Of a stretch of DNA of 64,000 nt, positions 1-64,000 are shown in pieces. Positions within the stretch are counted from its first letter, which is position 1; each line of letters opens with the position of its first letter. The stretch comes from Daejeonella oryzae DSM 19973 (GTDB lineage: Bacteria > Bacteroidota > Bacteroidia > Sphingobacteriales > Sphingobacteriaceae). The translations under genes were made by a program, and so were the position numbers. The DNA lies in NCBI RefSeq assembly GCF_000422945.1, contig NZ_AUHA01000002.1:682001-746000 (forward strand), written 5' to 3'. The notes under the pieces are model-generated. The model was not told the origin of the DNA, made no database searches, and was given only the letters and a program-made list of their open reading frames with translations.

Positions 1-539
<539 letters not shown>

Positions 540-632
540 TTTTATTTCAAAGTATAGAATATTAATTAACAAATCTGAACAGTTTCAGGTGAGTCTTTTT
601 TTATTATTTTTACAGAACGAACGGAAATAACT

Positions 633-1196
633 ATGAACGAACTTATAAAGAAACAACTTACGGACGCTAAACTAACTATGGAGAAAGCCATAGAGTATTG
701 CGATAGTGAATTAACTAAAATACGGGCCGGAAAAGCAATGCCAAGCATGCTCGACGGCATAGTTGTAGATTATTATGGTACGCCTACTCCATTAAGTCAG
801 ATCGGAACGGTTAATACTCCTGATGCACGTACACTGGTAGTTCAGCCCTGGGAAAAAAATATGCTTATCCCAATGGAAAAGGCAATTAGAGATGCAAATA
901 TTGGCTTAAATCCGCAGAATGACGGGATTTTAATTCGCCTGAATGTACCGCCGCTAACTGAAGAGAGACGCCGCGATCTGGTGAAAAAGGTGAAGGAAGA
1001 AGCCGAGAGAGCACGCATTGCTATCCGGAACATCCGCAAAGATGCCAACGAAAAGATCAAAAGAACCAAATCAGAAGGTGTATCTGATGACGAGATCAAA
1101 ATCGGCGAAAGCGAAGTTCAAAAACTGACCGATGCATTTATAGTGAATGTAGATAAGCTGACCGAGATAAAAGAAAAAGACATCATGACAGTTTAA
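633..1196 (+). CDS. frr: Ribosome recycling factor
   Basis: RRF works with EF-G to split the post-termination ribosome. The product is 187 residues, against about 185 for the family, and it aligns end to end. It has the helical N-terminus with the IRAGKA motif, the small beta domain starting VDYYGTPTPLSQI, and the C-terminal helical arm with VKKVKEEAERARIAIRNIR. The ATG at 633 gives the standard N-terminus. It lies downstream of pyrH and is followed by a clear intrinsic terminator, so pyrH-frr probably form one transcript end. Confidence 0.97.
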   Translation: MNELIKKQLTDAKLTMEKAIEYCDSELTKIRAGKAMPSMLDGIVVDYYGTPTPLSQIGTVNTPDARTLVVQPWEKNMLIPMEKAIRDANIGLNPQNDGILIRLNVPPLTEERRRDLVKKVKEEAERARIAIRNIRKDANEKIKRTKSEGVSDDEIKIGESEVQKLTDAFIVNVDKLTEIKEKDIMTV

Positions 1197-1220
1197 TCTT
1201 GATGAAGTGTAAAATTACAG

Positions 1221-1250
1221 GGGAATAGATGCTTGCACTATTCCCTTTTT
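1221..1250 (+). terminator. Intrinsic terminator of pyrH-frr
   Basis: There is a perfect 8-bp stem (GGGAATAG / CTATTCCC) with a 9-nt loop, followed by five T. It lies 24 bases after the frr stop, on the coding strand. Confidence 0.85.
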
Positions 1251-1257
1251 ATTTTTG
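1250..1257 (+). promoter_or_regulatory. Possible -7 element for the ABC exporter
   Basis: TATTTTTG matches the Bacteroidota TAnnTTTG -7 consensus and lies about 65 bases before the ATG at 1322. I see no TTTG box at the expected upstream distance. The element also overlaps the T-tract of the frr terminator, where such a match can arise by chance. Confidence 0.35.
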
Positions 1258-1321
1258 CGTATAATTAGGAAACGTATTAGGGTGTTTCGCCTGTCTCAAT
1301 ACTCATATTTCAATATCTCTC

Positions 1322-3076
1322 ATGAAAATATTATTTCAATATCTTAAAAATTATAAAGGCTTAATTGTGCTTGCCTTATTTCTGGCAGCCGTTAACCAGA
1401 TATTTTCATTGCTTGATCCCTGGATTTTTCGTAAGATCATTGATAAATATGTAACCCATTACAAAGATTTTACAACAGAAGAATTTTTTAAAGGAGCCGG
1501 TTTGCTCATCCTTGCAGCTATGGGCGTGGCCATGGTATCACGGATCGCCAAAAATTTCCAGGATTATTATGTAAATGTGATTACCCAGCGACTGGGCGCA
1601 CAAATTTATTCAGATGGATTGCGGCATTCGCTTGAATTACCCTATTCTGTTTTTGAAGATCAGCGAAGCGGCGAAACACTGGGAATACTTCAAAAAGTTC
1701 GGACCGATTCTGAGAAGTTAATTACCGCCTTTATCAATATCGTTTTCACGTCTCTTGTGGGCGTTACGTTTGTATTTATTTATGCTATTAACATCCACTG
1801 GTCCATTGCGGTAGTATATATTTCTGTCATTCCTGTTTTAGGATTTATTAGTTCGCTGCTTAGTAAAAAAATTAAAATAGTTCAGAAAACCATTGTAAAA
1901 GAAACCACTTCTTTAGCAGGTTCCACAACTGAATCATTACGTAACATTGAGCTGGTAAAAAGTCTGGGATTATCCAACCAGGAAATTAACCGACTGAATG
2001 AAACCACCAATAAAATTTTAAAGCTCGAACTTAAAAAAGTAAAATATGTGCGAAGTTTAAGTTTTATCCAGGGCACATTGGTAAACCTGCTTCGCAACGG
2101 TATCTTACTGCTCATGCTGTATCTTATATTTGCCGGGCGCATCACAGTAGGGGAATTCTTTTCCCTGTTTATTTACTCATTCTTTATTTTCGGTCCTTTA
2201 CAGGAACTGGGAAACATCATTAATATTTACCGCGAAACAGAAGTTTCATTAGATAATTTCTCAGCTATATTGAATATCCCAAAAGAAAAGAAACCTGTAA
2301 ATGCCGTCCATCTCGATAGAATTACCAATTTAGATTTTGCAGATGTAAGCTTTAAGCACGCTTCTGCACGCAACAATGCCCTTAATCACATCACTTTCAG
2401 TACAAATAATGGGCAAACCATCGCCTTTGTAGGTCCTTCGGGTTCGGGCAAAACCACGCTGGTTAAATTGTTAGTGGGATTATATCCGCCAAACGATGGC
2501 GATGTGCTTTACAATAACATTTCAAGTAAAAATATTGATCTGGATCAATTGCGTGAAAAGATTGGTTTTGTAACACAGGACACACAGCTTTTCTCGGGCA
2601 CCATCCGCGAAAACTTATTGTTTGTAAAGCCCGAAGCAACAGACGAAGATTGTTTGCGTGTTTTAGAACGGGCAGCCTGCCAGAATTTGCTTGCCCGGGC
2701 AGATAACGGCTTAGATACCGTTATTGGCGAAGGCGGTGTAAAGGTTTCCGGAGGAGAGAAACAGAGGCTTTCTATTGCCCGAGCCTTGCTGCGCCAGCCC
2801 GATATTCTGGTATTTGATGAGGCTACATCCTCACTTGATTCAATTACCGAAGAAGAAATTACGGTTACCATCCGGGATGTATCTGTATTAAAAGATCACA
2901 TCACCATTCTCATCGCTCACCGTTTATCAACCATTATGCATGCAGACCGCATTTTTGTTTTAGAAAAAGGCAACATTGTAGAAGCCGGTAAACATGAAGA
3001 ATTAATTGAAGAAAAAGGCCTATATTATGCCATGTGGCGTCAGCAGATTGGTGAAAAATTAGAGGCCGACTTTTGA
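1322..3076 (+). CDS. ABC transporter, fused permease and ATPase
   Basis: This is an exporter half-transporter of 584 residues, in the MsbA/LmrA-like type IV ABC exporter family. The N-terminal ~310 residues form the six-helix membrane domain, with hydrophobic stretches from residue ~12. The ATPase domain has Walker A GPSGSGKT (~370-377), a Q-loop in GFVTQDTQLF, the signature VSGGEKQR (~475) and Walker B ILVFDEATSSLD (~495). The H-loop is in IAHRLST. It probably acts as a homodimer. The substrate cannot be read from the sequence. Two tiny membrane genes follow at once (next ATG at 3085), suggesting one transcript and possibly accessory subunits. Confidence 0.93.
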   Translation: MKILFQYLKNYKGLIVLALFLAAVNQIFSLLDPWIFRKIIDKYVTHYKDFTTEEFFKGAGLLILAAMGVAMVSRIAKNFQDYYVNVITQRLGAQIYSDGLRHSLELPYSVFEDQRSGETLGILQKVRTDSEKLITAFINIVFTSLVGVTFVFIYAINIHWSIAVVYISVIPVLGFISSLLSKKIKIVQKTIVKETTSLAGSTTESLRNIELVKSLGLSNQEINRLNETTNKILKLELKKVKYVRSLSFIQGTLVNLLRNGILLLMLYLIFAGRITVGEFFSLFIYSFFIFGPLQELGNIINIYRETEVSLDNFSAILNIPKEKKPVNAVHLDRITNLDFADVSFKHASARNNALNHITFSTNNGQTIAFVGPSGSGKTTLVKLLVGLYPPNDGDVLYNNISSKNIDLDQLREKIGFVTQDTQLFSGTIRENLLFVKPEATDEDCLRVLERAACQNLLARADNGLDTVIGEGGVKVSGGEKQRLSIARALLRQPDILVFDEATSSLDSITEEEITVTIRDVSVLKDHITILIAHRLSTIMHADRIFVLEKGNIVEAGKHEELIEEKGLYYAMWRQQIGEKLEADF

Positions 3077-3084
3077 TAATTAAT

Positions 3085-3303
3085 ATGAATTATATAGCAT
3101 TAGGCACTTCAGAAATTTTCATTCTTGTATTCGTTGCACTTCCGCTGATACTGAGCATTTATTGCCTGATAGAAATTTTGCGTTCTAAGGGGATGGATGC
3201 GATGTATAAATCCATTTGGATACTTATCGTTTTACTGGCACCCCTATTGGGATCGCTGCTTTATCTTGCTTGGGGCAAAAACCAAAAAAATTATTTAACA
3301 TGA
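3085..3303 (+). CDS. Small PLDc_N-type membrane protein 1
   Basis: A 72-residue protein with two hydrophobic helices (about residues 8-28 and 43-64). It ends in APLLGSLLYLAWGKNQ, the signature of the phospholipase D N-terminal membrane segment family (PLDc_N); no phospholipase domain is attached. I chose the ATG at 3085. An in-frame TTG at 3073 would overlap the stop of the ABC gene and add only four residues. The function is unknown. Its stop codon overlaps the start of the next, related gene (ATGA), which implies translational coupling. Confidence 0.75.
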   Translation: MNYIALGTSEIFILVFVALPLILSIYCLIEILRSKGMDAMYKSIWILIVLLAPLLGSLLYLAWGKNQKNYLT

Positions 3304-3509
3304 TTTTAACAACATTACTTTTTATCGGGGGCCTGTTCCGTTTTATAATGGGACTAATCTGGTTTATACTGGTTGTAGTAGCCTTATTAGACTTATTTAA
3401 ACGGAATTTACCAACCAATACCAAATTGCTTTGGCTCATTATCATTCTGATTGCCCCGGTTTTAGGCTCTATCATTTACCTGCTTTGGGGAAAGAACCAG
3501 CGGTTTTAG
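3300..3509 (+). CDS. Small PLDc_N-type membrane protein 2
   Basis: A 69-residue paralog of the preceding gene, starting in a 4-base ATGA overlap with it. It also has two hydrophobic helices and ends in APVLGSIIYLLWGKNQRF, nearly the same C-terminal motif as its neighbour. The frame is open further upstream to 3216, but that would sit inside the previous gene in another frame, so the ATG at 3300 is the sound start. With the first copy it looks like a tandem duplication, possibly forming a hetero-oligomer in the inner membrane. The role is not known. Confidence 0.72.
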   Translation: MILTTLLFIGGLFRFIMGLIWFILVVVALLDLFKRNLPTNTKLLWLIIILIAPVLGSIIYLLWGKNQRF

Positions 3510-3550
3510 CAGAGAGGTTTTTCTCCTTTTGAGATTAACTTCAAATTTTT

Positions 3551-3637
3551 GGGCGTGCCCCTGCGGGTCGGGCTTTACGCTGCAATCTTTTTGCCTGAAA
3601 GAAGCCAAAAAGGATTTTCGCTCAATCCCTCAAGCAG
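3551..3637 (+). repeat. Dispersed intergenic repeat of Bacteroidota type
   Basis: The stretch from GGGCGTGCCC through CGGGTCGGGCTTTACGCTGC to CTCAATCCCTCAAGC resembles a palindromic intergenic element that I know from memory to recur in many copies in Pedobacter, Flavobacterium and Chryseobacterium genomes. Internal structure includes the palindrome GGGC-GT-GCCC and a CTTTTTG / CAAAAAG inverted repeat (3587-3593 with 3605-3611). I found no second copy in this window, so the repeat status rests on recognition. It fills the gap between the PLDc_N pair and the convergent MFS gene. Strand is nominal. Confidence 0.6.
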
Positions 3638-3763
3638 ACAGTAAGATATCAGTACAGTGATTTAAAAGAGATGCCTGTTTCTAGCATAGAGGCCGATTCG
3701 CCCTTTTTAAAATCAGTTGAAGGATTCACTGAAAACCTTCTGCCATTCAAATCCCTTTTTCAA

Positions 3764-5038
3764 TCAGTGCGGATGAATTTCTTTCAGGCTTAGCGGCACC
3801 AGTCGTTTGGTTTTTAGCCAGGTAACGGCCACCACAATCAGGGTCATGCTGCCGCCAAAGAGTACAGCCGGTATGGTTCCCATTAATTTGGCCGTTGCTC
3901 CCGATTCGAATGCGCCGATTTCGTTTGAAGAACCGATGAACATGGAATTTACAGCAGCCACCCTTCCACGCATTTCATCCGGCGTAAGCAGCTGTAAAAT
4001 GGTTGACCTAATAATTACACTCACGCTGTCAAAAGCGCCTTCAAAAAACAAAAACACCAGTGATAAGTAGAAATTTTTAGAAAGTCCGAAGGCGATAATA
4101 GAGAGTCCGAAACCGGTAACCGCAAACAACAGATTCCGCCAGGGTTTTCCCATTGGCGAATACCGGGCCATGGCAAACATGGTAATTACTGCCCCTGCAG
4201 CCGGTGCGGCACGCAGCATTCCCAATCCTTCGGCGCCCACTTTTAAAATATCATGTGCGAAAATTGGAAGCAGCGCCACGGCTCCTCCAAAAAATACCGA
4301 AAACATATCCAGACTCAAAGCTCCCAAAAGCATCCGGCTATTGAAAACAAACTTAATTCCTTCGCTTAAGCTGGTAATGATGTTCTCTTTCGGTATAAAT
4401 TGGGGCGGCTGATTCTTCACAAAGAATTTTATAAAAATCATTGCCAGTAGGGTAAATACCAAAATCACAATAAAACAGGCAGTAACGCCGCTAAAACCAT
4501 ACAATAAGCCGCCTGCCGCCGGACCAACGATAGAAGCAATCTGCCAGCTGCCGCTGTTCCAGGTAGAAGAGTTTGGATAGTGCTCTTTTGGAATTATTTG
4601 CGCCATTAATGAAAATGCGGTCGGAGAATAAAATCCCCGGGCTACGCCAATACACAGGATCATGATATATATAACCGCAATGGTGAGGCTTTTAGAAAGA
4701 TTGAAAATATTCTGCGGCATGGTTACCAGAAAGAGGACTGCAGAACACAGAGCCATGGCTGCAATAATCCAGACCAGTAATTTCTTTTTGTCAGACTTAT
4801 CGGCAACATATCCTCCGTAAAGGGAAATGGATATAGCCGGAATTGCTTCTGCAAGTCCGATCAGTCCCAATGACAGCGGATCTTTGGTGAGCTGGTAAAC
4901 GTGCCACCCAATAACCACGGCCTGAATTTGATAGGCGAAAGTTAAAAAGAATCGCATGCCGATGTACGAACGAAATTCTGAATAACGCAGGGCGATATAC
5001 GGATCGGCTTTAAGCAAATCAGCTGGTTTGGTATTCAT
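3764..5038 (-). CDS. MFS transporter (MFS_3 / EntS-like)
   Basis: A 424-residue membrane protein of the major facilitator superfamily, closest in look to the MFS_3 group that includes the enterobactin exporter EntS. It has about 12 hydrophobic segments. A loop between helices 2 and 3, GGYVADKSDKKK, carries the family GxxxDxxxRR/K motif. The start is the ATG at 5038 (MNTKPADLLKADPY). The substrate cannot be assigned; drug or siderophore efflux are family possibilities only. It stands alone, 178 bases downstream of recG, with an inverted repeat just upstream of its start. Confidence 0.88.
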   Translation of the reverse strand: MNTKPADLLKADPYIALRYSEFRSYIGMRFFLTFAYQIQAVVIGWHVYQLTKDPLSLGLIGLAEAIPAISISLYGGYVADKSDKKKLLVWIIAAMALCSAVLFLVTMPQNIFNLSKSLTIAVIYIMILCIGVARGFYSPTAFSLMAQIIPKEHYPNSSTWNSGSWQIASIVGPAAGGLLYGFSGVTACFIVILVFTLLAMIFIKFFVKNQPPQFIPKENIITSLSEGIKFVFNSRMLLGALSLDMFSVFFGGAVALLPIFAHDILKVGAEGLGMLRAAPAAGAVITMFAMARYSPMGKPWRNLLFAVTGFGLSIIAFGLSKNFYLSLVFLFFEGAFDSVSVIIRSTILQLLTPDEMRGRVAAVNSMFIGSSNEIGAFESGATAKLMGTIPAVLFGGSMTLIVVAVTWLKTKRLVPLSLKEIHPH

Positions 5039-5042
5039 ATAA

Positions 5043-5105
5043 AAATTGCCCTGGTTTTAAGCGGTTCTTCAAGATCCATTGATCATATGATTTAGCGGGC
5101 AATTT
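5043..5105 (-). promoter_or_regulatory. Inverted repeats upstream of the MFS gene
   Basis: A 9-bp inverted repeat (AAATTGCCC at 5043-5051, GGGCAATTT at 5097-5105) brackets a perfect 10-bp palindrome, ATCATATGAT, at 5082-5091. It lies in the presumed leader of the MFS gene, starting 5 bases from the ATG. It could be an operator or an RNA hairpin. There is no direct evidence of binding and no obvious promoter beside it. Confidence 0.3.
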
Positions 5106-5216
5106 AATTAATAAATCAATTCGGATTGCGGGCGCTCTCAATCATATTTTTGAAATACTACAGATCTCAAACAGATTGATTGCCGGAATTGCCGATTAAA
5201 AGTTATTCCTCCGAAA

Positions 5217-7322
5217 TCAGGAGATTTTATCCCATGTAATTCCGCTTTGTTTTTTTGCGAAATACGCATGAAGTAAGTGATTTTCCGGAGCATTCAATTC
5301 GGGATCGCGTTCAAAAATTTCGATGACTAATGCCCTTGCTTCCATTAAAAGCTGCTGATCTGTGGCCAGATCTGCCAGTTTAAGATCCAATACGCCACTT
5401 TGCTGAGTTCCTTCAATATTTCCCGGGCCACGAAGCTGAAGATCTATTTCAGAAATTTCAAAACCATCCGTAGTTCGTACCATGGTATCGATACGTACTT
5501 TTGCCTCCTTACTCAGTTTATTGCCCGACATCAGAATGCAGAACGACTGCTCGGCTCCGCGACCCACGCGACCTCTTAACTGGTGCAACTGCGACAAGCC
5601 AAATCGTTCGGCATTTTCAATAATCATCACGCTGGCGTTGGGCACATTTACCCCCACTTCTATCACGGTAGTGGCCACCATAATTTGGGTTTCTCCCCTC
5701 ACAAATCGCTGCATTTCAGATTCCTTATCCTTTGGAGATAGCTTTCCGTGTACAATACTGATGCGATATTCGGGCAAAGGAAATTCATCGGCTATATTTT
5801 CAATACCAGCTTCCAGATACAGCAAATCTAATTTCTCACTTTCCTTTATCAGGGGATAGACTACATAAACCTGTCGGCCTTTAGCAATTTCCTCCCGCAT
5901 AAAGCCGTACATTCTCAGTCGCTGGCTATGATACAAATGGACCGTTTTGATGGGTTTTCTGCTTGCTGGCAATTCATTAATTACCGATACATCCAGATCT
6001 CCGTACAGTGTCATGGCCAGAGTGCGGGGAATTGGCGTTGCAGTCATCACCAGAATATGCGGGGGGATGTCGTTCTTCTTCCACAATTTGGCTCGCTGCT
6101 CCACACCAAAACGGTGCTGTTCATCAATAACTACCAAACCCAGGTTTGAAAATTTAACCACATCTTCAATCAGCGCATGCGTACCAATTAAAATATCCAG
6201 CTGATTATTGATTAAGCGCTCATGGAGCTCTCTTCTCTTTTTCTTAGGCGTAGATCCGGTTAAAATTTCAATACTTACCAGATCATCTCCCAATAGCGTT
6301 TTAAGAGAAATATAATGCTGCTGGGCAAGAATTTCTGTTGGAGCCATTAAGCAGGCCTGAAAACCATTATCGATGGCTAAAAGCATGGTCATTAATGCCA
6401 CCACAGTTTTACCACTTCCCACATCGCCCTGCAACAAGCGGTTCATTTGAATGGGCCGCTGTGTATCGGTTCTAATTTCTTTTATTACTCGTTTTTGTGC
6501 CCCTGTCAAATCAAAAGGCAGTTTTTCGGAATAAAAAGAGTTAAACTTATCTCCAACTACACTAAAAACTTGTCCCTTATATTTCTGCGTTCTGAGCAGT
6601 TTATTTTTGAGCAGTTTTAACTGGATGAAAAACAGCTCCTCAAATTTGATGCGCCGTTGAGCAGTTTGCAGCAGTTTAAAATCTTCCGGAAAATGAATGT
6701 TTAACAGCGCCTGCTGTTTAGACATTAGCGTATGTTTCGAAAGAATGTAGGCAGGTAAACTCTCGTGAATTTCTTTATAAATAATCTCCAATAAGGAGAA
6801 CTGTAGTTTTTGAAGTCCCTTGCTATCCAGATTAAAAAGCTTTAGTTTTTCTGTGGAACTGTATACGGGCTGAAGCGATAAATTGCCCTGCTTTTTTAGC
6901 GAGGGATTGTAAAGTTCCATTTCGGGATGAGAAATGGAAATTCGGGAATTAAAAAAGCCTGGTTTTCCAAAAACAATGTAAACCGAGCCTGGTTTTAGGG
7001 CGTTGTCTACCCATTTGATACTCTGGAACCAAACCAGTTCCATGATTCCGGTTTCATCTTTTAAGCGGGCAACCAGACGGCGGGTACGCTTTTCGCCAAT
7101 AATTTCTTTGGAGAGAATTCTTCCCAGAATCTGTACAGCGGGCAGATCATCATTTAACTCGTTGATTTTATAAAACCGGGTGCGGTCGATATACCTGAAA
7201 GGATAAAAATGGAGCAGATCTGAATACGTGTAAATACCCAATTCTTTTTTAAGTACATCTGCCTTTTGGGGGCCTACGCCTTTTAAATATTCAATGGGAG
7301 TTTTTAAGATTTGCGCAACCAA
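5217..7322 (-). CDS. recG: ATP-dependent DNA helicase RecG
   Basis: RecG remodels stalled replication forks and Holliday junctions. The length of 701 residues matches the family. The order is an N-terminal helical start with IEYLKGVGPQKADVL, then a wedge OB-fold (~60-160). Helicase domain 1 has Walker A GDVGSGKT (299-306) and DEQH at ~399-402. Helicase domain 2 has the LRGRVGRG arginine-finger motif and the C-terminal TRG-like stretch. The start is TTG at 7322: an in-frame stop lies just upstream, no ATG is available, and the N-terminus fits the family. It lies 12 bases after eamA and is probably co-transcribed with ridA-eamA. Confidence 0.95.
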   Translation of the reverse strand: MVAQILKTPIEYLKGVGPQKADVLKKELGIYTYSDLLHFYPFRYIDRTRFYKINELNDDLPAVQILGRILSKEIIGEKRTRRLVARLKDETGIMELVWFQSIKWVDNALKPGSVYIVFGKPGFFNSRISISHPEMELYNPSLKKQGNLSLQPVYSSTEKLKLFNLDSKGLQKLQFSLLEIIYKEIHESLPAYILSKHTLMSKQQALLNIHFPEDFKLLQTAQRRIKFEELFFIQLKLLKNKLLRTQKYKGQVFSVVGDKFNSFYSEKLPFDLTGAQKRVIKEIRTDTQRPIQMNRLLQGDVGSGKTVVALMTMLLAIDNGFQACLMAPTEILAQQHYISLKTLLGDDLVSIEILTGSTPKKKRRELHERLINNQLDILIGTHALIEDVVKFSNLGLVVIDEQHRFGVEQRAKLWKKNDIPPHILVMTATPIPRTLAMTLYGDLDVSVINELPASRKPIKTVHLYHSQRLRMYGFMREEIAKGRQVYVVYPLIKESEKLDLLYLEAGIENIADEFPLPEYRISIVHGKLSPKDKESEMQRFVRGETQIMVATTVIEVGVNVPNASVMIIENAERFGLSQLHQLRGRVGRGAEQSFCILMSGNKLSKEAKVRIDTMVRTTDGFEISEIDLQLRGPGNIEGTQQSGVLDLKLADLATDQQLLMEARALVIEIFERDPELNAPENHLLHAYFAKKQSGITWDKIS

Positions 7323-7334
7323 ATTTGATATTTT

Positions 7335-8264
7335 CTATTGACTTGATGTTTTAAGCTTGTTATAGTTTTTAACAAACAGGCTACTCAGAATATTCCAGTT
7401 AAAAATTATAACAGCGGCCAGTAATAAAGTATAAGCATACACCTGGAATGTATTTATACTTTCATCAAAATAGAAAAACGCTACCGCAAAAGCAACAATA
7501 GGATTGATATAGATGATAATTCCCAGAGTGGATGAAGGTAGGCCGATGAGTGCATATAAACTTAAGAACAGAGGAATAATGGTAAATACGACGGCAATAA
7601 CCAAAATGTTGATCCAAAAGTACACATCGGTAATCAGGGAGTGGTGCTGATACAGAAACAGCGGAAGCATCAAAATAACAGAGATTAAAAGCTGAACACC
7701 TAACATATTAAATTTATCAATCCGAGTGATTACCCGCTGAATAATTAAATAAAAGGCATACAAAGAAGCAATGAATACCGACCATAAAACATCGGTTAAG
7801 GAGCCTTTTGCGAGCAACAAAATACTTATAACTGCAATCCCGATAGCTATCAGTTTTATGGTTGACAGCTCCTCTTTAAGGATGAAAAATCCTCCCAATG
7901 CGGTAATTAAGGGGCATACCATATAAGCAAACGCTGCAGAGGTTAAACTCACCTCGTTTACGGCATATATAAAGGAAAACCAGTTCCCGGTGATAAGCAC
8001 GCCGGCTAATAAGGTAAGCTTTAAAATTCGGAGCTGGTTTGCCCTGGTTTCTGATTTAAGATAGGTGAAATCTTCGGCCAGATGCTTTCGCCTGAAAATT
8101 AAGATGACCAGCCACGTGATGACCAGAGATGCAAATATTCTGTAATATAATATATCTGCAGAGGGAAATGATTTTAAGTTTCGTAACGGAATAGAGAAAA
8201 AACCCCAGATTGCTACAGAAATTAGTGCTGCCGAGAAGTATTTAAATCTGTTTGATTTAAACAT
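7335..8264 (-). CDS. EamA-family transporter (RarD-like)
   Basis: A 309-residue drug/metabolite superfamily permease with about ten hydrophobic helices arranged as two EamA repeats. The N-terminal repeat begins ALISVAIWGFFSIPLRNL. The second repeat ends near residue 290, before a basic cytoplasmic tail. Its RarD-like character is a judgment by eye; the substrate is unknown. The start ATG follows the ridA stop with no spacing (TAA-ATG), so translation is very likely coupled to ridA. recG begins 12 bases after its stop, giving a ridA-eamA-recG run. Confidence 0.85.
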   Translation of the reverse strand: MFKSNRFKYFSAALISVAIWGFFSIPLRNLKSFPSADILYYRIFASLVITWLVILIFRRKHLAEDFTYLKSETRANQLRILKLTLLAGVLITGNWFSFIYAVNEVSLTSAAFAYMVCPLITALGGFFILKEELSTIKLIAIGIAVISILLLAKGSLTDVLWSVFIASLYAFYLIIQRVITRIDKFNMLGVQLLISVILMLPLFLYQHHSLITDVYFWINILVIAVVFTIIPLFLSLYALIGLPSSTLGIIIYINPIVAFAVAFFYFDESINTFQVYAYTLLLAAVIIFNWNILSSLFVKNYNKLKTSSQ

Positions 8265-8645
8265 TTATGATTTATAAGCGGTGACAGATATCTCAACATT
8301 TACATTTTTTGGCAGACCTGACACTGCCACCGTTTCTCTGGCAGGAAAGTCACTTGTAAAAAAAGTACTATAGACCGTATTGACAGCTGCAAAATGAGCC
8401 ATGTCGCTTAAAAAAATTGTTGTTTTTACGATGTCAGAAAATTGATAACCTGCTTCCTTTAATAATTGAGATATATTATGCATCACTTGGCTTGTTTCAG
8501 CATTAATATCCTGATTAACTAATTCACCTGTTTCAGCATCAATGCATATTTGTCCGGATACGAACAGCATGCTTCCGGCTTTAACTGCCTGACTGTACGG
8601 TCCTATAGGAGCCGGAGCAGATGAGGTGTGAATAATAGTTTTCAT
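8265..8645 (-). CDS. RidA family enamine/imine deaminase
   Basis: RidA (YjgF/YER057c/UK114) proteins hydrolyse reactive 2-aminoacrylate-type enamines released by PLP enzymes. The length of 126 residues is typical. Diagnostic features are SSAPAPIGPYSQAV at the N-terminus, SGQICID, the conserved Arg in DFPARETVAVSGLP that binds the substrate carboxylate, and the C-terminal VEISVTAYK. It is cytosolic, probably a trimer. First gene of a tight run with eamA and recG. The family name is firm; which RidA subgroup it belongs to is not. Confidence 0.92.
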   Translation of the reverse strand: MKTIIHTSSAPAPIGPYSQAVKAGSMLFVSGQICIDAETGELVNQDINAETSQVMHNISQLLKEAGYQFSDIVKTTIFLSDMAHFAAVNTVYSTFFTSDFPARETVAVSGLPKNVNVEISVTAYKS

Positions 8646-8695
8646 TATGATTTGATTGAGAAGGATAAAGGTATGATCTAATGATGCTGATGAGG

Positions 8696-8842
8696 TTACT
8701 TATGAAGAACGAACCAATCCAGCAGCTTATAAATAATTCCTGCCAGAAACATGATAATAGCCGTAGCATTTATATAATGCATAACCTTCAGGTTAAAATT
8801 CATGGGCCGGTTCGGATCTTTTTTTCTAAAGAAATACATCAT
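8696..8842 (-). CDS. Small single-helix membrane protein (DUF6728-like)
   Basis: A 48-residue open frame that short-ORF filters drop. It has a charged N-terminus FRKKDPNRPMNFNLKVMH, then one hydrophobic helix (about residues 24-40) and a basic end. It resembles a family of ~50-residue Bacteroidota membrane proteins that I know as DUF6728, though I am not certain of the label. Two ATGs lie back to back at 8842 and 8839. A TATTTTTG -7 element ends at 8845, so transcription would begin almost at the second ATG and the mRNA may be leaderless. The function is unknown. The ompA terminator lies just upstream. Confidence 0.72.
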   Translation of the reverse strand: MMYFFRKKDPNRPMNFNLKVMHYINATAIIMFLAGIIYKLLDWFVLHK

Positions 8843-8844
8843 TG

Positions 8845-8852
8845 CAAAAATA
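8845..8852 (-). promoter_or_regulatory. -7 element of the small membrane gene
   Basis: Read on the minus strand this is TATTTTTG, a perfect TAnnTTTG, ending 2 bases before the first ATG. It sits between the ompA terminator and the small gene. No TTTG upstream box is evident. Confidence 0.45.
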
Positions 8853-8866
8853 TAAAATATAAAAAA

Positions 8867-8887
8867 AGTCCCGACATAATCGGGACT
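8867..8887 (-). terminator. Intrinsic terminator of ompA
   Basis: There is a perfect 8-bp stem AGTCCCGA / TCGGGACT with a 5-nt loop and a run of seven A on the left, which reads as U on the minus strand. It lies 32 bases beyond the ompA stop. T-tracts on both sides make it potentially bidirectional. Confidence 0.88.
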
Positions 8888-8918
8888 CTTTTTTCAATAT
8901 GCTTATATACAATATTGA

Positions 8919-10328
8919 TTATCTTTTTCTGAATTCTACACGACGGTTTTGTGAACGACCAGCTTCAGTTGCGTTAGAAGCAACTGGGCGAGACTCACCG
9001 TAACCTCTAGTAGAGATTTTGCTTGCATCAACTCCAGAATTAACTAAGTAAGTTTTTACTGAATTAGCTCTGTCTTTAGATAACTGCATGTTGTATTCTT
9101 CAGTTCCTTCAGCAGAAGCATGTCCGTCTAATTGGATTTGCATTGCAGAATTAGCTCTAACTTCAGCAGAAAGTTTATCTAAAGTTGGGTAAGCAGAAGT
9201 TCTTAATACAGAAGAGTTGAACTCAAACTGAATGTTGTTGTATCCAGCCATTGTACCAGAAGACATTTCTGGACATCCGTTTAATTCTTCAGTACCTTTT
9301 TCTGTTGGACAGCTATCTTTAGAATCAACGATTCCGTCACCATCAACATCTAAAGGACAACCAGAACCATCAACCTTGATACCAGCTTCAGTGTTTGGAC
9401 ATTTGTCTAATTTATCAGCAACACCATCACCATCGCTATCTTTTAACAGATCACTAACAGTAGTTTCGATTGTAGATACACGACCTTTTAATGCTTCAAC
9501 TTCCTGACGTAATGTAGGATCTTTTAATTCATCATACATCATTGCAACTGGATTAGCCCAATCTAAGTTCGGCTTAGCAGAAGAACCTAAAGAGAATTCT
9601 AAACCACCGTATCCGTAAGAGAACTTGTCATTAGTACCTACTGAAGTGTAAGTTCCGTCAAAGTTATCTCCATCTACGAAGTACATGTTGTAACCAAGAT
9701 CAAAGTTAATACGCTCAGAAACTTTGAATTTGATACCTGCACCTACAGGGATAAACTGCTCCTGAACAAATTTCTCATCTCTGTTTTCACCAGAAACACC
9801 GTTCCAGTTGAAAGTAGTTCCGTTACCGTAAGTAACTTCAGGAGAGTAAGCAGCAATACCGTAACCAGCTTTAACGAAGAAGTTTACGTTGTTTTCTCTT
9901 TTCAAGAAATCCATAGTTGCCACATTAACCACACCCATGATACTTCCTGAGTAAGCTAATTCTGTAGTAAATTCCTGACGGTTGTTTTTAACACCACCAA
10001 CAGCATCTGCATTGTTTCCAGAAGCATCACCACGTAAGAAGCCTAATTCTAAACCAAATGCGTGACCTAACTGCTTGCGTAAAGTTGCTCCGTAACCAAG
10101 TTTTACATCCCAGTTTGTGAAGTCATTAGAACCACCTAATACGTTAACGGGTGCTAAAACACCAGCGTTAAGGCCAAATGACCAGGTTCTGTACTGTGCT
10201 CTTCCACCAAACACTTTGGCGGTAGAACTCATCGTTGTCATTGTTGAATCCTGTGCGGATGCGGCACCTAAGCCAAGCACAGAAACCAACGAAAACACAA
10301 CGGCTTTCTTAATTGTAGAATAATTCAT
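8919..10328 (-). CDS. OmpA-family outer membrane protein with TSP3 repeats
   Basis: A major outer membrane protein of 469 residues. It has a Sec signal (first ~25 residues, ending GAASAQ), an N-terminal beta-barrel (~30-265), a short helical linker (VEALKGRVSTIETTVSDLL), and calcium-binding thrombospondin type 3 repeats with DSDGDGVAD and DVDGDGIVDSKDSCP. A C-terminal OmpA peptidoglycan-binding domain (~365-469) holds LDGHASAEGTEEYNMQLSKD and GYGESRP. It anchors the outer membrane to peptidoglycan. Its own strong promoter and terminator make it a single-gene, probably highly expressed unit. Confidence 0.94.
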   Translation of the reverse strand: MNYSTIKKAVVFSLVSVLGLGAASAQDSTMTTMSSTAKVFGGRAQYRTWSFGLNAGVLAPVNVLGGSNDFTNWDVKLGYGATLRKQLGHAFGLELGFLRGDASGNNADAVGGVKNNRQEFTTELAYSGSIMGVVNVATMDFLKRENNVNFFVKAGYGIAAYSPEVTYGNGTTFNWNGVSGENRDEKFVQEQFIPVGAGIKFKVSERINFDLGYNMYFVDGDNFDGTYTSVGTNDKFSYGYGGLEFSLGSSAKPNLDWANPVAMMYDELKDPTLRQEVEALKGRVSTIETTVSDLLKDSDGDGVADKLDKCPNTEAGIKVDGSGCPLDVDGDGIVDSKDSCPTEKGTEELNGCPEMSSGTMAGYNNIQFEFNSSVLRTSAYPTLDKLSAEVRANSAMQIQLDGHASAEGTEEYNMQLSKDRANSVKTYLVNSGVDASKISTRGYGESRPVASNATEAGRSQNRRVEFRKR

Positions 10329-10375
10329 ACTTTGTTGTTTTAAAGGTTAAACAATTTTTAATGTTGTAATTTAGA

Positions 10376-10406
10376 CAAAAATAATCATAAGTTTGATTTC
10401 AGCAAA
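10376..10406 (-). promoter_or_regulatory. Promoter of the OmpA-family gene
   Basis: On the minus strand the site reads TTTG, then 19 nt, then TATTTTTG. This is a full match to the Bacteroidota -33/-7 consensus (TTTG-N19-21-TAnnTTTG). The upstream TTTG is the last of three tandem TTTG units. The leader to the ATG at 10328 would be about 40 bases. This is the best promoter in the window. Confidence 0.8.
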
Positions 10407-10489
10407 CAAACAAATACTGTTCCAATTTCTCTTAGTGGAACATTTGTTTTCAAGAACAGTTTTAAAATCATATCAAATTTCTAAAGTCA

Positions 10490-11779
10490 ATGAAATATTC
10501 TTCTATAGATAATAATCTATTCATTAGTAATCGTAAGAACTTCTGTAATCATCTGAAAACAAATTCACTGGCCATTTTCCAGGCTAATGATGAATATCCT
10601 AGAAGCGGAGACCAAACTCACACATTTAAACAAAGCGCTGATCTTTTTTATTTATCAGGAATTGATCAGGAACAAACCATTCTGCTGCTATTTCCCGATT
10701 GTCCTAATCCATTATACAGAGAAGTCCTTTTTTTAAGACAGACCAATGAGCAGATTGCCGTTTGGGAGGGTCATAAATATACTATTGACGAAGCAAGGAA
10801 GTCATCAGGCATCAATAACATATTCTGGATTGATGAATTCTGGAACATTCTGCCATCCATCATACATTATGCTACCACTATATATTTAAATACCAATGAA
10901 AATGACCGCTACGATCATCAGGTTGGATATCGCGACTTAAGATTTATTCTAGACCTTAAGCAACGCTATCCATTACATCAGTATGAGAGATCTGCTTTAA
11001 TAATGCGTGATCTAAGGCCTGTAAAATCAAATGTAGAAATAGAATTGACTTCAAAAGCCTGCAACATTACAAAAGATGCATTTGTAAGAGTATTGAAATT
11101 TGTAAAGCCGGGTGTTAACGAATATGAAATTGAGGCCGAAATAATTCATGAATTTATTCGCCAGGGAGCAACAGGTCATGGCTATAATCCAATAATTGCT
11201 TCCGGAGTAAATGCAAATATTCTCCATTATACCGACAACAACCAGATTTGCAAGGATGGCGATGTGATTTTATTTGACTTTGGTGCCGAATACGCAAACT
11301 ACAATGCAGACATGAGCAGGTCTGTTCCGGTTAACGGCAAATTTACACCGAGGCAAAAGAGTGTTTATAATGCGGTGCTCAAAGTAATGAATGAAGCGAA
11401 AAAAATGCTGGTAGCAGGCACCATTTGGAATGAATATCACGAAGAAGTTGGTAAAGTGATGGAAAGTGAGCTGATCGGATTGGGTTTACTGGATAAGCAC
11501 GATGTATCAAAACAAAATCCTGCTATGCCATTATACAAGAAATACTTTATGCATGGTACTTCGCATCATTTAGGATTAGACGTACATGATTTTGCAAGTC
11601 GCTATAAGCCTTTTGAAGCAGGGAACATTTTAACATGCGAACCCGGAATTTATATTCAGCAGGAAGGTTTAGGAATACGTTTAGAGAATGACATTTTAAT
11701 TACTGCCGACGGAAATATTGATTTAATGGCCAACATTCCAATTGAGGCGGATGAAATTGAATCCATTATGAATTCATAA
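10490..11779 (+). CDS. Aminopeptidase P family metallopeptidase (M24B)
   Basis: Aminopeptidase P removes an N-terminal residue that precedes proline, using a dinuclear metal site. At 429 residues it is of the usual length. An N-terminal AMP_N domain (~1-150) precedes the pita-bread M24 domain (~175-420). Metal ligands are visible in order: Asp in ILFDFGAEY, Asp in ADMSRSVPV, His in HGTSHHLGLDVHD, Glu in CEPGIYI and Glu in GIRLENDIL. It is cytosolic, with no signal peptide. It converges on meaB, the two stops overlapping by 6 bases. Confidence 0.93.
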   Translation: MKYSSIDNNLFISNRKNFCNHLKTNSLAIFQANDEYPRSGDQTHTFKQSADLFYLSGIDQEQTILLLFPDCPNPLYREVLFLRQTNEQIAVWEGHKYTIDEARKSSGINNIFWIDEFWNILPSIIHYATTIYLNTNENDRYDHQVGYRDLRFILDLKQRYPLHQYERSALIMRDLRPVKSNVEIELTSKACNITKDAFVRVLKFVKPGVNEYEIEAEIIHEFIRQGATGHGYNPIIASGVNANILHYTDNNQICKDGDVILFDFGAEYANYNADMSRSVPVNGKFTPRQKSVYNAVLKVMNEAKKMLVAGTIWNEYHEEVGKVMESELIGLGLLDKHDVSKQNPAMPLYKKYFMHGTSHHLGLDVHDFASRYKPFEAGNILTCEPGIYIQQEGLGIRLENDILITADGNIDLMANIPIEADEIESIMNS

Positions 11780-12676
11780 ATCTGATTCGATATAGTTATT
11801 TACGAAACGATATAAATTAAAATTTTTCAATTCAGAAGCTTCAGCAATATTTTGCTGGAGCTTTTTTTTATCTATATGCTGCATTTTCTTTTGCTGAATC
11901 AAGCGCCAGGCTTTTTCTGTTAAAAGAAAAGGCTTTAAACTGAGGGCTTTCCTGCTGTAATTTTTTATAGCAAGCAATAATTCAGAAATACCTTCCGATT
12001 TATCAGCAATAGTTTTAAGCACCGGAATTTCGGTTGCTTTTTGATGAACCAGTTTTTTAAGATTATTGGCAAAAGTATCAGCCCCTTCACGATCAGCTTT
12101 GTTCACCACAAAAATATCAGCAATTTCCATTAAACCTGATTTGATGCTTTGAATTTCATCTCCGGATTCAGGCACCATCACCACAATAGTAATATCAGCT
12201 AATCCCACAATTTCCACTTCCGACTGGCCTACACCAACCGTTTCTACAATGATATAATCAAATCCGCAGGAGCGTAAAACATCTACCATTTCGATGATTT
12301 TAGCAGATAAACCGCCTAAAGATCCACGAGTTGCAACAGAACGGATATATACATTTGGCTTATTAAATTGCTCCATCATGCGAATGCGATCACCTAATAA
12401 AGATCCCAGATTAAATGGTGATGTGGGATCTACGGCCAAAACAGCAATCAGCTTATTTTCTTCGGACAGGGAATTGATAAGCGCATTTACCAGCGTGCTT
12501 TTACCCGCCCCCGGCGGCCCCGTGATTCCGATAATTGCAGCGGATGAATTTAAATTTAAATGATGTAAAATATCCTCAGCTCCATCCAAATCATTTTCTA
12601 CGAGTGTTAATGCCCGAGCTATTTTTTTATAGTCTTCAGGTTGAATTGGATTCTGAATACGGGGTAAGTGCATCAT
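11774..12676 (-). CDS. meaB: Methylmalonyl-CoA mutase chaperone GTPase MeaB
   Basis: A P-loop G3E GTPase (ArgK/MeaB) that loads and protects adenosylcobalamin on methylmalonyl-CoA mutase. It has 300 residues, near the family norm. Walker A is GPPGAGKST (~54-62), the Mg-binding switch region contains DPTSPF and GDRIRM, the G3 region includes VETVGVGQSE, and NKAD is the guanine-specificity motif. The mutase genes are not in this window. The 3' end overlaps the convergent aminopeptidase gene by 6 bases. It implies B12-dependent propionate/succinate interconversion in this organism. Confidence 0.93.
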   Translation of the reverse strand: MMHLPRIQNPIQPEDYKKIARALTLVENDLDGAEDILHHLNLNSSAAIIGITGPPGAGKSTLVNALINSLSEENKLIAVLAVDPTSPFNLGSLLGDRIRMMEQFNKPNVYIRSVATRGSLGGLSAKIIEMVDVLRSCGFDYIIVETVGVGQSEVEIVGLADITIVVMVPESGDEIQSIKSGLMEIADIFVVNKADREGADTFANNLKKLVHQKATEIPVLKTIADKSEGISELLLAIKNYSRKALSLKPFLLTEKAWRLIQQKKMQHIDKKKLQQNIAEASELKNFNLYRFVNNYIESDL

Positions 12677-12742
12677 ACAAAAAAGGTGTTTTTATTTCAG
12701 ATTACAAAGTTTGGGTAAATAAGCAAGATTGACTGCTTTTAT

Positions 12743-12750
12743 TAACTTTG
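12743..12750 (+). promoter_or_regulatory. -7 element of the glycan locus
   Basis: TAACTTTG matches TAnnTTTG 26 bases before the ATG at 12777. No TTTG is seen at 19-21 bases upstream. It would start transcription of the glycosyltransferase run. Confidence 0.45.
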
Positions 12751-12776
12751 CCTTCTAATTCTCAAATGCTGCTTTA

Positions 12777-13652
12777 ATGAAAGTAACCGGTTTTTCCTTT
12801 ATATGCAATGCCGTTAAAAACGATTATCCAATTGTTGAAGCCATTACATCTGTTTTACCAATTTGCGATGAGTTTATAGTAGCCGTTGGTGATTCTGAAG
12901 ATGAAACCTTATCCTTAATAGAAAATATAAATTCGCCAAAAATAAAAATCATCCATACAGTTTGGGATCATTCAATTCGGGAAGGAGGCAGAACTTTTGC
13001 CATTGAAACGGATAAAGCCTATGCGGCAATTTCAAAAGATACCGATTGGGCAATATATATTCAGGGCGATGAATGCATCCATGAAAAATATCTTCCGGTG
13101 ATTCAAAAAGCCATGGAAGAAAACCTGAATATCCCCCAGGTAGAAGGATTGCTTTTAAAATATCTTCACTTTTATGGCTCCTATGATTATACTGCTTCCT
13201 CGAGGCGATGGTATCGGAATGAAATACGCGTGTTGAAATTCAGTCATGGAGTTCAGTCCTACCGGGATGCGCAGGGATTCCGTAAAAACGGTCAAAAGAT
13301 AAAAGTAAAGCCAATTGATGCGTATGTTTATCATTATGGCTGGGTAAAACCCCCTGCCGGACTAGGAAATAAGGTGCGTAACTTCAATAAATTCTACCAT
13401 GATGAATCCTGGATTCAGGAACGCCTGCCGGATACGTATGAATTTGATTATGGCAACGCCGATCGGTTAGTAAAATTTACTGAAACGCATCCACAGGTAA
13501 TGCAAAAGAGAATTGAAGCCGGTAACTGGCAGTTTTCTAATGATCCAACAGCACTGAAGAATAAAATGACCTTGCGCCGCCGCCTTCTTCAAAAACTTGA
13601 AGATTTAACCGGATGGCGTTTAGGTGAATATAAAAATTACAAGTTGCTGTAA
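12777..13652 (+). CDS. Glycosyltransferase family 2 protein
   Basis: A 291-residue GT-A-fold glycosyltransferase, probably using a nucleotide sugar in surface glycan synthesis. The N-terminus has VTGFSFICNAVKNDYPIVEAI, followed by the strand and acidic motif DEFIVAVGDSEDETL and a possible metal-binding QGDE at ~residue 100. The Asp-x-Asp motif is not classical, so donor and metal use are uncertain. The C-terminal third is rich in Tyr and Trp (RRWYRN, YHYGWVKPP). There is no membrane segment. First gene of the glycan run, with 13 bases to the next gene. I recognise the family, not the specific reaction. Confidence 0.82.
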   Translation: MKVTGFSFICNAVKNDYPIVEAITSVLPICDEFIVAVGDSEDETLSLIENINSPKIKIIHTVWDHSIREGGRTFAIETDKAYAAISKDTDWAIYIQGDECIHEKYLPVIQKAMEENLNIPQVEGLLLKYLHFYGSYDYTASSRRWYRNEIRVLKFSHGVQSYRDAQGFRKNGQKIKVKPIDAYVYHYGWVKPPAGLGNKVRNFNKFYHDESWIQERLPDTYEFDYGNADRLVKFTETHPQVMQKRIEAGNWQFSNDPTALKNKMTLRRRLLQKLEDLTGWRLGEYKNYKLL

Positions 13653-13665
13653 TTAGCAGTGTGAA

Positions 13666-14658
13666 ATGCGAAACAATAGTATATCAGTTATAATACCCAA
13701 TTATAATGGCCGGCATTTACTGCAGCAAAATCTTCCTTCGGTTTTAAGTGCGATAGAAAATACCGGGGTGGATTTTGAAATTATCGTAGTTGATGACTGT
13801 TCTTTAGATGATTCAGTAAATTTCCTCAAACTGAACTATCCGGCAATCAAACTGATTATCAGCGAAAAAAATCAGGGATTTTCTGCTTCATGCAATAAAG
13901 GAATTGCAATTTCCCAAAAAGAACTTATTCTGTTATTGAATACAGATATTGAGCTAAATTCTGATTTTTTTTCAACTCAGTTTAAATACTTTGAATTACC
14001 TGACACTTTCGGGGTTAGCAGTAAAATCATCGGAGCGAAAAAAGGCGAAATTCAGGACACAGCCAGATTTTTCACCTTTTCGGGATTTAAAATCAAGGCA
14101 AATTATTTTTTTCACCTTGCTGATGAAAATTTTCTATGTCCAACAGCCTATTTATCAGGTGCAAATGCGCTGATTGATGCACGCAAGCTGAAGATGATGG
14201 GAGGTTTTGATGAGATATTCTCTCCCTTTTACTACGAAGATTTTGATTTAGGTTTGCGTGCCTGGCGAACTGGCTGGAAATGCTACTATGATCCCAAAAG
14301 CTATTGCATTCACGATCATTCATCAACAACCAAAAATTACCGAACCAGAAATTGGGTAAAAGCAATATTTTTCCGAAACCGGTTTATAGTTCATGCGATT
14401 CATTTAAGCAGTATAAAATTTACCGGATGGATTATGCAAATTGTTTTTATAGATCTGCTCTTTATGTGGCTGGGCATGAAATTCTATCTGTATAAAAGTT
14501 TCATTATGTTCTTATCAAGCCGGACAAAAATTTTAGAATCTCAACAAAATCTGGCCATTTTAATGAAACAGAATAATAGTCAGAAATCCATTAATGATGT
14601 GATCCGGTTAATGACCGAGATGGTTAAAGGGCAGGATATCATCAAGGGCAGAAACTAA
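13666..14658 (+). CDS. Glycosyltransferase family 2 protein (rhamnosyltransferase-like)
   Basis: A 330-residue inverting GT2 enzyme. The canonical nucleotide-binding start is SVIIPNYNGRHLL, then IIVVDDCSLDDSV, NQGFSASCNKGI and the metal-binding LLLNTDIEL around residue 93. The acceptor-site region has GGFDEIFSPFYYEDFDLGLRAW, the ED motif of GT2 enzymes such as rhamnosyltransferases. Two hydrophobic stretches near residues 245-285 suggest membrane association. It probably adds a sugar to a lipid-linked or lipid A core glycan, together with the flanking GT genes. The sugar is unknown. Confidence 0.88.
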   Translation: MRNNSISVIIPNYNGRHLLQQNLPSVLSAIENTGVDFEIIVVDDCSLDDSVNFLKLNYPAIKLIISEKNQGFSASCNKGIAISQKELILLLNTDIELNSDFFSTQFKYFELPDTFGVSSKIIGAKKGEIQDTARFFTFSGFKIKANYFFHLADENFLCPTAYLSGANALIDARKLKMMGGFDEIFSPFYYEDFDLGLRAWRTGWKCYYDPKSYCIHDHSSTTKNYRTRNWVKAIFFRNRFIVHAIHLSSIKFTGWIMQIVFIDLLFMWLGMKFYLYKSFIMFLSSRTKILESQQNLAILMKQNNSQKSINDVIRLMTEMVKGQDIIKGRN

Positions 14659-14737
14659 ATCTCTTGAGCTATCCTGCTGAAATGAATACAAAAAAGACCT
14701 ATTTTAAAATGATTAAATTGCGCCATAAATTCTATTA

Positions 14738-16555
14738 ATGAAGACTTATTTCCGCCTGTTATCATTTGCAAAACCTATTGAAAAATTCGCTATCCCCTAT
14801 TTTCTATTTACTACGTTCGCAGTAATCTTCAATACTCTCAATCTTACATTATTAGCTCCTTTACTAAAAACCCTTTTTTCTGCAGAATCCAGTCAGATTG
14901 CACTGGTCAAACCCTCCCACTGGACAGATGTAGTCGACTATTTTAATTATTATGCCCAGCTTGCCAACAACAATTACGGGACTTACGGAGCACTGAAATT
15001 TGTTTGTGCGGTTATCATGATATCCAATTTACTTGGTAACATTTTTCGCTACCTATCCCAGCGGATTATGGAAAACCTGCGGATTCACACACTGCTTAAT
15101 CTCAGAAAAACAGTTTTTAATAATGTAATGGATCTCCATCTGGGATACTTTAACAATGAGAGGAAAGGTGATATCATGTCTAAAATTTCAGCCGATGTAC
15201 AGGTGGTTCAGTTTTCAGTAACCGGAACACTTCAGGTACTTTTTAAAGAACCCCTACAACTGATTGCTTACCTGGTTATGTTATTTTCCATCTCTTTAAA
15301 ACTAACTGTCTTTTCCATTTTAATCATTCCGGTTTCTGCTTTCGCGATAGCAAGGATTGTTAAAAAATTAAAACAGCAGGCCAGAGAATCACAGCAATCA
15401 TACGGAAACATGATCAGTTATCTGGATGAAGCTTTATCCGGAATCAAAATTATAAAAGCGTTTAATGCGGTAGATTTTATAAAAGCCAAGTTTAATGCAG
15501 AGAATGTTCATTATTCGGGAATTACCCGGTCTATGGCTAAAAGACAGCAGCTTGCATCTCCAGTTTCTGAATTTCTGGGTGTAACTATGGTGGTTGCTAT
15601 TGTTTTGTACGGCGGCTCTTTAATCATTTATAATGAATCTGATTTAAGTGCAGAAGCCTTTATTGTTTACATCGTTTTATTCTCTCAGATTATGCGTCCC
15701 GCCAAGGCTATATCTGATTCATTTAGCAATATAAATCAGGGATTAGCTGCCGGAGAACGTGTTTTAGAATTAATAGACAGTAAACCAGAAATCAGTAATT
15801 CAGCTAATGCCCTGGAAATAAAATCCTTTACTGAAAAAATTTCTATAAGAAATATTTCATTCGCTTATGGAGACAGAACGGTTTTGGATGACCTGGCTTT
15901 AGAAATTAAAAAAGGACAGAACGTGGCCTTAGTCGGACCATCCGGAGGTGGTAAATCAACATTAATGGATTTGCTTCCGCGATTTATAGAACCACAAAAA
16001 GGTATAATTGAAATAGACGGAGTAAACATTCGTGACATAAAAGTAGAATCCCTTCGTTCTAAAATGGGTATTGTAAACCAGGAATCTATTTTATTTAATG
16101 ATAGTATTTTTAACAATATCGCTTTCGGTAAACCGGATGCTTTGCCAGGGGATGTGGAATCAGCAGCAAGAATTGCCAATGCCCACGAATTTATTCTAAA
16201 AACCGAAAAAGGATATCAAACCAATATTGGCGACCGTGGGATGAAACTTTCGGGCGGACAAAAACAGCGGATCAGCATTGCAAGGGCAATTCTCGCCAAT
16301 CCGGATATTATGCTGCTGGATGAGGCGACTTCTGCATTAGATACCGAATCTGAAAAATTAGTGCAGGATGCTTTAAATAACCTGATGAAAAACCGAACAT
16401 CATTAATCATTGCTCATCGCTTAAGCACTATTAAAAATGCGGATTTAATAGTGGTGCTTGATAAAGGTAAAATTGTAGAAACAGGAACACATGCTTCTTT
16501 AATCCTGGAAAATGGATTATATAAGCGATTGATTGATATGCAAACGTTTAACTAA
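14738..16555 (+). CDS. MsbA-like ABC exporter
   Basis: A fused permease/ATPase of 605 residues with the architecture of MsbA-type lipid flippases. A six-helix membrane domain (~15-330) contains the coupling-helix region LRIHTLLNLRKTVFNNVM. The ATPase has Walker A GPSGGGKST (~400), Q-loop GIVNQESILFND, signature LSGGQKQR (~503), Walker B IMLLDEATSALD (~522) and IAHRLST. It lies inside a glycosyltransferase run and its stop overlaps the start of the next GT gene (TAATG), so it likely moves the lipid-linked product of these enzymes across the inner membrane. Lipid A core is one option; the substrate is inferred only. Confidence 0.88.
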   Translation: MKTYFRLLSFAKPIEKFAIPYFLFTTFAVIFNTLNLTLLAPLLKTLFSAESSQIALVKPSHWTDVVDYFNYYAQLANNNYGTYGALKFVCAVIMISNLLGNIFRYLSQRIMENLRIHTLLNLRKTVFNNVMDLHLGYFNNERKGDIMSKISADVQVVQFSVTGTLQVLFKEPLQLIAYLVMLFSISLKLTVFSILIIPVSAFAIARIVKKLKQQARESQQSYGNMISYLDEALSGIKIIKAFNAVDFIKAKFNAENVHYSGITRSMAKRQQLASPVSEFLGVTMVVAIVLYGGSLIIYNESDLSAEAFIVYIVLFSQIMRPAKAISDSFSNINQGLAAGERVLELIDSKPEISNSANALEIKSFTEKISIRNISFAYGDRTVLDDLALEIKKGQNVALVGPSGGGKSTLMDLLPRFIEPQKGIIEIDGVNIRDIKVESLRSKMGIVNQESILFNDSIFNNIAFGKPDALPGDVESAARIANAHEFILKTEKGYQTNIGDRGMKLSGGQKQRISIARAILANPDIMLLDEATSALDTESEKLVQDALNNLMKNRTSLIIAHRLSTIKNADLIVVLDKGKIVETGTHASLILENGLYKRLIDMQTFN

Positions 16556-17382
16556 TGAGCTATAGTTTCGTTAAAAGAATTAATCGCCAGGAAGAATTTC
16601 AATACAAATTCTCTGTATGCACACTTGTATCAAACTTTCCTGAATATCAGGAAATGTTAGATTCTTACATACGGAAAGGCTTCGACTCAGAATCTTGTGA
16701 ATACTTATGCATTGATAATTCCCAAAATAATGTCTACGATGCATTTGCCGGGTTAAACAGATTTTTACGTGAGGCAAAAGGGAAATATATAATTCTTTGC
16801 CATCAGGATATTTTACTTCATGACCATGATAGAAGATATTTGGAATCCAGAATTGAAGAATTGAATATTCTTGACCAGAATTGGGCAATCCTGGCTAATG
16901 CCGGAGGAATAAATCTGAAATATCTTGCAATGCATCTTACACAAAAATCGGGTAACAGATTGCTTGAAAACATATTACCATTAAAGGCTCAAACCGTTGA
17001 CGAAAACTTTATGGTCATAAGAAATGACGCCAATTTAGCTCTCTCTTCTGATCTAAAGGGATTTCATATGTATGGAACAGATATTTGCCTTATGGCAGAT
17101 GCTCTTGGCTTTAACGCCTATATTATTGATTTCAATCTTACTCATAAAAGCGATGGAAATGCAGATCAGAGTTTTGATAAACTGAGGATTGCTTTAATGA
17201 GAAAATACAGAAAAGCATTTAGAGGCCGCTTTATGTCGACAACCATCACCCGAATGTATATTTCAGGCAATCGCATAGCTTTTCACTTTTTTAATTTGAG
17301 ACCGGTAATGTTTTTAATAAGGCAGTACTATAAATTCCTTACCAGTAAAGCTGAATACAAGCCAAAAAAGAAGAATAAGTGA
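16555..17382 (+). CDS. Glycosyltransferase-like protein (GT2 type)
   Basis: A 275-residue protein beginning inside the stop codon of the ABC gene (TAATG), hence translationally coupled. It has a Rossmann-like start FKYKF-type strand then VCTLVSNFPEYQEML, an acidic CIDNSQNN motif, and KYIILCHQDILLHD near residue 80, which matches the strand and DxD-like position of GT2 enzymes. It resembles the Glyco_tranf_2_5 group. There is no signal peptide; the C-terminus is basic. The specific reaction is unknown. It ends 12 bases from the convergent FkbM gene. Confidence 0.7.
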   Translation: MSYSFVKRINRQEEFQYKFSVCTLVSNFPEYQEMLDSYIRKGFDSESCEYLCIDNSQNNVYDAFAGLNRFLREAKGKYIILCHQDILLHDHDRRYLESRIEELNILDQNWAILANAGGINLKYLAMHLTQKSGNRLLENILPLKAQTVDENFMVIRNDANLALSSDLKGFHMYGTDICLMADALGFNAYIIDFNLTHKSDGNADQSFDKLRIALMRKYRKAFRGRFMSTTITRMYISGNRIAFHFFNLRPVMFLIRQYYKFLTSKAEYKPKKKNK

Positions 17383-17394
17383 TCTTTATACCAT

Positions 17395-18204
17395 TTAAGA
17401 TTTATAACAAAATACATTAAGTGCCATATCAAACGTTTCACAAATTAATTTTTGATCTTCAAACGGACGCTTTCGCTTTGCCGATTCCTTTATATAATAT
17501 GTAAAGCCTTGCTGCTGAATTAAGGCGAGTAATTCATGCAGAGTTTGCTTCTTTTGAAAGTTATTATGATACTCAAAAAATATATTGTTGATTTTGTGGA
17601 GCTCAGAACTGCAGTATTTTAGAACTTCATCTTCAGCACCTTCTATATCCATTTTTAAAAAATCAACATCCTCTGTAATAAAATCCAATAAAGGCACCGC
17701 GTCAATCCTGACGGGTTTTTGCTGTGCGTATTGCTGATTTACGCGGCCTCCCATTCCTCCGTCTGAATAAAATTCCAAGGTTTCTGATTTTGTCCACACT
17801 GCCTTATTATGTAATGTGACATTTTTCAATTGAAATGTATTGACATTTTCCTGGAGGATATTAAAAATATGCTCTTCGGGTTCAAAGGCAATTATCTGAT
17901 GCTTTGGATAATTTTGGGCAAAATATAAAACACTTAGTCCCATATTAGCTCCGCAATCAAGAATTATATTAGAATTTTTTGAGGGCTCGAAAAGGTAAAT
18001 CTGATCTCTAAACAGCTCATCAAATGTGGCTATAAAGCTTGCAGCATCATGAAATTTAAAGGGCCTATCAAAAACCTGAGCGGTTCCAACAGTAAATCTA
18101 TCCAACAACCTGATTCTCTCTAACTCAAGTTCAATATTTCTACCTTTATATTTATTACTGGCTAATTTGTTGACCAATCGTTTATATGATTTTACAAGAC
18201 CCAC
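17395..18204 (-). CDS. FkbM family methyltransferase
   Basis: A 269-residue class I SAM-dependent methyltransferase of the FkbM type, which often O-methylates sugars of surface glycans. The SAM-binding motif is ILDCGANMGLSVLYFA followed by IIAFEPEEHIFNIL. The FkbM signature FLKMDIEGAEDEVLKY lies around residue 180. The start codon is GTG at 18204. Convergent with the glycosyltransferase run, so it is not in the same transcript, but the position suggests a role in the same glycan. The acceptor is inferred, not shown. Confidence 0.85.
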   Translation of the reverse strand: MGLVKSYKRLVNKLASNKYKGRNIELELERIRLLDRFTVGTAQVFDRPFKFHDAASFIATFDELFRDQIYLFEPSKNSNIILDCGANMGLSVLYFAQNYPKHQIIAFEPEEHIFNILQENVNTFQLKNVTLHNKAVWTKSETLEFYSDGGMGGRVNQQYAQQKPVRIDAVPLLDFITEDVDFLKMDIEGAEDEVLKYCSSELHKINNIFFEYHNNFQKKQTLHELLALIQQQGFTYYIKESAKRKRPFEDQKLICETFDMALNVFCYKS

Positions 18205-18256
18205 TTTTTTTCAATTAAAATTTAACAACTGAGGAGTCGTGAAATTACAAACAAAA

Positions 18257-18278
18257 AAAGCGATCCGGAGATCGCTTT
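18257..18278 (-). terminator. Intrinsic terminator of rimP-nusA-infB
   Basis: A perfect 9-bp stem AAAGCGATC / GATCGCTTT closes a CGGA loop, with an A-run on the left that reads as U on the minus strand. It lies 22 bases past the infB stop. Confidence 0.85.
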
Positions 18279-18299
18279 ATATATTAATATTTATAAAAC

Positions 18300-21200
18300 T
18301 TACAATTTAGCTTTTACTTCTACCTGTTCGTATGATTCAACAATATCTCCAACTTCAATATTATTAAAGTTGTGAATATTCAATCCACATTCATAGCCTT
18401 TAGTAACTTCCTTAACGTCATCTTTAAATCGTTTTAAAGAAGCAAGTTCGCCGGCAAAAACAACAACACCATCACGTATAATACGGATTTTACTGTTTCT
18501 TGTGATCTTACCATCCAGAACCATACAGCCAGCAATAGTTCCAACTTTGGTTATTTTGAATACTTCGCGAATTTCTACGTTCGATGTAATTTTTTCTACG
18601 AATTCAGGAGCAAGCATACCTTCCATTGCAGCTTTCACTTCATTGATCGCATCGTAAATAATAGAATATAAACGTATATCAATTTGTTCCTGCTCGGCTA
18701 GTTTACGGGCACCTCCCGAAGGACGAACCTGGAAACCGATAATAATCGCATCTGATGCAGAAGCTAATAATACATCAGATTCTGAAATCTGACCTACCGA
18801 CTTATGAATAATATTAACCTGAATTTGTTCAGTAGAAAGTTTTAATAATGAATCGGATAATGCTTCAATTGAACCATCCACATCACCTTTAACAATGATA
18901 TTAAGTTCTTTAAAGTTTCCGATAGCCAAACGACGACCGATTTCATCCAGAGTGATATGTTTCTGAGTACGAAGTCCTTGCTCACGTTGTAATTGTAAAC
19001 GCTTATTAGCAACAGTACGTGCTTCAACTTCACTTTCGAGAGAGTTAAAACGATCTCCTGCGGTTGGCGCACCTTGCATACCCAATACCTGCACCGGTGT
19101 AGATGGTCCGGCCTCATTTACTTTTTGTCCGCGGTCATTATGCAGTGCTTTTACCCTACCGCTAAAACAGCCTGCTAGAATAGGATCACCAACTTTTAAA
19201 GTTCCTGCCTGAATTAATACTGTAGTAACAATTCCTCGGCCTTTATCCAGAGCTGATTCTATAACTGTACCTACGGCACGTTTATTAGGATTCGCCTTCA
19301 GATCTAACATGTCGGCTTCAAGCAAGACTTTTTCTAATAAAGCTTCAACTCCTAAACCTGTTTTACCTGAAATTTCCTGAGTTTGAAATTTACCACCCCA
19401 CTCTTCAACCATAATATTCATGGTTGATAACTGTTCGCGGATTTTATCTGTATTGGCTCCCGGTTTATCGATTTTACTGAATGCAAATACAATTGGTACG
19501 CCGGCAGCCTGAGCATGATTAATTGCTTCTTTAGTTTGAGGCATTACACTATCATCCGCAGCAATTACAATAATTGCAATATCGGTTACCTGAGCACCCC
19601 TGGCACGCATCGCAGTAAATGCTTCGTGACCCGGTGTATCCAGAAAAGTAACACTTCTTCCGTTTTCGAGTTTTACTTCATAAGCACCAATGTGCTGAGT
19701 AATACCACCTGCCTCACCGGCAATTACGTTTGCTTTACGTACAAAATCCAGTAATGATGTTTTACCATGATCGACGTGACCCATAACGGTAACGATTGGT
19801 GAACGGGTGATCAGATCTTCTTCTGAATCTACTTCATCCAGTACACCGATTTCTTCATCTTCCGGTTTTACAAACTCAACTTCGTAGCCAAACTCGTCGG
19901 CAACGATAGTTAAAGTTTCTGCATCCAGTCGCTGATTAATAGAAACGAACATTCCCAAACTCATGCAAGTTGAGATGATCTGAGTTACGGGAACATCAAG
20001 CATGTTAGCCAGTTCATTGGCTGTAACAAACTCTGTAACCCTGATTATTTTTGATTGCAACTCGCGTTCCATTGCTGCATCTTCTGCAGTTTGGGCAACA
20101 TCATCCCGCTTTTGACGGCGAAACTTTGCACGCTGAGCAAATTTACCAGACTTACCCGCACCGCTTAAACGAGCTAATGTGGCTTTAATCTGATCCTGAA
20201 TTTCTTTATCTGTTGGCTCTGCTTTAGGACCATCCGGTGTTCTTGCTTTATTCCTGAAATCAGGTCTTGCACCAGGGCCGCCTGTTTGAGGGCCACGGTT
20301 GTTTGGACCGGCATTACCCCGATATGGCTGACGTGCAGCTTGCGGCTGATTTGGACTTCCGGGTGTATTTGGTGCAGCCGGTCTGTTTGGACCTTGGCCG
20401 GCAACCCCAGGAGCATTGCCTCCTGTTGGATGATCTTTACGTTTACGTTTGCGTTTATGATCTCCGCCTGCAACATTTGAAGATGAAGCAACCGGCTGAC
20501 CGCGACGTGCAGGCTGAGTTGGTAATTCAATCTTACCAATTACATTCGGACCTGTTAAACGATCTGTTTTGGTTCTGAATAATTCTGGCGCACCGGTAGA
20601 AGAAGCCGGAACATCCGGTTTTTCTTCAGCCTTAACTTCGGGCTTAGGTGTTTCTGGTTTAGGCTTTTCTTCCTGAGCCTTAGGCTTTTCAGGAATAGCA
20701 ACCGGAACTTCTTCCTTTTTAATTTCAACTATCGGCTCAAGAGCTTTTTTCTCTTCAACAACTGGTTTTTCTTCCTTTTTTACTTCGGGAACTTCCGCTG
20801 GTTTTGGAACTTCAACAGGCTTTGCCTCTATAATTTTTTCCGGTTCAGAAACTTTTATTTCCTCAACTTTCACAATTTCTGGAGCAGGAGCAACCGGCTT
20901 TTCAGCTTCCGGAGCTTTTTTGTCAGGGCGGGTTTTAGGGTTGAGATCATTTAAATTAATCATACCAACTACCTTAACACCAGGCAAGGATCCTTCAACT
21001 GCTTTAGGTTCTTCTGCTTTAGGCTCAGAAACTTCTGGCTTTGGCTTTTCTACCGCAGGAGGAATGAAACTATTTACGTTTTTAATCAGGATCTCTTCCT
21101 GTTCAAATTCCTTAGAACGCTGTGATTCTATTCTCTCCGGAGCTACTGGTGTTTCATCCCGACGGATTTTACCAATTACAATTTGCTTGGCTTCTTCCTT

Positions 21201-21380
21201 AACGATTTTATCACCCTGAAACTCTTTCAAAAGAACATCATACATCTCATCGGTGAGTTTAGTATTAGGTCGGGCTTCAACCTGATGACCTTTTTTTCCT
21301 AAAAACTCAACCGCTGTGGATAATCCAATATTCAGCTCTTTTGCAGCTTTAAGTAAATTTGTGCTTTTACCTTCTGACAT
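18300..21380 (-). CDS. infB: Translation initiation factor IF-2
   Basis: IF-2 is the GTPase that brings initiator tRNA to the 30S subunit. At 1026 residues it is long. It has an IF2_N helical start ([19 protein letters not shown]), then a ~250-residue disordered stretch rich in Pro, Glu and Lys (~90-270), and a basic Gly/Asn/Arg/Pro stretch (~280-390). A second IF2_N-like domain precedes the G domain with GHVDHGKT (533-540), DTPGH and SKID. Domains II-IV follow, to the C-terminal VEVKAKL. Last gene of rimP-nusA-infB, with its own possible promoter and a terminator. The N-terminal charge-rich region is probably an unfolded linker. Confidence 0.97.
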
Positions 21381-21408
21381 TTAATATTTAACCTCGCTTA
21401 TTTTTTTA

Positions 21409-21416
21409 CAAAACTA
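21409..21416 (-). promoter_or_regulatory. Possible internal promoter for infB
   Basis: On the minus strand this is TAGTTTTG, matching TAnnTTTG, 28 bases before the infB ATG. No TTTG is found at 19-21 nt upstream. The 123-base nusA-infB gap is wide enough for a secondary promoter. Confidence 0.35.
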
Positions 21417-21503
21417 CGTATTTTAACTCATGTTATACGTTTTGAAAATTCGGTTTTGCTATAACCATACTTACTTAATTCTAAAAACCTATAAAATGTA
21501 ACC

Positions 21504-22739
21504 CTATTCAAATTCTGATCTTAAAATATCCAGTACATCTTTTACTGTATTTTCTTCAAGATCTGTCCGTTTAACCAGTTCGTCTGTTGAAAGTTCTAAA
21601 ATAGATTTTGCAGTATCTAAACCTATTTTCTTAAACTCATCAATTACCCAACTTTCAATTTCATCAGAGAATTCTTCAATATCTACATCCTCATCATCTT
21701 CCTGCGCTTCGCGATAAACATCAATTTCATATCCGGTTAATTTTCCGGCTAATTTGATATTGTGACCACCGCGTCCGATGGCTAAAGAAACCTGATCTGG
21801 TTTTAAATAAACCGCAGCCCGTTTTTCTTCATCATCTAATTTAATCGTGGTGATTTTTGCCGGACTTAAGGCTCTTTGAATATATAACGAAATGTTATTG
21901 GTATAATTTATAACATCAATGTTTTCATTTTTTAATTCTCTAACAATTCCATGAATACGGGAACCTTTCATACCCACACAGGCACCAACCGGATCGATAC
22001 GATCATCGTAAGATTCGACTGCAACCTTTGCCCTTTCACCAGGTTCACGTACAATCTTTTTAATGGTAATCAAACCATCAAAGATTTCAGGAACTTCCAT
22101 TTCAAACAACCGCTGTAAAAACTCAGGAGCTGTACGGCTAATAATAATTTTAGGATTATTGTTAACCATTTCCACTTTCTCGATGATTGCTCTTACAGAA
22201 TCTCCTTTTTTGAAATAATCTGCAGGAATTTGCTCCGTTTTTGGCAAGAGAAGCTCATTGCCTTCATCATCTAAAACCAGGGTTTCTTTTTTCCAAACCT
22301 GGTATACTTCACCGGTAACAATCTCGCCTACGCGATCTTTATATTTTTTATAAATTTCGTCTTTCTCTAATTCCAGAACTTTAGAAACAAGTGTTTGACG
22401 AGCAGCTAAAATTGCACGGCGACCAAAGCTTTCTAAAGTTATCTGTTCAATAAAATCATCACCTACTTCTAATTCAGGATCAATCTTTTTCACTTCGGCC
22501 AGTTCTATCTCCAGATCATCATCCTCAGAAAAACCGTCTTCCATTACTGTACGTGTACGCCAGATTTCTAAATCTCCATTATCCGGATTTACGATTACAT
22601 CGCAATTTTCATCAGTACCGTAACGCTTACGCAGCATACTACGGAACACTTCTTCCAAAACACTAATTACCGTTGGGCGGTCAATATTTTTAAAGTCCTT
22701 AAACTCCTGGAATGAATCAATTAAATTTATATTGCTCAT
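21504..22739 (-). CDS. nusA: Transcription termination/antitermination factor NusA
   Basis: NusA binds RNA polymerase and nascent RNA, promoting pausing and termination. The 411 residues match the Bacteroidota form, which is shorter than E. coli NusA (495) because the C-terminal acidic repeats are largely missing. It has an N-terminal RNAP-binding domain (EVFRSMLRKRYG), S1 domain (~130-200, VGEIVTGEVYQV), KH1 (VGACVGMKGSRIHGIVREL) and KH2 (VSLAIGRGGHNIKLAGKLTG). A short helical C-terminal segment follows. It sits 5 bases after rimP, so the two are translated from one mRNA. Confidence 0.96.
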   Translation of the reverse strand: MSNINLIDSFQEFKDFKNIDRPTVISVLEEVFRSMLRKRYGTDENCDVIVNPDNGDLEIWRTRTVMEDGFSEDDDLEIELAEVKKIDPELEVGDDFIEQITLESFGRRAILAARQTLVSKVLELEKDEIYKKYKDRVGEIVTGEVYQVWKKETLVLDDEGNELLLPKTEQIPADYFKKGDSVRAIIEKVEMVNNNPKIIISRTAPEFLQRLFEMEVPEIFDGLITIKKIVREPGERAKVAVESYDDRIDPVGACVGMKGSRIHGIVRELKNENIDVINYTNNISLYIQRALSPAKITTIKLDDEEKRAAVYLKPDQVSLAIGRGGHNIKLAGKLTGYEIDVYREAQEDDEDVDIEEFSDEIESWVIDEFKKIGLDTAKSILELSTDELVKRTDLEENTVKDVLDILRSEFE

Positions 22740-22744
22740 CTGTT

Positions 22745-23209
22745 CTACTTGAATGAAATTAACACCTTAGTTTCAGCTATTTGGTCAAACGGGATAAAAT
22801 TATTGACCAGTTGTGCCTTCTTCCCTTTTTCTTTTATATTTTCTTCTACAGTTATCCCACTTTCTTCAACCTGTAGTAATTTGGCTTCTTTGCTGTTATT
22901 ATCTGTTAGTTTAACAGTTACTGATCTGCCTATGTTTTTACTGTACTGACGAATAGATTTAAACGGCGCATCTAAACCGGGAGATGAAACCTCCAGATGA
23001 TAGGCCAGCTCAATTACATTCTCTTCTTCGAGATAAAAACCAACATGCCGGCTTATTCCGGCACAATCCTGTATTCCAACACCCTGATCACCATCTATTA
23101 AAATAGTCAAAAGTCCGCTCGCATGCATTTTTACGTCTACAATAAACAAGTCAGGGCGGTCGGCAATTTTTTCTTCTACTAACTCAATTACCCGTTTTTC
23201 TATATCCAT
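22745..23209 (-). CDS. rimP: Ribosome maturation factor RimP
   Basis: RimP assists maturation of the 30S subunit. The product is 154 residues from the ATG at 23209; a GTG one codon earlier is less likely. The N-terminal alpha/beta domain contains ILIDGDQGVGIQDCAGISR, and YHLEVSSPGLDAPFKS is the family hallmark. A C-terminal SH3-like domain follows from about residue 85. First gene of rimP-nusA-infB. Its leader holds a promoter and a terminator-like hairpin (listed separately), so expression may be controlled by transcription attenuation. Confidence 0.94.
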   Translation of the reverse strand: MDIEKRVIELVEEKIADRPDLFIVDVKMHASGLLTILIDGDQGVGIQDCAGISRHVGFYLEEENVIELAYHLEVSSPGLDAPFKSIRQYSKNIGRSVTVKLTDNNSKEAKLLQVEESGITVEENIKEKGKKAQLVNNFIPFDQIAETKVLISFK

Positions 23210-23243
23210 CACTATTTAATATTCCGGAATAAAACCGGCAGGT

Positions 23244-23275
23244 AAAAAAAAGAGCCCCGGTATTAGCGGGACTCT
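23244..23275 (-). terminator. Terminator-like hairpin in the rimP leader
   Basis: On the minus strand there is a 9-bp stem AGAGTCCCG / CGGGGCTCT (one G-U pair) with a 7-nt loop, directly followed by eight T. It lies between a good promoter (23289-23318) and the rimP ATG (23209), 31 bases before the gene begins to be translated. It could be an attenuator of the nusA operon, or simply the terminator of the lipoprotein gene ending at 23437, although 160 bases is far for that. Confidence 0.7.
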
Positions 23276-23288
23276 CCTTAGATTATTG

Positions 23289-23318
23289 CAAATATAGATA
23301 AATTCTTTTAGCGACAAA
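23289..23318 (-). promoter_or_regulatory. Promoter of rimP-nusA-infB
   Basis: The minus strand reads TTTG, 18 nt, TATATTTG, close to the Bacteroidota TTTG-N19-TAnnTTTG consensus. Transcription would start near 23283, just before the leader hairpin. Confidence 0.65.
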
Positions 23319-23436
23319 GTGCTCTTTTCAAAATTCACTACATTCCTTCCACCGGTTACATTTATAACTCACTCATAATTAACCATTATGCAAGCTTGAA
23401 ACTTACGGGATAGAAGTTGATTCTTTAAGCCGACAG

Positions 23437-23886
23437 CTAAAAATCAAACACTACTTCTTGTACCGAGTTTTTTGAAGGAAGTTTCCCGCTTTTTATAATA
23501 TCTGCAGGTTCAACAAACAGTTTACGGGCATAACAGTGTACAAAATAGGAATGCTTTTTCTGAAAAAATTCCAGAGGCGTAAAACTTACCATGGAGCCTA
23601 TAACCTGATACGTTCCTTTTAAGGGGCGCTGGATTTCGCGAAGTTCAGGATTAGCGGGCTCCAAATAAACTGCAAAAAAGCTGTTCCACTCTTTTTCAGT
23701 CAGAGAATCAGCCTTAAAATCTGCCAGTACATCTGCCGGAATTCCATGTAATTCTACCGATGAACTATCCTGCGAAAGCTTGATAACCAATAAGGTTGAG
23801 TTATCATCAGCTGTTTCAGAAGGTAGACAACCGTTTAATGACAAGAAAATAAATAAAATAATGTAAAACAGATTTTCCACCTTCAT
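23437..23886 (-). CDS. Hypothetical lipoprotein
   Basis: A 149-residue protein I do not recognise. The N-terminus has a hydrophobic stretch (ILFIFLSLNGC) with a lipobox-like LNGC at residues 17-20, so it is probably a lipoprotein. The rest is a predicted mixed alpha/beta domain of ~125 residues with no known motif, containing LVIKLSQDSSSVELHGIPADV and a C-terminal QEVVFDF. It is divergent from, and overlaps at the 5' end, the open frame that precedes the holin-like gene. The function is unknown; it appears to be a single-gene unit. Confidence 0.6.
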   Translation of the reverse strand: MKVENLFYIILFIFLSLNGCLPSETADDNSTLLVIKLSQDSSSVELHGIPADVLADFKADSLTEKEWNSFFAVYLEPANPELREIQRPLKGTYQVIGSMVSFTPLEFFQKKHSYFVHCYARKLFVEPADIIKSGKLPSKNSVQEVVFDF

Positions 23887-23926
23887 GGTTAAGCAATTTT
23901 ATAATCCTAATCAAACCAAATCAATT

Positions 23927-24271
23927 ATGAGACTAATTATCGAGATTTTATTAATGGGCGCCGCGGTTGCAATTGCAGCATATCTCCTTCCCGGAGTGGA
24001 CGTTGCAAATTTCTGGAGCGCACTTATCGCCGGTGTTCTTATAGCATTGGCAAACGCCACTATTGGAACCATATTGAGACTGTTAACATTTCCAATTAAC
24101 TTTCTTACGCTGGGGCTGATGTCATTTATAATAACCGTATTAATGGTTTTATTAGTAGACAGTCTGATGTCCAGCTTCAATACGAACGGATTTTTCTCTG
24201 CTATGATTTTTGCAATAGTGCTTGCTCTTATTAAAATGCTGTTTGGAGCATTTTCTAAAGATAGAGCCTAA
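23927..24271 (+). CDS. Phage-holin-family membrane protein (four helices)
   Basis: A 114-residue hydrophobic protein with four membrane helices. It matches the widespread 'phage holin family' (mycobacterial 4TM holin superfamily IV) by its LLPGVDVANFWSALIAGVLIALANATIG and FPINFLTLGL motifs. Despite the name, most members are chromosomal proteins of unknown function. I chose the ATG at 23927 because the family begins MRLI; an in-frame ATG at 23885 overlaps the divergent lipoprotein start. It converges on the M1 peptidase gene, with a gap of 15 bases. No phage genes are near. Confidence 0.82.
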   Translation: MRLIIEILLMGAAVAIAAYLLPGVDVANFWSALIAGVLIALANATIGTILRLLTFPINFLTLGLMSFIITVLMVLLVDSLMSSFNTNGFFSAMIFAIVLALIKMLFGAFSKDRA

Positions 24272-24286
24272 AAAATTTGCATTTAA

Positions 24287-26401
24287 TTATTGATGAGCCT
24301 CATTTGTAGCTTTCACTACACTTGGGGCTTTATCTTGCGCTGTTAATTTAAACACATCCTCATTGTTTTCTGCCGTAAACGCCTTTGCCAGAATTTTTAC
24401 CGCTGAAGCACGTACATGAGAAACCTCATCCTTAACAGCCATGGTTTTTATTTGCTGATAAACTCCTGCTTTTTCAGCCGGTTCCAATTCATTTACAAAT
24501 TCTACAGCCAATTGCCTTAACACATAATTTTTATCATTAAGAGCTTTTATAATGGTTTGTCTTGCCAATACTTCTTTTTTCATATTTTCAAGCTTCAATA
24601 TAGCTTCAAACCTGTCCATGAATAATGGCGCATGGAGATACTGAAAAACATATTCCTGGAGTGTCTTTATTTCTGATTTTTCGGCCAGTAAGTATTTTTC
24701 AGCATCTACATTGATTAGCTTTGGAGCAGATGAATACGGGAAATTAAACGTTTGATTTTGTTTTGTTAAAACTATTTCTTTTCGCTCTGTATTATTCTCA
24801 GAATAAATGTCAATTGAAATTGGAAGACGATATAAAGGTGTTTGTTCAAAATCCTGTTTTTGCTGAATAGTAATTATAGCCTGCTTGTTAACCTGATCAT
24901 AACTGGTTTGGATATTTAATACCGGATGACCAGATGCAAGAAACCATTGATTAAAAAACCAGCTTAAATCCTGACCGCTGATCTTTTCAAATGCCAATCG
25001 AAGATCGTGCACTTCGGCAGTTTGAAATTTATTGCTTGTTAAGTATAAATTAAGAGATTTAAAAAATGCTTCGTCTCCAACTACTTTGCGAAGCATGTGT
25101 AAAATTCTCCCACCCTTTTGATAGCTCACTTCATCAAACATTTGTTCACGATCTGAATAATCAAAACGGATGAGATCTACCTGTTTTTTTCGCGAGCCTG
25201 CCAAATAAGCCATCATATCCTCCAAACCTTTAACATCTGCCGTTTCACGTCCGTATTTATATTCATCCCATAAATACTCACCATAGGTAGCAAAGGATTC
25301 ATTTAGCGGAAGATTTGCCCATGATTCGGCGGTTACCAGATCTCCAAACCATTGGTGAAATAGTTCATGTGAGATTATGTCTTCATGATTTTCATCAAGA
25401 TATTCGCCGGCAGTCATATTCATTTTTTCAAAAAAGACTGATGCAGACGTATTCTCCATAGCTCCGCTCACAAAATCACGAACTACTATCTGAGAATATT
25501 TATCCCAGGGGTATTCTACACCTAATTTTTCAGAAAAGAACTCCATCATTTCCGGAGTTTTGCCAAACACAAGTTTGGCGGTCGGGGCAAACTCGGGCTC
25601 GGTATAATAGTTAACTTCCTTATCCCTCCAGGTATCTTTGGTTATTGCAAAATTACCCACCGCAAGCATAGTTAAATAAGTAGAATGCGGCTGTTCTTGC
25701 CTCCAGCTATCCGTACGTGTTCCATTTCCATTTAAACTGGAATATTCTAAAGTTCCGTTAGATAAGGTCACGTATTCATTCGGCACGGTAATATTTACGT
25801 CCTGGGTCATTTTCTCCTGTGGTCCGTTAATGGTAGGAAACCAGGTTGAATTACATTCTGTTTCACCCTGAGTCCAGATTTGACGGGGCTTGGTTTTATC
25901 TTTACCGTCTTTATTGATAAAATAAATACCTCTATCCCCGGCTGAGGCAATATCCTCTCCCGCTTTTAACTTTTCGGGCATAGCGACATATTCAATATAG
26001 AGTACAAATTTTTGGTCGCGTTTGTAAATTTTATCTAACTGTATATCGATTTTCTTGCCGTTATAAGTATATCTTAATGGTTTTTTTTCATCCTGGGTAA
26101 CCAGCGAAATACTATTTAAACGAAAACCGTTAGCATCTAAAATTACATGATCAGAAGGATAAAAATAAGGTCTGGCTGTGATGGTGGCTTTACCAATTAC
26201 ATATGCGCTATCCCAGTTAAAACTCACATCTAGCTTTGTGTGTTCTATATCGGTTAATAGCGGATAACTTCCGCGGTAGTTTACACCTGATGCGTTTTCG
26301 GTTACTACCACCGGATCAAGAGTTGTTTTTTGGATTGAAGAACAAGCTGCTAAAAAAAATGCTGCCACTATTGGACAGCAAATGCAATATTTCAATTTCA
26401 T
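24287..26401 (-). CDS. M1 family aminopeptidase lipoprotein
   Basis: A zinc aminopeptidase of 704 residues that releases N-terminal amino acids. The first ~20 residues end in a lipobox (FFLAAC), so it is anchored in the envelope. The exopeptidase motif GAMEN is followed by the zinc motif HELFHQWFG with the third ligand Glu in NESFATYGEYL, about 19 residues on. A C-terminal helical HEAT-like part (~590-690) follows. Last gene of an acyl-CoA dehydrogenase-TlpA-M1 run; it starts 2 bases after the stop of the TlpA-like gene. It probably digests peptides outside the inner membrane. Confidence 0.93.
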   Translation of the reverse strand: MKLKYCICCPIVAAFFLAACSSIQKTTLDPVVVTENASGVNYRGSYPLLTDIEHTKLDVSFNWDSAYVIGKATITARPYFYPSDHVILDANGFRLNSISLVTQDEKKPLRYTYNGKKIDIQLDKIYKRDQKFVLYIEYVAMPEKLKAGEDIASAGDRGIYFINKDGKDKTKPRQIWTQGETECNSTWFPTINGPQEKMTQDVNITVPNEYVTLSNGTLEYSSLNGNGTRTDSWRQEQPHSTYLTMLAVGNFAITKDTWRDKEVNYYTEPEFAPTAKLVFGKTPEMMEFFSEKLGVEYPWDKYSQIVVRDFVSGAMENTSASVFFEKMNMTAGEYLDENHEDIISHELFHQWFGDLVTAESWANLPLNESFATYGEYLWDEYKYGRETADVKGLEDMMAYLAGSRKKQVDLIRFDYSDREQMFDEVSYQKGGRILHMLRKVVGDEAFFKSLNLYLTSNKFQTAEVHDLRLAFEKISGQDLSWFFNQWFLASGHPVLNIQTSYDQVNKQAIITIQQKQDFEQTPLYRLPISIDIYSENNTERKEIVLTKQNQTFNFPYSSAPKLINVDAEKYLLAEKSEIKTLQEYVFQYLHAPLFMDRFEAILKLENMKKEVLARQTIIKALNDKNYVLRQLAVEFVNELEPAEKAGVYQQIKTMAVKDEVSHVRASAVKILAKAFTAENNEDVFKLTAQDKAPSVVKATNEAHQ

Positions 26402-26403
26402 AA

Positions 26404-27651
26404 CTAATTATTTTCTGCAATCAGAGTTTTAATGGTTTCTTCAAACTCACTTACAAATTCAGTATAATAATTTCCAGTTCCGGGACCGGCAAAGCCTGTA
26501 TGAATCTTTCTCACTTTACCATCTTTTCCGATAATCATAACTGTAGGAAAAGCAACAAAATTATTTAGCATGGGCAAACTTTTAGCTACTTCGATTTTAT
26601 CATTGCTGTATCCGGTAATTAACAGATCATAGGTTACATCAAATCTATTTTTCAATCTTTCTACATTTTTTTTCGCCACGTTAAAATCTGTAGATCTCTC
26701 ATATGCCAATCCAACAATTTCTACTCCTTTATCTTGATATTTTTTATAAAAGGGAGCTAAATATGCTGTTTCATCCATGCAATTAGGACACCATGATCCG
26801 AAGAACTGAACTATAACAACTTTGTCCTTGAATTTGTTATCAGAGAGTGAAACCTTTTTGCCATTCAGATCCGGAAAGTTAAAATCAATCGAAGAAGACC
26901 CGGCTTTTAAAGCAGTTAGAGAATAAGCATCAGGTAAAAGGGCATGCTCATCTCTTTTAGCAGACCATTTTTCCACTGAAGAAAATCCGGAATAAAATGT
27001 TCCCTCCACAAGCGTGCTGTCATTTTGCAATTTTGCAGTAAACAGATAAGCGTTTGAGCCATCAAAACATGAAAGATAAAGTTTATTATCAGAAACGGTT
27101 CCTTCCAAAAACCTGTAATCACCAGTACTTGTTAAAAATGTTCCGGTGAGTTTGTTACTATTTTGCTGAAATTCTCCCACAGCAACTGTAGTATCTTTTT
27201 TATCTGTACTGATAAAAGAAGCTGACCAGCGACCAGAAATATTTTTTTCTGTAGTTACATTGGTTTTAAAAAATCTCCATGATTCATCCGGCTGTGCCTT
27301 AAAAATCATTGCCACATCTTCTGTTGCCAGATGTTTTATCCATTTCCCAACTAAATTATTCCCCTCAAATACAGCTTTTATTTCCGAGTCAAACAGCGGC
27401 ATTTGAATATAAACTGAATCTTCTTTAATTGTCACTTCATCGACTCTGAATCTTTCTTTACCATTTATAATGTCAAAATGCTTTTTCCCTGCCGAATCTA
27501 GAACTTCAAAATTGAATGGAATTTCTGCCCCTAATGCAGTCTTAAGAGTAGCACGCCAAACACCATTTTTTAAATCTGCCTTTTGATTGGTACATGCAGA
27601 CATTGAAAAAATAGCAAAAGAAATTATTAAAATGGGAAAAATCCTTTTCAT
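26404..27651 (-). CDS. TlpA-like thioredoxin lipoprotein
   Basis: A 415-residue envelope lipoprotein (lipobox MSAC at ~residues 17-20). The first 260 residues are beta-rich with no catalytic motif. The C-terminal ~150 residues form a TlpA/AhpC-type thioredoxin fold with active site WCPNC, followed by DETAYLAPFYKKY and the cis-Pro region. Such proteins keep exported proteins reduced or act in cytochrome c maturation; the role here is unknown. It is spaced 12 bases from the acyl-CoA dehydrogenase gene and 2 from the M1 peptidase, so it is co-transcribed. Confidence 0.88.
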   Translation of the reverse strand: MKRIFPILIISFAIFSMSACTNQKADLKNGVWRATLKTALGAEIPFNFEVLDSAGKKHFDIINGKERFRVDEVTIKEDSVYIQMPLFDSEIKAVFEGNNLVGKWIKHLATEDVAMIFKAQPDESWRFFKTNVTTEKNISGRWSASFISTDKKDTTVAVGEFQQNSNKLTGTFLTSTGDYRFLEGTVSDNKLYLSCFDGSNAYLFTAKLQNDSTLVEGTFYSGFSSVEKWSAKRDEHALLPDAYSLTALKAGSSSIDFNFPDLNGKKVSLSDNKFKDKVVIVQFFGSWCPNCMDETAYLAPFYKKYQDKGVEIVGLAYERSTDFNVAKKNVERLKNRFDVTYDLLITGYSNDKIEVAKSLPMLNNFVAFPTVMIIGKDGKVRKIHTGFAGPGTGNYYTEFVSEFEETIKTLIAENN

Positions 27652-27663
27652 GGGCCTGTATAA

Positions 27664-28806
27664 TTATTGACTTAATACTTCTCTTGCGATTACAATCCGC
27701 TGTATTTCAGATGTACCTTCATAAATTTGCGTAATTTTTGCATCACGCATTAATCGTTCAACATGATATTCTTTTACAAATCCGTAACCACCATGAATCT
27801 GCACGGCTTCTACAGTAGTTTTCATGGCTACTTGTGAAGCATATAATTTTGCCATTGAGCTTGCCTGAGCATAAGGCAATCCCTGATCTTTTAACCAGGC
27901 AGCCTTTAAGCATAACATTCTGGCGGCTTCAATTTCTGTAGCCATATCGGCTAATTTAAATTGGATGGCCTGGTGTTCTGAAATAGTTTTTCCGAATGCT
28001 TTACGCTCCTTAGAATAATTCAAAGCAAGTTCATAAGCTCCGGAAGCAATTCCTAAAGCCTGGGCAGCAATTCCAATGCGGCCACCTTCCAAAGTCTTCA
28101 TGGCGAACTTAAAGCCAAAGCCTTCTTCGCCAATGCGGTTTTCCTTAGGAACTTTTACATCTGTAAACATCAGAGAACACGTATCTGAACCTCTGATGCC
28201 TAATTTATTTTCTTTGGCGCCAACAGTAAATCCTTCCATGCCTTTTTCAACAATCAGTGCATTGATACCACGGTGGCGTTTTGAAGTATCCGTTTGTGCA
28301 ATTACCAGATAGGTTGATGCAGTACTTCCATTGGTAATCCAATTTTTTACCCCATTTAGCAAATAATAATCTCCCATATCAATGGCAGAAGTTTTTTGCG
28401 AAGTAGCATCAGATCCGGCTTCGGGCTCTGACAAGCAGAAAGCGCCAATTTTCTCGCCTGAAGCTAATGGCTTTAAATATTTTTCCTTTTGAAAATCATT
28501 ACCATAATTTTCTAATCCATAACAAACCAGTGAGTTATTCACAGAAACTACGACAGAAGCCGAAGCATCTATTTTAGAAAGTTCTTCCATTACCAGAACG
28601 TATGAAACAGCGTCAAGGCCGGAACCATTATACTTAGGATCAACCATCATTCCCAAAAAGCCTAATTCGCCTAGCTTTTTTATTTGCTCATGGGGAAATT
28701 TCTGATGTTCATCACGCTCAATTACTCCGGGCTTTAATTCATTCTGCGCAAAATCTCTTGCTGCTTGTTGAATCATTACCTGCTCTTCTGATAGTTCGAA
28801 ATACAT
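27664..28806 (-). CDS. Acyl-CoA dehydrogenase
   Basis: A flavoprotein that desaturates short to medium acyl-CoA in fatty or amino acid catabolism. It has 380 residues from the ATG at 28806; a TTG nine codons upstream lies between a promoter-like TATTTTTG and this ATG and is rejected. The N-terminal helical domain begins YFELSEEQVMIQQAARDFA. The FAD-binding motif is FCLSEPEAGSDA, and the catalytic Glu is in YEGTSEIQRIVIAREVL. The GGRIGIAAQALG and GGYGFVKEYHVERLMRDAKI motifs are typical of the butyryl-CoA group. It is first in the run with the TlpA-like and M1 genes. Confidence 0.95.
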   Translation of the reverse strand: MYFELSEEQVMIQQAARDFAQNELKPGVIERDEHQKFPHEQIKKLGELGFLGMMVDPKYNGSGLDAVSYVLVMEELSKIDASASVVVSVNNSLVCYGLENYGNDFQKEKYLKPLASGEKIGAFCLSEPEAGSDATSQKTSAIDMGDYYLLNGVKNWITNGSTASTYLVIAQTDTSKRHRGINALIVEKGMEGFTVGAKENKLGIRGSDTCSLMFTDVKVPKENRIGEEGFGFKFAMKTLEGGRIGIAAQALGIASGAYELALNYSKERKAFGKTISEHQAIQFKLADMATEIEAARMLCLKAAWLKDQGLPYAQASSMAKLYASQVAMKTTVEAVQIHGGYGFVKEYHVERLMRDAKITQIYEGTSEIQRIVIAREVLSQ

Positions 28807-28830
28807 ATAAAAATCAAGGTTAACTTTGTC

Positions 28831-28838
28831 CAAAAATA
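28831..28838 (-). promoter_or_regulatory. -7 element of the acyl-CoA dehydrogenase run
   Basis: The minus strand reads TATTTTTG, perfect TAnnTTTG, 25 bases before the ATG at 28806. No TTTG box is clear upstream. It supports the shorter start of the gene. Confidence 0.5.
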
Positions 28839-29006
28839 GGATTTAAAATGAATGTTTTACCCTGCTTTAAGGATTTTACGCTTCAGTTACGAAATATTAA
28901 CGATTGCAGAGAATATAGAGTAAGGAAGTGATTTAAGGGAATTCTTTAATTTGAGAAATATCAGTTGATGAAGCCGGATTATCAAATAAGGGTGATAAAC
29001 TAAATC

Positions 29007-29498
29007 TTATAATCCTTTAATTTTTTGCTCAATTAATGATGTTGAATAGCCCGGTAGAAATTCAATTGTTTCTACTCTCCCTCCATTTTCATGAATATAA
29101 TCAGCACCTATTATTTGATTTATAGAATAATCTGCGCCTTTTACTAAAACTTCGGGATTTATAATCTTAATAAGATCTAAAGGAGTTGGTTCATCAAAAA
29201 GAACGACTGCTTCTACAAAAAACAAGGATGCTAATAGGGTAGCACGAGATAATTCATCGGTTATTGGGCGGCCTTCTCCCTTTAAATTATTAGTTGACAA
29301 ATCTGTATTTAAGCCAACTATTAATCTGTCCCCCAGATCTGCAGCTTTAGACAGGTAGTCAATATGGCCGCGGTGAAGAAGATCGAAACACCCATTGGTA
29401 AAAACAACTTTATTCCCCTTAAACTTCCAGATATGAAGCAAAGGAAGTAGTTCCTGGACACTTACTATTTTCCGTTGCAGAATTTCCAGTTTAGTCAT
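29007..29498 (-). CDS. rfaE2: Heptose 1-phosphate adenylyltransferase (RfaE2-type)
   Basis: It activates D-glycero-beta-D-manno-heptose 1-phosphate with ATP to ADP-heptose, for LPS inner core synthesis. At 163 residues it is a stand-alone version of the C-terminal half of E. coli HldE. Motifs are TNGCFDLLHRGHIDYL with HxGH (~residue 40), the GLNTDLS loop and LKGEGRPI. The C-terminus contains FLPGYSTSLI, the ISTT-like phosphate-binding motif. It lies 17 bases after panD. The kinase partner RfaE1 is not in the window. Confidence 0.88.
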   Translation of the reverse strand: MTKLEILQRKIVSVQELLPLLHIWKFKGNKVVFTNGCFDLLHRGHIDYLSKAADLGDRLIVGLNTDLSTNNLKGEGRPITDELSRATLLASLFFVEAVVLFDEPTPLDLIKIINPEVLVKGADYSINQIIGADYIHENGGRVETIEFLPGYSTSLIEQKIKGL

Positions 29499-29515
29499 TA
29501 TTTAGACACTAAGTA

Positions 29516-29866
29516 TTAATGCAAAAGCCTGTTATGATCGTCTGGAAAAACCAATAGAGGATTATATGCTTTGGCCTCTTCAAAGTCCATATGAGCATAT
29601 GACATGATAATAACAATGTCTCCAACTTGCGCTAAACGTGCTGTAGCTCCATTCAAACAAATTATTCCGGATCCTCTCTCGCCCTTAATTACGTAAGTTT
29701 CAAATCTTGCACCGTTATTATTATTTACAATCTGAACTTTCTCATTCGCAATAATATTAGCCGCATCCAATAAATTCTCATCAATTGTAATACTTCCAAC
29801 GTAGTTTAATTCTGCCTGGGTAACTTTAGCTCTGTGGATTTTGGATTTTAAAATCTCAATTATCAT
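29516..29866 (-). CDS. panD: Aspartate 1-decarboxylase
   Basis: PanD makes beta-alanine from aspartate for pantothenate and CoA. It has 116 residues, with the pyruvoyl self-cleavage site Gly-Ser in NYVGSITID (Ser near residue 25). The active-site Lys is in [11 protein letters not shown], and the loops [12 protein letters not shown] and [11 protein letters not shown] follow. It is the only route to beta-alanine visible here. It is located between panC and the heptose adenylyltransferase and shares their direction, so the three are probably one operon panC-panD-rfaE2. Confidence 0.96.
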
Positions 29867-29921
29867 GATGCAAAATTAATAAAACTTTCCATATGCCCGT
29901 AAATGGCCAAATTTTACAATT

Positions 29922-30761
29922 TTACCTTAATATAGTGTTGTCTATCAAACGGGTACGACCTACTTTGGCTGCAACTAATGCAACTAAACTCGGGTAATCT
30001 TCAGAATTAACCGGCTCTAAATTATCTGCATTGCAGATTTCTAAATATTCCAGTTCAATTCCTTCTGATGATTCTAAAATTTTAGTGGCTTCTTTTTCCA
30101 GATTTATTAAGTTTTGAGTTTTAAAATTCTCTTCCAGAAATTTTAGTACCTGGTTTAAAATAAGTGCATCAGCATGCTCTTTAGGGGATAAATGAATATT
30201 ACGGGAACTCATCGCCAGCCCATCCTGCTCCCGAATTATCGGACACATAATCAACTCAACGTCTAATTTAAGCTGATCGACCATCTTTTTAATAACTAAA
30301 AATTGCTGATAATCTTTTTGCCCAAAAAATGCTTTGTCCGGATTTACAGTAGTAAAAAGTTTATTCACAATCTGGGTTACACCCTGATAGTGGCCTGGTC
30401 TTATTTTACCTTCCAGCCGTTTATCCAAATCGCCCAAATCAATATGCCATTGCTCTGTTTTATGATACATCTCAGAAACCGATGGTAAAAATAGTACGTC
30501 GCAATGGGCAGCTTCCAGCTTGGCAATATCATTTTCAATTGGCCGGGGATAATTATCCAGATCTTTTGAATCAGTAAATTGAGTGGGGTTTACGAAAATA
30601 CTGCAAACTACCAGATCCGTTTGGTTAGCCGCAATTTCAATTAATGATAAATGGCCGTTATGTAAAGCACCCATGGTAGGCACCAATCCCACCGAAAAAT
30701 TTGAAGTTTTTTTCGAATTTAAATATGTAGAAAGACCTGAACGGGTATGGAAAATTTTCAA
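29922..30761 (-). CDS. panC: Pantothenate synthetase
   Basis: PanC joins pantoate and beta-alanine with ATP. At 279 residues it is of normal length. The HIGH-superfamily nucleotide motif is PTMGALHNGHLSLI; the catalytic KMSKS-like segment appears as LAMSSRNIHLS. Other conserved stretches are FVNPTQF and FFGQKDYQQ. The start is TTG at 30761, because an in-frame stop lies upstream and no ATG gives the family N-terminus. First gene of the panC-panD-rfaE2 run and divergent from the glycogen-synthase-like gene (148-base gap). Confidence 0.96.
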   Translation of the reverse strand: MKIFHTRSGLSTYLNSKKTSNFSVGLVPTMGALHNGHLSLIEIAANQTDLVVCSIFVNPTQFTDSKDLDNYPRPIENDIAKLEAAHCDVLFLPSVSEMYHKTEQWHIDLGDLDKRLEGKIRPGHYQGVTQIVNKLFTTVNPDKAFFGQKDYQQFLVIKKMVDQLKLDVELIMCPIIREQDGLAMSSRNIHLSPKEHADALILNQVLKFLEENFKTQNLINLEKEATKILESSEGIELEYLEICNADNLEPVNSEDYPSLVALVAAKVGRTRLIDNTILR

Positions 30762-30833
30762 TTTGGTAGTTCGTTAATTAACCGTCAAAAATGGGGAAAT
30801 ACTTAATATTCACCAAAACAAGTTTCATAAATC

Positions 30834-30864
30834 GTTGATATTTCATATTATATGCTTATATTTG
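30834..30864 (+). promoter_or_regulatory. Promoter of the GT5-like-DUF4270-glmS region
   Basis: GTTG, then 19 nt, then TATATTTG: a near-complete Bacteroidota consensus (one mismatch in the -33 box). Transcription would start about 40 bases before the ATG at 30910. Confidence 0.6.
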
Positions 30865-30909
30865 CGCTTCCAAATACTTTTCCAAAAATTAAATTAAATC
30901 TAATCGGAG

Positions 30910-31734
30910 ATGGCAAAAACGAAGCTTCTGTATATTACCCATGAGATGTCGCCTTTCCTGGAACTAACCAAAATTTCTGAAATTACACGTCAACTTCCCC
31001 AGGCAATGCAGGATAAGGGTTTTGAAATCCGTATTTTAATGCCCCGTTTCGGGAATATCAATGAAAGACGTAATCGGTTACATGAAGTAATCCGATTGTC
31101 AGGAATGAATATTATTATTGAAGATAATGACAACCCGCTGATTATCAAAGTGGCTTCCATTCCGGCGGCAAGAATGCAGGTTTATTTTCTGGATAATGAA
31201 GAATACTTTCAACGTAAATATGTTTTCAGAGATAAAGAGAACAAATTTTATGCTGATAATGATGAAAGAGCAATTTTCTTTTGCAAAGGCGCTTTAGAAA
31301 CTGTTAAAAAGCTAGGATGGTCTCCTGACGTGGTTCATTGTCACGGATGGATGAGTTCTCTTGTTCCGGCTTATTTAAAAACTTTATACAAGGACGATCC
31401 TACTTTTAAAAACGCTAAGGTTATATATTCTGTTTACGAAGATAGCTTTACCGAAAAACTAAGTGATAAGTTTATAGAGAAATCTTTAATGAGCGGTATG
31501 AAATCTACCGACATGGATGCCTATAAAGCTTCAGATATTACAGCTTTAAATAACGGAGCTATTACTTATTCTGATGCTGTTGTATTTGCCAGTGATACAA
31601 TAAACGCAGAAGTGTTAAAGTTTGTTAAAAAAGCAGGTAAACCTACCTTAGACTTCAATTCAACTTCTGATTTCGAAAATTATTCTAACCTTTACGAAGA
31701 ATTTGCAATAGAAGAACTCGTTTCTGTAGCTTAA
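30910..31734 (+). CDS. Truncated glycogen/starch-synthase-like protein (GT5 N-domain only)
   Basis: A 274-residue protein with just the N-terminal Rossmann domain of GT5 glycogen synthases, which are normally ~480 residues. It has LLYITHEMSPFLELTK at the N-terminus and VVHCHGWMSSLVPAYLKTLY, equivalent to the CHDWHT region. The ADP-glucose-binding KxGGL loop reads TKISEI, with both glycines replaced, and the C-terminal catalytic domain is absent. It therefore probably cannot make glycogen. Homologs of this length recur, by my recollection, in Bacteroidota beside panC and DUF4270. The function is unknown. Confidence 0.8.
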   Translation: MAKTKLLYITHEMSPFLELTKISEITRQLPQAMQDKGFEIRILMPRFGNINERRNRLHEVIRLSGMNIIIEDNDNPLIIKVASIPAARMQVYFLDNEEYFQRKYVFRDKENKFYADNDERAIFFCKGALETVKKLGWSPDVVHCHGWMSSLVPAYLKTLYKDDPTFKNAKVIYSVYEDSFTEKLSDKFIEKSLMSGMKSTDMDAYKASDITALNNGAITYSDAVVFASDTINAEVLKFVKKAGKPTLDFNSTSDFENYSNLYEEFAIEELVSVA

Positions 31735-31748
31735 AGTAGAGTACACAT

Positions 31749-33134
31749 ATGAAATTATATAAACTAGACTTATTGACATTGTTGATAAGTCTTTTCATTT
31801 TATCAGCCTGCGAAAATCCGGATAGTATTGGCTTAGATGTAGATCCATCAGATGCAATTACCGGCAATCTAATAGATACGGTTTCAATCAGATCTTTTAC
31901 AGTGAAAGAAGATTCGATTATAACCAATTCAATGTCAGATTTTCCAATCGGAAATTTAGATGATCCTATTTTTGGCCCAACTACTTCAAGTATTGCGGCA
32001 TCTTTAAATTTGCCTACTTCTCCTTTAACATTCGGAACTACTCCTGTTCTGGATTCGGCTGTATTAGTTTTAAAATATTCTGATGAGTATTTTGGAGATC
32101 CAAATGCATTGCACAAGTTTGAAGTTTATACATTAACGGATAGATTAACATCATCCAGCAATTTCCTTAACACAGCTTTACATACTTACAATCCCGATAT
32201 TATTGGAAGTAAAACTTCAAAAGTTAATATAAAGGATAGTGTGGAAATTACCGAGATAGTAACAGGGAAACCTGATATTAAAAAAAAGCAGGCTCCGCAA
32301 TTAAGAATCCCAATAAGCTCGTCTTATATCAGCGATAATTTCTTAAATGGTAATCCTGAATCTTTTAAAGATAACACTGTATTTAATAATTTTGTAAAAG
32401 GTCTCTATCTTACAGTTAATAAATCCGCAACAGCGGGCGTTGGAGGCATTGCCTTTCTGGATCTTGGAACCAACGGAAGCAAGTTAGAGCTGTACTACAA
32501 AAGCAAAAACGGAACAGCAACAGATACTACAGTTACTTCTTTTGCAATACAAAATTCGGCAGGACCAATTGCAGGCACATTCGTTCACGATTATAGGGGT
32601 ACTGAAGTTCAAACTCAGTTAAATAACCCTTTAACCTCATATAATTACAATTTTATTCAGCCAATGGCCGGAGTAAAGACCAAACTAAATTTTCCGTTCA
32701 TTACAAAGCTTAAAGAGTTGGGTAATATTGTAGTGAATAAAGCAGAACTTGTAGTTACAGTTGAAGGTAATTTTGGAATATTTGAGCCTGCACCACGATT
32801 ATTTTTATACAGTACAGACATTGCTGAGCAACGTGTACTTATCCCTGATGTAAGCGACAGAGATGCACGTGCATTATCTGATACTGACTTTGGAGGATTC
32901 TATAACAGTTCACTCAAAAGATATAAATTTGTAGTAACCGCGTATGTTCAGGATTTAATCAATGGAAAATTAAAACAATATGATACTTATATCGCCGCAG
33001 TAGATAATAATTCTACTCGCTTAAATGGTATTTTTCCTGCAGGGTCTACTGCAGCCCGGGTAGTAATTGGCTCTGGTCAAAGTTCTACTCCCAACAAAAT
33101 GAAGTTAAATATTCTATACACTAAAGTGAATTAA
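31749..33134 (+). CDS. DUF4270 family lipoprotein
   Basis: A 461-residue secreted lipoprotein with lipobox LSAC at the end of its signal (ILSACENPDSIGLD). It is a beta-rich protein of the Bacteroidota-specific DUF4270 family: start DAITGNLIDTVSIRSFTVKED, LGNLDDPIFG-like motif, and a C-terminal ANKMKLNILYTKVN-like strand. The function is not established. It begins 14 bases after the GT5-like gene and is followed by glmS after 83 bases that include a hairpin. I infer cell-surface lipoprotein. Confidence 0.85.
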   Translation: MKLYKLDLLTLLISLFILSACENPDSIGLDVDPSDAITGNLIDTVSIRSFTVKEDSIITNSMSDFPIGNLDDPIFGPTTSSIAASLNLPTSPLTFGTTPVLDSAVLVLKYSDEYFGDPNALHKFEVYTLTDRLTSSSNFLNTALHTYNPDIIGSKTSKVNIKDSVEITEIVTGKPDIKKKQAPQLRIPISSSYISDNFLNGNPESFKDNTVFNNFVKGLYLTVNKSATAGVGGIAFLDLGTNGSKLELYYKSKNGTATDTTVTSFAIQNSAGPIAGTFVHDYRGTEVQTQLNNPLTSYNYNFIQPMAGVKTKLNFPFITKLKELGNIVVNKAELVVTVEGNFGIFEPAPRLFLYSTDIAEQRVLIPDVSDRDARALSDTDFGGFYNSSLKRYKFVVTAYVQDLINGKLKQYDTYIAAVDNNSTRLNGIFPAGSTAARVVIGSGQSSTPNKMKLNILYTKVN

Positions 33135-33160
33135 AACAATTCTCTTAAGTTTCTATTTTA

Positions 33161-33189
33161 AACTAGTCTACATATTATGTAGATTAGTT
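33161..33189 (+). terminator. Hairpin between DUF4270 and glmS
   Basis: AACTAGTCTACAT pairs with ATGTAGATTAGTT across a 3-nt loop, 13 bp including one G-U pair, 27 bases past the DUF4270 stop. The following sequence is T-rich (TTCATTTATTTATT) without a solid run. It is a terminator, or a leader hairpin of glmS; no glmS ribozyme fold is seen. Confidence 0.5.
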
Positions 33190-33217
33190 TTCATTTATTT
33201 ATTATCAGTTAAAATTT

Positions 33218-35053
33218 ATGTGTGGAATTGTTGGTTATATAGGCTATCGCGAAGCCTGGCCTATAATAATTAAAGGCTTACATCGCTTAGAGTATCGTGG
33301 CTATGACAGCGCAGGAGTTGCCTTAATGAACGGCGGCTTAAATATTTATAAAAAAGCAGGGAAGGTTAGCGAATTAGAAGATTTTACCCAGGGTGTAAAT
33401 CTTGGTGGTCATATGGGAATGGGACATACAAGATGGGCCACACATGGTGCTCCATCAGATAGGAATTCTCATCCTCATACTTCCGGAGATGATAATCTGG
33501 CAATTATCCATAATGGTATAATTGAAAATTATTCCTCATTAAAAGAAACATTAATCTCCAGAGGTCACACTTTCAAAAGTGATACAGATACTGAAGTGTT
33601 AATTCATTTAATTCAGGATATTCAAGAGCAAACTAGTGTTGATCTTCGCGAAGCAGTAAGAATAGCCTTAAACGAAGTTATCGGCGCTTATGCTATTGTT
33701 ATAATGAGCAAAGATGAACCCGATCAGTTAATTGCAGCCAGAAAAGGCAGTCCAATGGTTTTAGGCGTAGGCAAAAATGAATATTTTGTCGCATCAGATG
33801 CATCACCTATTATTGAATATACAAAAAATGTTATTTACCTTAATGATAATGAAATCGCTTATATAAAGAGAGATGAGTTATTAATTAAAAGTATCGATAA
33901 CATCGTTCAGACTCCCTATATCCAGGAACTTGAATTAAAATTGGAAATGCTTGAAAAAGGCGGCTACGATCACTTTATGCTTAAAGAGATTTACGAGCAG
34001 CCCCGATCTATTAAAGATTGCATGCGTGGCCGTATTTACCCATCTGAAGGACAAGTTCAACTGGGTGGTATTAAAGAATATGCTGAAAAACTAAAAAATA
34101 TTGATCGCATTGTAATTGTTGCATGCGGTACTTCATGGCATGCAGGTCTTGTAGCAGAATATCTGATAGAAGAATGTGCACGAATTCCTGTAGAAGTTGA
34201 ATATGCTTCTGAATTCAGGTACAGAAATCCAATTATTTCTGAGAAGGATATTGTTATCGCCATTTCTCAATCCGGAGAAACAGCGGATACAATGGCTGCA
34301 ATAGAAATTGCCAAGCAAAAAGGTGCTACTATATTTGGAGTTTGTAATGTGGTTGGGGCTTCCATTCCACGTGCAAGTCATGCCGGAGTTTACACTCACG
34401 CCGGGCCGGAAATAGGAGTTGCTTCAACCAAAGCATTTACAGCTCAGGTAACCGTTTTAACTTTGATGGCTATTTATATGGCGCAACAAAGAGGAACTAT
34501 CACTCAATCTAAACTGGTTCATTTATTAACCGAGTTAGATAATATTCCTAATCTGATTGAGAAATGCTTGTTATCTAATGAGCACATTCAGGAAATTGCC
34601 GAGAAATTTAAAGATTCCAGAAACTTTCTTTTCCTGGGTCGTGGCAGTGGCTTCCCTGTAGCTTTAGAAGGCGCTCTTAAACTAAAAGAAATATCTTACA
34701 TCCATGCGGAAGGATATCCTGCTGCAGAAATGAAACACGGACCTATTGCGTTAATTGATGAAGAGATGCCGGTAGTTGTTATAGCTACTCAAAATTCTTC
34801 TTACGAAAAAGTAATTAGCAATATACAGGAAGTAAAAGCAAGAAAAGGAATTGTAATAGCTATTGTAACTGAAGGTGATACTGAAGTTACGCAAATGGCT
34901 GATTATACAATTGAAATTCCGGAAGCTGATGAAATGTTTCTTCCATTATTAGCAACAATTCCATTGCAGTTATTATCCTACCATATTGCAGTTATGAGGG
35001 GATGTAATGTAGATCAGCCGCGTAATCTGGCCAAATCTGTTACTGTAGAATAA
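33218..35053 (+). CDS. glmS: Glucosamine-6-phosphate synthase (GFAT)
   Basis: GlmS converts fructose 6-phosphate and glutamine to glucosamine 6-phosphate, the entry to peptidoglycan and LPS amino sugars. The 611 residues match the family. The N-terminal glutaminase begins MCGIVGYIGYREA with catalytic Cys after Met. The HTRWATHGAPSDRNSHPH motif binds glutamine. Two SIS domains follow from ~residue 290, with VACGTSWHAGLVAEY and the C-terminal LARNLAKSVTVE-like end. Nothing upstream looks like the glmS ribozyme known from Firmicutes. Convergent with katA, sharing a terminator. Confidence 0.97.
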   Translation: MCGIVGYIGYREAWPIIIKGLHRLEYRGYDSAGVALMNGGLNIYKKAGKVSELEDFTQGVNLGGHMGMGHTRWATHGAPSDRNSHPHTSGDDNLAIIHNGIIENYSSLKETLISRGHTFKSDTDTEVLIHLIQDIQEQTSVDLREAVRIALNEVIGAYAIVIMSKDEPDQLIAARKGSPMVLGVGKNEYFVASDASPIIEYTKNVIYLNDNEIAYIKRDELLIKSIDNIVQTPYIQELELKLEMLEKGGYDHFMLKEIYEQPRSIKDCMRGRIYPSEGQVQLGGIKEYAEKLKNIDRIVIVACGTSWHAGLVAEYLIEECARIPVEVEYASEFRYRNPIISEKDIVIAISQSGETADTMAAIEIAKQKGATIFGVCNVVGASIPRASHAGVYTHAGPEIGVASTKAFTAQVTVLTLMAIYMAQQRGTITQSKLVHLLTELDNIPNLIEKCLLSNEHIQEIAEKFKDSRNFLFLGRGSGFPVALEGALKLKEISYIHAEGYPAAEMKHGPIALIDEEMPVVVIATQNSSYEKVISNIQEVKARKGIVIAIVTEGDTEVTQMADYTIEIPEADEMFLPLLATIPLQLLSYHIAVMRGCNVDQPRNLAKSVTVE

Positions 35054-35070
35054 ATCAATTTCATTATAAA

Positions 35071-35106
35071 AAAAGGGGTAGCTCAAAAATGAGCTGCCCC
35101 TTTTTT
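35071..35106. terminator. Bidirectional terminator of glmS and katA
   Basis: There is a 10-bp stem GGGGTAGCTC / GAGCTGCCCC (one G-U pair) with a 6-nt loop at 35075-35100, preceded by a run of A and followed by six T. It ends just before the katA stop. Confidence 0.9.
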
Positions 35107-35112
35107 ATTTTT

Positions 35113-36615
35113 TTAATATTGGTGCTGAGGCATAGATGATGATAATTCTTCAATATTCAACCCTAAACCGTTGGCTATACCCATACCAAGGCTTAAGTCG
35201 GCTCTAAACCAATGACATAATTGCCTGTTTAAAATCTCATCTTTCTTAGGACCGGAAACTCCTTTCATAGCTTGCACTATATTGTGAATAGTATTCTTTT
35301 TGGCTTCAGTATCCATTAACCGGAATAAATTTCCGGGCTGTGTGTAGTGATCGTCTTCGCCGGGAGAATTTCTATCGTAATGATCAGCTAAAGAATCATC
35401 CAGTTGCCATGCAGGTTCTTTATATGATCCATCTGCAATAATATTATCGAAACTATTAGGAAAATAATTAGGACTGGCCCCACCATTTCCATCTGTCCTC
35501 ATAGCACCGTCTCTCTGATAATTAATCACAAAGTATGGACACCTGTTCACAGGAATATGCTCATAATTCCCACCTAGCCGGTATCTTTGAGCATCAGGAT
35601 AAGAAAGAATACGACCCTGCAACATTTTATCAGGAGAATAACTGATTCCGTCTACAACATGTGCGGGAGCAAAAGCCGCCTGTTCTACATGCGCAAAATA
35701 ATTATCCGGATTTTCATTTAATTCAATAACACCAACATCTATAAGTGGAAAATCAGCATGCGGCCAAACTTTTGTGAGATCAAAAGGATTCCATCGATAG
35801 GTTTTTGCTTCTTCTTCAGACATAACCTGGATCTTCATTGTCCATTTCGGGAAATCATTTCTCTCTATGGCTTCCACAAGATCACGCTGAGCCCAATCCG
35901 GATCTTCACCCTTTTTTAAGCCGGCTTCTTCATTGTTAAAATTTTGAATTCCTTGTTGAGTTATGAAATGAAATTTAACCCATGTCCGTTGATTATCTGC
36001 ATTAATCATAGAAAAAGTATGACTTCCGAAACCGTGCATGTGCCTGTATCCAAAAGGGGTTCCGCGGTCTGACATTAAAATCAAAACCTGATGCAGGCTT
36101 TCCGGATTTAAAGACCAGAAATCCCACATCATTGTGGGGCTTTTACAGTTGGTATGAGGATCCCGCTTTTGCGTGTGAATAAAATCGCCAAACTTTTTCG
36201 GATCTTTCACAAAGAAAACAGGGGTATTATTACCTACTAAATCCCAATTTCCATCTTCTGTATAAAATTTCATAGCAAATCCCCGTGGATCCCTTTCCGT
36301 ATCTGCCGAGCCTCTTTCTCCTCCCACAGTAGAAAACCTAAGAAACATCCGGGTTTGCTTTCCAACCTGATTAAAAACTTTTGCACGGGTGTACTGACTT
36401 ATATCATTTGTTACTGTAAAAGTACCGTATGCACCAGAACCTTTTGCATGAACTACTCGTTCGGGAATTCGTTCACGGTTAAAATGAGCCATTTTTTCGT
36501 GAAGAATGAAATCCTGTAAAAGAATTGGACCGCGTGGGCCGACACTCATTGAATTCTCATTATCGGAATAAGGAATTCCCGATGAAGAAGTCAATTTATT
36601 GTTATTATTTTCCAT
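35113..36615 (-). CDS. katA: Monofunctional heme catalase
   Basis: It decomposes hydrogen peroxide. The 500 residues fit the small-subunit (clade 3) catalases. Visible motifs are the distal His region RIPERVVHAKGSGAYGTFTVT, RFSTVGGERGSADTERDPRG, the Asn region around VGNNTPVFF, and the proximal heme-Tyr motif RILSYPDAQRYRLG. It is divergent from oxyR with 89 bases between the starts, as in many bacteria where OxyR controls catalase. It ends at a bidirectional terminator shared with glmS. Confidence 0.96.
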   Translation of the reverse strand: MENNNNKLTSSSGIPYSDNENSMSVGPRGPILLQDFILHEKMAHFNRERIPERVVHAKGSGAYGTFTVTNDISQYTRAKVFNQVGKQTRMFLRFSTVGGERGSADTERDPRGFAMKFYTEDGNWDLVGNNTPVFFVKDPKKFGDFIHTQKRDPHTNCKSPTMMWDFWSLNPESLHQVLILMSDRGTPFGYRHMHGFGSHTFSMINADNQRTWVKFHFITQQGIQNFNNEEAGLKKGEDPDWAQRDLVEAIERNDFPKWTMKIQVMSEEEAKTYRWNPFDLTKVWPHADFPLIDVGVIELNENPDNYFAHVEQAAFAPAHVVDGISYSPDKMLQGRILSYPDAQRYRLGGNYEHIPVNRCPYFVINYQRDGAMRTDGNGGASPNYFPNSFDNIIADGSYKEPAWQLDDSLADHYDRNSPGEDDHYTQPGNLFRLMDTEAKKNTIHNIVQAMKGVSGPKKDEILNRQLCHWFRADLSLGMGIANGLGLNIEELSSSMPQHQY

Positions 36616-36704
36616 GATTAATTGATTTAGATCAAACTAAAATTAATCATAGTTTTGTAATAGAAAAAATCAATATTATTGATAATAACATAGCAATAAA
36701 CTAT
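36616..36704. promoter_or_regulatory. katA-oxyR intergenic control region
   Basis: Palindromes fill this 89-base gap. ATAG-N7-CTAT, the OxyR half-site pattern, lies at 36690-36704 against the oxyR ATG. ATCAAT-ATT-ATTGAT is at 36668-36682. TGATTAAT at 36615-36622 pairs with ATTAATCA at 36642-36649. A second ATAG pair with 7-nt spacing (36649-36652 and 36660-36663) is only a partial match. It likely binds OxyR for both genes. A weak TTAGTTTG -7 candidate for katA is also present. Confidence 0.5.
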
Positions 36705-37646
36705 ATGACATTGGTACAACTTGAATATATTGTGGCATTGGATACTTACAGAAATTTTGTTTTAGCTGCTGAAAAGTGCTTTGTTACACAACCTACCTTA
36801 AGCATGCAGATTCAAAAGCTCGAAGATTCCTTGGGTGTTAAGCTTTTTGACAGAAGCAAGCAGCCTGTAATTCCCACTGATATAGGTTTAGAAATTATTG
36901 AGCAGGCACGAATTGTATTAAATGAAAGCTACAAACTCAAAGAAGTTATCTCAGATAGAAAAGGAGATATCAAGGGCGAATTAAAAATTGGTGTAATTCC
37001 AACAATTGCTCCTTACCTTTTACCAAAAGTGATTTTAAATTTTATGAAAAAATTCCCTCAGGTACAGCTAATGATCTGGGAATATACTACTGAAAAAATT
37101 ATCCAGGACCTGAAAAACGGAATTTTGGATTGCGGATTACTTTCCACTCCGCTGGATGATAGTTCATTAAAAGAAATACCTCTTTTTTATGAAAACTTTG
37201 TTGTGTATGCTTCCAAATCAAGCAATTTGGCTACTAAAAAAAATATAACATCCAAGGATATTAATCTGGATGAATTATGGCTTCTTAACGAAGGCCATTG
37301 CATGAGAAATCAGGTTCTGAATATCTGCAATTATAAAAAAAGCGGATCGGTATTTAAAAATTTTGAATACTATACAGGCAGTATAGAAACGCTAAAAAGA
37401 ATGGTTGATTTAAATAGCGGCGTGACGATATTACCTGAATTATCATTAGTTGATTTTACGCCACGCCAACTTGAAAGAGTGCATCATTTTAAATCTCCCG
37501 AACCTTCACGGGAGATCAGCCTGGTGATTCATAGAAATTTCCTGAAAAGGAATCTAATCAATATTCTTCAGAATGAAATTATGGACATTGTCCCAAAATC
37601 ATTACGCAGTAAGAAGAAGAAAGAAATTATGGAAATATATTCTTGA
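36705..37646 (+). CDS. oxyR: LysR-type peroxide sensor OxyR
   Basis: A 313-residue transcription factor. The N-terminal winged helix (~1-60) has FVLAAEKCFVTQPTLSMQIQKLEDSLG. The C-terminal effector domain contains GHCMRNQVLNIC, whose two cysteines fall at residues 199 and 208, the same numbers as the E. coli OxyR redox pair. The match in motif and spacing makes peroxide sensing by disulfide formation very likely. Divergent from katA; the intergenic region has an OxyR-like palindrome. It ends directly next to the convergent small lipoprotein gene. Confidence 0.93.
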   Translation: MTLVQLEYIVALDTYRNFVLAAEKCFVTQPTLSMQIQKLEDSLGVKLFDRSKQPVIPTDIGLEIIEQARIVLNESYKLKEVISDRKGDIKGELKIGVIPTIAPYLLPKVILNFMKKFPQVQLMIWEYTTEKIIQDLKNGILDCGLLSTPLDDSSLKEIPLFYENFVVYASKSSNLATKKNITSKDINLDELWLLNEGHCMRNQVLNICNYKKSGSVFKNFEYYTGSIETLKRMVDLNSGVTILPELSLVDFTPRQLERVHHFKSPEPSREISLVIHRNFLKRNLINILQNEIMDIVPKSLRSKKKKEIMEIYS

Positions 37647-37814
37647 TTAACCTCTTCCGCGGAAGCGAGAAATAATCCAGATAATAATTGCAATAATGAT
37701 TACAACTGCAATAATTCCTGTGTAAGCACCTGCTTTAAAAATGCCGCCAATTAAATCACAGCTTGAAAGAAGGGTAACAACTAAAAGGGCTGTTAATGAG
37801 TATATTTTTCTCAT
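37647..37814 (-). CDS. Small lipoprotein/membrane peptide
   Basis: A 55-residue open frame, below most length cut-offs. The N-terminus is a lipoprotein signal (MRKIYSLTALLVVTLLSSC, Cys at ~19). Then comes DLIGGIFKAGAYTG, one strongly hydrophobic helix (GIIAVVIIIAIIIWII) and a basic Arg-Gly tail. Short Bacteroidota proteins of this plan are common but uncharacterised; I do not know the function. Its stop directly abuts the oxyR stop from the other strand. It lies between oxyR and sod; whether it is part of the stress response is not known. Confidence 0.7.
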   Translation of the reverse strand: MRKIYSLTALLVVTLLSSCDLIGGIFKAGAYTGIIAVVIIIAIIIWIISRFRGRG

Positions 37815-37828
37815 GATATTAAAATAAA

Positions 37829-37853
37829 AATGGTGTACTATTAATACACCATT
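37829..37853 (-). terminator. Intrinsic terminator of the sod gene
   Basis: A perfect 9-bp stem AATGGTGTA / TACACCATT has a 7-nt loop, with A-rich bases on the left reading as U on the minus strand. It lies 26 bases past the sod stop. Confidence 0.75.
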
Positions 37854-37878
37854 TTATTCTAAATGTTTGCTTGTGACT

Positions 37879-38490
37879 TTATTTTTTTGCTTGTGCAAAA
37901 CGATCAGCTACCTCTTTCCAATTAACTACATTCCAGAAAGCAGAAATATAATCCGGACGCTTATTTTGATACTTAAGGTAATAAGCGTGCTCCCATACGT
38001 CCATTCCAAGTATAGGAATTCCTTTTACTTCAGCAACATCCATTAAGGGATTATCCTGATTTGGAGTTGAAGAAACTTGAAGTTTGCCTGCAGCATCTAC
38101 TGTTAACCACGCCCAACCAGATCCAAAACGAGTTGCTCCGGCTTCAGCGAATTTCTTTTTAAAATCTTCGAAAGAACCAAATGCATTATTAATAGCTTCT
38201 TCTAAATCTCCGCCAGGATTTCCGCCACCATTTGGAGACATAATTGTCCAATACAAAGTATGATTAAAGTGGCCGCCACCATTATTTCTAACAGCCATAG
38301 GATATTGTGAAATGTTTTTTAGAATCTCTTCTATATCCCGTTTTTCCCCATCTGTTCCGGCTAATGCCTTATTCAGGTTATCCACATACGCCTGATGATG
38401 TTTGCCGTGATGGATTTCCATTGTCATCTTATCGATATGTGGTTCTAAAGCGTCGGTAGCGTATGCTAACGCAGGTAATTCAAATGCCAT
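37879..38490 (-). CDS. Superoxide dismutase, Fe/Mn family
   Basis: It dismutates superoxide to peroxide and oxygen. The 203 residues match the family. The four metal ligands are visible: His in [13 protein letters not shown], His in [10 protein letters not shown], and Asp and His in [16 protein letters not shown]. The metal (Fe, Mn or either) cannot be called from sequence by eye. There is no signal peptide, so it is cytosolic. It has its own promoter and terminator and lies with katA and oxyR, giving a compact oxidative stress group. Confidence 0.95.
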
Positions 38491-38529
38491 GTGCTTATTG
38501 TTTAAAGTTTTGTAAAAAATATACTAACA

Positions 38530-38537
38530 CAAATATA
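38530..38537 (-). promoter_or_regulatory. -7 element of the sod gene
   Basis: The minus strand reads TATATTTG (TAnnTTTG), 40 bases before the ATG at 38490. The -33 box is not clear. Confidence 0.5.
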
Positions 38538-38562
38538 AGCTTGTATACAGAGAATTGTTCTA

Positions 38563-39042
38563 TTAAGAATTAAGTTTATTCCGCTTGCTTATAAAAAAAT
38601 CTTTAATAAGCTGAGAGCATTCCAATTCTAAAATGCCTTTCATAATCTCAGTTTTAGGATGTGTTAATTTTTGATTGATTTGTGAAAAGCCCCGTTGAGG
38701 ATCAGAAGCACCATAAACAATTTTACTTATTTGAGTCCAGTAAGCCGCCCCTGCACACATTACACAGGGTTCTATAGTAACATATAATGTACAATCTTTT
38801 AGATATTTGGCGCCAATATAATTGGCAGCAGCTGTAAAAGCCTGCATCTCTGCATGCGCAGTAACATCGTTTAATCTTTCGGTTAAGTTATGACCTCTAC
38901 CAATAATCTTTCCATTATGAACAACTACTGCTCCTATTGGGACTTCGTCCAATTCAAGAGCCAGATTTGCTTCTTTTAATGCTTCTTTCATGAAGAATTC
39001 ATTTGCGAATGCATCATCCTGTTCAAAATTTATATACCTCAT
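38563..39042 (-). CDS. tadA: tRNA-type adenosine deaminase (TadA-like)
   Basis: A 159-residue zinc deaminase that probably makes inosine at position 34 of tRNA-Arg. Zinc-binding motifs are HAEMQA (His, catalytic Glu) and PCVMCAGA (two Cys). The N-terminus FMKEALKEANLALELDEVPIGAVVV and the segment VYGASDPQRG support TadA rather than guanine or cytidine deaminase. It is 71 bases upstream of sod on the same strand and 34 bases after the csaA-like gene. Confidence 0.9.
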   Translation of the reverse strand: MRYINFEQDDAFANEFFMKEALKEANLALELDEVPIGAVVVHNGKIIGRGHNLTERLNDVTAHAEMQAFTAAANYIGAKYLKDCTLYVTIEPCVMCAGAAYWTQISKIVYGASDPQRGFSQINQKLTHPKTEIMKGILELECSQLIKDFFISKRNKLNS

Positions 39043-39076
39043 CTAAAATTGTATTATTAAAAATGTTAGAAACTGT

Positions 39077-39412
39077 TTAAATTAACAAAGTACCATTCGG
39101 AACAGATTTATCTGTTGAAGCAAGAACAATATTTCCTGCAGAATCCGTGAAACCTGTGATTAAAAATTGGGATATAAAGTTGGCGATTTGTTTAGGCGCA
39201 AAATTCGTAACTCCAATAATTTGTTTTCCGGGCAATTCAGCTATTGTGTAATTCTTTGTAATCTGAGCACTGCTCCACCGTATCCCAAAATCTCCGAAAT
39301 CAACTTTAATTTTATAAGCTCCCTTTTTGGCCTCCGGGAAAGGCTGAACTTCAACTATGGTTCCGGCCCTTAATTCTACTTTTTCAAAATCGGGCCACGT
39401 AATGTTTTCCAT
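39077..39412 (-). CDS. csaA: CsaA-like tRNA-binding domain protein
   Basis: A 111-residue single-domain OB-fold protein of the tRNA_bind family. It matches CsaA by DFEKVELRAGTIVEVQPFPEAKKGAYKIKVDFG-type features, for example FEKVELRAGTIV and ITKNYTIAELPGKQIIGVTNF. CsaA is proposed to be a secretion chaperone or RNA binder, with the role uncertain. The start is the ATG at 39412; a TTG two codons upstream gives no benefit. It lies upstream of tadA. Confidence 0.85.
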   Translation of the reverse strand: MENITWPDFEKVELRAGTIVEVQPFPEAKKGAYKIKVDFGDFGIRWSSAQITKNYTIAELPGKQIIGVTNFAPKQIANFISQFLITGFTDSAGNIVLASTDKSVPNGTLLI

Positions 39413-39507
39413 GGTCAAAGTTAATAATAACTATAAGGCAGGCACAAGTAAGTTTGATTCTCCGGAATATTTAGATTAGCGTTGATTAATAATCGTTCAC
39501 GCTGACT

Positions 39508-39537
39508 GTTGATTCTTAAAATTGTATAGTAGCTTTG
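39508..39537 (+). promoter_or_regulatory. Promoter of the rRNA methyltransferase gene
   Basis: GTTG, 18 nt, TAGCTTTG, ending 4 bases before the ATG at 39542. With this geometry the transcript would start at or next to the start codon, that is, be leaderless. Confidence 0.55.
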
Positions 39538-39541
39538 CGCT

Positions 39542-40732
39542 ATGTATTTGGTAAAATTAAAAAAGGGAAAAGAAAAAGCGGTTAAACAATTGCATCCATG
39601 GGTTTTTTCGGGAGCAATAGATCATATTAAAGGCAAACCGGAGAATGGTGAAATTGTAACTGTAGTTGATTATCAAAATGAATTTTTGGCTTACGGATTT
39701 TACAATAATCAATCAAGGGTAGCTGTACGTTTATTGGAGTGGAATTCTGAAACAGAAATAAATGAAGAATGGTGGAGAGACCGGATTAGTAAATCGGTTA
39801 AAGCCCGGCAGGAACTACAGGAAAATAACAACACCAATACATACCGCCTGATTTTTAGTGAAGCTGATTTTTTGCCCGGCCTGATTGTAGATAAATTTGC
39901 CGATTTCTTATCTGTACAAATTTTAACTTCAGGCATTGAAAGATTAAAACCTATCATATTAGATCAGCTTCAAAAATTAGTTAATCCCAAAGGCATATTC
40001 GACCGCAGTGATGCTTCTTCCAGGGCCCATGAGGGTCTGGATGATTCATCAGGAGGAATTTTAACCGGAATTCAACCACCGGAGTTTGTGGATGTCCTTG
40101 AAAATGGAATTCGATACCAGGTAAATATTGCCGATGGACAGAAATCGGGTTTTTATTGTGACCAACGAGATAACCGCCGCTTAGTTGCAGAGCATTCAAA
40201 AGGCAAGCGTGTGTTGGATTGTTTCAGCTATTCAGGGGGTTTTACGCTAAATGCGCTTAAAAATGGAGCTTTAGAAGTGAGTAGTGTAGATAGTTCTGCC
40301 TTGGCGCTTGAGACTCTTAAAAAAAATATCGAGCTAAATGGCTTTGGTCAGAGCAAACACCGGGAGTTTCAATCAGATGTAAATAAGCAAATGCGTGTAT
40401 TCCGCGAAAGCGGTGAGAAATTTGATATAATTATACTTGATCCTCCTAAATATGCGCCTTCACGCTCATCATTAACAAAAGCATCCAGAGCTTACAAAGA
40501 CCTGAACCGTACCGCCATGCATTTGCTTGAAAGCGGCGGACTTTTAGCAACATTTTCATGCTCGGGGGCTGTAGATATAAGTTTATTTAAACAGATACTT
40601 GCCTGGGCAGCATTAGATGCACACAAAGAAGTTCAATTTATAGATCAGTTCTCTCAACCAGAAGATCATCCGGTTAGGTCTTCCTTTCCCGAAGGAGAAT
40701 ATCTCAAAGGATTACTTTGCAGAGTTATCTGA
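39542..40732 (+). CDS. rlmI: 23S rRNA methyltransferase, RlmI-like
   Basis: A SAM-dependent rRNA 5-methylcytosine methyltransferase of 396 residues. It has an N-terminal PUA domain (~1-75, LKKGKEKAVKQLHPWVFSGAI), a linker, then the Rossmann methyltransferase with RVLDCFSYSGGFTLNAL (~220) and a DPP catalytic-type motif in ILDPPKYAPSRSSL. The signature region FSCSGAVD lies near residue 340. RlmI modifies C1962 of 23S rRNA in E. coli; equating the exact site here is inference. It is a single gene with its own promoter. Confidence 0.88.
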   Translation: MYLVKLKKGKEKAVKQLHPWVFSGAIDHIKGKPENGEIVTVVDYQNEFLAYGFYNNQSRVAVRLLEWNSETEINEEWWRDRISKSVKARQELQENNNTNTYRLIFSEADFLPGLIVDKFADFLSVQILTSGIERLKPIILDQLQKLVNPKGIFDRSDASSRAHEGLDDSSGGILTGIQPPEFVDVLENGIRYQVNIADGQKSGFYCDQRDNRRLVAEHSKGKRVLDCFSYSGGFTLNALKNGALEVSSVDSSALALETLKKNIELNGFGQSKHREFQSDVNKQMRVFRESGEKFDIIILDPPKYAPSRSSLTKASRAYKDLNRTAMHLLESGGLLATFSCSGAVDISLFKQILAWAALDAHKEVQFIDQFSQPEDHPVRSSFPEGEYLKGLLCRVI

Positions 40733-40805
40733 TAAATTCACAAAAGAGCTTCATCCCGGAAAAATTTTATTTCAGGATGAAGCTATACTTAGATTATAAG
40801 GTTTT

Positions 40806-41606
40806 CTAAACTTTATGCTCTACATGTTTTGGTTCTGTAGGCACATTGTGCAAATGAACCGGCTTTTTAGATGATTTTTTCATCTTCAGATTGAGCATCT
40901 CTACAAGAATAGAAAAAGCCATTGCAAAATAAATATATCCTTTAGGAATATGCTGCTCAAATCCTTCTGCCAATAGAGAAACTCCAATTAATAAAAGGAA
41001 AGATAAAGCCAGCATTTTAACTGTTGGATGTTTATTCACAAAATTACTGATACCGCTTGCAGATACCATCATCACTCCTACAGCAATTATTACTGCGGCA
41101 ATCATAACGCCGATATGATCAGCCATACCTACTGCGGTAATCACAGAATCGAGTGAGAAAACTATATCCAGCATTAATATCTGGATAATTACTCCGGAGA
41201 AGGTAACTACACCTCTTGTTTCTACAGTACCATTCTCCCCTTCTAATTTCTCATGAATTTCTGCGGTGCTTTTATAAATTAAAAATAATCCACCGATTAT
41301 CAGAATCAAATCACGTCCGGATATTTTAAGTTTTTCAAACCAATCGCCGGAAGTTAATCCAACCCAGTCTCCCATACTAAACAGCGGCTTGACAAGGGTC
41401 ATAATCCATGTTAATGAAAGCAATAGAAGAATACGTGTAACCATGGCTAATGCTAAACCAACCTGCCGGGCTTTTTTCTGCTTATTTTCCGGAAGCTTAC
41501 TAGCCATTATGGAAATAAATATGATATTATCTATTCCCAATACAATTTCGAGTACAGTTAATGTGATTAAAGATATCCAGATTTCAGGATTTGAGATCCA
41601 CTCCAT
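40806..41606 (-). CDS. TerC family integral membrane protein
   Basis: A 266-residue membrane protein of the TerC family, with about seven or eight hydrophobic helices. Family acidic membrane motifs are LEIVLGIDNIIFISIMA and LDIVFSLDSVITAVGMADH, each with Asp/Glu in helices thought to handle metal ions. TerC proteins are linked to tellurite resistance, metal (Mn) export or metalation of exoenzymes; the job here is not known. It ends in a basic, His-rich tail. It stands alone, convergent with the rRNA methyltransferase. Confidence 0.88.
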   Translation of the reverse strand: MEWISNPEIWISLITLTVLEIVLGIDNIIFISIMASKLPENKQKKARQVGLALAMVTRILLLLSLTWIMTLVKPLFSMGDWVGLTSGDWFEKLKISGRDLILIIGGLFLIYKSTAEIHEKLEGENGTVETRGVVTFSGVIIQILMLDIVFSLDSVITAVGMADHIGVMIAAVIIAVGVMMVSASGISNFVNKHPTVKMLALSFLLLIGVSLLAEGFEQHIPKGYIYFAMAFSILVEMLNLKMKKSSKKPVHLHNVPTEPKHVEHKV

Positions 41607-41664
41607 ATAATTTGATTAATCCCAAAAATACCAAAGAATTTTCCACACATACAACAATAAAAGA

Positions 41665-41692
41665 AAACCTTTTAGGTTTAGCTAAAAGGTTT
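41665..41692 (-). terminator. Intrinsic terminator of the sigma/anti-sigma/DUF4097 operon
   Basis: An 11-bp perfect stem AAACCTTTTAG / CTAAAAGGTTT has a 6-nt loop, 21 bases past the DUF4097 stop; the left flank is A-rich, reading as U on the minus strand. Confidence 0.75.
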
Positions 41693-41712
41693 GTAAAAAG
41701 AAGCTGGAAATA

Positions 41713-42918
41713 TTACAGAAACCGCACACCTCCATAATTGGATTTTATTAGAATTCGGGAATCTGAGCCTTTACCGACACGCCCTTTATAATTTTTAGTA
41801 GGATTCCATCCTTTGGTGTTTTCATCAGGAGTTTTGCTGCTGATACTAATTTTTCCATCATCAAAATTAAATCCCGCATAACTTACGGTAACATCGAAAT
41901 TAAAATCGGCATCATCAGCAAGGCCTAAAGTAACGCCAGAATACGAAGAGTTAATAATCAGATTCTTTACGTTTTTATCCACTTCATCAATTTTAAATCC
42001 GCCGGTATATGAAATATCAATATTCCCGCTGTTGGTAAGATGAGTGATTTTGGCGCTGCTGTACCTGATATTGGCATTTAAATTATCCGCATTATTTAGC
42101 TTAAGACTTCCGTAGGAAACATCCAGATTACCCGATGAAAATTCTTGTATTGATGCCGAGCCATAACTAACCTTTACCCGGTTAGCGGCATTACTTAAGT
42201 TTTGGGCTGTGAATGATCCATACGAACTATTAATATTAACCGGACCGGAAAGCTCAGGAAGCGACGTACTTCCATATTTATTGTTTATATCCAACGGATT
42301 TTTTGAAGGCATATAAACCGTGTAATTCACCTGCAGCCCGCGACGTTCTTCTTTTCCATTCTTGGAACGCGACCAAAAAAACTTCATGTTGCTCCTGTCG
42401 AATTTGGTTTCGAAACTAATCAGATCAGCGCTACGGGATTCTGAAATAGAAACATTTTCCAATAAATCCTGTGCCTTGTCATCAGAAGCTTCAAATGCTT
42501 TAATTTCTACATCTACTTTAATTTCATTTCTGGACCATGTTTTTACAAGCACAGTTCCATACTGATTGCTGATTGAAAGTTTGTCTTTAGAATCAACGGT
42601 ATATGTTTTATTGATTGTTTTGGTCTTTTCAGATACTTGTTCATATCTATCGGAAACATCAAAAGATGTGTTTAAATTTTCTGACTTAAAGTCCGGATGT
42701 GTTTCATCACCTGCAAGTTTAATGGCCTCCCTAATTTCAAATTCAGCCAATTTATTTACATTGAATTGAGGGGGATTTACTTTCTGAAATTGAAAATTAA
42801 CAACCGATGCTATTTTGGGGTTGATTGTAGAAGCGGGAAATTGCTGTGCAACCAATGTATTGGAACACAAAAACGAAATAGTAATCGCCGAATAAATATT
42901 ATAAACTATGTGTTTCAT
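41713..42918 (-). CDS. Secreted DUF4097 beta-strand repeat protein
   Basis: A 401-residue exported protein: signal peptide with a hydrophobic core (ITISFLCSNTLVAQQ), then a beta-helix-type region of about 230 residues made of repeating short strands with Ser, Asn and Gly (for example INSSYGSFTAQNLS, VSYGSASIQEFSSG, NINNKYGSTSL). DUF4097-like proteins are putative adhesins or envelope sensors, mostly uncharacterised. Its start overlaps the stop of the anti-sigma gene by 20 bases, so translation is coupled. The operon order suggests it is a target of, or signal input to, the sigma system. Confidence 0.85.
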   Translation of the reverse strand: MKHIVYNIYSAITISFLCSNTLVAQQFPASTINPKIASVVNFQFQKVNPPQFNVNKLAEFEIREAIKLAGDETHPDFKSENLNTSFDVSDRYEQVSEKTKTINKTYTVDSKDKLSISNQYGTVLVKTWSRNEIKVDVEIKAFEASDDKAQDLLENVSISESRSADLISFETKFDRSNMKFFWSRSKNGKEERRGLQVNYTVYMPSKNPLDINNKYGSTSLPELSGPVNINSSYGSFTAQNLSNAANRVKVSYGSASIQEFSSGNLDVSYGSLKLNNADNLNANIRYSSAKITHLTNSGNIDISYTGGFKIDEVDKNVKNLIINSSYSGVTLGLADDADFNFDVTVSYAGFNFDDGKISISSKTPDENTKGWNPTKNYKGRVGKGSDSRILIKSNYGGVRFL

Positions 42919-43456
42919 TGTCGTTTTCTTTTTTTGAATTATTGATTTCCTGAATGATGGTTAGTTGCTGCGTCAAAACCTGAGTTTGTATTTGCAAATT
43001 GCGGATCATTGCTTTTACAGTTTCTTCCTGATTTGGGCTATTGGGCAAATCCTTTTTCAACTTTTGGTAATTTTCATCCATTTTTCTGATTTCAGAATTA
43101 AACTCCCTGTATAACTGTGGTTCTGCCTTTTCTATACTTTTTAATTCCATTCGTTTATCTTCAATGAGCGATGCATAATGCATTTGCTGTTTTGCTAGAG
43201 CGGGATCTATATTGGCCAGATCTGTAGCTTCATTATATTGATATTGCCAGATTATTAAGCCTGCACACATAACAATTAAAAAAGCTGCGGCAATCTTAAA
43301 TAACCAGCTTAGTCGGATCAGACGCTCTTTCTTCGGTTGGTTTTTCTGATCTTCATCTAATTGCTTTTCTATTTTATTCCACAAGTCAGCCGGTGGATCA
43401 ATTACATCGAATTCCTTTTTGTTAACCTTTATAAAATTTTCTAAATTATTCTTCAT
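42899..43456 (-). CDS. Probable anti-sigma factor
   Basis: A 185-residue single-helix membrane protein. The N-terminal ~50 residues are cytoplasmic and basic (VIDPPADLWNKIEKQLDEDQ), followed by one membrane helix near residues 50-70 (FKIAAAFLIVMCAGLIIWQY) and a periplasmic C-terminal region with two coiled-coil-like helices (EAVKAMIRNLQIQTQVLTQQL). It sits between an ECF sigma gene and a secreted DUF4097 protein, the usual anti-sigma position. No zinc-type ZAS motif is seen, so the sigma-binding mode is unclear. Anti-sigma function is inferred from position and topology. Confidence 0.7.
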   Translation of the reverse strand: MKNNLENFIKVNKKEFDVIDPPADLWNKIEKQLDEDQKNQPKKERLIRLSWLFKIAAAFLIVMCAGLIIWQYQYNEATDLANIDPALAKQQMHYASLIEDKRMELKSIEKAEPQLYREFNSEIRKMDENYQKLKKDLPNSPNQEETVKAMIRNLQIQTQVLTQQLTIIQEINNSKKENDNETHSL

Positions 43457-43494
43457 CGTATCCTCTCCTTAAACCCCCTTTAAAAAGGGAAATA

Positions 43495-44058
43495 TTAGTT
43501 ATAATGTATTCCCTGATGCTTCAAAATTTCAACAAGTTTTCTGCGAGCCCGCATAAATTGTGTTCTCGAAGTATTTTCACTGATCTTCAGAATATGAGCA
43601 ATTTCTTCATGATCATACCCTTCCAAAAGATACAGGGAAAGTACCACCCGGTAACCATCCGGAAGATGCTGTATAGCCGCTTTTACCTGTTGAACTTTTA
43701 ATTCAAGCTCTTCAAAATCATCGGGTTCTGTATCCGGAAGATCTTCAAGATGTGCATCATCAATAGAAACCAGATCCATTTTTCGTTTCCGCAAATGCGA
43801 GATCGATTTATTAATAACGATCTGTTTCATCCACAGGCCGAAAGTAGTTTCCTGCCGAAAATCTGCAACCCGCCTGAAAGCATCTATGAAGGCTTCCTGC
43901 AAAACATCCGCAGCTTCATCTGCATTGTTTAGTATCCGCAATGCGATATTAAACATGGCTTTTGAATAAAGCTTGTATAAATCGTACTGGGCTTTTCTAC
44001 TTCCTTTTTTGCAATCAACCACCAGGTCGAAATGCTGATCTACATAAATAGCTTCCAA
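43495..44058 (-). CDS. ECF-type RNA polymerase sigma factor
   Basis: A 187-residue extracytoplasmic-function sigma factor. Region 2 has KAMFNIALRILNNADEAADVLQEAFIDAFRRV, with the -10 recognition helix FGLWMKQIVINKSISHLRK. Region 4 has LPDGYRVVLSLYLLEGYDHEEIAHILKISENTSRTQFMRARRKL, the helix-turn-helix for the -35 region; I give these as fragments. The start is TTG at 44058, with an in-frame stop upstream and no better ATG. First gene of the sigma-anti-sigma-DUF4097 operon, with 38 bases to the anti-sigma gene. The signal is unknown. Confidence 0.9.
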   Translation of the reverse strand: MEAIYVDQHFDLVVDCKKGSRKAQYDLYKLYSKAMFNIALRILNNADEAADVLQEAFIDAFRRVADFRQETTFGLWMKQIVINKSISHLRKRKMDLVSIDDAHLEDLPDTEPDDFEELELKVQQVKAAIQHLPDGYRVVLSLYLLEGYDHEEIAHILKISENTSRTQFMRARRKLVEILKHQGIHYN

Positions 44059-44210
44059 AATCTCACATTCTGATTAATAGACGCAAGCGTTAATTAAACG
44101 TTGCATCAGTGATGACTAATTTTAAAAATGCTAAACTAAATGATTCTAAAAAGGGCTTATGTTAATAGAATGTTAATGCACAAAATTGAGAAGGTATTTT
44201 ACAATGGGAT

Positions 44211-44774
44211 TTAATTTGAACCCATAAAGTTATCAATTGCAGATATGGCATTGTTTAACCTTTCCTCATCATTTCCCGAAATCAGTAAATAATCTGCATT
44301 TAAAGATTTCAATTCCTGATGCCAGATCTGCAAAAAATGTTCCCGTAAATGTGGAAAATCACGCAGAGGATCATCCTGCCAGGGTAAATCAATATTCATC
44401 AGCAGATAATAATCATAGCTATGCTGAGGCAGCATTTCTAAAACTTCGGCCGGAGATTTTCCGAAAATATGATCACTCCAAATCTTAACGGTTAAGAATG
44501 TGGTATCACAAATCAAAATCTTATTCGCCTGAGGCAGGAGTTTATTTTCGAGCTCTAATTGTCCGTGAAACATATTTATTTCGTCCTGCCAGTTACAGGG
44601 TTCTGTCAGGCTGTTACAATAATCCCGTGCAAATTCAGGTACCCAGATAGTATTGTAATGTGAGGCCAATTGTTCGGATATAGTTGACTTCCCCGTTGAT
44701 TCAGGGCCTACTATGGCAATTTTTTTAATGATTTCCGAAATTTCAACCCGCACAGAATTACTTAACCCGGTCAT
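44211..44774 (-). CDS. NadR-like ribosylnicotinamide kinase (AAA_28)
   Basis: A 187-residue P-loop kinase, matching the C-terminal ribosylnicotinamide kinase domain of NadR but lacking the DNA-binding and adenylyltransferase domains. Motifs are Walker A GPESTGKST (~22-30), WVPEFARDYC and DTTFLTVKIW. It phosphorylates nicotinamide riboside after import. It starts inside the pnuC stop codon (ATGA), which directly supports coupled transport and phosphorylation. The product is NMN, which needs a separate adenylyltransferase not in the window. Confidence 0.9.
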   Translation of the reverse strand: MTGLSNSVRVEISEIIKKIAIVGPESTGKSTISEQLASHYNTIWVPEFARDYCNSLTEPCNWQDEINMFHGQLELENKLLPQANKILICDTTFLTVKIWSDHIFGKSPAEVLEMLPQHSYDYYLLMNIDLPWQDDPLRDFPHLREHFLQIWHQELKSLNADYLLISGNDEERLNNAISAIDNFMGSN

Positions 44775-45391
44775 ATGTCTTTAAGTTTTAAAGATAGATG
44801 ATAGGATTTTTTCCAATCCAAATATCCGACTACAGCGAGGCCGAGAAAAAGGATGTATAAAAGCGTAGTTAGGGCCAAATCCTTATACAGGTATAATGGC
44901 ACATAGCATATATCAACAATGATCCATAGAATCCAATTTTGCAAAACTTTGCGGGTCATTAAAAATTGAGCTATAAAACTCAGGGATGTGCAAAAGCCGT
45001 CGGCATATGGCACATTAGAATCTGTATAGCTATCTAAAATATATCCCATAAATATTGTCAGCAAAGAAACCCCGGCTATAACTTTTAGTATTTCATTAGT
45101 ATTGAGGCTTACTATAGGTTTGGAATGTTCTTCTTTCAGCTTATGCCAATAATACCAGCCATACGCAGATGTGGCAAGAAAGTAAAGCTGCAAAACTGCA
45201 TCTCCATATAATTTATACTCGTAAAACAGAAAGGCATAAGCCAAAACGCTGATAATTGCAATTGGCCAGTTCCATATATTTTGCCTGGCAGCGAGATACA
45301 CACAAATAAAGCCGGTTATGGTACCCAGCCACTCGAGCCAGGAAGTTGCAATAAGCTGTTTAATTATTAATTCCCAAAAAGAGCTTTCCAA
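44771..45391 (-). CDS. pnuC: Nicotinamide riboside transporter PnuC
   Basis: A 206-residue membrane protein of the PnuC family (SWEET-like fold) with about seven hydrophobic helices. Conserved residues include WLGTITGFICVYLAARQNIWNWPIAI-type features, for example VYLAARQNIWNWP and YGWYYW, and a conserved Trp-rich start. It takes up nicotinamide riboside by facilitated diffusion driven by the following kinase. The start is TTG at 45391: an in-frame stop lies upstream and no ATG fits. Together with the NadR-like gene it forms a two-gene NAD salvage operon. Confidence 0.92.
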   Translation of the reverse strand: MESSFWELIIKQLIATSWLEWLGTITGFICVYLAARQNIWNWPIAIISVLAYAFLFYEYKLYGDAVLQLYFLATSAYGWYYWHKLKEEHSKPIVSLNTNEILKVIAGVSLLTIFMGYILDSYTDSNVPYADGFCTSLSFIAQFLMTRKVLQNWILWIIVDICYVPLYLYKDLALTTLLYILFLGLAVVGYLDWKKSYHLSLKLKDI

Positions 45392-45499
45392 ATCTGTAAT
45401 AAATTATTTATAGTAATACAGGTACGCTGCTGTTTCAAATATCTTATTTATTTGTTGAATAGAGCGAGACAACAACCTGAACCTTTAATTATATAAACA

Positions 45500-45529
45500 A
45501 AAAATCCTCCTGCTTCACAGCTGGAGGAT
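45500..45529 (-). terminator. Intrinsic terminator of the 175-residue lipoprotein gene
   Basis: Stem ATCCTCC / GGAGGAT (7 bp) with a 12-nt apex that can pair further, and an A-run on the left (U on the minus strand). It lies 29 bases past the lipoprotein stop. Confidence 0.65.
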
Positions 45530-45557
45530 CACATTAACCAAACATAATTAAATAAAA

Positions 45558-46085
45558 CTATCGGGTTGCGGGTGCAACGCTAAAACCTAAACTGGCTTTA
45601 ACACTTGCATCTACATTAATTGACTCTCTTAAAACGTATTCCATACGTACACGTACCGTAGATCCTTTAATATAATCATCTAAAAAACGAGAATTGTCTA
45701 TATCCAAAACCAGACTGTTCCCGGCTGTAGATGCAATATCAGTTCGTGAAGCGACTAAAACCTCGCTTGAACCGTCTCCTCTTGAAATATACATCTTGAT
45801 AGATTTAATTACACCTAGGCTTTGGTTGGATGGATTACTTGCTTCAATTTTTGCAGAAGCAATCCGGATTTCTTTAACCGATTCGGTGTTTGAGCCCTGG
45901 CCGGTAAAGATCTGATCGAAGCTGTTAGCAGAACTGGTAGCCGACAACGTAGTGCCTGTACGGCTCGAAGCCGGGATAACTAATGTTGAAGTGTATGGAA
46001 ATGTTGAACGTACTAATGATTGTACGGTTGCACAACCGGTTAACATACTTGCTATGGCAATAAAGCCTATAATGGTCTTTCTCAT
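45558..46085 (-). CDS. Hypothetical lipoprotein
   Basis: A 175-residue lipoprotein with signal and lipobox MLTGC at residues 15-19. The mature part is Ser/Thr-rich beta-type sequence without a family motif I recognise. It contains TSTLVIPASSRTGTTLSATS and a C-terminal RVRMEYVLRESINV. It is a single gene with terminator. Surface or periplasmic location is inferred from the lipobox. Confidence 0.65.
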   Translation of the reverse strand: MRKTIIGFIAIASMLTGCATVQSLVRSTFPYTSTLVIPASSRTGTTLSATSSANSFDQIFTGQGSNTESVKEIRIASAKIEASNPSNQSLGVIKSIKMYISRGDGSSEVLVASRTDIASTAGNSLVLDIDNSRFLDDYIKGSTVRVRMEYVLRESINVDASVKASLGFSVAPATR

Positions 46086-46238
46086 AATATAATTATTGAT
46101 TTGCCATAATATGCAAAAGCCGTTCCATGCTTGGTACGATAGAATCTCTTCTTAGTTACAAATTTTTATGCATAGGTACTAATTTGAATAAAGCTTACTT
46201 ATATTCATCCGAAATTTTAAAACCACTTACCATATTAC

Positions 46239-47216
46239 ATGAAATTAAATTTACTGCTTATCTTATTCCTGACGACATCCATTCAAAGCTTTGCCCAAAA
46301 AAGAAATATTTACCTTCTTAAAAATGACGGACGCCAGGTTCAATTAAAAGACAGTGCAGATTTTATTCGCATTATCCAGGAACCTGATTCTGGAAGTACT
46401 TTTTTTAAGGTTTTAGAATTTTATCCTGATAATTCCCGAAAATTTATTGGCGAAGCCTCCTCATTCGAACCCAAATTGATTTTTGAAGGGCCTACCATAC
46501 TTTACCATAAAAATGGTAAGAAGTCAGAGAATATTAGCTATTTAAAAGGGGTAAGAAATGGAATGGCCTATTTTTTTTATCCCAATGGCCAGCTAAAAAA
46601 AGTACTGGAATATAATACCCCGGATGGAATGACAGAGGCTATTAGTCATAATCAGTCGATAAGATTTAAAGTAATGGAATATTATGATGCCTCGGGGTCA
46701 CAGCAGGTTAAAGATGGAAATGGGTATGCTGTGATAGATGAGAATGATGGAATACATGAAGAGGGAAAATATTTAAACGGTAGAAAAGATAGCATGTGGA
46801 AAGGCTCTCATAAGCTAGACGAAAATACCAGGCACTACCAGGAAAGCTATAACCAGGGCAAATTGATATCAGGAATCCAGACACTACCGGATGGTACTCT
46901 TCGAAATTATACTCAGCTCATGGAATTTCCGGAATACAAAGGCGGAATAAAAAATTTCTACGCCTTTCTCGGCAAAAATTTCATGTACCCTTCAGATGCA
47001 AGAAAAAATGGAATACAGGGAAAATTAATTTTGGGTTTTATAGTCAAGGCCGATGGTAACATTCAGGATATTAAAGTACATCAATCTGTAAGTCCTTCAA
47101 TAGACCAGGAAGGAATTAGAGTATTAAAAAAAGCAGGGAAATGGATTCCCGGAAAATTCAGGGGACAGCCCACAAATGTCAGCTATGTAATTCCCCTTAG
47201 CTTAAATCTGAACTGA
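46239..47216 (+). CDS. MORN-repeat/TonB C-terminal domain protein, copy 1
   Basis: A 325-residue exported protein with a cleavable signal (ends SFAQ, ~residue 20). The middle region (~70-215) has repeated Gly-Tyr MORN/YwqK-type units such as GPTILYHKNGKKSENI and GVRNGMAYFFYPNGQLKKVL. The C-terminal ~80 residues form a TonB C-terminal domain (YPSDARKNGIQGKLILGFIV, IRVLKKAGKWIPG). With a signal peptide and no membrane anchor it would be periplasmic, unlike true TonB, and the domain may bind TonB-box or envelope partners. It is the first of a tandem pair, 37 bases before copy 2. Confidence 0.8.
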   Translation: MKLNLLLILFLTTSIQSFAQKRNIYLLKNDGRQVQLKDSADFIRIIQEPDSGSTFFKVLEFYPDNSRKFIGEASSFEPKLIFEGPTILYHKNGKKSENISYLKGVRNGMAYFFYPNGQLKKVLEYNTPDGMTEAISHNQSIRFKVMEYYDASGSQQVKDGNGYAVIDENDGIHEEGKYLNGRKDSMWKGSHKLDENTRHYQESYNQGKLISGIQTLPDGTLRNYTQLMEFPEYKGGIKNFYAFLGKNFMYPSDARKNGIQGKLILGFIVKADGNIQDIKVHQSVSPSIDQEGIRVLKKAGKWIPGKFRGQPTNVSYVIPLSLNLN

Positions 47217-47253
47217 TCCGATAAAATATTAAAATAATTTCTGCGGGATCCAC

Positions 47254-48258
47254 ATGAAACATATTTTCCTAATCCTGATCAGCCTTTTTGCCTCGGCTCA
47301 AAGCTTTTCTCAAAACCAAAATATATACTTTCTAAAAAATAACGGCCGGGAAGTAAATCAGAAAGACAGTGCAGATTTTATTCGTATTATCCGCAAGCCG
47401 GATTCTGGAAGTACTTATTTCACGGTTTCTGATTTCTATCCTAACAATATTAAAAAATTTGAAGGTAAGGCTCCCTCAATTGGATTACAGCCACAGTTTG
47501 AAGGCCAAACAATAACATTTAATGAAAAGGGACAAAGATCAAAACTCATACCTTATCATAGCGGTATGAAATACGGATTAGGCTACCACTTTTATCCCAA
47601 TGGGAGATTAAAAATGGCTGTGGATTATCACAGCAATCTGGAAAGAGCTCAGAATGGGGATAATGAATTCAGGGTGATTAATACGTATGATTCAGTAGGC
47701 TTTCAGTACGTTAGAGAAGGGAACGGGTTTGCGGTTATAACCCATAATACCGGCATGGTTAAGGAACAGGGAGATTATTTGAATGGGTATAAAAATGGGA
47801 TTTGGAAGGGTATGTATCAAGAAGCCGGCAGATCTTATGAAGAAATTTATAAAAAGAATAAGTTAGTTTACGGAATTCAGAAAACTTCTAATGGAAACAT
47901 TATAAAATACACCCAATTAGAAGAAACTGAAAGGCCGGCAGGTATTAAGAGGCATGTCGATCTTTATTTAACATCTATTTTTAAGTATCCTAAAAAATTA
48001 AGAAAAGATAAAATTAAAGGATATACAAAAGTATTTTTTGACATTAATACAGACGGTACCCTTTCTAATATACACATACAGCCATCCTTAAATGCCTCAA
48101 TAGATTTAGAAATAATACGAATTTTAAAAGACACAAATAATTGGATTCCTTTAAAAATCAGAGGTCTGCCGGTTAAATCATCTCGTACGCTTATATTTAA
48201 TGTCTCACCTTCTGGAACTCGTGTTTCATCTAAGGGCTGGCGGAATAAGCCCATTTAA
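47254..48258 (+). CDS. MORN-repeat/TonB C-terminal domain protein, copy 2
   Basis: A 334-residue paralog of the preceding gene, with the same layout: signal ending QSFSQ, MORN-like units (GMKYGLGYHFYPNGRLKM, NGYKNGIWKGMYQ), and a TonB-C-like end. Near the N-terminus KDSADFIRII and PDSGST are identical in both, showing duplication. The C-terminal domain has diverged: FKYPKKLRKDKIKGYTKVFF and INNWIP-type signals remain, but the final strands differ and a ~15-residue tail is added. The function is unknown. A terminator-like hairpin follows 87 bases downstream. Confidence 0.75.
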   Translation: MKHIFLILISLFASAQSFSQNQNIYFLKNNGREVNQKDSADFIRIIRKPDSGSTYFTVSDFYPNNIKKFEGKAPSIGLQPQFEGQTITFNEKGQRSKLIPYHSGMKYGLGYHFYPNGRLKMAVDYHSNLERAQNGDNEFRVINTYDSVGFQYVREGNGFAVITHNTGMVKEQGDYLNGYKNGIWKGMYQEAGRSYEEIYKKNKLVYGIQKTSNGNIIKYTQLEETERPAGIKRHVDLYLTSIFKYPKKLRKDKIKGYTKVFFDINTDGTLSNIHIQPSLNASIDLEIIRILKDTNNWIPLKIRGLPVKSSRTLIFNVSPSGTRVSSKGWRNKPI

Positions 48259-48335
48259 ATAACACGTTAGAAACTTCAGCCCCGCATCCTTCTAAGCTTA
48301 TCATATTTTTATCCTCAAACTAAGCCCAAAAAATC

Positions 48336-48371
48336 TATCTTTGCATCCCGACAGACCAGTCGGGATTTTTG
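48336..48371 (+). promoter_or_regulatory. -7 element overlapping a terminator-like hairpin before carB
   Basis: TATCTTTG (48336-48343) matches TAnnTTTG. One base later begins an 8-bp perfect hairpin ATCCCGAC / GTCGGGAT (48345-48366) followed by TTTTT. The hairpin is either the terminator of the MORN/TonB pair or the 5' end of a carB leader, since a start point near 48349 would fall within its left arm. No TTTG box is clear. It lies 65 bases before the carB ATG. Confidence 0.5.
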
Positions 48372-48435
48372 TTTCCAAAAGCTTCGGAATCTCGTTGCGA
48401 GTCATATAAAATTTTTGACCTTTTTTTCGATTCCC

Positions 48436-51252
48436 ATGCCCAGAGACACCTCCATACACTCCGTACTGATTATTGGTTCAGGCCCCATAATTATTGGCCA
48501 GGCCTGCGAATTTGATTATGCAGGTTCACAAGCCGCACTTTCTCTAAAAGACGAAGGCATCAGCGTTTCCATTATCAACTCCAATCCGGCAACAATCATG
48601 ACGGATAAAGTAATTGGAGACCATGTTTATTTGCTGCCGCTTACCTGCGAAAGCCTGGAGATTATTTTACAGGAACAAAAAATTGATGCGGTTTTACCTA
48701 CTATGGGTGGGCAAACAGCCTTAAACCTTTGTAAAGAGGCAGAAGAACGCGGCATCTGGGCAAAATATGGTGTCCGCATTGTTGGTGTGGATGTTGCCGC
48801 AATAGAAAAAACCGAAAACCGCGAAGAATTCCGCCAGCTGATGGTAGATATTGGCGTTGGCGTTGCAAAATCAAAAATTGCCAATTCTTTCCTCGAAGGA
48901 AAAGAGGCCGCTCAGGAAATTGGTTTCCCACTGGTAATTCGCCCTTCGTATACCTTAGGCGGATCCGGAGGTGGTATTGTTTATAAAAAAGAAGATTTTG
49001 ACCATGCTTTGAGCCGTGGCTTACAGGCCTCACCAACTCACGAAGTATTGGTTGAAAAAGCAGTAATAGGCTGGAAAGAATATGAACTTGAATTACTTCG
49101 CGACGGCAAAGACAATGTGATCATAATCTGTTCCATTGAGAATTTTGATCCGATGGGAATACATACCGGCGATTCAATTACTGTAGCCCCGGCTATGACA
49201 TTAAGCGACCGGTGTTACCAGGATATGCGTAACCAGGCAATCCGCATGATGCGGGCAATTGGCAATTTCGCCGGCGGCTGCAACGTACAATTTTCGGTCG
49301 ATCCGGCTACTGAGGATATTATAGCTATTGAGATTAACCCTCGGGTTTCCCGTTCATCGGCCCTGGCTTCAAAAGCAACCGGTTATCCTATTGCTAAAAT
49401 TGCGGCAAAACTAGCTATTGGTTACAATCTCGATGAAATCGAAAATCAGATCACTAAAACTACATCAGCCTATTTTGAGCCTACGCTCGATTATGTAATT
49501 GTTAAAATTCCACGCTGGAATTTTGACAAATTTAAAGGAGCCAATACAGAACTGGGTCTGCAAATGAAGTCGGTTGGGGAAGTAATGGCTATTGGAAGAA
49601 CCTTTATCGAGGCGCTCCAGAAAGCATGTCAGAGTTTAGAAACAAACCGCTTAGGCTTAGGAGCCGATGGTAAACATGCCCGCCATCTGGATGAAATCCT
49701 CCACGGACTGGAACATCCAAGCTGGGATCGCCTTTTTCTGATTAAGGATGCAATGAGTTTAGGGGTTCCATTGGAATCCATCCGCAAAATAACGCATATT
49801 GATAAATGGTTCCTCACACAGATCCAGGAACTTGTGCAACTTGAAACTGAATTAAAGCGATATTCATTAACAAACATCCCTAAAGACTTTTTCGTTACAC
49901 TGAAGCAAAAAGGATATTCGGATGGGCAAATAGCTTATTTACTGGGTAACGTTACCGAGGATGAAGTTTATGATCGCCGCAAGGAACTTGGAATTAAGCG
50001 GGTTTATAAAATGGTAGATACTTGCGCCGCCGAATTCCCTGCTAAAACGCCGTATTTCTATTCCACTTTTGAAGATGAAAATGAATCAATAGTAAGTGAC
50101 AAGAAAAAGATCATTGTCTTAGGTTCAGGCCCAAACCGCATTGGTCAGGGTATTGAGTTTGATTATTCATGCGTACATGGTTTGCTGGCTGCCAAAGAAG
50201 CCGGTTATGAATCGATCATGATCAATTGCAATCCCGAAACCGTTTCTACGGATTTCAACATGGCCGATAAATTATATTTTGAGCCGGTATTCTGGGAGCA
50301 TGTTCGCGAAATCATTGAACTGGAAAAACCTGTTGGAGTAATTGTGCAGCTTGGCGGACAAACAGCGCTTAAAATGGCCCAAAAATTCCATGAAAAAGGA
50401 ATAAAAATTATTGGAACTTCTTTCGATAACATGGATATTGCCGAAGATCGCGGACGCTTTTCTGACCTGTTAAAAGATCTTGACATTCCATACCCTAAAT
50501 ACGGTGTGGCCGAAAGTGCGGAAGAAGCTCTTGTTGTAGCTCAGCAGGTTGGTTACCCGGTTCTTGTTCGGCCAAGTTATGTTTTAGGCGGACAAGGCAT
50601 GAGCATTGTGATTAATGACGAAGATCTGGAAAAGGCCGTTGTTAACCTGCTTAAAAACATGCCCGGAAACCGCGTTTTAATTGATCATTTCCTGGATCGG
50701 GCAGAAGAAGCAGAATCTGATTCCATTTGCGATGGTGATGATGTACACATTATCGGCTTAATGGAACATATTGAGCCTGCCGGGATTCACTCGGGTGATT
50801 CATACGCTGTTTTACCTCCTTTTAATTTATCCGCAGAGGTCATTAAAAAAATGGAAGAGCATACCATAAAAATTGCTCATGCACTTAATGTACGCGGATT
50901 GCTAAATATTCAATTCGCTATCAAGGATGAAAAAGTATATGTGATAGAAGCCAATCCAAGAGCATCGCGTACAGTTCCGTTTATTGCTAAAGCATACGAT
51001 GTGCCTTACATCAACATCGCTACTAAAATTATGCTCGGCGCAAACAAACTTAAAGATTTTACTATTGAGCGTAAACTGGATGGCTACGCTATTAAAGAAC
51101 CTGTATTTTCTTTTGATAAATTCCCTGAAGTTGAAAAGCAATTAGGTCCCGAAATGAAATCGACCGGAGAGGCAATCCGATTTATAAAATCCCTGGAAGA
51201 TCCTTATTTCAGGCATTTATACAAAGAGAAATCAATGTACCTGAGTAAGTAA
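48436..51252 (+). CDS. carB: Carbamoyl-phosphate synthase large subunit, short form
   Basis: CarB makes carbamoyl phosphate for arginine and pyrimidine synthesis. I take the ATG at 48436 (MPRDTSIHSVLIIGSG), giving 938 residues; a TTG seven codons upstream is rejected. It has two ATP-grasp halves: GSGPIIIGQACEFDYAG and PSYTLGGSGGGIVY in the first, GSGPNRIGQGIEFDYSC and PSYVLGGQGMSIV in the second. The end KSTGEAIRFIK matches the end of the second half, so the ~130-residue C-terminal regulatory domain of E. coli CarB (1073 residues) is absent. carA is not adjacent. Confidence 0.96.
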   Translation: MPRDTSIHSVLIIGSGPIIIGQACEFDYAGSQAALSLKDEGISVSIINSNPATIMTDKVIGDHVYLLPLTCESLEIILQEQKIDAVLPTMGGQTALNLCKEAEERGIWAKYGVRIVGVDVAAIEKTENREEFRQLMVDIGVGVAKSKIANSFLEGKEAAQEIGFPLVIRPSYTLGGSGGGIVYKKEDFDHALSRGLQASPTHEVLVEKAVIGWKEYELELLRDGKDNVIIICSIENFDPMGIHTGDSITVAPAMTLSDRCYQDMRNQAIRMMRAIGNFAGGCNVQFSVDPATEDIIAIEINPRVSRSSALASKATGYPIAKIAAKLAIGYNLDEIENQITKTTSAYFEPTLDYVIVKIPRWNFDKFKGANTELGLQMKSVGEVMAIGRTFIEALQKACQSLETNRLGLGADGKHARHLDEILHGLEHPSWDRLFLIKDAMSLGVPLESIRKITHIDKWFLTQIQELVQLETELKRYSLTNIPKDFFVTLKQKGYSDGQIAYLLGNVTEDEVYDRRKELGIKRVYKMVDTCAAEFPAKTPYFYSTFEDENESIVSDKKKIIVLGSGPNRIGQGIEFDYSCVHGLLAAKEAGYESIMINCNPETVSTDFNMADKLYFEPVFWEHVREIIELEKPVGVIVQLGGQTALKMAQKFHEKGIKIIGTSFDNMDIAEDRGRFSDLLKDLDIPYPKYGVAESAEEALVVAQQVGYPVLVRPSYVLGGQGMSIVINDEDLEKAVVNLLKNMPGNRVLIDHFLDRAEEAESDSICDGDDVHIIGLMEHIEPAGIHSGDSYAVLPPFNLSAEVIKKMEEHTIKIAHALNVRGLLNIQFAIKDEKVYVIEANPRASRTVPFIAKAYDVPYINIATKIMLGANKLKDFTIERKLDGYAIKEPVFSFDKFPEVEKQLGPEMKSTGEAIRFIKSLEDPYFRHLYKEKSMYLSK

Positions 51253-51253
51253 G

Positions 51254-51288
51254 TAAAATATCCCGCAATTACGTAGCGGGATATTTTA
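51254..51288 (+). terminator. Intrinsic terminator of carB
   Basis: A 13-bp perfect stem TAAAATATCCCGC / GCGGGATATTTTA with a 9-nt loop, starting 2 bases after the carB stop. The T-run is provided by the stem end. Confidence 0.85.
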
Positions 51289-51346
51289 GTTCATGTCAGG
51301 TTTAAGACACTGAAAAACTCAAACTTTAGTTTCCACTGAACACAAA

Positions 51347-51377
51347 AAAACCTCATCACCCAAAGTGATGAGGTTTT
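51347..51377 (-). terminator. Intrinsic terminator of the DUF4920 gene
   Basis: A 13-bp perfect stem AAAACCTCATCAC / GTGATGAGGTTTT with a 5-nt loop, preceded by more A. It lies 25 bases past the DUF4920 stop on the minus strand, and is symmetric enough to work both ways. Confidence 0.85.
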
Positions 51378-51401
51378 ATATTTTCCTTTTATCTAATCTG
51401 C

Positions 51402-51890
51402 TTAATTCAATACAACTACACCTTTGGCTTCGTAAGCCAGTTCTTTTTTAGGAAGTGTAATCTTAGCAATTTCAGAAGCAGATTTATTGGCATCCTTTGC
51501 ATAATGCTGCTGATCTTCAACGGATGCGGTATCGGTGTAAGCAAAACCATCTAAAATAACTTCTTTCCCTTCCAGATCTTTCGGAACAAAAATCTTATAG
51601 TCTTTAAACGTAATCCGAAGATCTTCACCGTTATCCAATTTCATCAGCATCCAACAGCCTTTTTTTTCGCAAACTTCGTTCACAACGCCTTTAATTTTAA
51701 GATCCAGCTTGGATTCATCCTGCATGGCAGTACGCATGGCTGCTAAATCAATTACATTGTCGTTTTTTACCGAGTCGCCATATACGGCAGTTCCTTTGAT
51801 ATTGCTTATTGCCTGAAGTTCAGTTTTAGGTTTTACAGAGCAGGAAGTAAGAATGAACGCTGCCCAAAGTGAAAGTAAAATATTTTTCAT
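51402..51890 (-). CDS. DUF4920 lipoprotein
   Basis: A 162-residue lipoprotein with lipobox LTSC (~14-17). The mature part matches DUF4920: an OB-like domain with IKGVVNEVCEKKGCWMLMKLDNGEDLRITFKDY-type features, notably VCEKKGCW and ILDGFAYTDTASVEDQQHYAKD. The function is unknown; a Cys pair CEKKGC may bind metal or form a disulfide. It is a stand-alone unit between carB and radA. Confidence 0.85.
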   Translation of the reverse strand: MKNILLSLWAAFILTSCSVKPKTELQAISNIKGTAVYGDSVKNDNVIDLAAMRTAMQDESKLDLKIKGVVNEVCEKKGCWMLMKLDNGEDLRITFKDYKIFVPKDLEGKEVILDGFAYTDTASVEDQQHYAKDANKSASEIAKITLPKKELAYEAKGVVVLN

Positions 51891-51986
51891 AGTAAATTAA
51901 ATGAGGAACAAATTTGCATAAATTATTTGACCTTGTTTAAAGCAAGCGATCATACCCTTGTAAAAATTTAGTGGATAAAGCCCTGT

Positions 51987-53366
51987 CTATCCAAATAATA
52001 AATGAAATACCTCTTCAACTTTGGCAACCGGAACAATTTCAATCTGATACTTGCTGATATCCAGACCTTTCTTATTGTATTTCGAGATAAATATTTGTTC
52101 AAACCCTAATTTCTCTGCTTCCGCGATGCGCTGCTCAACTCTGTTAACAGCCCTGATCTCGCCGGATAAGCCCACTTCTGCAGCAAAGCACACTTTGGTT
52201 CCAACCGGCATGTCTTCATGAGAGGAGATAATAGCTACTACAACGGCCAGATCTATAGCCGGATCTTCTACCCGCAGTCCTCCGGCAATATTTAGAAATA
52301 CATCTTTCGTGCTCAACTTAAATCCGCAGCGTTTTTCTAAAACTGCCAGAAGCATGTTCATCCGTTTTGTATCGAAGCCGGTAGCAGATCGCTGAGGAGT
52401 TCCGTATGCAGAAACACTTACCAGCGCCTGGGTTTCAATCAGCATCGGACGCAAGCCTTCCAGCATAGCTGAAATAGTGATTCCGCTCAATGGTTCATCA
52501 CGCTGCGACAGCAGTATTTCTGAAGGGTTGGAAACTTCGCGTAAGCCGCTCCCCTGCATTTCATAAATTCCCAGTTCTGATGCTGATCCAAAGCGATTTT
52601 TTACTGCACGCAAAATTCGGTAAACGTGATGCCTGTCGCCTTCAAATTGCAAAACCGTATCTACCATGTGCTCAAGAATTTTTGGTCCCGCTATCATTCC
52701 GTCTTTGGTAATATGACCGATCAGGAATACTGGCGTTCCGCTTTCTTTGGCAAAGCGGAGTAATTCTGCCGTACATTCTCTTACCTGGGAAACGCTTCCG
52801 GGAGTAGACTCAATATGTGCCGAATATAAAGTTTGGATTGAATCTACAACCACAAGTTCGGGCTGCAGAATTTCTATTTGTTTAAATATGTTCTGAGTAG
52901 ATGTTTCTGTAAGAATGTAACAGTTCGCTTTCGAAAAGGACTCTATCCGTTCGGCCCGCATTTTTATTTGCTGATCGCTTTCTTCACCAGATATATATAA
53001 AACTTTAAGTCCCGGCAAATTCAGAGCTATCTGAAGCATCAGGGTTGATTTTCCGATACCGGGTTCACCGCCGATCAAAACCATCGAGCCGGCAACAATT
53101 CCACCGCCAAGCACCCTGTTGAATTCCTTATCAGGAGTAATTAAACGGCTCTGTTCAGAGTAAGTAATTTCATGGATAGCAGAAGGTTTATTAGAACGCT
53201 GCGTACTTGTAGAACCTGCCTTCCAATCAGGAACGGAAGTATTTGCCTTTTCAATAATTTCTTCAACGAATGTATTCCAGGAATTGCATGAGGGACATTT
53301 TCCAAGCCATTTGGCAGATTCATAGCCACAGCTCTGGCAAAAATACGCGGATCTGGTTTTAGCCAT
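51987..53366 (-). CDS. radA: DNA repair protein RadA
   Basis: RadA (Sms) is a RecA-like ATPase for branch migration in recombination repair. The 459 residues match. It has an N-terminal zinc finger (FCQSCGYESAKWLGKCPSCNSW, four Cys), Walker A GGEPGIGKSTL (~99), the family KNRFG motif at about residue 250 (VKNRFGSASELG) and a Lon-protease-like C-terminal domain (~280-459), with catalytic residues not conserved. It is downstream of rng, separated by a long inverted repeat. Confidence 0.96.
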   Translation of the reverse strand: MAKTRSAYFCQSCGYESAKWLGKCPSCNSWNTFVEEIIEKANTSVPDWKAGSTSTQRSNKPSAIHEITYSEQSRLITPDKEFNRVLGGGIVAGSMVLIGGEPGIGKSTLMLQIALNLPGLKVLYISGEESDQQIKMRAERIESFSKANCYILTETSTQNIFKQIEILQPELVVVDSIQTLYSAHIESTPGSVSQVRECTAELLRFAKESGTPVFLIGHITKDGMIAGPKILEHMVDTVLQFEGDRHHVYRILRAVKNRFGSASELGIYEMQGSGLREVSNPSEILLSQRDEPLSGITISAMLEGLRPMLIETQALVSVSAYGTPQRSATGFDTKRMNMLLAVLEKRCGFKLSTKDVFLNIAGGLRVEDPAIDLAVVVAIISSHEDMPVGTKVCFAAEVGLSGEIRAVNRVEQRIAEAEKLGFEQIFISKYNKKGLDISKYQIEIVPVAKVEEVFHLLFG

Positions 53367-53369
53367 ATT

Positions 53370-53444
53370 TGATTTTAGATTTTTAAAATTACGATTTACG
53401 ATTCAGGCTAACAGCTAAAATCGCAAACCGTAAATCTAAAATCA
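53370..53444 (-). repeat. Long inverted repeat between rng and radA
   Basis: A 13-bp perfect inverted repeat (TGATTTTAGATTT at 53370-53382, AAATCTAAAATCA at 53432-53444) encloses a second pair, TTACGATTTACGATT and AATCGCAAACCGTAA, that folds with all 15 positions paired when G-U is allowed on the minus strand. So the minus transcript can form a ~28-bp hairpin. No T-run follows, so it is not a simple terminator. The motif GATTTTAGATTTACGATT recurs as an intergenic repeat in Pedobacter by my recollection. Confidence 0.65.
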
Positions 53445-53447
53445 TTA

Positions 53448-54998
53448 TTATAATTTTATCTCTTCTTCTTTAGAATTAATAAAATGAAATTCTGTTAAAT
53501 AATAACTGGCTACAGCTTTCACCTTTACCCATTTATTAAATTTAAAGAACCATTTCCACTGACAGGAAATCAAGCCTTTTTTAATATACGCTTCGATGTA
53601 CGGATGCACACACAAGGTTATATTTTTTTCGTTTTGCTCATTAAGGATGTAATTGAGGTTGCTTTCAATATCATCCATTAAAATAATACTGGCTTTAATT
53701 TCACCGGTACCATCACAAGCAGGGCACTTTTCGTTAGTAATGATATTCATTTCCGGACGAACACGCTGCCTGGTTATTTGAACCAGCCCAAATTTGCTTG
53801 GAGGCAAAATGGTGTGTTTTGCACGATCCAAAAGCATTTGTTCTTTCAGATAATCAAAAAGCTCTTTGCGGTTCTGAGGCTTGTGCATGTCGATAAAATC
53901 GATCACCACAATACCACCCATATCGCGTAAGCGTAATTGACGGGCAATTTCTTTTGCTGCCTCCATGTTTACCATCAGCGCATTTTGCTCCTGGTTTTCA
54001 GGATTAGCTGTGCGATTACCGCTGTTTACATCAATAACGTGCAGTGCTTCGGTATGCTCTACTACTAAATAGGCGCCACCCGGAAGGTTTACCGTGCGGC
54101 CAAAAGCAGTTTTTATTTGCTTTTCTACACCGAAATGTTCGAAAATAGGTTCCTTGTGCTTGTATAATTTAACAATCTTTTCAAGCTCAGGAGAAATTTC
54201 ATGAACATATGAACGGATTTCTTCATAAATAGCTACATCCGAAACATGGATGTTTGTGAAATCTGCATTCAATATATCCCGGAGAATAGTAGAGGTCCTA
54301 CCCATTTCTCCTAAAATTTTTTTAGATGGCTCTGTATGGGGTAAACGCTTGGTAAAGCTTTCCCATTTATCAACAAGGTCTAACAGATCTTTTTGAAGTT
54401 CTGCCACCCCTTTGCCTTCAGAAACGGTGCGAATAATCACACCGAAATTTTTAGGCTTAATACTTTCGACAATCTTTTTTAAGCGGCTGCGCTCTGTGTT
54501 ACTTTTAATTTTTTTTGATATGGAAATCACATCAGAAAAAGGAACAAGAACCACAAAACGGCCGGCAATAGAAATATCTGAACTCAACCTTGGACCTTTG
54601 GTTGAAATTGGTTCTTTGGCAATTTGAACCGGCATGAGCATATTCCGGCTCACGATTTCTGAAATTTTTCCGGATTTATTAATATCCGGTTCCAGTTTAA
54701 AACTATTCAGCAGTTTATCTTTATAACTGCCATTCTTTACAATCTTCGTCAGCTTTAAAAGCGACTGAACCTGCGGCCCCAGGTCAAGATAATGCAAAAA
54801 AGCATCCTTCTCATAGCCTACATCAACAAAAGCAGCATTTAGCCCGGGCATGATTTTTTTAATCTTGCCCAGATAAATATCGCCAACAGCATAATTGTTA
54901 TTGACTTGCTCAGTGTTTAATTCTACGAGTTGCTTGTCTTGCAGTAAAGCAATAGTAACCCCATTAGGGGATGAATTGATAATTAATTCCTTTACCAA
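53448..54998 (-). CDS. rng: Ribonuclease E/G family endoribonuclease
   Basis: RNase G-type enzyme of 516 residues that trims 5S and 16S precursors and decays mRNA. It has an N-terminal S1 domain (~35-130, GDIYLGKIKKIMPGLNAAFVDVG), an RNase H-like and a catalytic DNase I-like region with the two Asp in VIDVNSG and VVIDFIDM, and a Zn-link CPACDGTG near residue 425. The C-terminus is short, with no E. coli RNase E scaffold. The start is TTG at 54998; a TAG stop lies two codons upstream and there is no ATG. Confidence 0.93.
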   Translation of the reverse strand: MVKELIINSSPNGVTIALLQDKQLVELNTEQVNNNYAVGDIYLGKIKKIMPGLNAAFVDVGYEKDAFLHYLDLGPQVQSLLKLTKIVKNGSYKDKLLNSFKLEPDINKSGKISEIVSRNMLMPVQIAKEPISTKGPRLSSDISIAGRFVVLVPFSDVISISKKIKSNTERSRLKKIVESIKPKNFGVIIRTVSEGKGVAELQKDLLDLVDKWESFTKRLPHTEPSKKILGEMGRTSTILRDILNADFTNIHVSDVAIYEEIRSYVHEISPELEKIVKLYKHKEPIFEHFGVEKQIKTAFGRTVNLPGGAYLVVEHTEALHVIDVNSGNRTANPENQEQNALMVNMEAAKEIARQLRLRDMGGIVVIDFIDMHKPQNRKELFDYLKEQMLLDRAKHTILPPSKFGLVQITRQRVRPEMNIITNEKCPACDGTGEIKASIILMDDIESNLNYILNEQNEKNITLCVHPYIEAYIKKGLISCQWKWFFKFNKWVKVKAVASYYLTEFHFINSKEEEIKL

Positions 54999-55078
54999 TA
55001 GCTACTGTTTATGATGGTGATTTTTGAGTCCACCATGCGTTAAATACAAGTATGAATTAGAAATACAGAGAAAAGCAG

Positions 55079-55110
55079 TAAACCTCCGTCGCTTTGGAGC
55101 GGGAGGTTTA
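55079..55110. terminator. Hairpin between rng and the small basic protein gene
   Basis: TAAACCTCC (55079-55087) pairs with GGAGGTTTA (55102-55110), with an inner CGCT / AGCG stem and a 2-nt bulge. There is no U-run on either side, so termination strength is uncertain. It is 67 bases past the small gene's stop and 81 bases upstream of rng. Confidence 0.45.
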
Positions 55111-55176
55111 CTATATGTCTAAGGTTAAAATGATCTTAGCCGAAGCTGAAAAAGATCGCTCTAAAATGACTGCTTA

Positions 55177-55266
55177 CTATTTTTTCTTATGTCTGTTCTT
55201 TCTTAAACGCTTTTTACGTTTGTGAGTAGCCATTTTATGTCTTTTTCTTTTTTTACCGCTTGGCAT
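55177..55266 (-). CDS. Very basic 29-residue protein, mS38/bS22-like
   Basis: An open frame of 29 residues made mostly of Lys, Arg and His, with HKMATHKRKKRLRKNRHKK at its core. The order K-R-x-K-M-x(4)-K-x-K-x-L-R-x-x-R matches the AURKAIP1/COX24 motif of mitochondrial mS38 and mycobacterial ribosomal protein bS22. It is therefore probably a small-subunit ribosomal protein, or a ribosome-bound peptide. The start is ATG at 55266. It lies between the TPR gene and rng. A ribosomal role is inference from motif and composition only. Confidence 0.72.
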   Translation of the reverse strand: MPSGKKRKRHKMATHKRKKRLRKNRHKKK

Positions 55267-55296
55267 AACTTTAGTTTTTTAAATGTTTTATAATAA

Positions 55297-56145
55297 TTAT
55301 TGCTTTAATTCTTTGATTTTACGGTCTACAAACTGACCTAAACTCGGATCGGCGGCAAGCTCCTTGCTTTTAAGGTACGCCATAATCGCATCCTCTTTTA
55401 ATCCCTGGTTTTCATAGCTTGAAGCAAGATAGAACCAGGCTTCAGGATCAGGCTTTTGAGCTACTACCGTTTTAAAACGATTAACAGCTTTATCAAACTG
55501 GCCTGATTTCATTGAAAATAAACCGAGGTTCATATTCGCTTTAATGTTTTGAGGATCTTCTTTAACTACCTCTAATAGCAATTGAATTCCCTGCATTGGG
55601 TTTGGCGTTCCGCTAACATACGCAATACCCAGACCTGTTCTGGCATCTAAACTCTTAGCATTAATTTCAAGAGCTTTTTGATACGCAGTGATAGCCTTTT
55701 GAACTAAAGCAGGCTGACTTAAAGAATCAGATGTATTCTGATATGCATCTGTAAAAAGATCGCCGGTTTTTAGCCAGTTTTCGTAATTACTTTCTTTACC
55801 TGCAATAAACTCGTAATAAAAGGCTGCCGGTGCAGGCTTGTTAACATCATTCCATAATTCTCCAAGCTTCTTGTGCAGAGCCGGTTTCTCACTTTCTGAT
55901 GCACTTTTTAAAGAATTTTCCAGATCAGAAACCTGCTTAGCAAGATTGGCATTTAAATCCTCCTTCGCGGTAGCTGATACCTGTTCCAGGCTAACATTAC
56001 TTACTGCAGCAGCCTCTGTAGTTGCAGCATTTGCAGTTCCCGGTTGTTCTTTAGGCTTAACAAGACCCTTAATATCTAAAGAAAGCAATACCGCCATCAG
56101 TAATATTACTGAAACAACAACAATTATTTGCTTCTTATTAATCAT
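55297..56145 (-). CDS. TPR-repeat membrane-anchored protein
   Basis: A 282-residue protein with a single N-terminal membrane helix (~residues 6-23, IIVVVSVILLMAVLLSL) and a helical linker. The C-terminal half holds tandem tetratricopeptide repeats (for example ALEINAKSLDARTGLGIAYVSG, NLGLFSMKSGQFDKAVNRFKTVV, AWFYLASSYENQGLKEDAIMAYLKS). TPR domains scaffold protein contacts; no catalytic motif is seen. Positioned between HU and the small basic gene and co-directional with both, within a rng-HU neighbourhood. The role is unknown. Confidence 0.8.
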   Translation of the reverse strand: MINKKQIIVVVSVILLMAVLLSLDIKGLVKPKEQPGTANAATTEAAAVSNVSLEQVSATAKEDLNANLAKQVSDLENSLKSASESEKPALHKKLGELWNDVNKPAPAAFYYEFIAGKESNYENWLKTGDLFTDAYQNTSDSLSQPALVQKAITAYQKALEINAKSLDARTGLGIAYVSGTPNPMQGIQLLLEVVKEDPQNIKANMNLGLFSMKSGQFDKAVNRFKTVVAQKPDPEAWFYLASSYENQGLKEDAIMAYLKSKELAADPSLGQFVDRKIKELKQ

Positions 56146-56162
56146 AAAGGGAGTTTTTAATA

Positions 56163-56462
56163 TTAAGCTTCTGCTTGAGTTTTATTACCTGTTTTAACTT
56201 TTTCTACAAATACTTTTGCTGGTTTGAAGCTTGGTACAAAATGTTCCGGAATAATGATAGCTGTGTTTTTAGAAATATTACGTGCTGTTTTTTTAGCTCT
56301 CTTTTTTACAACAAAACTACCGAAACCTCTCACATATACGTTTTCCCCACTTACCATTGAATTCTTCACTACTTTGAAGAATGCCTCTACAGCCTCCTGA
56401 ACATCTACTTTCTCTATACCCGTTTTTGTAGAGATCTCTGCAATAATTTCTGCCTTGGTCAT
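56163..56462 (-). CDS. HU-family DNA-binding protein
   Basis: A 99-residue nucleoid protein of the HU/IHF family. It has MTKAEIIAEISTKTGIEKVDVQEAVEAFF helices (shown as type), the beta arm GSFVVKKRAKKTARN and the Pro-containing flank IIPEHFVPSFKPAKVF. DNA bending arms are intact. Divergent from mutY and upstream of the TPR gene. The promoter element TACTTTTG lies upstream of it. Confidence 0.93.
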   Translation of the reverse strand: MTKAEIIAEISTKTGIEKVDVQEAVEAFFKVVKNSMVSGENVYVRGFGSFVVKKRAKKTARNISKNTAIIIPEHFVPSFKPAKVFVEKVKTGNKTQAEA

Positions 56463-56513
56463 TTTTGTTTTTATTCTATTATTTATCGTAAATACTTAAC
56501 TGTTTTGGGGTTG

Positions 56514-56521
56514 CAAAAGTA
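56514..56521 (-). promoter_or_regulatory. -7 element of the HU gene
   Basis: The minus strand reads TACTTTTG (TAnnTTTG), 51 bases before the HU ATG. The TTTG box is not clear (TTTC is the best nearby match). Confidence 0.5.
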
Positions 56522-56594
56522 TTGGTTTAAATTGAATTAGGGAAATATATTGACGATTTTTTTAAACCAACTCACTATAAAACAAATAGTAAAC

Positions 56595-56602
56595 TATTTT
56601 TG
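56595..56602 (+). promoter_or_regulatory. -7 element of mutY-ssb
   Basis: TATTTTTG (TAnnTTTG) ends 31 bases before the ATG at 56634. It lies downstream of the open frame's earlier in-frame ATG (56550), so transcription from here cannot include that longer start. Confidence 0.5.
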
Positions 56603-56633
56603 CAGCCGCCAGGTTTATAAAGAGGCGCTGATT

Positions 56634-57680
56634 ATGAACTTTTCCGGGGAAATTATTAACTGGTATCAACTGCATAAACGTGATCTCCCATGGAGAAATA
56701 CCACTGATCCTTATATCATCTGGCTTTCCGAAATTATTATGCAGCAAACCCGGGTAGAACAGGGAACGCCTTATTTTAACCGGTTTGCAGAAACTTTTCC
56801 TACCGTTTCAGATTTTGCTTCGGCAACAGAAGATGAGATTTTAAAGCTCTGGCAGGGATTAGGTTATTATTCACGGGGCAGAAATATGCATCATACAGCA
56901 CAGATGGTGATGGAAGAACATGCAGGATATTTTCCCAATAAATATTCAGAGCTTTTAAAACTTAAAGGAGTTGGAGAATATACTGCTGCAGCAATTTCTT
57001 CATTTTCAAACAATGAAGCTCAGGCAGTGGTTGATGGCAATGTATTCAGACTTCTGTCGAGATATTTTGGAATTGATACCCCCATTAACACCGGAGCCGG
57101 CAAAAAACTTTTTACTGTGCTTGCCAATGAGCTGATGGATAAAAACCAGGCCGGAACCTATAACCAGGCTGTAATGGAATTTGGTTCCTTACAATGCAAA
57201 CCTGTAAATCCGAATTGCTCTGTATGCCCTTTAATTAGTTCCTGCCAGGCATACCAGCAAAGTCGAATTCAGGAACTCCCGGTTAAACTGAAAGCAAAAA
57301 AAGTCCGCAACCGCTTCTTCAATTATATTGTACTTAAAAGGGAAGACCAATTTTTAATTCATAAACTTCAGAGTAATGATATATGGCAAAATCTTCATCA
57401 ATTCCCATTAATTGAAACCGAGTTTGCCACAGATGCAAGTAATATAATTCAATCAGAAAATTTCACGTCGCAATTCGGGAATAAAATCATCTTAAAAAAA
57501 GTTCACCAGCCTGTTAAACATCTTTTAAGTCATCAAAAATTACATGCGCAGTTTATTGAAATTGAACCCAACGTTGATTATAAATCCATCCCAAAAAATT
57601 ATTTTTTCGCTGGAGAGCAGGTTTTGAAGGAACTTGCGCAGCCAAAACTTATATTTGAGTTCCTCAAAAAGTTTTTCTAA
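56634..57680 (+). CDS. mutY: A/G-specific adenine glycosylase
   Basis: MutY removes adenine paired with 8-oxoguanine. It has 348 residues from the ATG at 56634 (MNFSGEIINWYQLHKRDLPWR); an in-frame ATG at 56550 adds 28 residues with no counterpart and lies upstream of the promoter. The HhH-GPD core has LKGVGEYTAAAISSF and the catalytic Asp in VVDGNVFRLLSR. The iron-sulfur Cys follow the pattern C-x6-C-x2-C-x5-C (CKPVNPNCSVCPLISSC). The C-terminal domain (~230-348) resembles the MutT-like 8-oxoG recognition part. ssb follows after 29 bases. Confidence 0.95.
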   Translation: MNFSGEIINWYQLHKRDLPWRNTTDPYIIWLSEIIMQQTRVEQGTPYFNRFAETFPTVSDFASATEDEILKLWQGLGYYSRGRNMHHTAQMVMEEHAGYFPNKYSELLKLKGVGEYTAAAISSFSNNEAQAVVDGNVFRLLSRYFGIDTPINTGAGKKLFTVLANELMDKNQAGTYNQAVMEFGSLQCKPVNPNCSVCPLISSCQAYQQSRIQELPVKLKAKKVRNRFFNYIVLKREDQFLIHKLQSNDIWQNLHQFPLIETEFATDASNIIQSENFTSQFGNKIILKKVHQPVKHLLSHQKLHAQFIEIEPNVDYKSIPKNYFFAGEQVLKELAQPKLIFEFLKKFF

Positions 57681-57709
57681 ATTGAGGGTATCTTATTTAT
57701 GAAAATCTT

Positions 57710-58156
57710 ATGTCTGGAATTAACAAAGTGATTTTAGTGGGACATCTGGGAAAAGATCCCGAAGTCCGGCACCTCGAGGGAGGTGTTAGTGTGGCCAGCT
57801 TTCCATTGGCAACGTCAGAAACTTATAATAAAGAAGGCCGGAAAATTGAGCAAACCGAATGGCACAATATCGTAATGTGGCGTGGCTTGGCTGATGTAGC
57901 TTCCAAATATCTTCAGAAAGGGAAACTGGTATATATTGAGGGTAAATTGCGTACCCGGTCTTTCGAAGATAAGGAAGGTCACAAAAAATATACTACAGAA
58001 GTAGTTGCAGAAAATTTTACCATGCTGGGTAGAAAAAGTGATTTTGAAAATGGAACTTCCAACAACAATCACACTCCAAATAACGGCCTGAATAAACAAG
58101 AAGAACAGCCAATGACGTATGATCAGAATAGTCCAAACGATGATCTTCCTTTTTAA
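57710..58156 (+). CDS. ssb: Single-stranded DNA-binding protein
   Basis: SSB coats single-stranded DNA in replication and repair. It has 148 residues: an OB-fold (~1-110) starting SGINKVILVGHLGKDPEVRH and containing TEWHNIVMWRGLADVASKYL, then a flexible Asn/Gly/Gln-rich linker and the acidic C-terminal tip DDLPF that binds partner proteins. It is downstream of mutY and probably co-transcribed, followed by a strong terminator. Confidence 0.96.
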   Translation: MSGINKVILVGHLGKDPEVRHLEGGVSVASFPLATSETYNKEGRKIEQTEWHNIVMWRGLADVASKYLQKGKLVYIEGKLRTRSFEDKEGHKKYTTEVVAENFTMLGRKSDFENGTSNNNHTPNNGLNKQEEQPMTYDQNSPNDDLPF

Positions 58157-58170
58157 AAAATTTGTTTACT

Positions 58171-58204
58171 AAAAAAACCTGCTCCAAAAAGAGCAGGTTT
58201 TTTT
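58171..58204. terminator. Bidirectional terminator of ssb and the M20 gene
   Basis: A 14-bp perfect stem (58171-58184 with 58191-58204) ending in long A and T runs, with core ACCTGCTC / GAGCAGGT and a 6-nt loop. It lies between the ssb stop and the convergent M20 stop. Confidence 0.9.
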
Positions 58205-58218
58205 GTTTTTAAATGATA

Positions 58219-59526
58219 TTACTTGACCGACATTTCCATATAATCCAAAGCGAGGTTAGCAAGTGCTTTTACCCCCAAAGTGAATCCACTTTCATCAATA
58301 AAAAAATCTGGTGTATGGTGTGATGCCGTCTTTTTAGGATCTTTTCCTTTTGGCATTCCTCCTAAAAAAACATACAGGCCGGGAGATTTTTCCTGGAAAT
58401 AAGAAAAATCTTCAGCTCCGGTTTCTGCAGGAACTAAAACTACTTTATCTGCTCCCGCTGTGTTTTTCAATGAAGGAAGCATTTTTTCGGTTAAAGCGGG
58501 ATCATTATACGTAACAGGATACCTTACACTAAACGGAATTTTAACTTCAGCAACAGCACCCGAACTTTCGGCAGTTTTAGTGGCAATGGTCTTTATTCTC
58601 TCAATAAGCAGTTTTTCATCTTCAGAACTTAAAGCCCGAATTGTTCCCATCATTTCAACCTGTTCAGGAATAATATTGGAACGGTTGCCGCCATGAATTG
58701 AACCAATAGTAACAACGCCCGCATTTTCGGTAACATTTAAATTCCTGCTAACAACAGTCTGTAAATTATTTATTATTTGCGCAGCCGTCACAATCGGATC
58801 TACAGAAGCCCAGGGTGCAGCTCCGTGTGCCGATCTTCCCTTAACAATAATCTGCATATCGTTCACACTCGCCATAGTACCTCCTGGGTGGTAAGTAATC
58901 TTTCCAACCTCTGTTTGTGCATCTATATGTAAACCGAAAATTGCATCAACCTTCGGATTCTGCATCACCCCTTCTTTAACCATTAAGTCCGCACCACCTT
59001 CTTCACCAAAAGGCGGGCCTTCTTCTGCAGGCTGAAAAATAAATTTTATGGTTCCTTTTAAATCCTTTTTCATGGATGACAGAACTTCTGCCACACCCAT
59101 TAAAATTGCAACATGAGAATCATGGCCGCAGGCATGCATAACCCCAACTTCATTGCCATTGAAAGTACTTTTTACTTTGGATATAAAAGGCAGATCTCCA
59201 CGTTCAACAACCGGCAATCCGTCCATATCAGCACGCAAAGCTACCACAGGACCAGCTTTACCTCCTTTTAAAATTCCGACAACGCCTGTTTTAGCAACAC
59301 CTGTTTTAACCTCAATCCCCAATGACTGCAAATGCTTGGCAACAATTCCGGCTGTTCTAAATTCCTGGTTGCCAAGTTCGGGATGTTGATGAAAATCCCG
59401 CCGCCAGGCAATTACTTTCTCCTCAACTTTATCAGCAGATTTATTAACCTGAGAATTTAATGCGCTTGTTTGAGCAAATGCTGAAACAGAACATATCATC
59501 AAAAGCAACGCCCATAATCTTTTCAT
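58219..59526 (-). CDS. Secreted M20 amidohydrolase
   Basis: A 435-residue zinc amidohydrolase of the M20D group (hippurate/N-acyl-amino-acid hydrolase type). It has a signal peptide (first ~20 residues, LLLMICSVSAFAQ), then RRDFHQHPELGNQEF, ALRADMDGLPV, the metal ligands in VMHACGHDSHVA and PAEEGPPFGEEGG, and a dimerisation domain inserted at ~220-330. The late His ligand is near ASHHTPDF. The envelope location suggests it removes acyl or similar groups from extracellular amino acids or peptides; the substrate is unknown. Confidence 0.9.
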   Translation of the reverse strand: MKRLWALLLMICSVSAFAQTSALNSQVNKSADKVEEKVIAWRRDFHQHPELGNQEFRTAGIVAKHLQSLGIEVKTGVAKTGVVGILKGGKAGPVVALRADMDGLPVVERGDLPFISKVKSTFNGNEVGVMHACGHDSHVAILMGVAEVLSSMKKDLKGTIKFIFQPAEEGPPFGEEGGADLMVKEGVMQNPKVDAIFGLHIDAQTEVGKITYHPGGTMASVNDMQIIVKGRSAHGAAPWASVDPIVTAAQIINNLQTVVSRNLNVTENAGVVTIGSIHGGNRSNIIPEQVEMMGTIRALSSEDEKLLIERIKTIATKTAESSGAVAEVKIPFSVRYPVTYNDPALTEKMLPSLKNTAGADKVVLVPAETGAEDFSYFQEKSPGLYVFLGGMPKGKDPKKTASHHTPDFFIDESGFTLGVKALANLALDYMEMSVK

Positions 59527-59589
59527 AATCCTAATATTTTAATTAAAAATAGGAATATAAATCTCAAATTACGGATGAATACTTAGCGC

Positions 59590-60063
59590 TTAAGCAGACT
59601 TTATTTGATTAGACATCCTTAAGATGCTGTAGATGTGATGCGCCTCGTGAAGCAGGAATAATTCGGTCCACATAATTATTGACAGGTTTCCATATTTGGG
59701 ATGAAATCCGGCTCTGCTTAGTTCTCCTGAATCCAGAGAAAATAAAATTTCACGCAACTTTTGCCTGCCTTCCTTTAAATAATCCAACAAATTTCTAGCA
59801 GACATTTGGCAAGCCAGCAAAAACGCAGGATCGCTTTCAGCTTGATAGGAATCAAATTTTGCATTGAAGGTTCCCATAATGGTTTCAATGCGGTTTAGAA
59901 AGATATAATTATAGGAAGATAAATGTGCTAAATGCTGATGAATTGACCACTTTCCCTCATACAATTTCAGGTTCAAATCTTCATTTGTCAAACCTTCAAT
60001 CAGGTTTTCAATTACCTGGGTTTGATTAACCATCCGGCTCTTGGTGGCTTCGGGTAATTTCAT
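59590..60063 (-). CDS. DinB family protein
   Basis: A 157-residue helical protein of the DinB/YfiT-like (DinB_2) superfamily of four-helix metal-binding proteins. Three conserved His typical of the fold appear: WSIHQHLAHLSSYNYIF near residues 45-60 and LLHEAHHIYSIL near the end. Members act as thiol transferases or are uncharacterised, so no function is given. It starts 1 base after the stop of the VanX-like gene, so it is co-transcribed. Confidence 0.85.
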   Translation of the reverse strand: MKLPEATKSRMVNQTQVIENLIEGLTNEDLNLKLYEGKWSIHQHLAHLSSYNYIFLNRIETIMGTFNAKFDSYQAESDPAFLLACQMSARNLLDYLKEGRQKLREILFSLDSGELSRAGFHPKYGNLSIIMWTELFLLHEAHHIYSILRMSNQIKSA

Positions 60064-60064
60064 A

Positions 60065-60742
60065 TTATAGTTGTTTAAAGGGAATATCCATCAAATCAAA
60101 TTGTTTCCAGTCTCTAAAATCAAAATGCCACCATTCATTATAAAGAACAGAAAAGCCGTGTTTACTCATAAGATCTATTAAAAGATCTCGATTTCTAATT
60201 ACGCGTACTGGAAGATCTTTAAAATCCGGACTGGCTTCGGGAGCAAAGCTATCATAGGACGTTGGCATCTTTAATTCCCTGCCATTTTTCAGTTTAACAA
60301 TGGTTAAATCTATTGCGCAGCCACGGTTGTGCCTTGAACCATTTTTAGGATGAGCAACAAAGTTTTTATCAGATACAGTTTCGAAAAACTCTACAGTAAC
60401 AGCATATGGCCGATATGCATCGTAAATTTTTAAACTCAGGCCCTTTTGATTTAATTCCTGCTGGACCAATGCTAAGGCTTTGACCACGGGCAGGCGTGCA
60501 AATGCTCTGGCTTGATTATAAACCGCCTTCTTACTAAAATTATTGGTGCCCGCATACCTGATATCCAATTTAATATTGGGAATGTAGTTTTTGATCTCCA
60601 CTAGTTCATTATCATTATTTTTATGAACTGTTTTTTTATAATCAGCAACATCATCAATAATTGCTAAGCCATATGAATTTATGGATTGAGCCGGGCATAT
60701 TCCGGCATACAGAAGCATGAATAAAAAGAAGATCTTCCTCAT
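60065..60742 (-). CDS. D-alanyl-D-alanine dipeptidase (M15D, VanX-like)
   Basis: A 225-residue zinc peptidase with an N-terminal signal (ILFLFML-type, cut near PAQS), so exported. It has the M15 motifs SRHNRGCAIDLTIV (His and Asp ligands), the catalytic Glu and His in LYNEWWHFDF, and a substrate-binding Arg in YDAYRPYAV. VanX/DdpX-type enzymes hydrolyse D-Ala-D-Ala, here probably for peptidoglycan turnover. It directly abuts the alanine dehydrogenase gene (no gap), implying co-transcription and a possible alanine salvage link. Vancomycin resistance is not implied; no VanA/VanH homolog is here. Confidence 0.85.
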   Translation of the reverse strand: MRKIFFLFMLLYAGICPAQSINSYGLAIIDDVADYKKTVHKNNDNELVEIKNYIPNIKLDIRYAGTNNFSKKAVYNQARAFARLPVVKALALVQQELNQKGLSLKIYDAYRPYAVTVEFFETVSDKNFVAHPKNGSRHNRGCAIDLTIVKLKNGRELKMPTSYDSFAPEASPDFKDLPVRVIRNRDLLIDLMSKHGFSVLYNEWWHFDFRDWKQFDLMDIPFKQL

Positions 60743-61957
60743 TTATCGGTTAGAAACAATAAGCAGGTTTAAATCCTTGAAAGGAATATTAAATCTTTCA
60801 GAAAGATCAATATTGGTTAACTGGCCCTGGTAAAGATAAATAGCATTACGAACACCCGGTTTTTCCCATATAACGTTCATTATGCCACCTTTATCCCCAA
60901 TATCAACCAAAATAGGAGTTAAAATATTTGTAAGTGCGTACGTAGCAGTCCGGGCTACACGCGAAGCTATGTTAGGAACGCAGTAATGAATAACATCATG
61001 CTTTCTAAACGTTGGATGAGTATGATTTGTAACTTCCGAAGTTTCAAAACAACCACCCTGATCTATAGATACATCAATAATAACTGAATCAGGTTTCATT
61101 TTAGAAACGGTTTCTTCTGATACAATGCAGGGACTGAAACCATGCTGTGCACGGATTGCTCCGATTGCTACATCGCAGCTCCACAACGCTTTCTGCAAAA
61201 CTACCGGCTGAATTACCGATGTAAATACGCGGGTTCCTATATTATTTTGCAAACGGCGAAGTCGATAAACGGAACTGTCGAAAACTTTAACCTCTGCACC
61301 TAGTGCAATAGATGTTCGGGCGGCATATTCTCCAACGGTTCCGGCTCCCAGAATAACAATTTCTGTAGGCGGAACTCCGGTGATTCCACCCAGCATCAGG
61401 CCTTTGCCTTCAAAAACATTGCTTAAATACTCGGCGGCAATTAGCACTGATGTGGCGCCAACAATTTCACTCATAGCCCTTACAATGCTTAACGAATTTC
61501 CTTCATCACGCAGGTATTCAAAAGATAGTGCGGTGATCTTTTTCTTCATGAGTGAATGCAGAAATTCAGGCTTTACAATGGCCATCTGTAATGCGGAAAA
61601 CAGAACCTGGCCGTTCTTCATCATCTCAATTTCATCGCTTGTGGGCGGTGCTACTTTTATAATCAGATCGGCCCGGTAGACTTCTTTTTTATCATAAACT
61701 ATTTTTGCTCCCTGTTCGCTGTAAGCAGAATCTGAAAAATTTGCTCCTGAGCCTGCTCCGGATTCAATAACTACCCGATGACCGTTGTTAACCAGAAGCG
61801 AAACAGAAAGAGGGGTTAGAGCGATACGAGTTTCCTGGAAAGAGGTTTCTTTAGGTATTCCGATATATAGATTGTTCTTTTTGCTTTTCGTTTCCAGCAT
61901 CGCTTCCTGAGGCTGCAATAAAGCCTGCTTTGCAATGTCAGATAATTCACTCATCAT
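60743..61957 (-). CDS. ald: Alanine dehydrogenase
   Basis: An NAD-dependent oxidoreductase converting L-alanine to pyruvate and ammonia. It has 404 residues, longer than the ~370 of Bacillus Ald owing to an N-terminal ~28-residue extension. Then come IGIPKETSFQETRIALTPLSV, a substrate-binding Lys region, and the Rossmann fold with VILGAGTVGEYAARTSIALGA at ~residue 195. Residues near VIDVSIDQGGCFETS match the family. It lies between tsaE (57-base gap) and the VanX-like gene. In Bacteroidota it is a divergent Ald group, so the exact substrate is not certain. Confidence 0.85.
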   Translation of the reverse strand: MMSELSDIAKQALLQPQEAMLETKSKKNNLYIGIPKETSFQETRIALTPLSVSLLVNNGHRVVIESGAGSGANFSDSAYSEQGAKIVYDKKEVYRADLIIKVAPPTSDEIEMMKNGQVLFSALQMAIVKPEFLHSLMKKKITALSFEYLRDEGNSLSIVRAMSEIVGATSVLIAAEYLSNVFEGKGLMLGGITGVPPTEIVILGAGTVGEYAARTSIALGAEVKVFDSSVYRLRRLQNNIGTRVFTSVIQPVVLQKALWSCDVAIGAIRAQHGFSPCIVSEETVSKMKPDSVIIDVSIDQGGCFETSEVTNHTHPTFRKHDVIHYCVPNIASRVARTATYALTNILTPILVDIGDKGGIMNVIWEKPGVRNAIYLYQGQLTNIDLSERFNIPFKDLNLLIVSNR

Positions 61958-62014
61958 GGGCTCTCAGTAAAGTTTTTGAAATTACAAATTTGACAACGTA
62001 AAAATAGCATTAAT

Positions 62015-62434
62015 TCAATTAGTTATCTCTGCAGTTATATTCCTTGAAGTTTCACTTACTACTTCAATCGTCACCTTGACAAATGAATCAGGCCACAAAT
62101 CCTTAACTTGCTCAGGCCATTCAATAAAGCAATAGTTGCCTGAATATAAATATTCTTCAAAGCCAATATCAAAAGCCTCTTCCTGACTTTTAATCCTGTA
62201 AAAGTCAAAATGATAAATTAAACCTTTAGATAAGGGATATTCATTCACCAGAGAATAGGTTGGACTTGATACAGAATCAGTAACTCCCAATTGATGGCAA
62301 AGAGCTTTAATCAAAGTGGTTTTACCGGCTCCCATGTCACCAAAAAAAAGAAATATTTTATGATCACCCGCAACTTTCAAAAGCCGGCTTGCCGCTTCAG
62401 AAAGTTGCTCAGGGTTTTCGGCTTTAAAATTCAT
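62015..62434 (-). CDS. tsaE: tRNA threonylcarbamoyladenosine ATPase TsaE
   Basis: TsaE is a P-loop ATPase that supports TsaB-TsaD in making t6A at tRNA position 37. It has 139 residues, normal for the family. Walker A is FGDMGAGKTTLIKAL (~32-45); a following motif is SPTYSLVNEY, then IYHFDFYRI and FIEWPEQV. It lies 55 bases after the porX stop and 57 before ald, in a co-directional run. Confidence 0.94.
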   Translation of the reverse strand: MNFKAENPEQLSEAASRLLKVAGDHKIFLFFGDMGAGKTTLIKALCHQLGVTDSVSSPTYSLVNEYPLSKGLIYHFDFYRIKSQEEAFDIGFEEYLYSGNYCFIEWPEQVKDLWPDSFVKVTIEVVSETSRNITAEITN

Positions 62435-62489
62435 AGAACAAAATTAACATTCTGCCCGATTCAGCAATCTTTTAAAGCAATTTTTTCAA

Positions 62490-64000
62490 CTAACGGGGAG
62501 TGTACGTTACAAAAGGAACTATTACCTCCTCTAAAGATATACCCCCGTGCTGGAAAGTAGAATTAAAATAATTCACAAACTGATTATAATTATTTGGATA
62601 AACAAAATAGCTGTCTTCCTTAGCAAAAATAAAGCTCGAACTTATATGCAATTTAGGAAGCATCGCATCATGCGGATTTTTAATATGAAAGACGTCCTTG
62701 GCAATAAAATTCAGGTTTTTCCCCTGCTTATACCTCAAATTTGTGTTTGTATTTCTATCGCCGATAACCTTACTCGGATGTTTTACGCTAATTGTTCCGT
62801 GATCAGTAGTTATAATTAATTTGATCTTTTTTTGCGAAAGCTTCTTCAACGCATCAAGCAATGGAGAATGCTCAAACCAGGATAAGGTTAATGATCTGTA
62901 AGCGGCTTCATCATTTGCAAGTTCGCGGATCATGGCCATTTCTGTACGTGCATGCGATAACATATCCACAAAGTTGTAGACAATCACGTTCAGATCATTA
63001 CTCATCATATTATTAATATTTTCAGTAACATCTTTACCCTGCTCAAAAGTTAAAACCTTATGGTAAGAATACTTACATTCTTTGCGAAGACCTCTTTGAA
63101 TATGATCTGCCAGGAATTTTTCTTCATGCAGATTTTTTCCTCCTTCATCTTCATCATTCTGCCACATATCCGGAAAACGTTTTTCCATTTCCAGGGGCAT
63201 TAAACCTGAAAAAATAGCATTTCGGGCATATTGTGTTGCTGTAGGCAAAATGCTGTAATAGCTGTCTTCAGCTTCAACATGATAATATTCGGTGAGGATA
63301 GAATTGATCATTTTCCACTGATCATATCTTAAATTATCTATCAAAACAAAAAATACGGGCACATTAGTTTCCAGTAACGGAAACACCTTCTTTTTAAATA
63401 ATTGATTAGACATTACCGGACCACTTTCCGGATCTTTAATCCAGGAGAGGTAGTTTTTTTCAATGAACTTACAGAACTGAACATTTGCTTCCGACTTTTG
63501 CATTGTCAGAATTTCGTGCATGCCGGCATCTTCCAGTTTTTCAAGTGAGAGTTCCCAGTAAACCAATTTCTTATATACATCAACCCATTCAGAAAAGCTC
63601 AGATTTTCGTTCAATGTCATTCCCAGCGTTCTAAAATCCTGCTGATAAGCCATTGACGTTTTCTCGCTAACCAGTCGCTTATTATCAATCAGCTTTTTAA
63701 TGGTTAAAAGAATTTGCTTTGGATTAACCGGTTTGATCAGATAATCATCAATTTTAAATCCGATGGCATCTTCCATCAGATATTCCTCTTCGTTTTTTGT
63801 AATCAAAACAATGGGGACATCCGGATTAATGCTTTTGATTTTTGCTAGCGTTTCTAATCCAGTTAAACCGGGCATATTTTCATCCAAAAAAACCAAATCG
63901 AATTTTTCTTTCTTGAACAAATCAAGGGCATCATTACCATTGGTAACTGTCTTTAAATTGTATCCCTTCTCGTTTAAAAATAATATATGTGGTTTTAACA
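62490..64000 (-). CDS. porX: PorX-type response regulator/PglZ protein, 5' end off window
   Basis: PorX is a two-component regulator of the Bacteroidota type IX secretion system. The open frame continues past base 64000 (LKPHILFLNEKG read from the edge), so only the first few residues, including the acidic DDE cluster, are missing; a TTG at 63920 is internal. A receiver domain (phospho-acceptor Asp in LVFLDENMPGLTG, Lys in LIKPVNP) leads by a linker to a PglZ/alkaline-phosphatase-like domain with VLIDNLRYDQW and IITTDHGTISV. It controls surface protein secretion and gliding. First of the porX-tsaE-ald run. Confidence 0.93.
   Translation of the reverse strand, partial: LKPHILFLNEKGYNLKTVTNGNDALDLFKKEKFDLVFLDENMPGLTGLETLAKIKSINPDVPIVLITKNEEEYLMEDAIGFKIDDYLIKPVNPKQILLTIKKLIDNKRLVSEKTSMAYQQDFRTLGMTLNENLSFSEWVDVYKKLVYWELSLEKLEDAGMHEILTMQKSEANVQFCKFIEKNYLSWIKDPESGPVMSNQLFKKKVFPLLETNVPVFFVLIDNLRYDQWKMINSILTEYYHVEAEDSYYSILPTATQYARNAIFSGLMPLEMEKRFPDMWQNDEDEGGKNLHEEKFLADHIQRGLRKECKYSYHKVLTFEQGKDVTENINNMMSNDLNVIVYNFVDMLSHARTEMAMIRELANDEAAYRSLTLSWFEHSPLLDALKKLSQKKIKLIITTDHGTISVKHPSKVIGDRNTNTNLRYKQGKNLNFIAKDVFHIKNPHDAMLPKLHISSSFIFAKEDSYFVYPNNYNQFVNYFNSTFQHGGISLEEVIVPFVTYTPR

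Follow-up and report, generated by a model that had tools for sequence, protein, structure and literature searches.

A promoter-proximal, terminator-like hairpin before rimP-nusA-infB in class Bacteroidia as a probable attenuator

Attenuators in rimP leaders, lying 4-130 nt before the gene and without a visible antiterminator, have been described, and NusA was proposed as their general controller in the accessible part of the article (Naville and Gautheret 2010, PMC2965389), whose main text lacks words for Bacteroidetes. In B. subtilis, NusA controls itself by NusA-stimulated termination in the leader, as stated in the accessible part of PMC12288461 with Mondal 2016 as the primary work, and the length of this nusA leader is given as 180 nt in PMC2965389. 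The E. coli terminators t1 and t2 are located upstream of rimP, behind metY (PMC6511841, accessible part). Additionally, a 5' element before rimP was reported from Flavobacterium psychrophilum, having no Rfam match and being conserved in other Flavobacteriaceae genera, and the TAnnTTTG promoter box of the same species was placed at -12 to -5 (PMC9723704, accessible part). The kind of element treated here is thus already known from the rimP leaders of PMC2965389, from E. coli t1/t2 and from the Flavobacteriaceae 5' element.

The window, referring to the whole stretch of 64,000 nucleotides from Daejeonella oryzae DSM 19973 that was analysed, carries rimP, nusA and infB on the minus strand with a terminator-like hairpin before rimP (Table 1). 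TTTG is the -33 promoter motif of Bacteroidota, the primary sigma factor of which is unusual. An earlier note on this DNA had described TTTG-N18-TATATTTG followed by a 9-bp hairpin and eight U before rimP, which was borne out on the minus-strand sequence; one of the nine pairs is G-U, and the GC-rich hairpin stands directly 5' of the T-rich run, as is usual for an intrinsic terminator. By the F. psychrophilum box rule, the start would be A23284, the stem would begin at +10 and the last U would fall at +41 in a predicted leader of about 75 nt, in agreement with the same note's expectation of a start just before the hairpin and a stop at about 40 nt. Folding of the 41-nt predicted RNA gave -17.6 kcal/mol (z -4.05; lower than in any of 200 shuffles), the 9-bp stem alone giving -13.8 kcal/mol, and revealed an alternative 13-pair fold in which nucleotides preceding the stem are able to pair with some of the T-run. 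The hairpin was not listed by the automatic terminator scan of the window, perhaps owing to this extension of the stem into the T-run. Between the U-tract and rimP, no second copy of the promoter motif TANNTTTG was found in the window, and a weak 4-bp hairpin, CCGG-N7-CCGG (23238-23224, minus strand), lies near the start codon.

Table 1. Features of the rimP-nusA-infB operon and its leader (positions in the window)
Feature	Position	Strand	Basis or remark
TTTG, -33 element of the predicted promoter	23315..23318	-	sequence
TATATTTG, -7 element	23289..23296	-	sequence; 18-nt spacer from TTTG; TAnnTTTG box documented in PMC9723704 (accessible part)
Predicted transcription start, A	23284..23284	-	placed by the -12 to -5 box position in F. 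psychrophilum
5' arm of terminator-like hairpin, AGAGTCCCG	23267..23275	-	C-rich; arms swapped, as in most of the window's genus
Hairpin loop, CTAATAC, 7 nt	23260..23266	-	
3' arm of terminator-like hairpin, CGGGGCTCT	23251..23259	-	
U-tract, 8 T	23244..23251	-	first T is the last stem base; predicted release at about +41
Leader remainder, 34 nt	23210..23243	-	from last T to rimP ATG (23209-23207)
rimP	22745..23209	-	Pfam PF02576, PF17384
nusA	21504..22739	-	Pfam PF08529, PF13184, PF00575
infB (IF-2)	18300..21380	-	Pfam PF11987, PF00009, PF04760
Terminator-like hairpin just 3' of infB, probable operon end	18257..18278	-	terminator scan

The locus resembles the described rimP leaders in several respects, as the terminator is found before rimP with 34 nt from its last T to the ATG, inside the 4-130 nt range, no antiterminator is visible in the window with about 10 nt between the inferred start and the stem, and most Bacteroidia leaders examined have a 5' arm with GGG and a 3' arm with CCC. 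The published stem rule GGGc...gCCC is matched loosely by the GGGGAC...GTCCCC of most other Bacteroidia leaders, while the window itself reads CCCG...CGGG. Different from those leaders, the Bacteroidia stem begins about 11 nt from the predicted start and has the core GGGGAC/GTCCCC, with the arms swapped in the window's genus. With B. subtilis nusA the proposed logic is shared, namely a leader terminator combined with NusA feedback, and NusA dependence is carried over to the present leader by analogy; the B. subtilis leader is 180 nt long, in contrast to the roughly 75 nt predicted in the window. The E. coli metY-rimP-nusA-infB operon likewise has terminators between promoter and rimP, but there they form a tandem pair preceded by a tRNA gene and several promoters, and the different E. 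coli layout put forward in the earlier note agrees both with the accessible part of PMC6511841 and with the K-12 sequence. In the latter (L244, 600-720, minus strand), the first leader hairpin GCCCCGATTTATCGGGG (CCCCGA..TCGGGG) is very similar to the hairpin with swapped arms in the window's genus, and the second, GGGCTTTAGGCCC, resembles the common orientation.

The F. psychrophilum 5' element is not called a terminator in the accessible part of PMC9723704; it is probably the same element in another family. The Rfam family RF01770 (rimP) shares the gene context, but its model (cut-off 47 bits) gave no match at this leader among the window matches at E up to 5. A search over the genome's own sequence with RF01770 returned 66 sub-threshold matches (150 of 559 candidates scored), none of them at this leader, and when 13 kb of the window and nine leaders were scanned against Rfam, all matches stayed below threshold. 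The top literature matches, with most subscription journals and supplements outside their scope, included nothing closer and no published experiment on termination or NusA dependence of this leader in Bacteroidota.

Conservation was examined in class Bacteroidia, where 115 of 120 genomes yielded a RimP, each contributing its leader. A single scorer found a terminator-like hairpin in 106 of 110 leaders versus 7 of 550 dinucleotide shuffles, and at scores of 28 or more in 102 of 110 versus 1 of 550; three of the 106 are wrong, distant picks (L089, L100 and L110). The five leaders with the weakest RimP matches hold the hairpin in four cases, and 20 further in-class leaders showed it in 19, with TANNTTTG within 70 nt upstream in 19 and a GGG(G/A)(A/G)C core in 15. 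Overall, 129 of 135 in-class rimP leaders were scored positive, three picks being wrong, and six were without a scored terminator; the hairpin is therefore kept before rimP in relatives, the check that the earlier note had named for it.

The place of the hairpin relative to the promoter is conserved as well. Of 106 leaders, 103 have TANNTTTG in the 70 nt preceding the hairpin, versus 14 of 763 control blocks, and in these 103 the first base of the stem falls between predicted +5 and +27 (median +11). At each of the first eight positions past the outermost G-C pair, T is found in 67 to 100 of 101 leaders, a count on hairpins preselected for T-rich tails that includes two wrong picks; the ninth position has T in 51 of 101 and the background level follows. 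The predicted stem stability (median -15.7 kcal/mol for 103 leaders from many genomes) is close to that of 28 3' terminators found behind 223 frames of the window's genome (-15.8 kcal/mol). The U-tract is broken in L077, L096, L100 and L110. In L100 and L110, where the scorer's picks were wrong, GGGGAC/GTCCCC stems are present with poor U-tracts, and these two and L077, combining a conserved stem with a poor U-tract, are possibly weak or lost terminators. A further stretch, ATCTGA or ATCTTGA between TTTG and the stem, lies at the predicted 5' end in 28 of 72 leaders of the family f1 (for example L004, L010 and L040) and in none of 31 others.

The usual arms in the class are GAGGGGAC/GTCCCCTC. 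By the rule set here, the 5' arm is G-rich in 83 of 110 leaders, swapped in 18 (17 from the window's genus and the wrong pick L110) and neither in nine. Alignment of 81 of the 83 G-rich leaders (L089 and L101 dropped) gave the consensus AAAGAGGGGAC-N-GTCCCCTCTTTT, in which the stem is widely conserved and the loop and flanks vary. For a 12-pair stem drawn by hand, 93.3% of cells pair versus 89.5% in shuffles (a value reached by 0 of 500; slid partners gave no more than 73%), a share that leans towards pairing because the aligned leaders were chosen on the presence of a hairpin. Both sides changed in 36 cells versus 10.3 in shuffles (0 of 500 as high), and seven pairs show such changes versus 4.6 (27 of 500 as high). 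Hardly any variation is seen in the GGG/CCC core, which suggests a constraint beyond plain termination.

Pattern searches over whole genomes returned to the same site. The pattern AGGGGACN{3,8}GTCCCCT was found in 52 of 120 genomes and its backwards-read control in 10 of 120; as a 14-base arm pattern is about as rare per genome as chance gives, the evidence lies in its place rather than its rarity. In 48 of the 52 genomes the single place is at rimP (coordinates compared by eye), the other four being G054, with two places elsewhere, G075, G085 and G087. In G087, where the protein search found no RimP, the pattern stands at C12:96597-96613, and a diverged rimP may lie next to it. A GTDB scan for GAGGGGACN{3,8}GTCCCCTCTTTT, gene-blind though using a pattern derived from these leaders, returned at least 119 stretches, and among the matches listed a RimP frame is found just downstream in 113 of 119. 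Stretches L128, L130, L167, L176 and L182 have no such frame, four of them being titled as other phyla (80 of 119 titles visible), and L174 is cut by the contig end. Among the matches listed, TANNTTTG is present in the upstream 60 nt of 100 of 113 rimP stretches, and one of the 13 without it offers 10 nt only. For stretch L127, from Pedobacter frigiditerrae, a query from the window's family scored best among 20 RimP queries, which agrees with the Sphingobacteriaceae named in the earlier note.

A covariance model, R1, matched at least 114 of 148 genomes of the phylum, and since many of these matches are ordinary terminators, leaders were chosen by their place next to RimP instead. Compared by eye, the R1 matches just before RimP are, among the matches listed, all in genomes of the class. 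Five genomes of the genus g98, from another class (G127, G144, G207, G214 and G251), have an R1 match on the RimP contig at a distance of 27-29 kb from RimP (judged by eye), a hint that some other terminator-like hairpin is conserved there at a constant position.

In the window's genus the arms are exchanged, C-rich then G-rich, in 17 of 20 genomes, as GAGCCCCG/CGGGGCTC or close variants such as GAGTCCCG, and the common form is kept in three (G005, G014 and G015). The exact swapped pattern is found in 13 of the 20 genomes, in 12 of them at rimP. The stem follows TTTG by 8-14 nt in swapped leaders and by 8-24 nt in the rest of the family, the corresponding distances from hairpin to gene being 40-46 nt and 16-83 nt. 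A RimP+NusA tree of 33 rows requires three changes for the swap, all inside the genus (bootstrap 2-3), with 1% of bootstrap trees allowing one change and the strongly supported branches forcing only one. The pairing is kept but the sequence is not; judged from the sequences, the arms are replaceable at a site where a paired stem and a U-run persist.

Outside the class, 25 of 40 rimP leaders hold a terminator-like hairpin with a score of at least 25 (shuffles 1 of 400), and the same scorer found none in the remaining 15. The GGGGAC core is in none of these 25 hairpins, and TANNTTTG lies within 70 nt upstream in six of the leaders. Their 5' arms are G-rich in 14, C-rich in 10 and tied in one, going clade by clade in both senses. 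Arms found clade-wise in these 40 leaders (L269-L308) include TCGCCC/GGGCGA, AAGTGGGG/CCCCACTT, ATGGGC/GCCCAT and ATAGCCCG/CGGGCTAT. Apparently new are the extension of the element across the class, its fixed position near +11, the link of a near-fixed GGGGAC/GTCCCC core to rimP and the turnover of its arms, including the swap in one genus.

We regard the hairpin as probably a promoter-proximal intrinsic terminator, that is an attenuator, of rimP-nusA-infB, with NusA as its likely controller. RNA polymerase would start at about 23284, make about 41 nt and be released at the U-tract unless it reads into rimP, the split between release and read-through being set by proteins on the polymerase; more NusA would give more release, and less NusA more operon mRNA. 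As the stop signal is found at the same place in most relatives examined, the operon is probably controlled by the frequency of polymerase read-through. Termination in vivo is what we infer here, and control of read-through would most likely act through the operon's own NusA, a role borrowed from B. subtilis. The roughly 10 nt before the stem, counted from the inferred start, are too short for a leader peptide or a competing antiterminator to fit, which leaves factors on the polymerase as controllers. No second TANNTTTG lies between hairpin and rimP in 97 of 103 leaders (six have one); operon transcripts must pass the hairpin, barring an unseen promoter downstream. A counterpoint to NusA control is that NusA may not yet be loaded at +41. 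Classical antitermination and a leader peptide were rejected for lack of room and of any ATG before the stem in the window.

An attenuator governed by another factor, including RimP or IF-2 feedback, NusG, Rho, growth-rate cues or the NTP level, fits the anatomical evidence equally well, and the near-fixed GGG/CCC core of the aligned leaders suggests a specific reader; RimP was also considered by Naville and Gautheret in the accessible part of PMC2965389. We nevertheless consider this reading rather unlikely, as experimental support was found for NusA only, in another phylum (PMC12288461, accessible part). It is unlikely, too, that a dedicated RNA-binding surface, of NusA or RimP, recognises the GGGGAC/GTCCCC hairpin so as to form a class-wide, sequence-specific feedback switch at the transcript start, in which case the arm swap of the genus would mark a change of reader; one fixed sequence reader is opposed by that swap and by the differing arms in other classes. 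A non-terminating role as a 5'-terminal stem-loop, in mRNA protection or in shaping translation, would suit the closeness to the predicted 5' end, the ability of the pre-stem bases to pair with part of the U-run and the broken U-tracts of some leaders. The eight T-rich positions exceed what such pairing needs, though the leaders were selected for T-rich tails, and the stability is like that of 3' terminators, which makes this role quite improbable.

The position of the neighbouring gene bears on whether the hairpin is instead the 3' terminator of the upstream gene, placed by chance after the rimP promoter. That gene, called a lipoprotein in the earlier note and showing no Pfam match, is co-directional in the window, and a rough count of the longest upstream frame over 110 genomes gave 72 co-directional and 30 divergent cases, with no such frame in eight. 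It ends at 23437, about 160 nt from the hairpin with the promoter motif in between, and the motif remains near the hairpin across leaders. Pfam searches on nine divergent upstream frames gave six clear matches (L097, L098, L101, L031, L049 and L057), two at the cut-off (L081 and L104) and none for L090; the hairpin is still present before rimP in all six leaders with clear matches and was scored in eight of the nine, the exception L104 having an imperfect stem and T-run that the scorer missed. As the upstream gene is often divergent in relatives, we hold it to be very improbable that the hairpin is its terminator; the closeness to the promoter motif and the divergent neighbours together indicate that it most likely belongs to the downstream rimP operon, and the earlier note's judgement that it suits the upstream gene poorly is upheld. 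That the released RNA of about 41 nt acts as a small regulatory RNA appears similarly remote, since its loop and flanks are variable, its arms differ between clades and the ATCTGA-like stretch is common to 28 of 72 family leaders only, in spite of the RNA being short and structured with a widely conserved stem.

With the attenuator reading, the control of NusA, an essential elongation factor, becomes directly testable in Bacteroidota. A class-conserved terminator that begins some ten bases after the predicted start offers a simple, natural test construct for the question of how early NusA can act, and through the arm swap in a single genus the needs of pairing can be told apart from the contribution of sequence.

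Over 464 kb of the same genome, 5 of 511 TANNTTTG sites have such a hairpin within 35 nt, the rimP hairpin of the window counted. In 400 kb outside the window, 14 of 210 frames of at least 200 aa have a terminator-like hairpin in the upstream 250 nt, one of the 14 hairpins having TANNTTTG at most 35 nt before it. At L255:6113-6196 (plus strand; contig C1 near 126113), TANNTTTG is followed 11 nt on by a terminator-like hairpin and then by a frame start, making this site a second candidate promoter-proximal attenuator.
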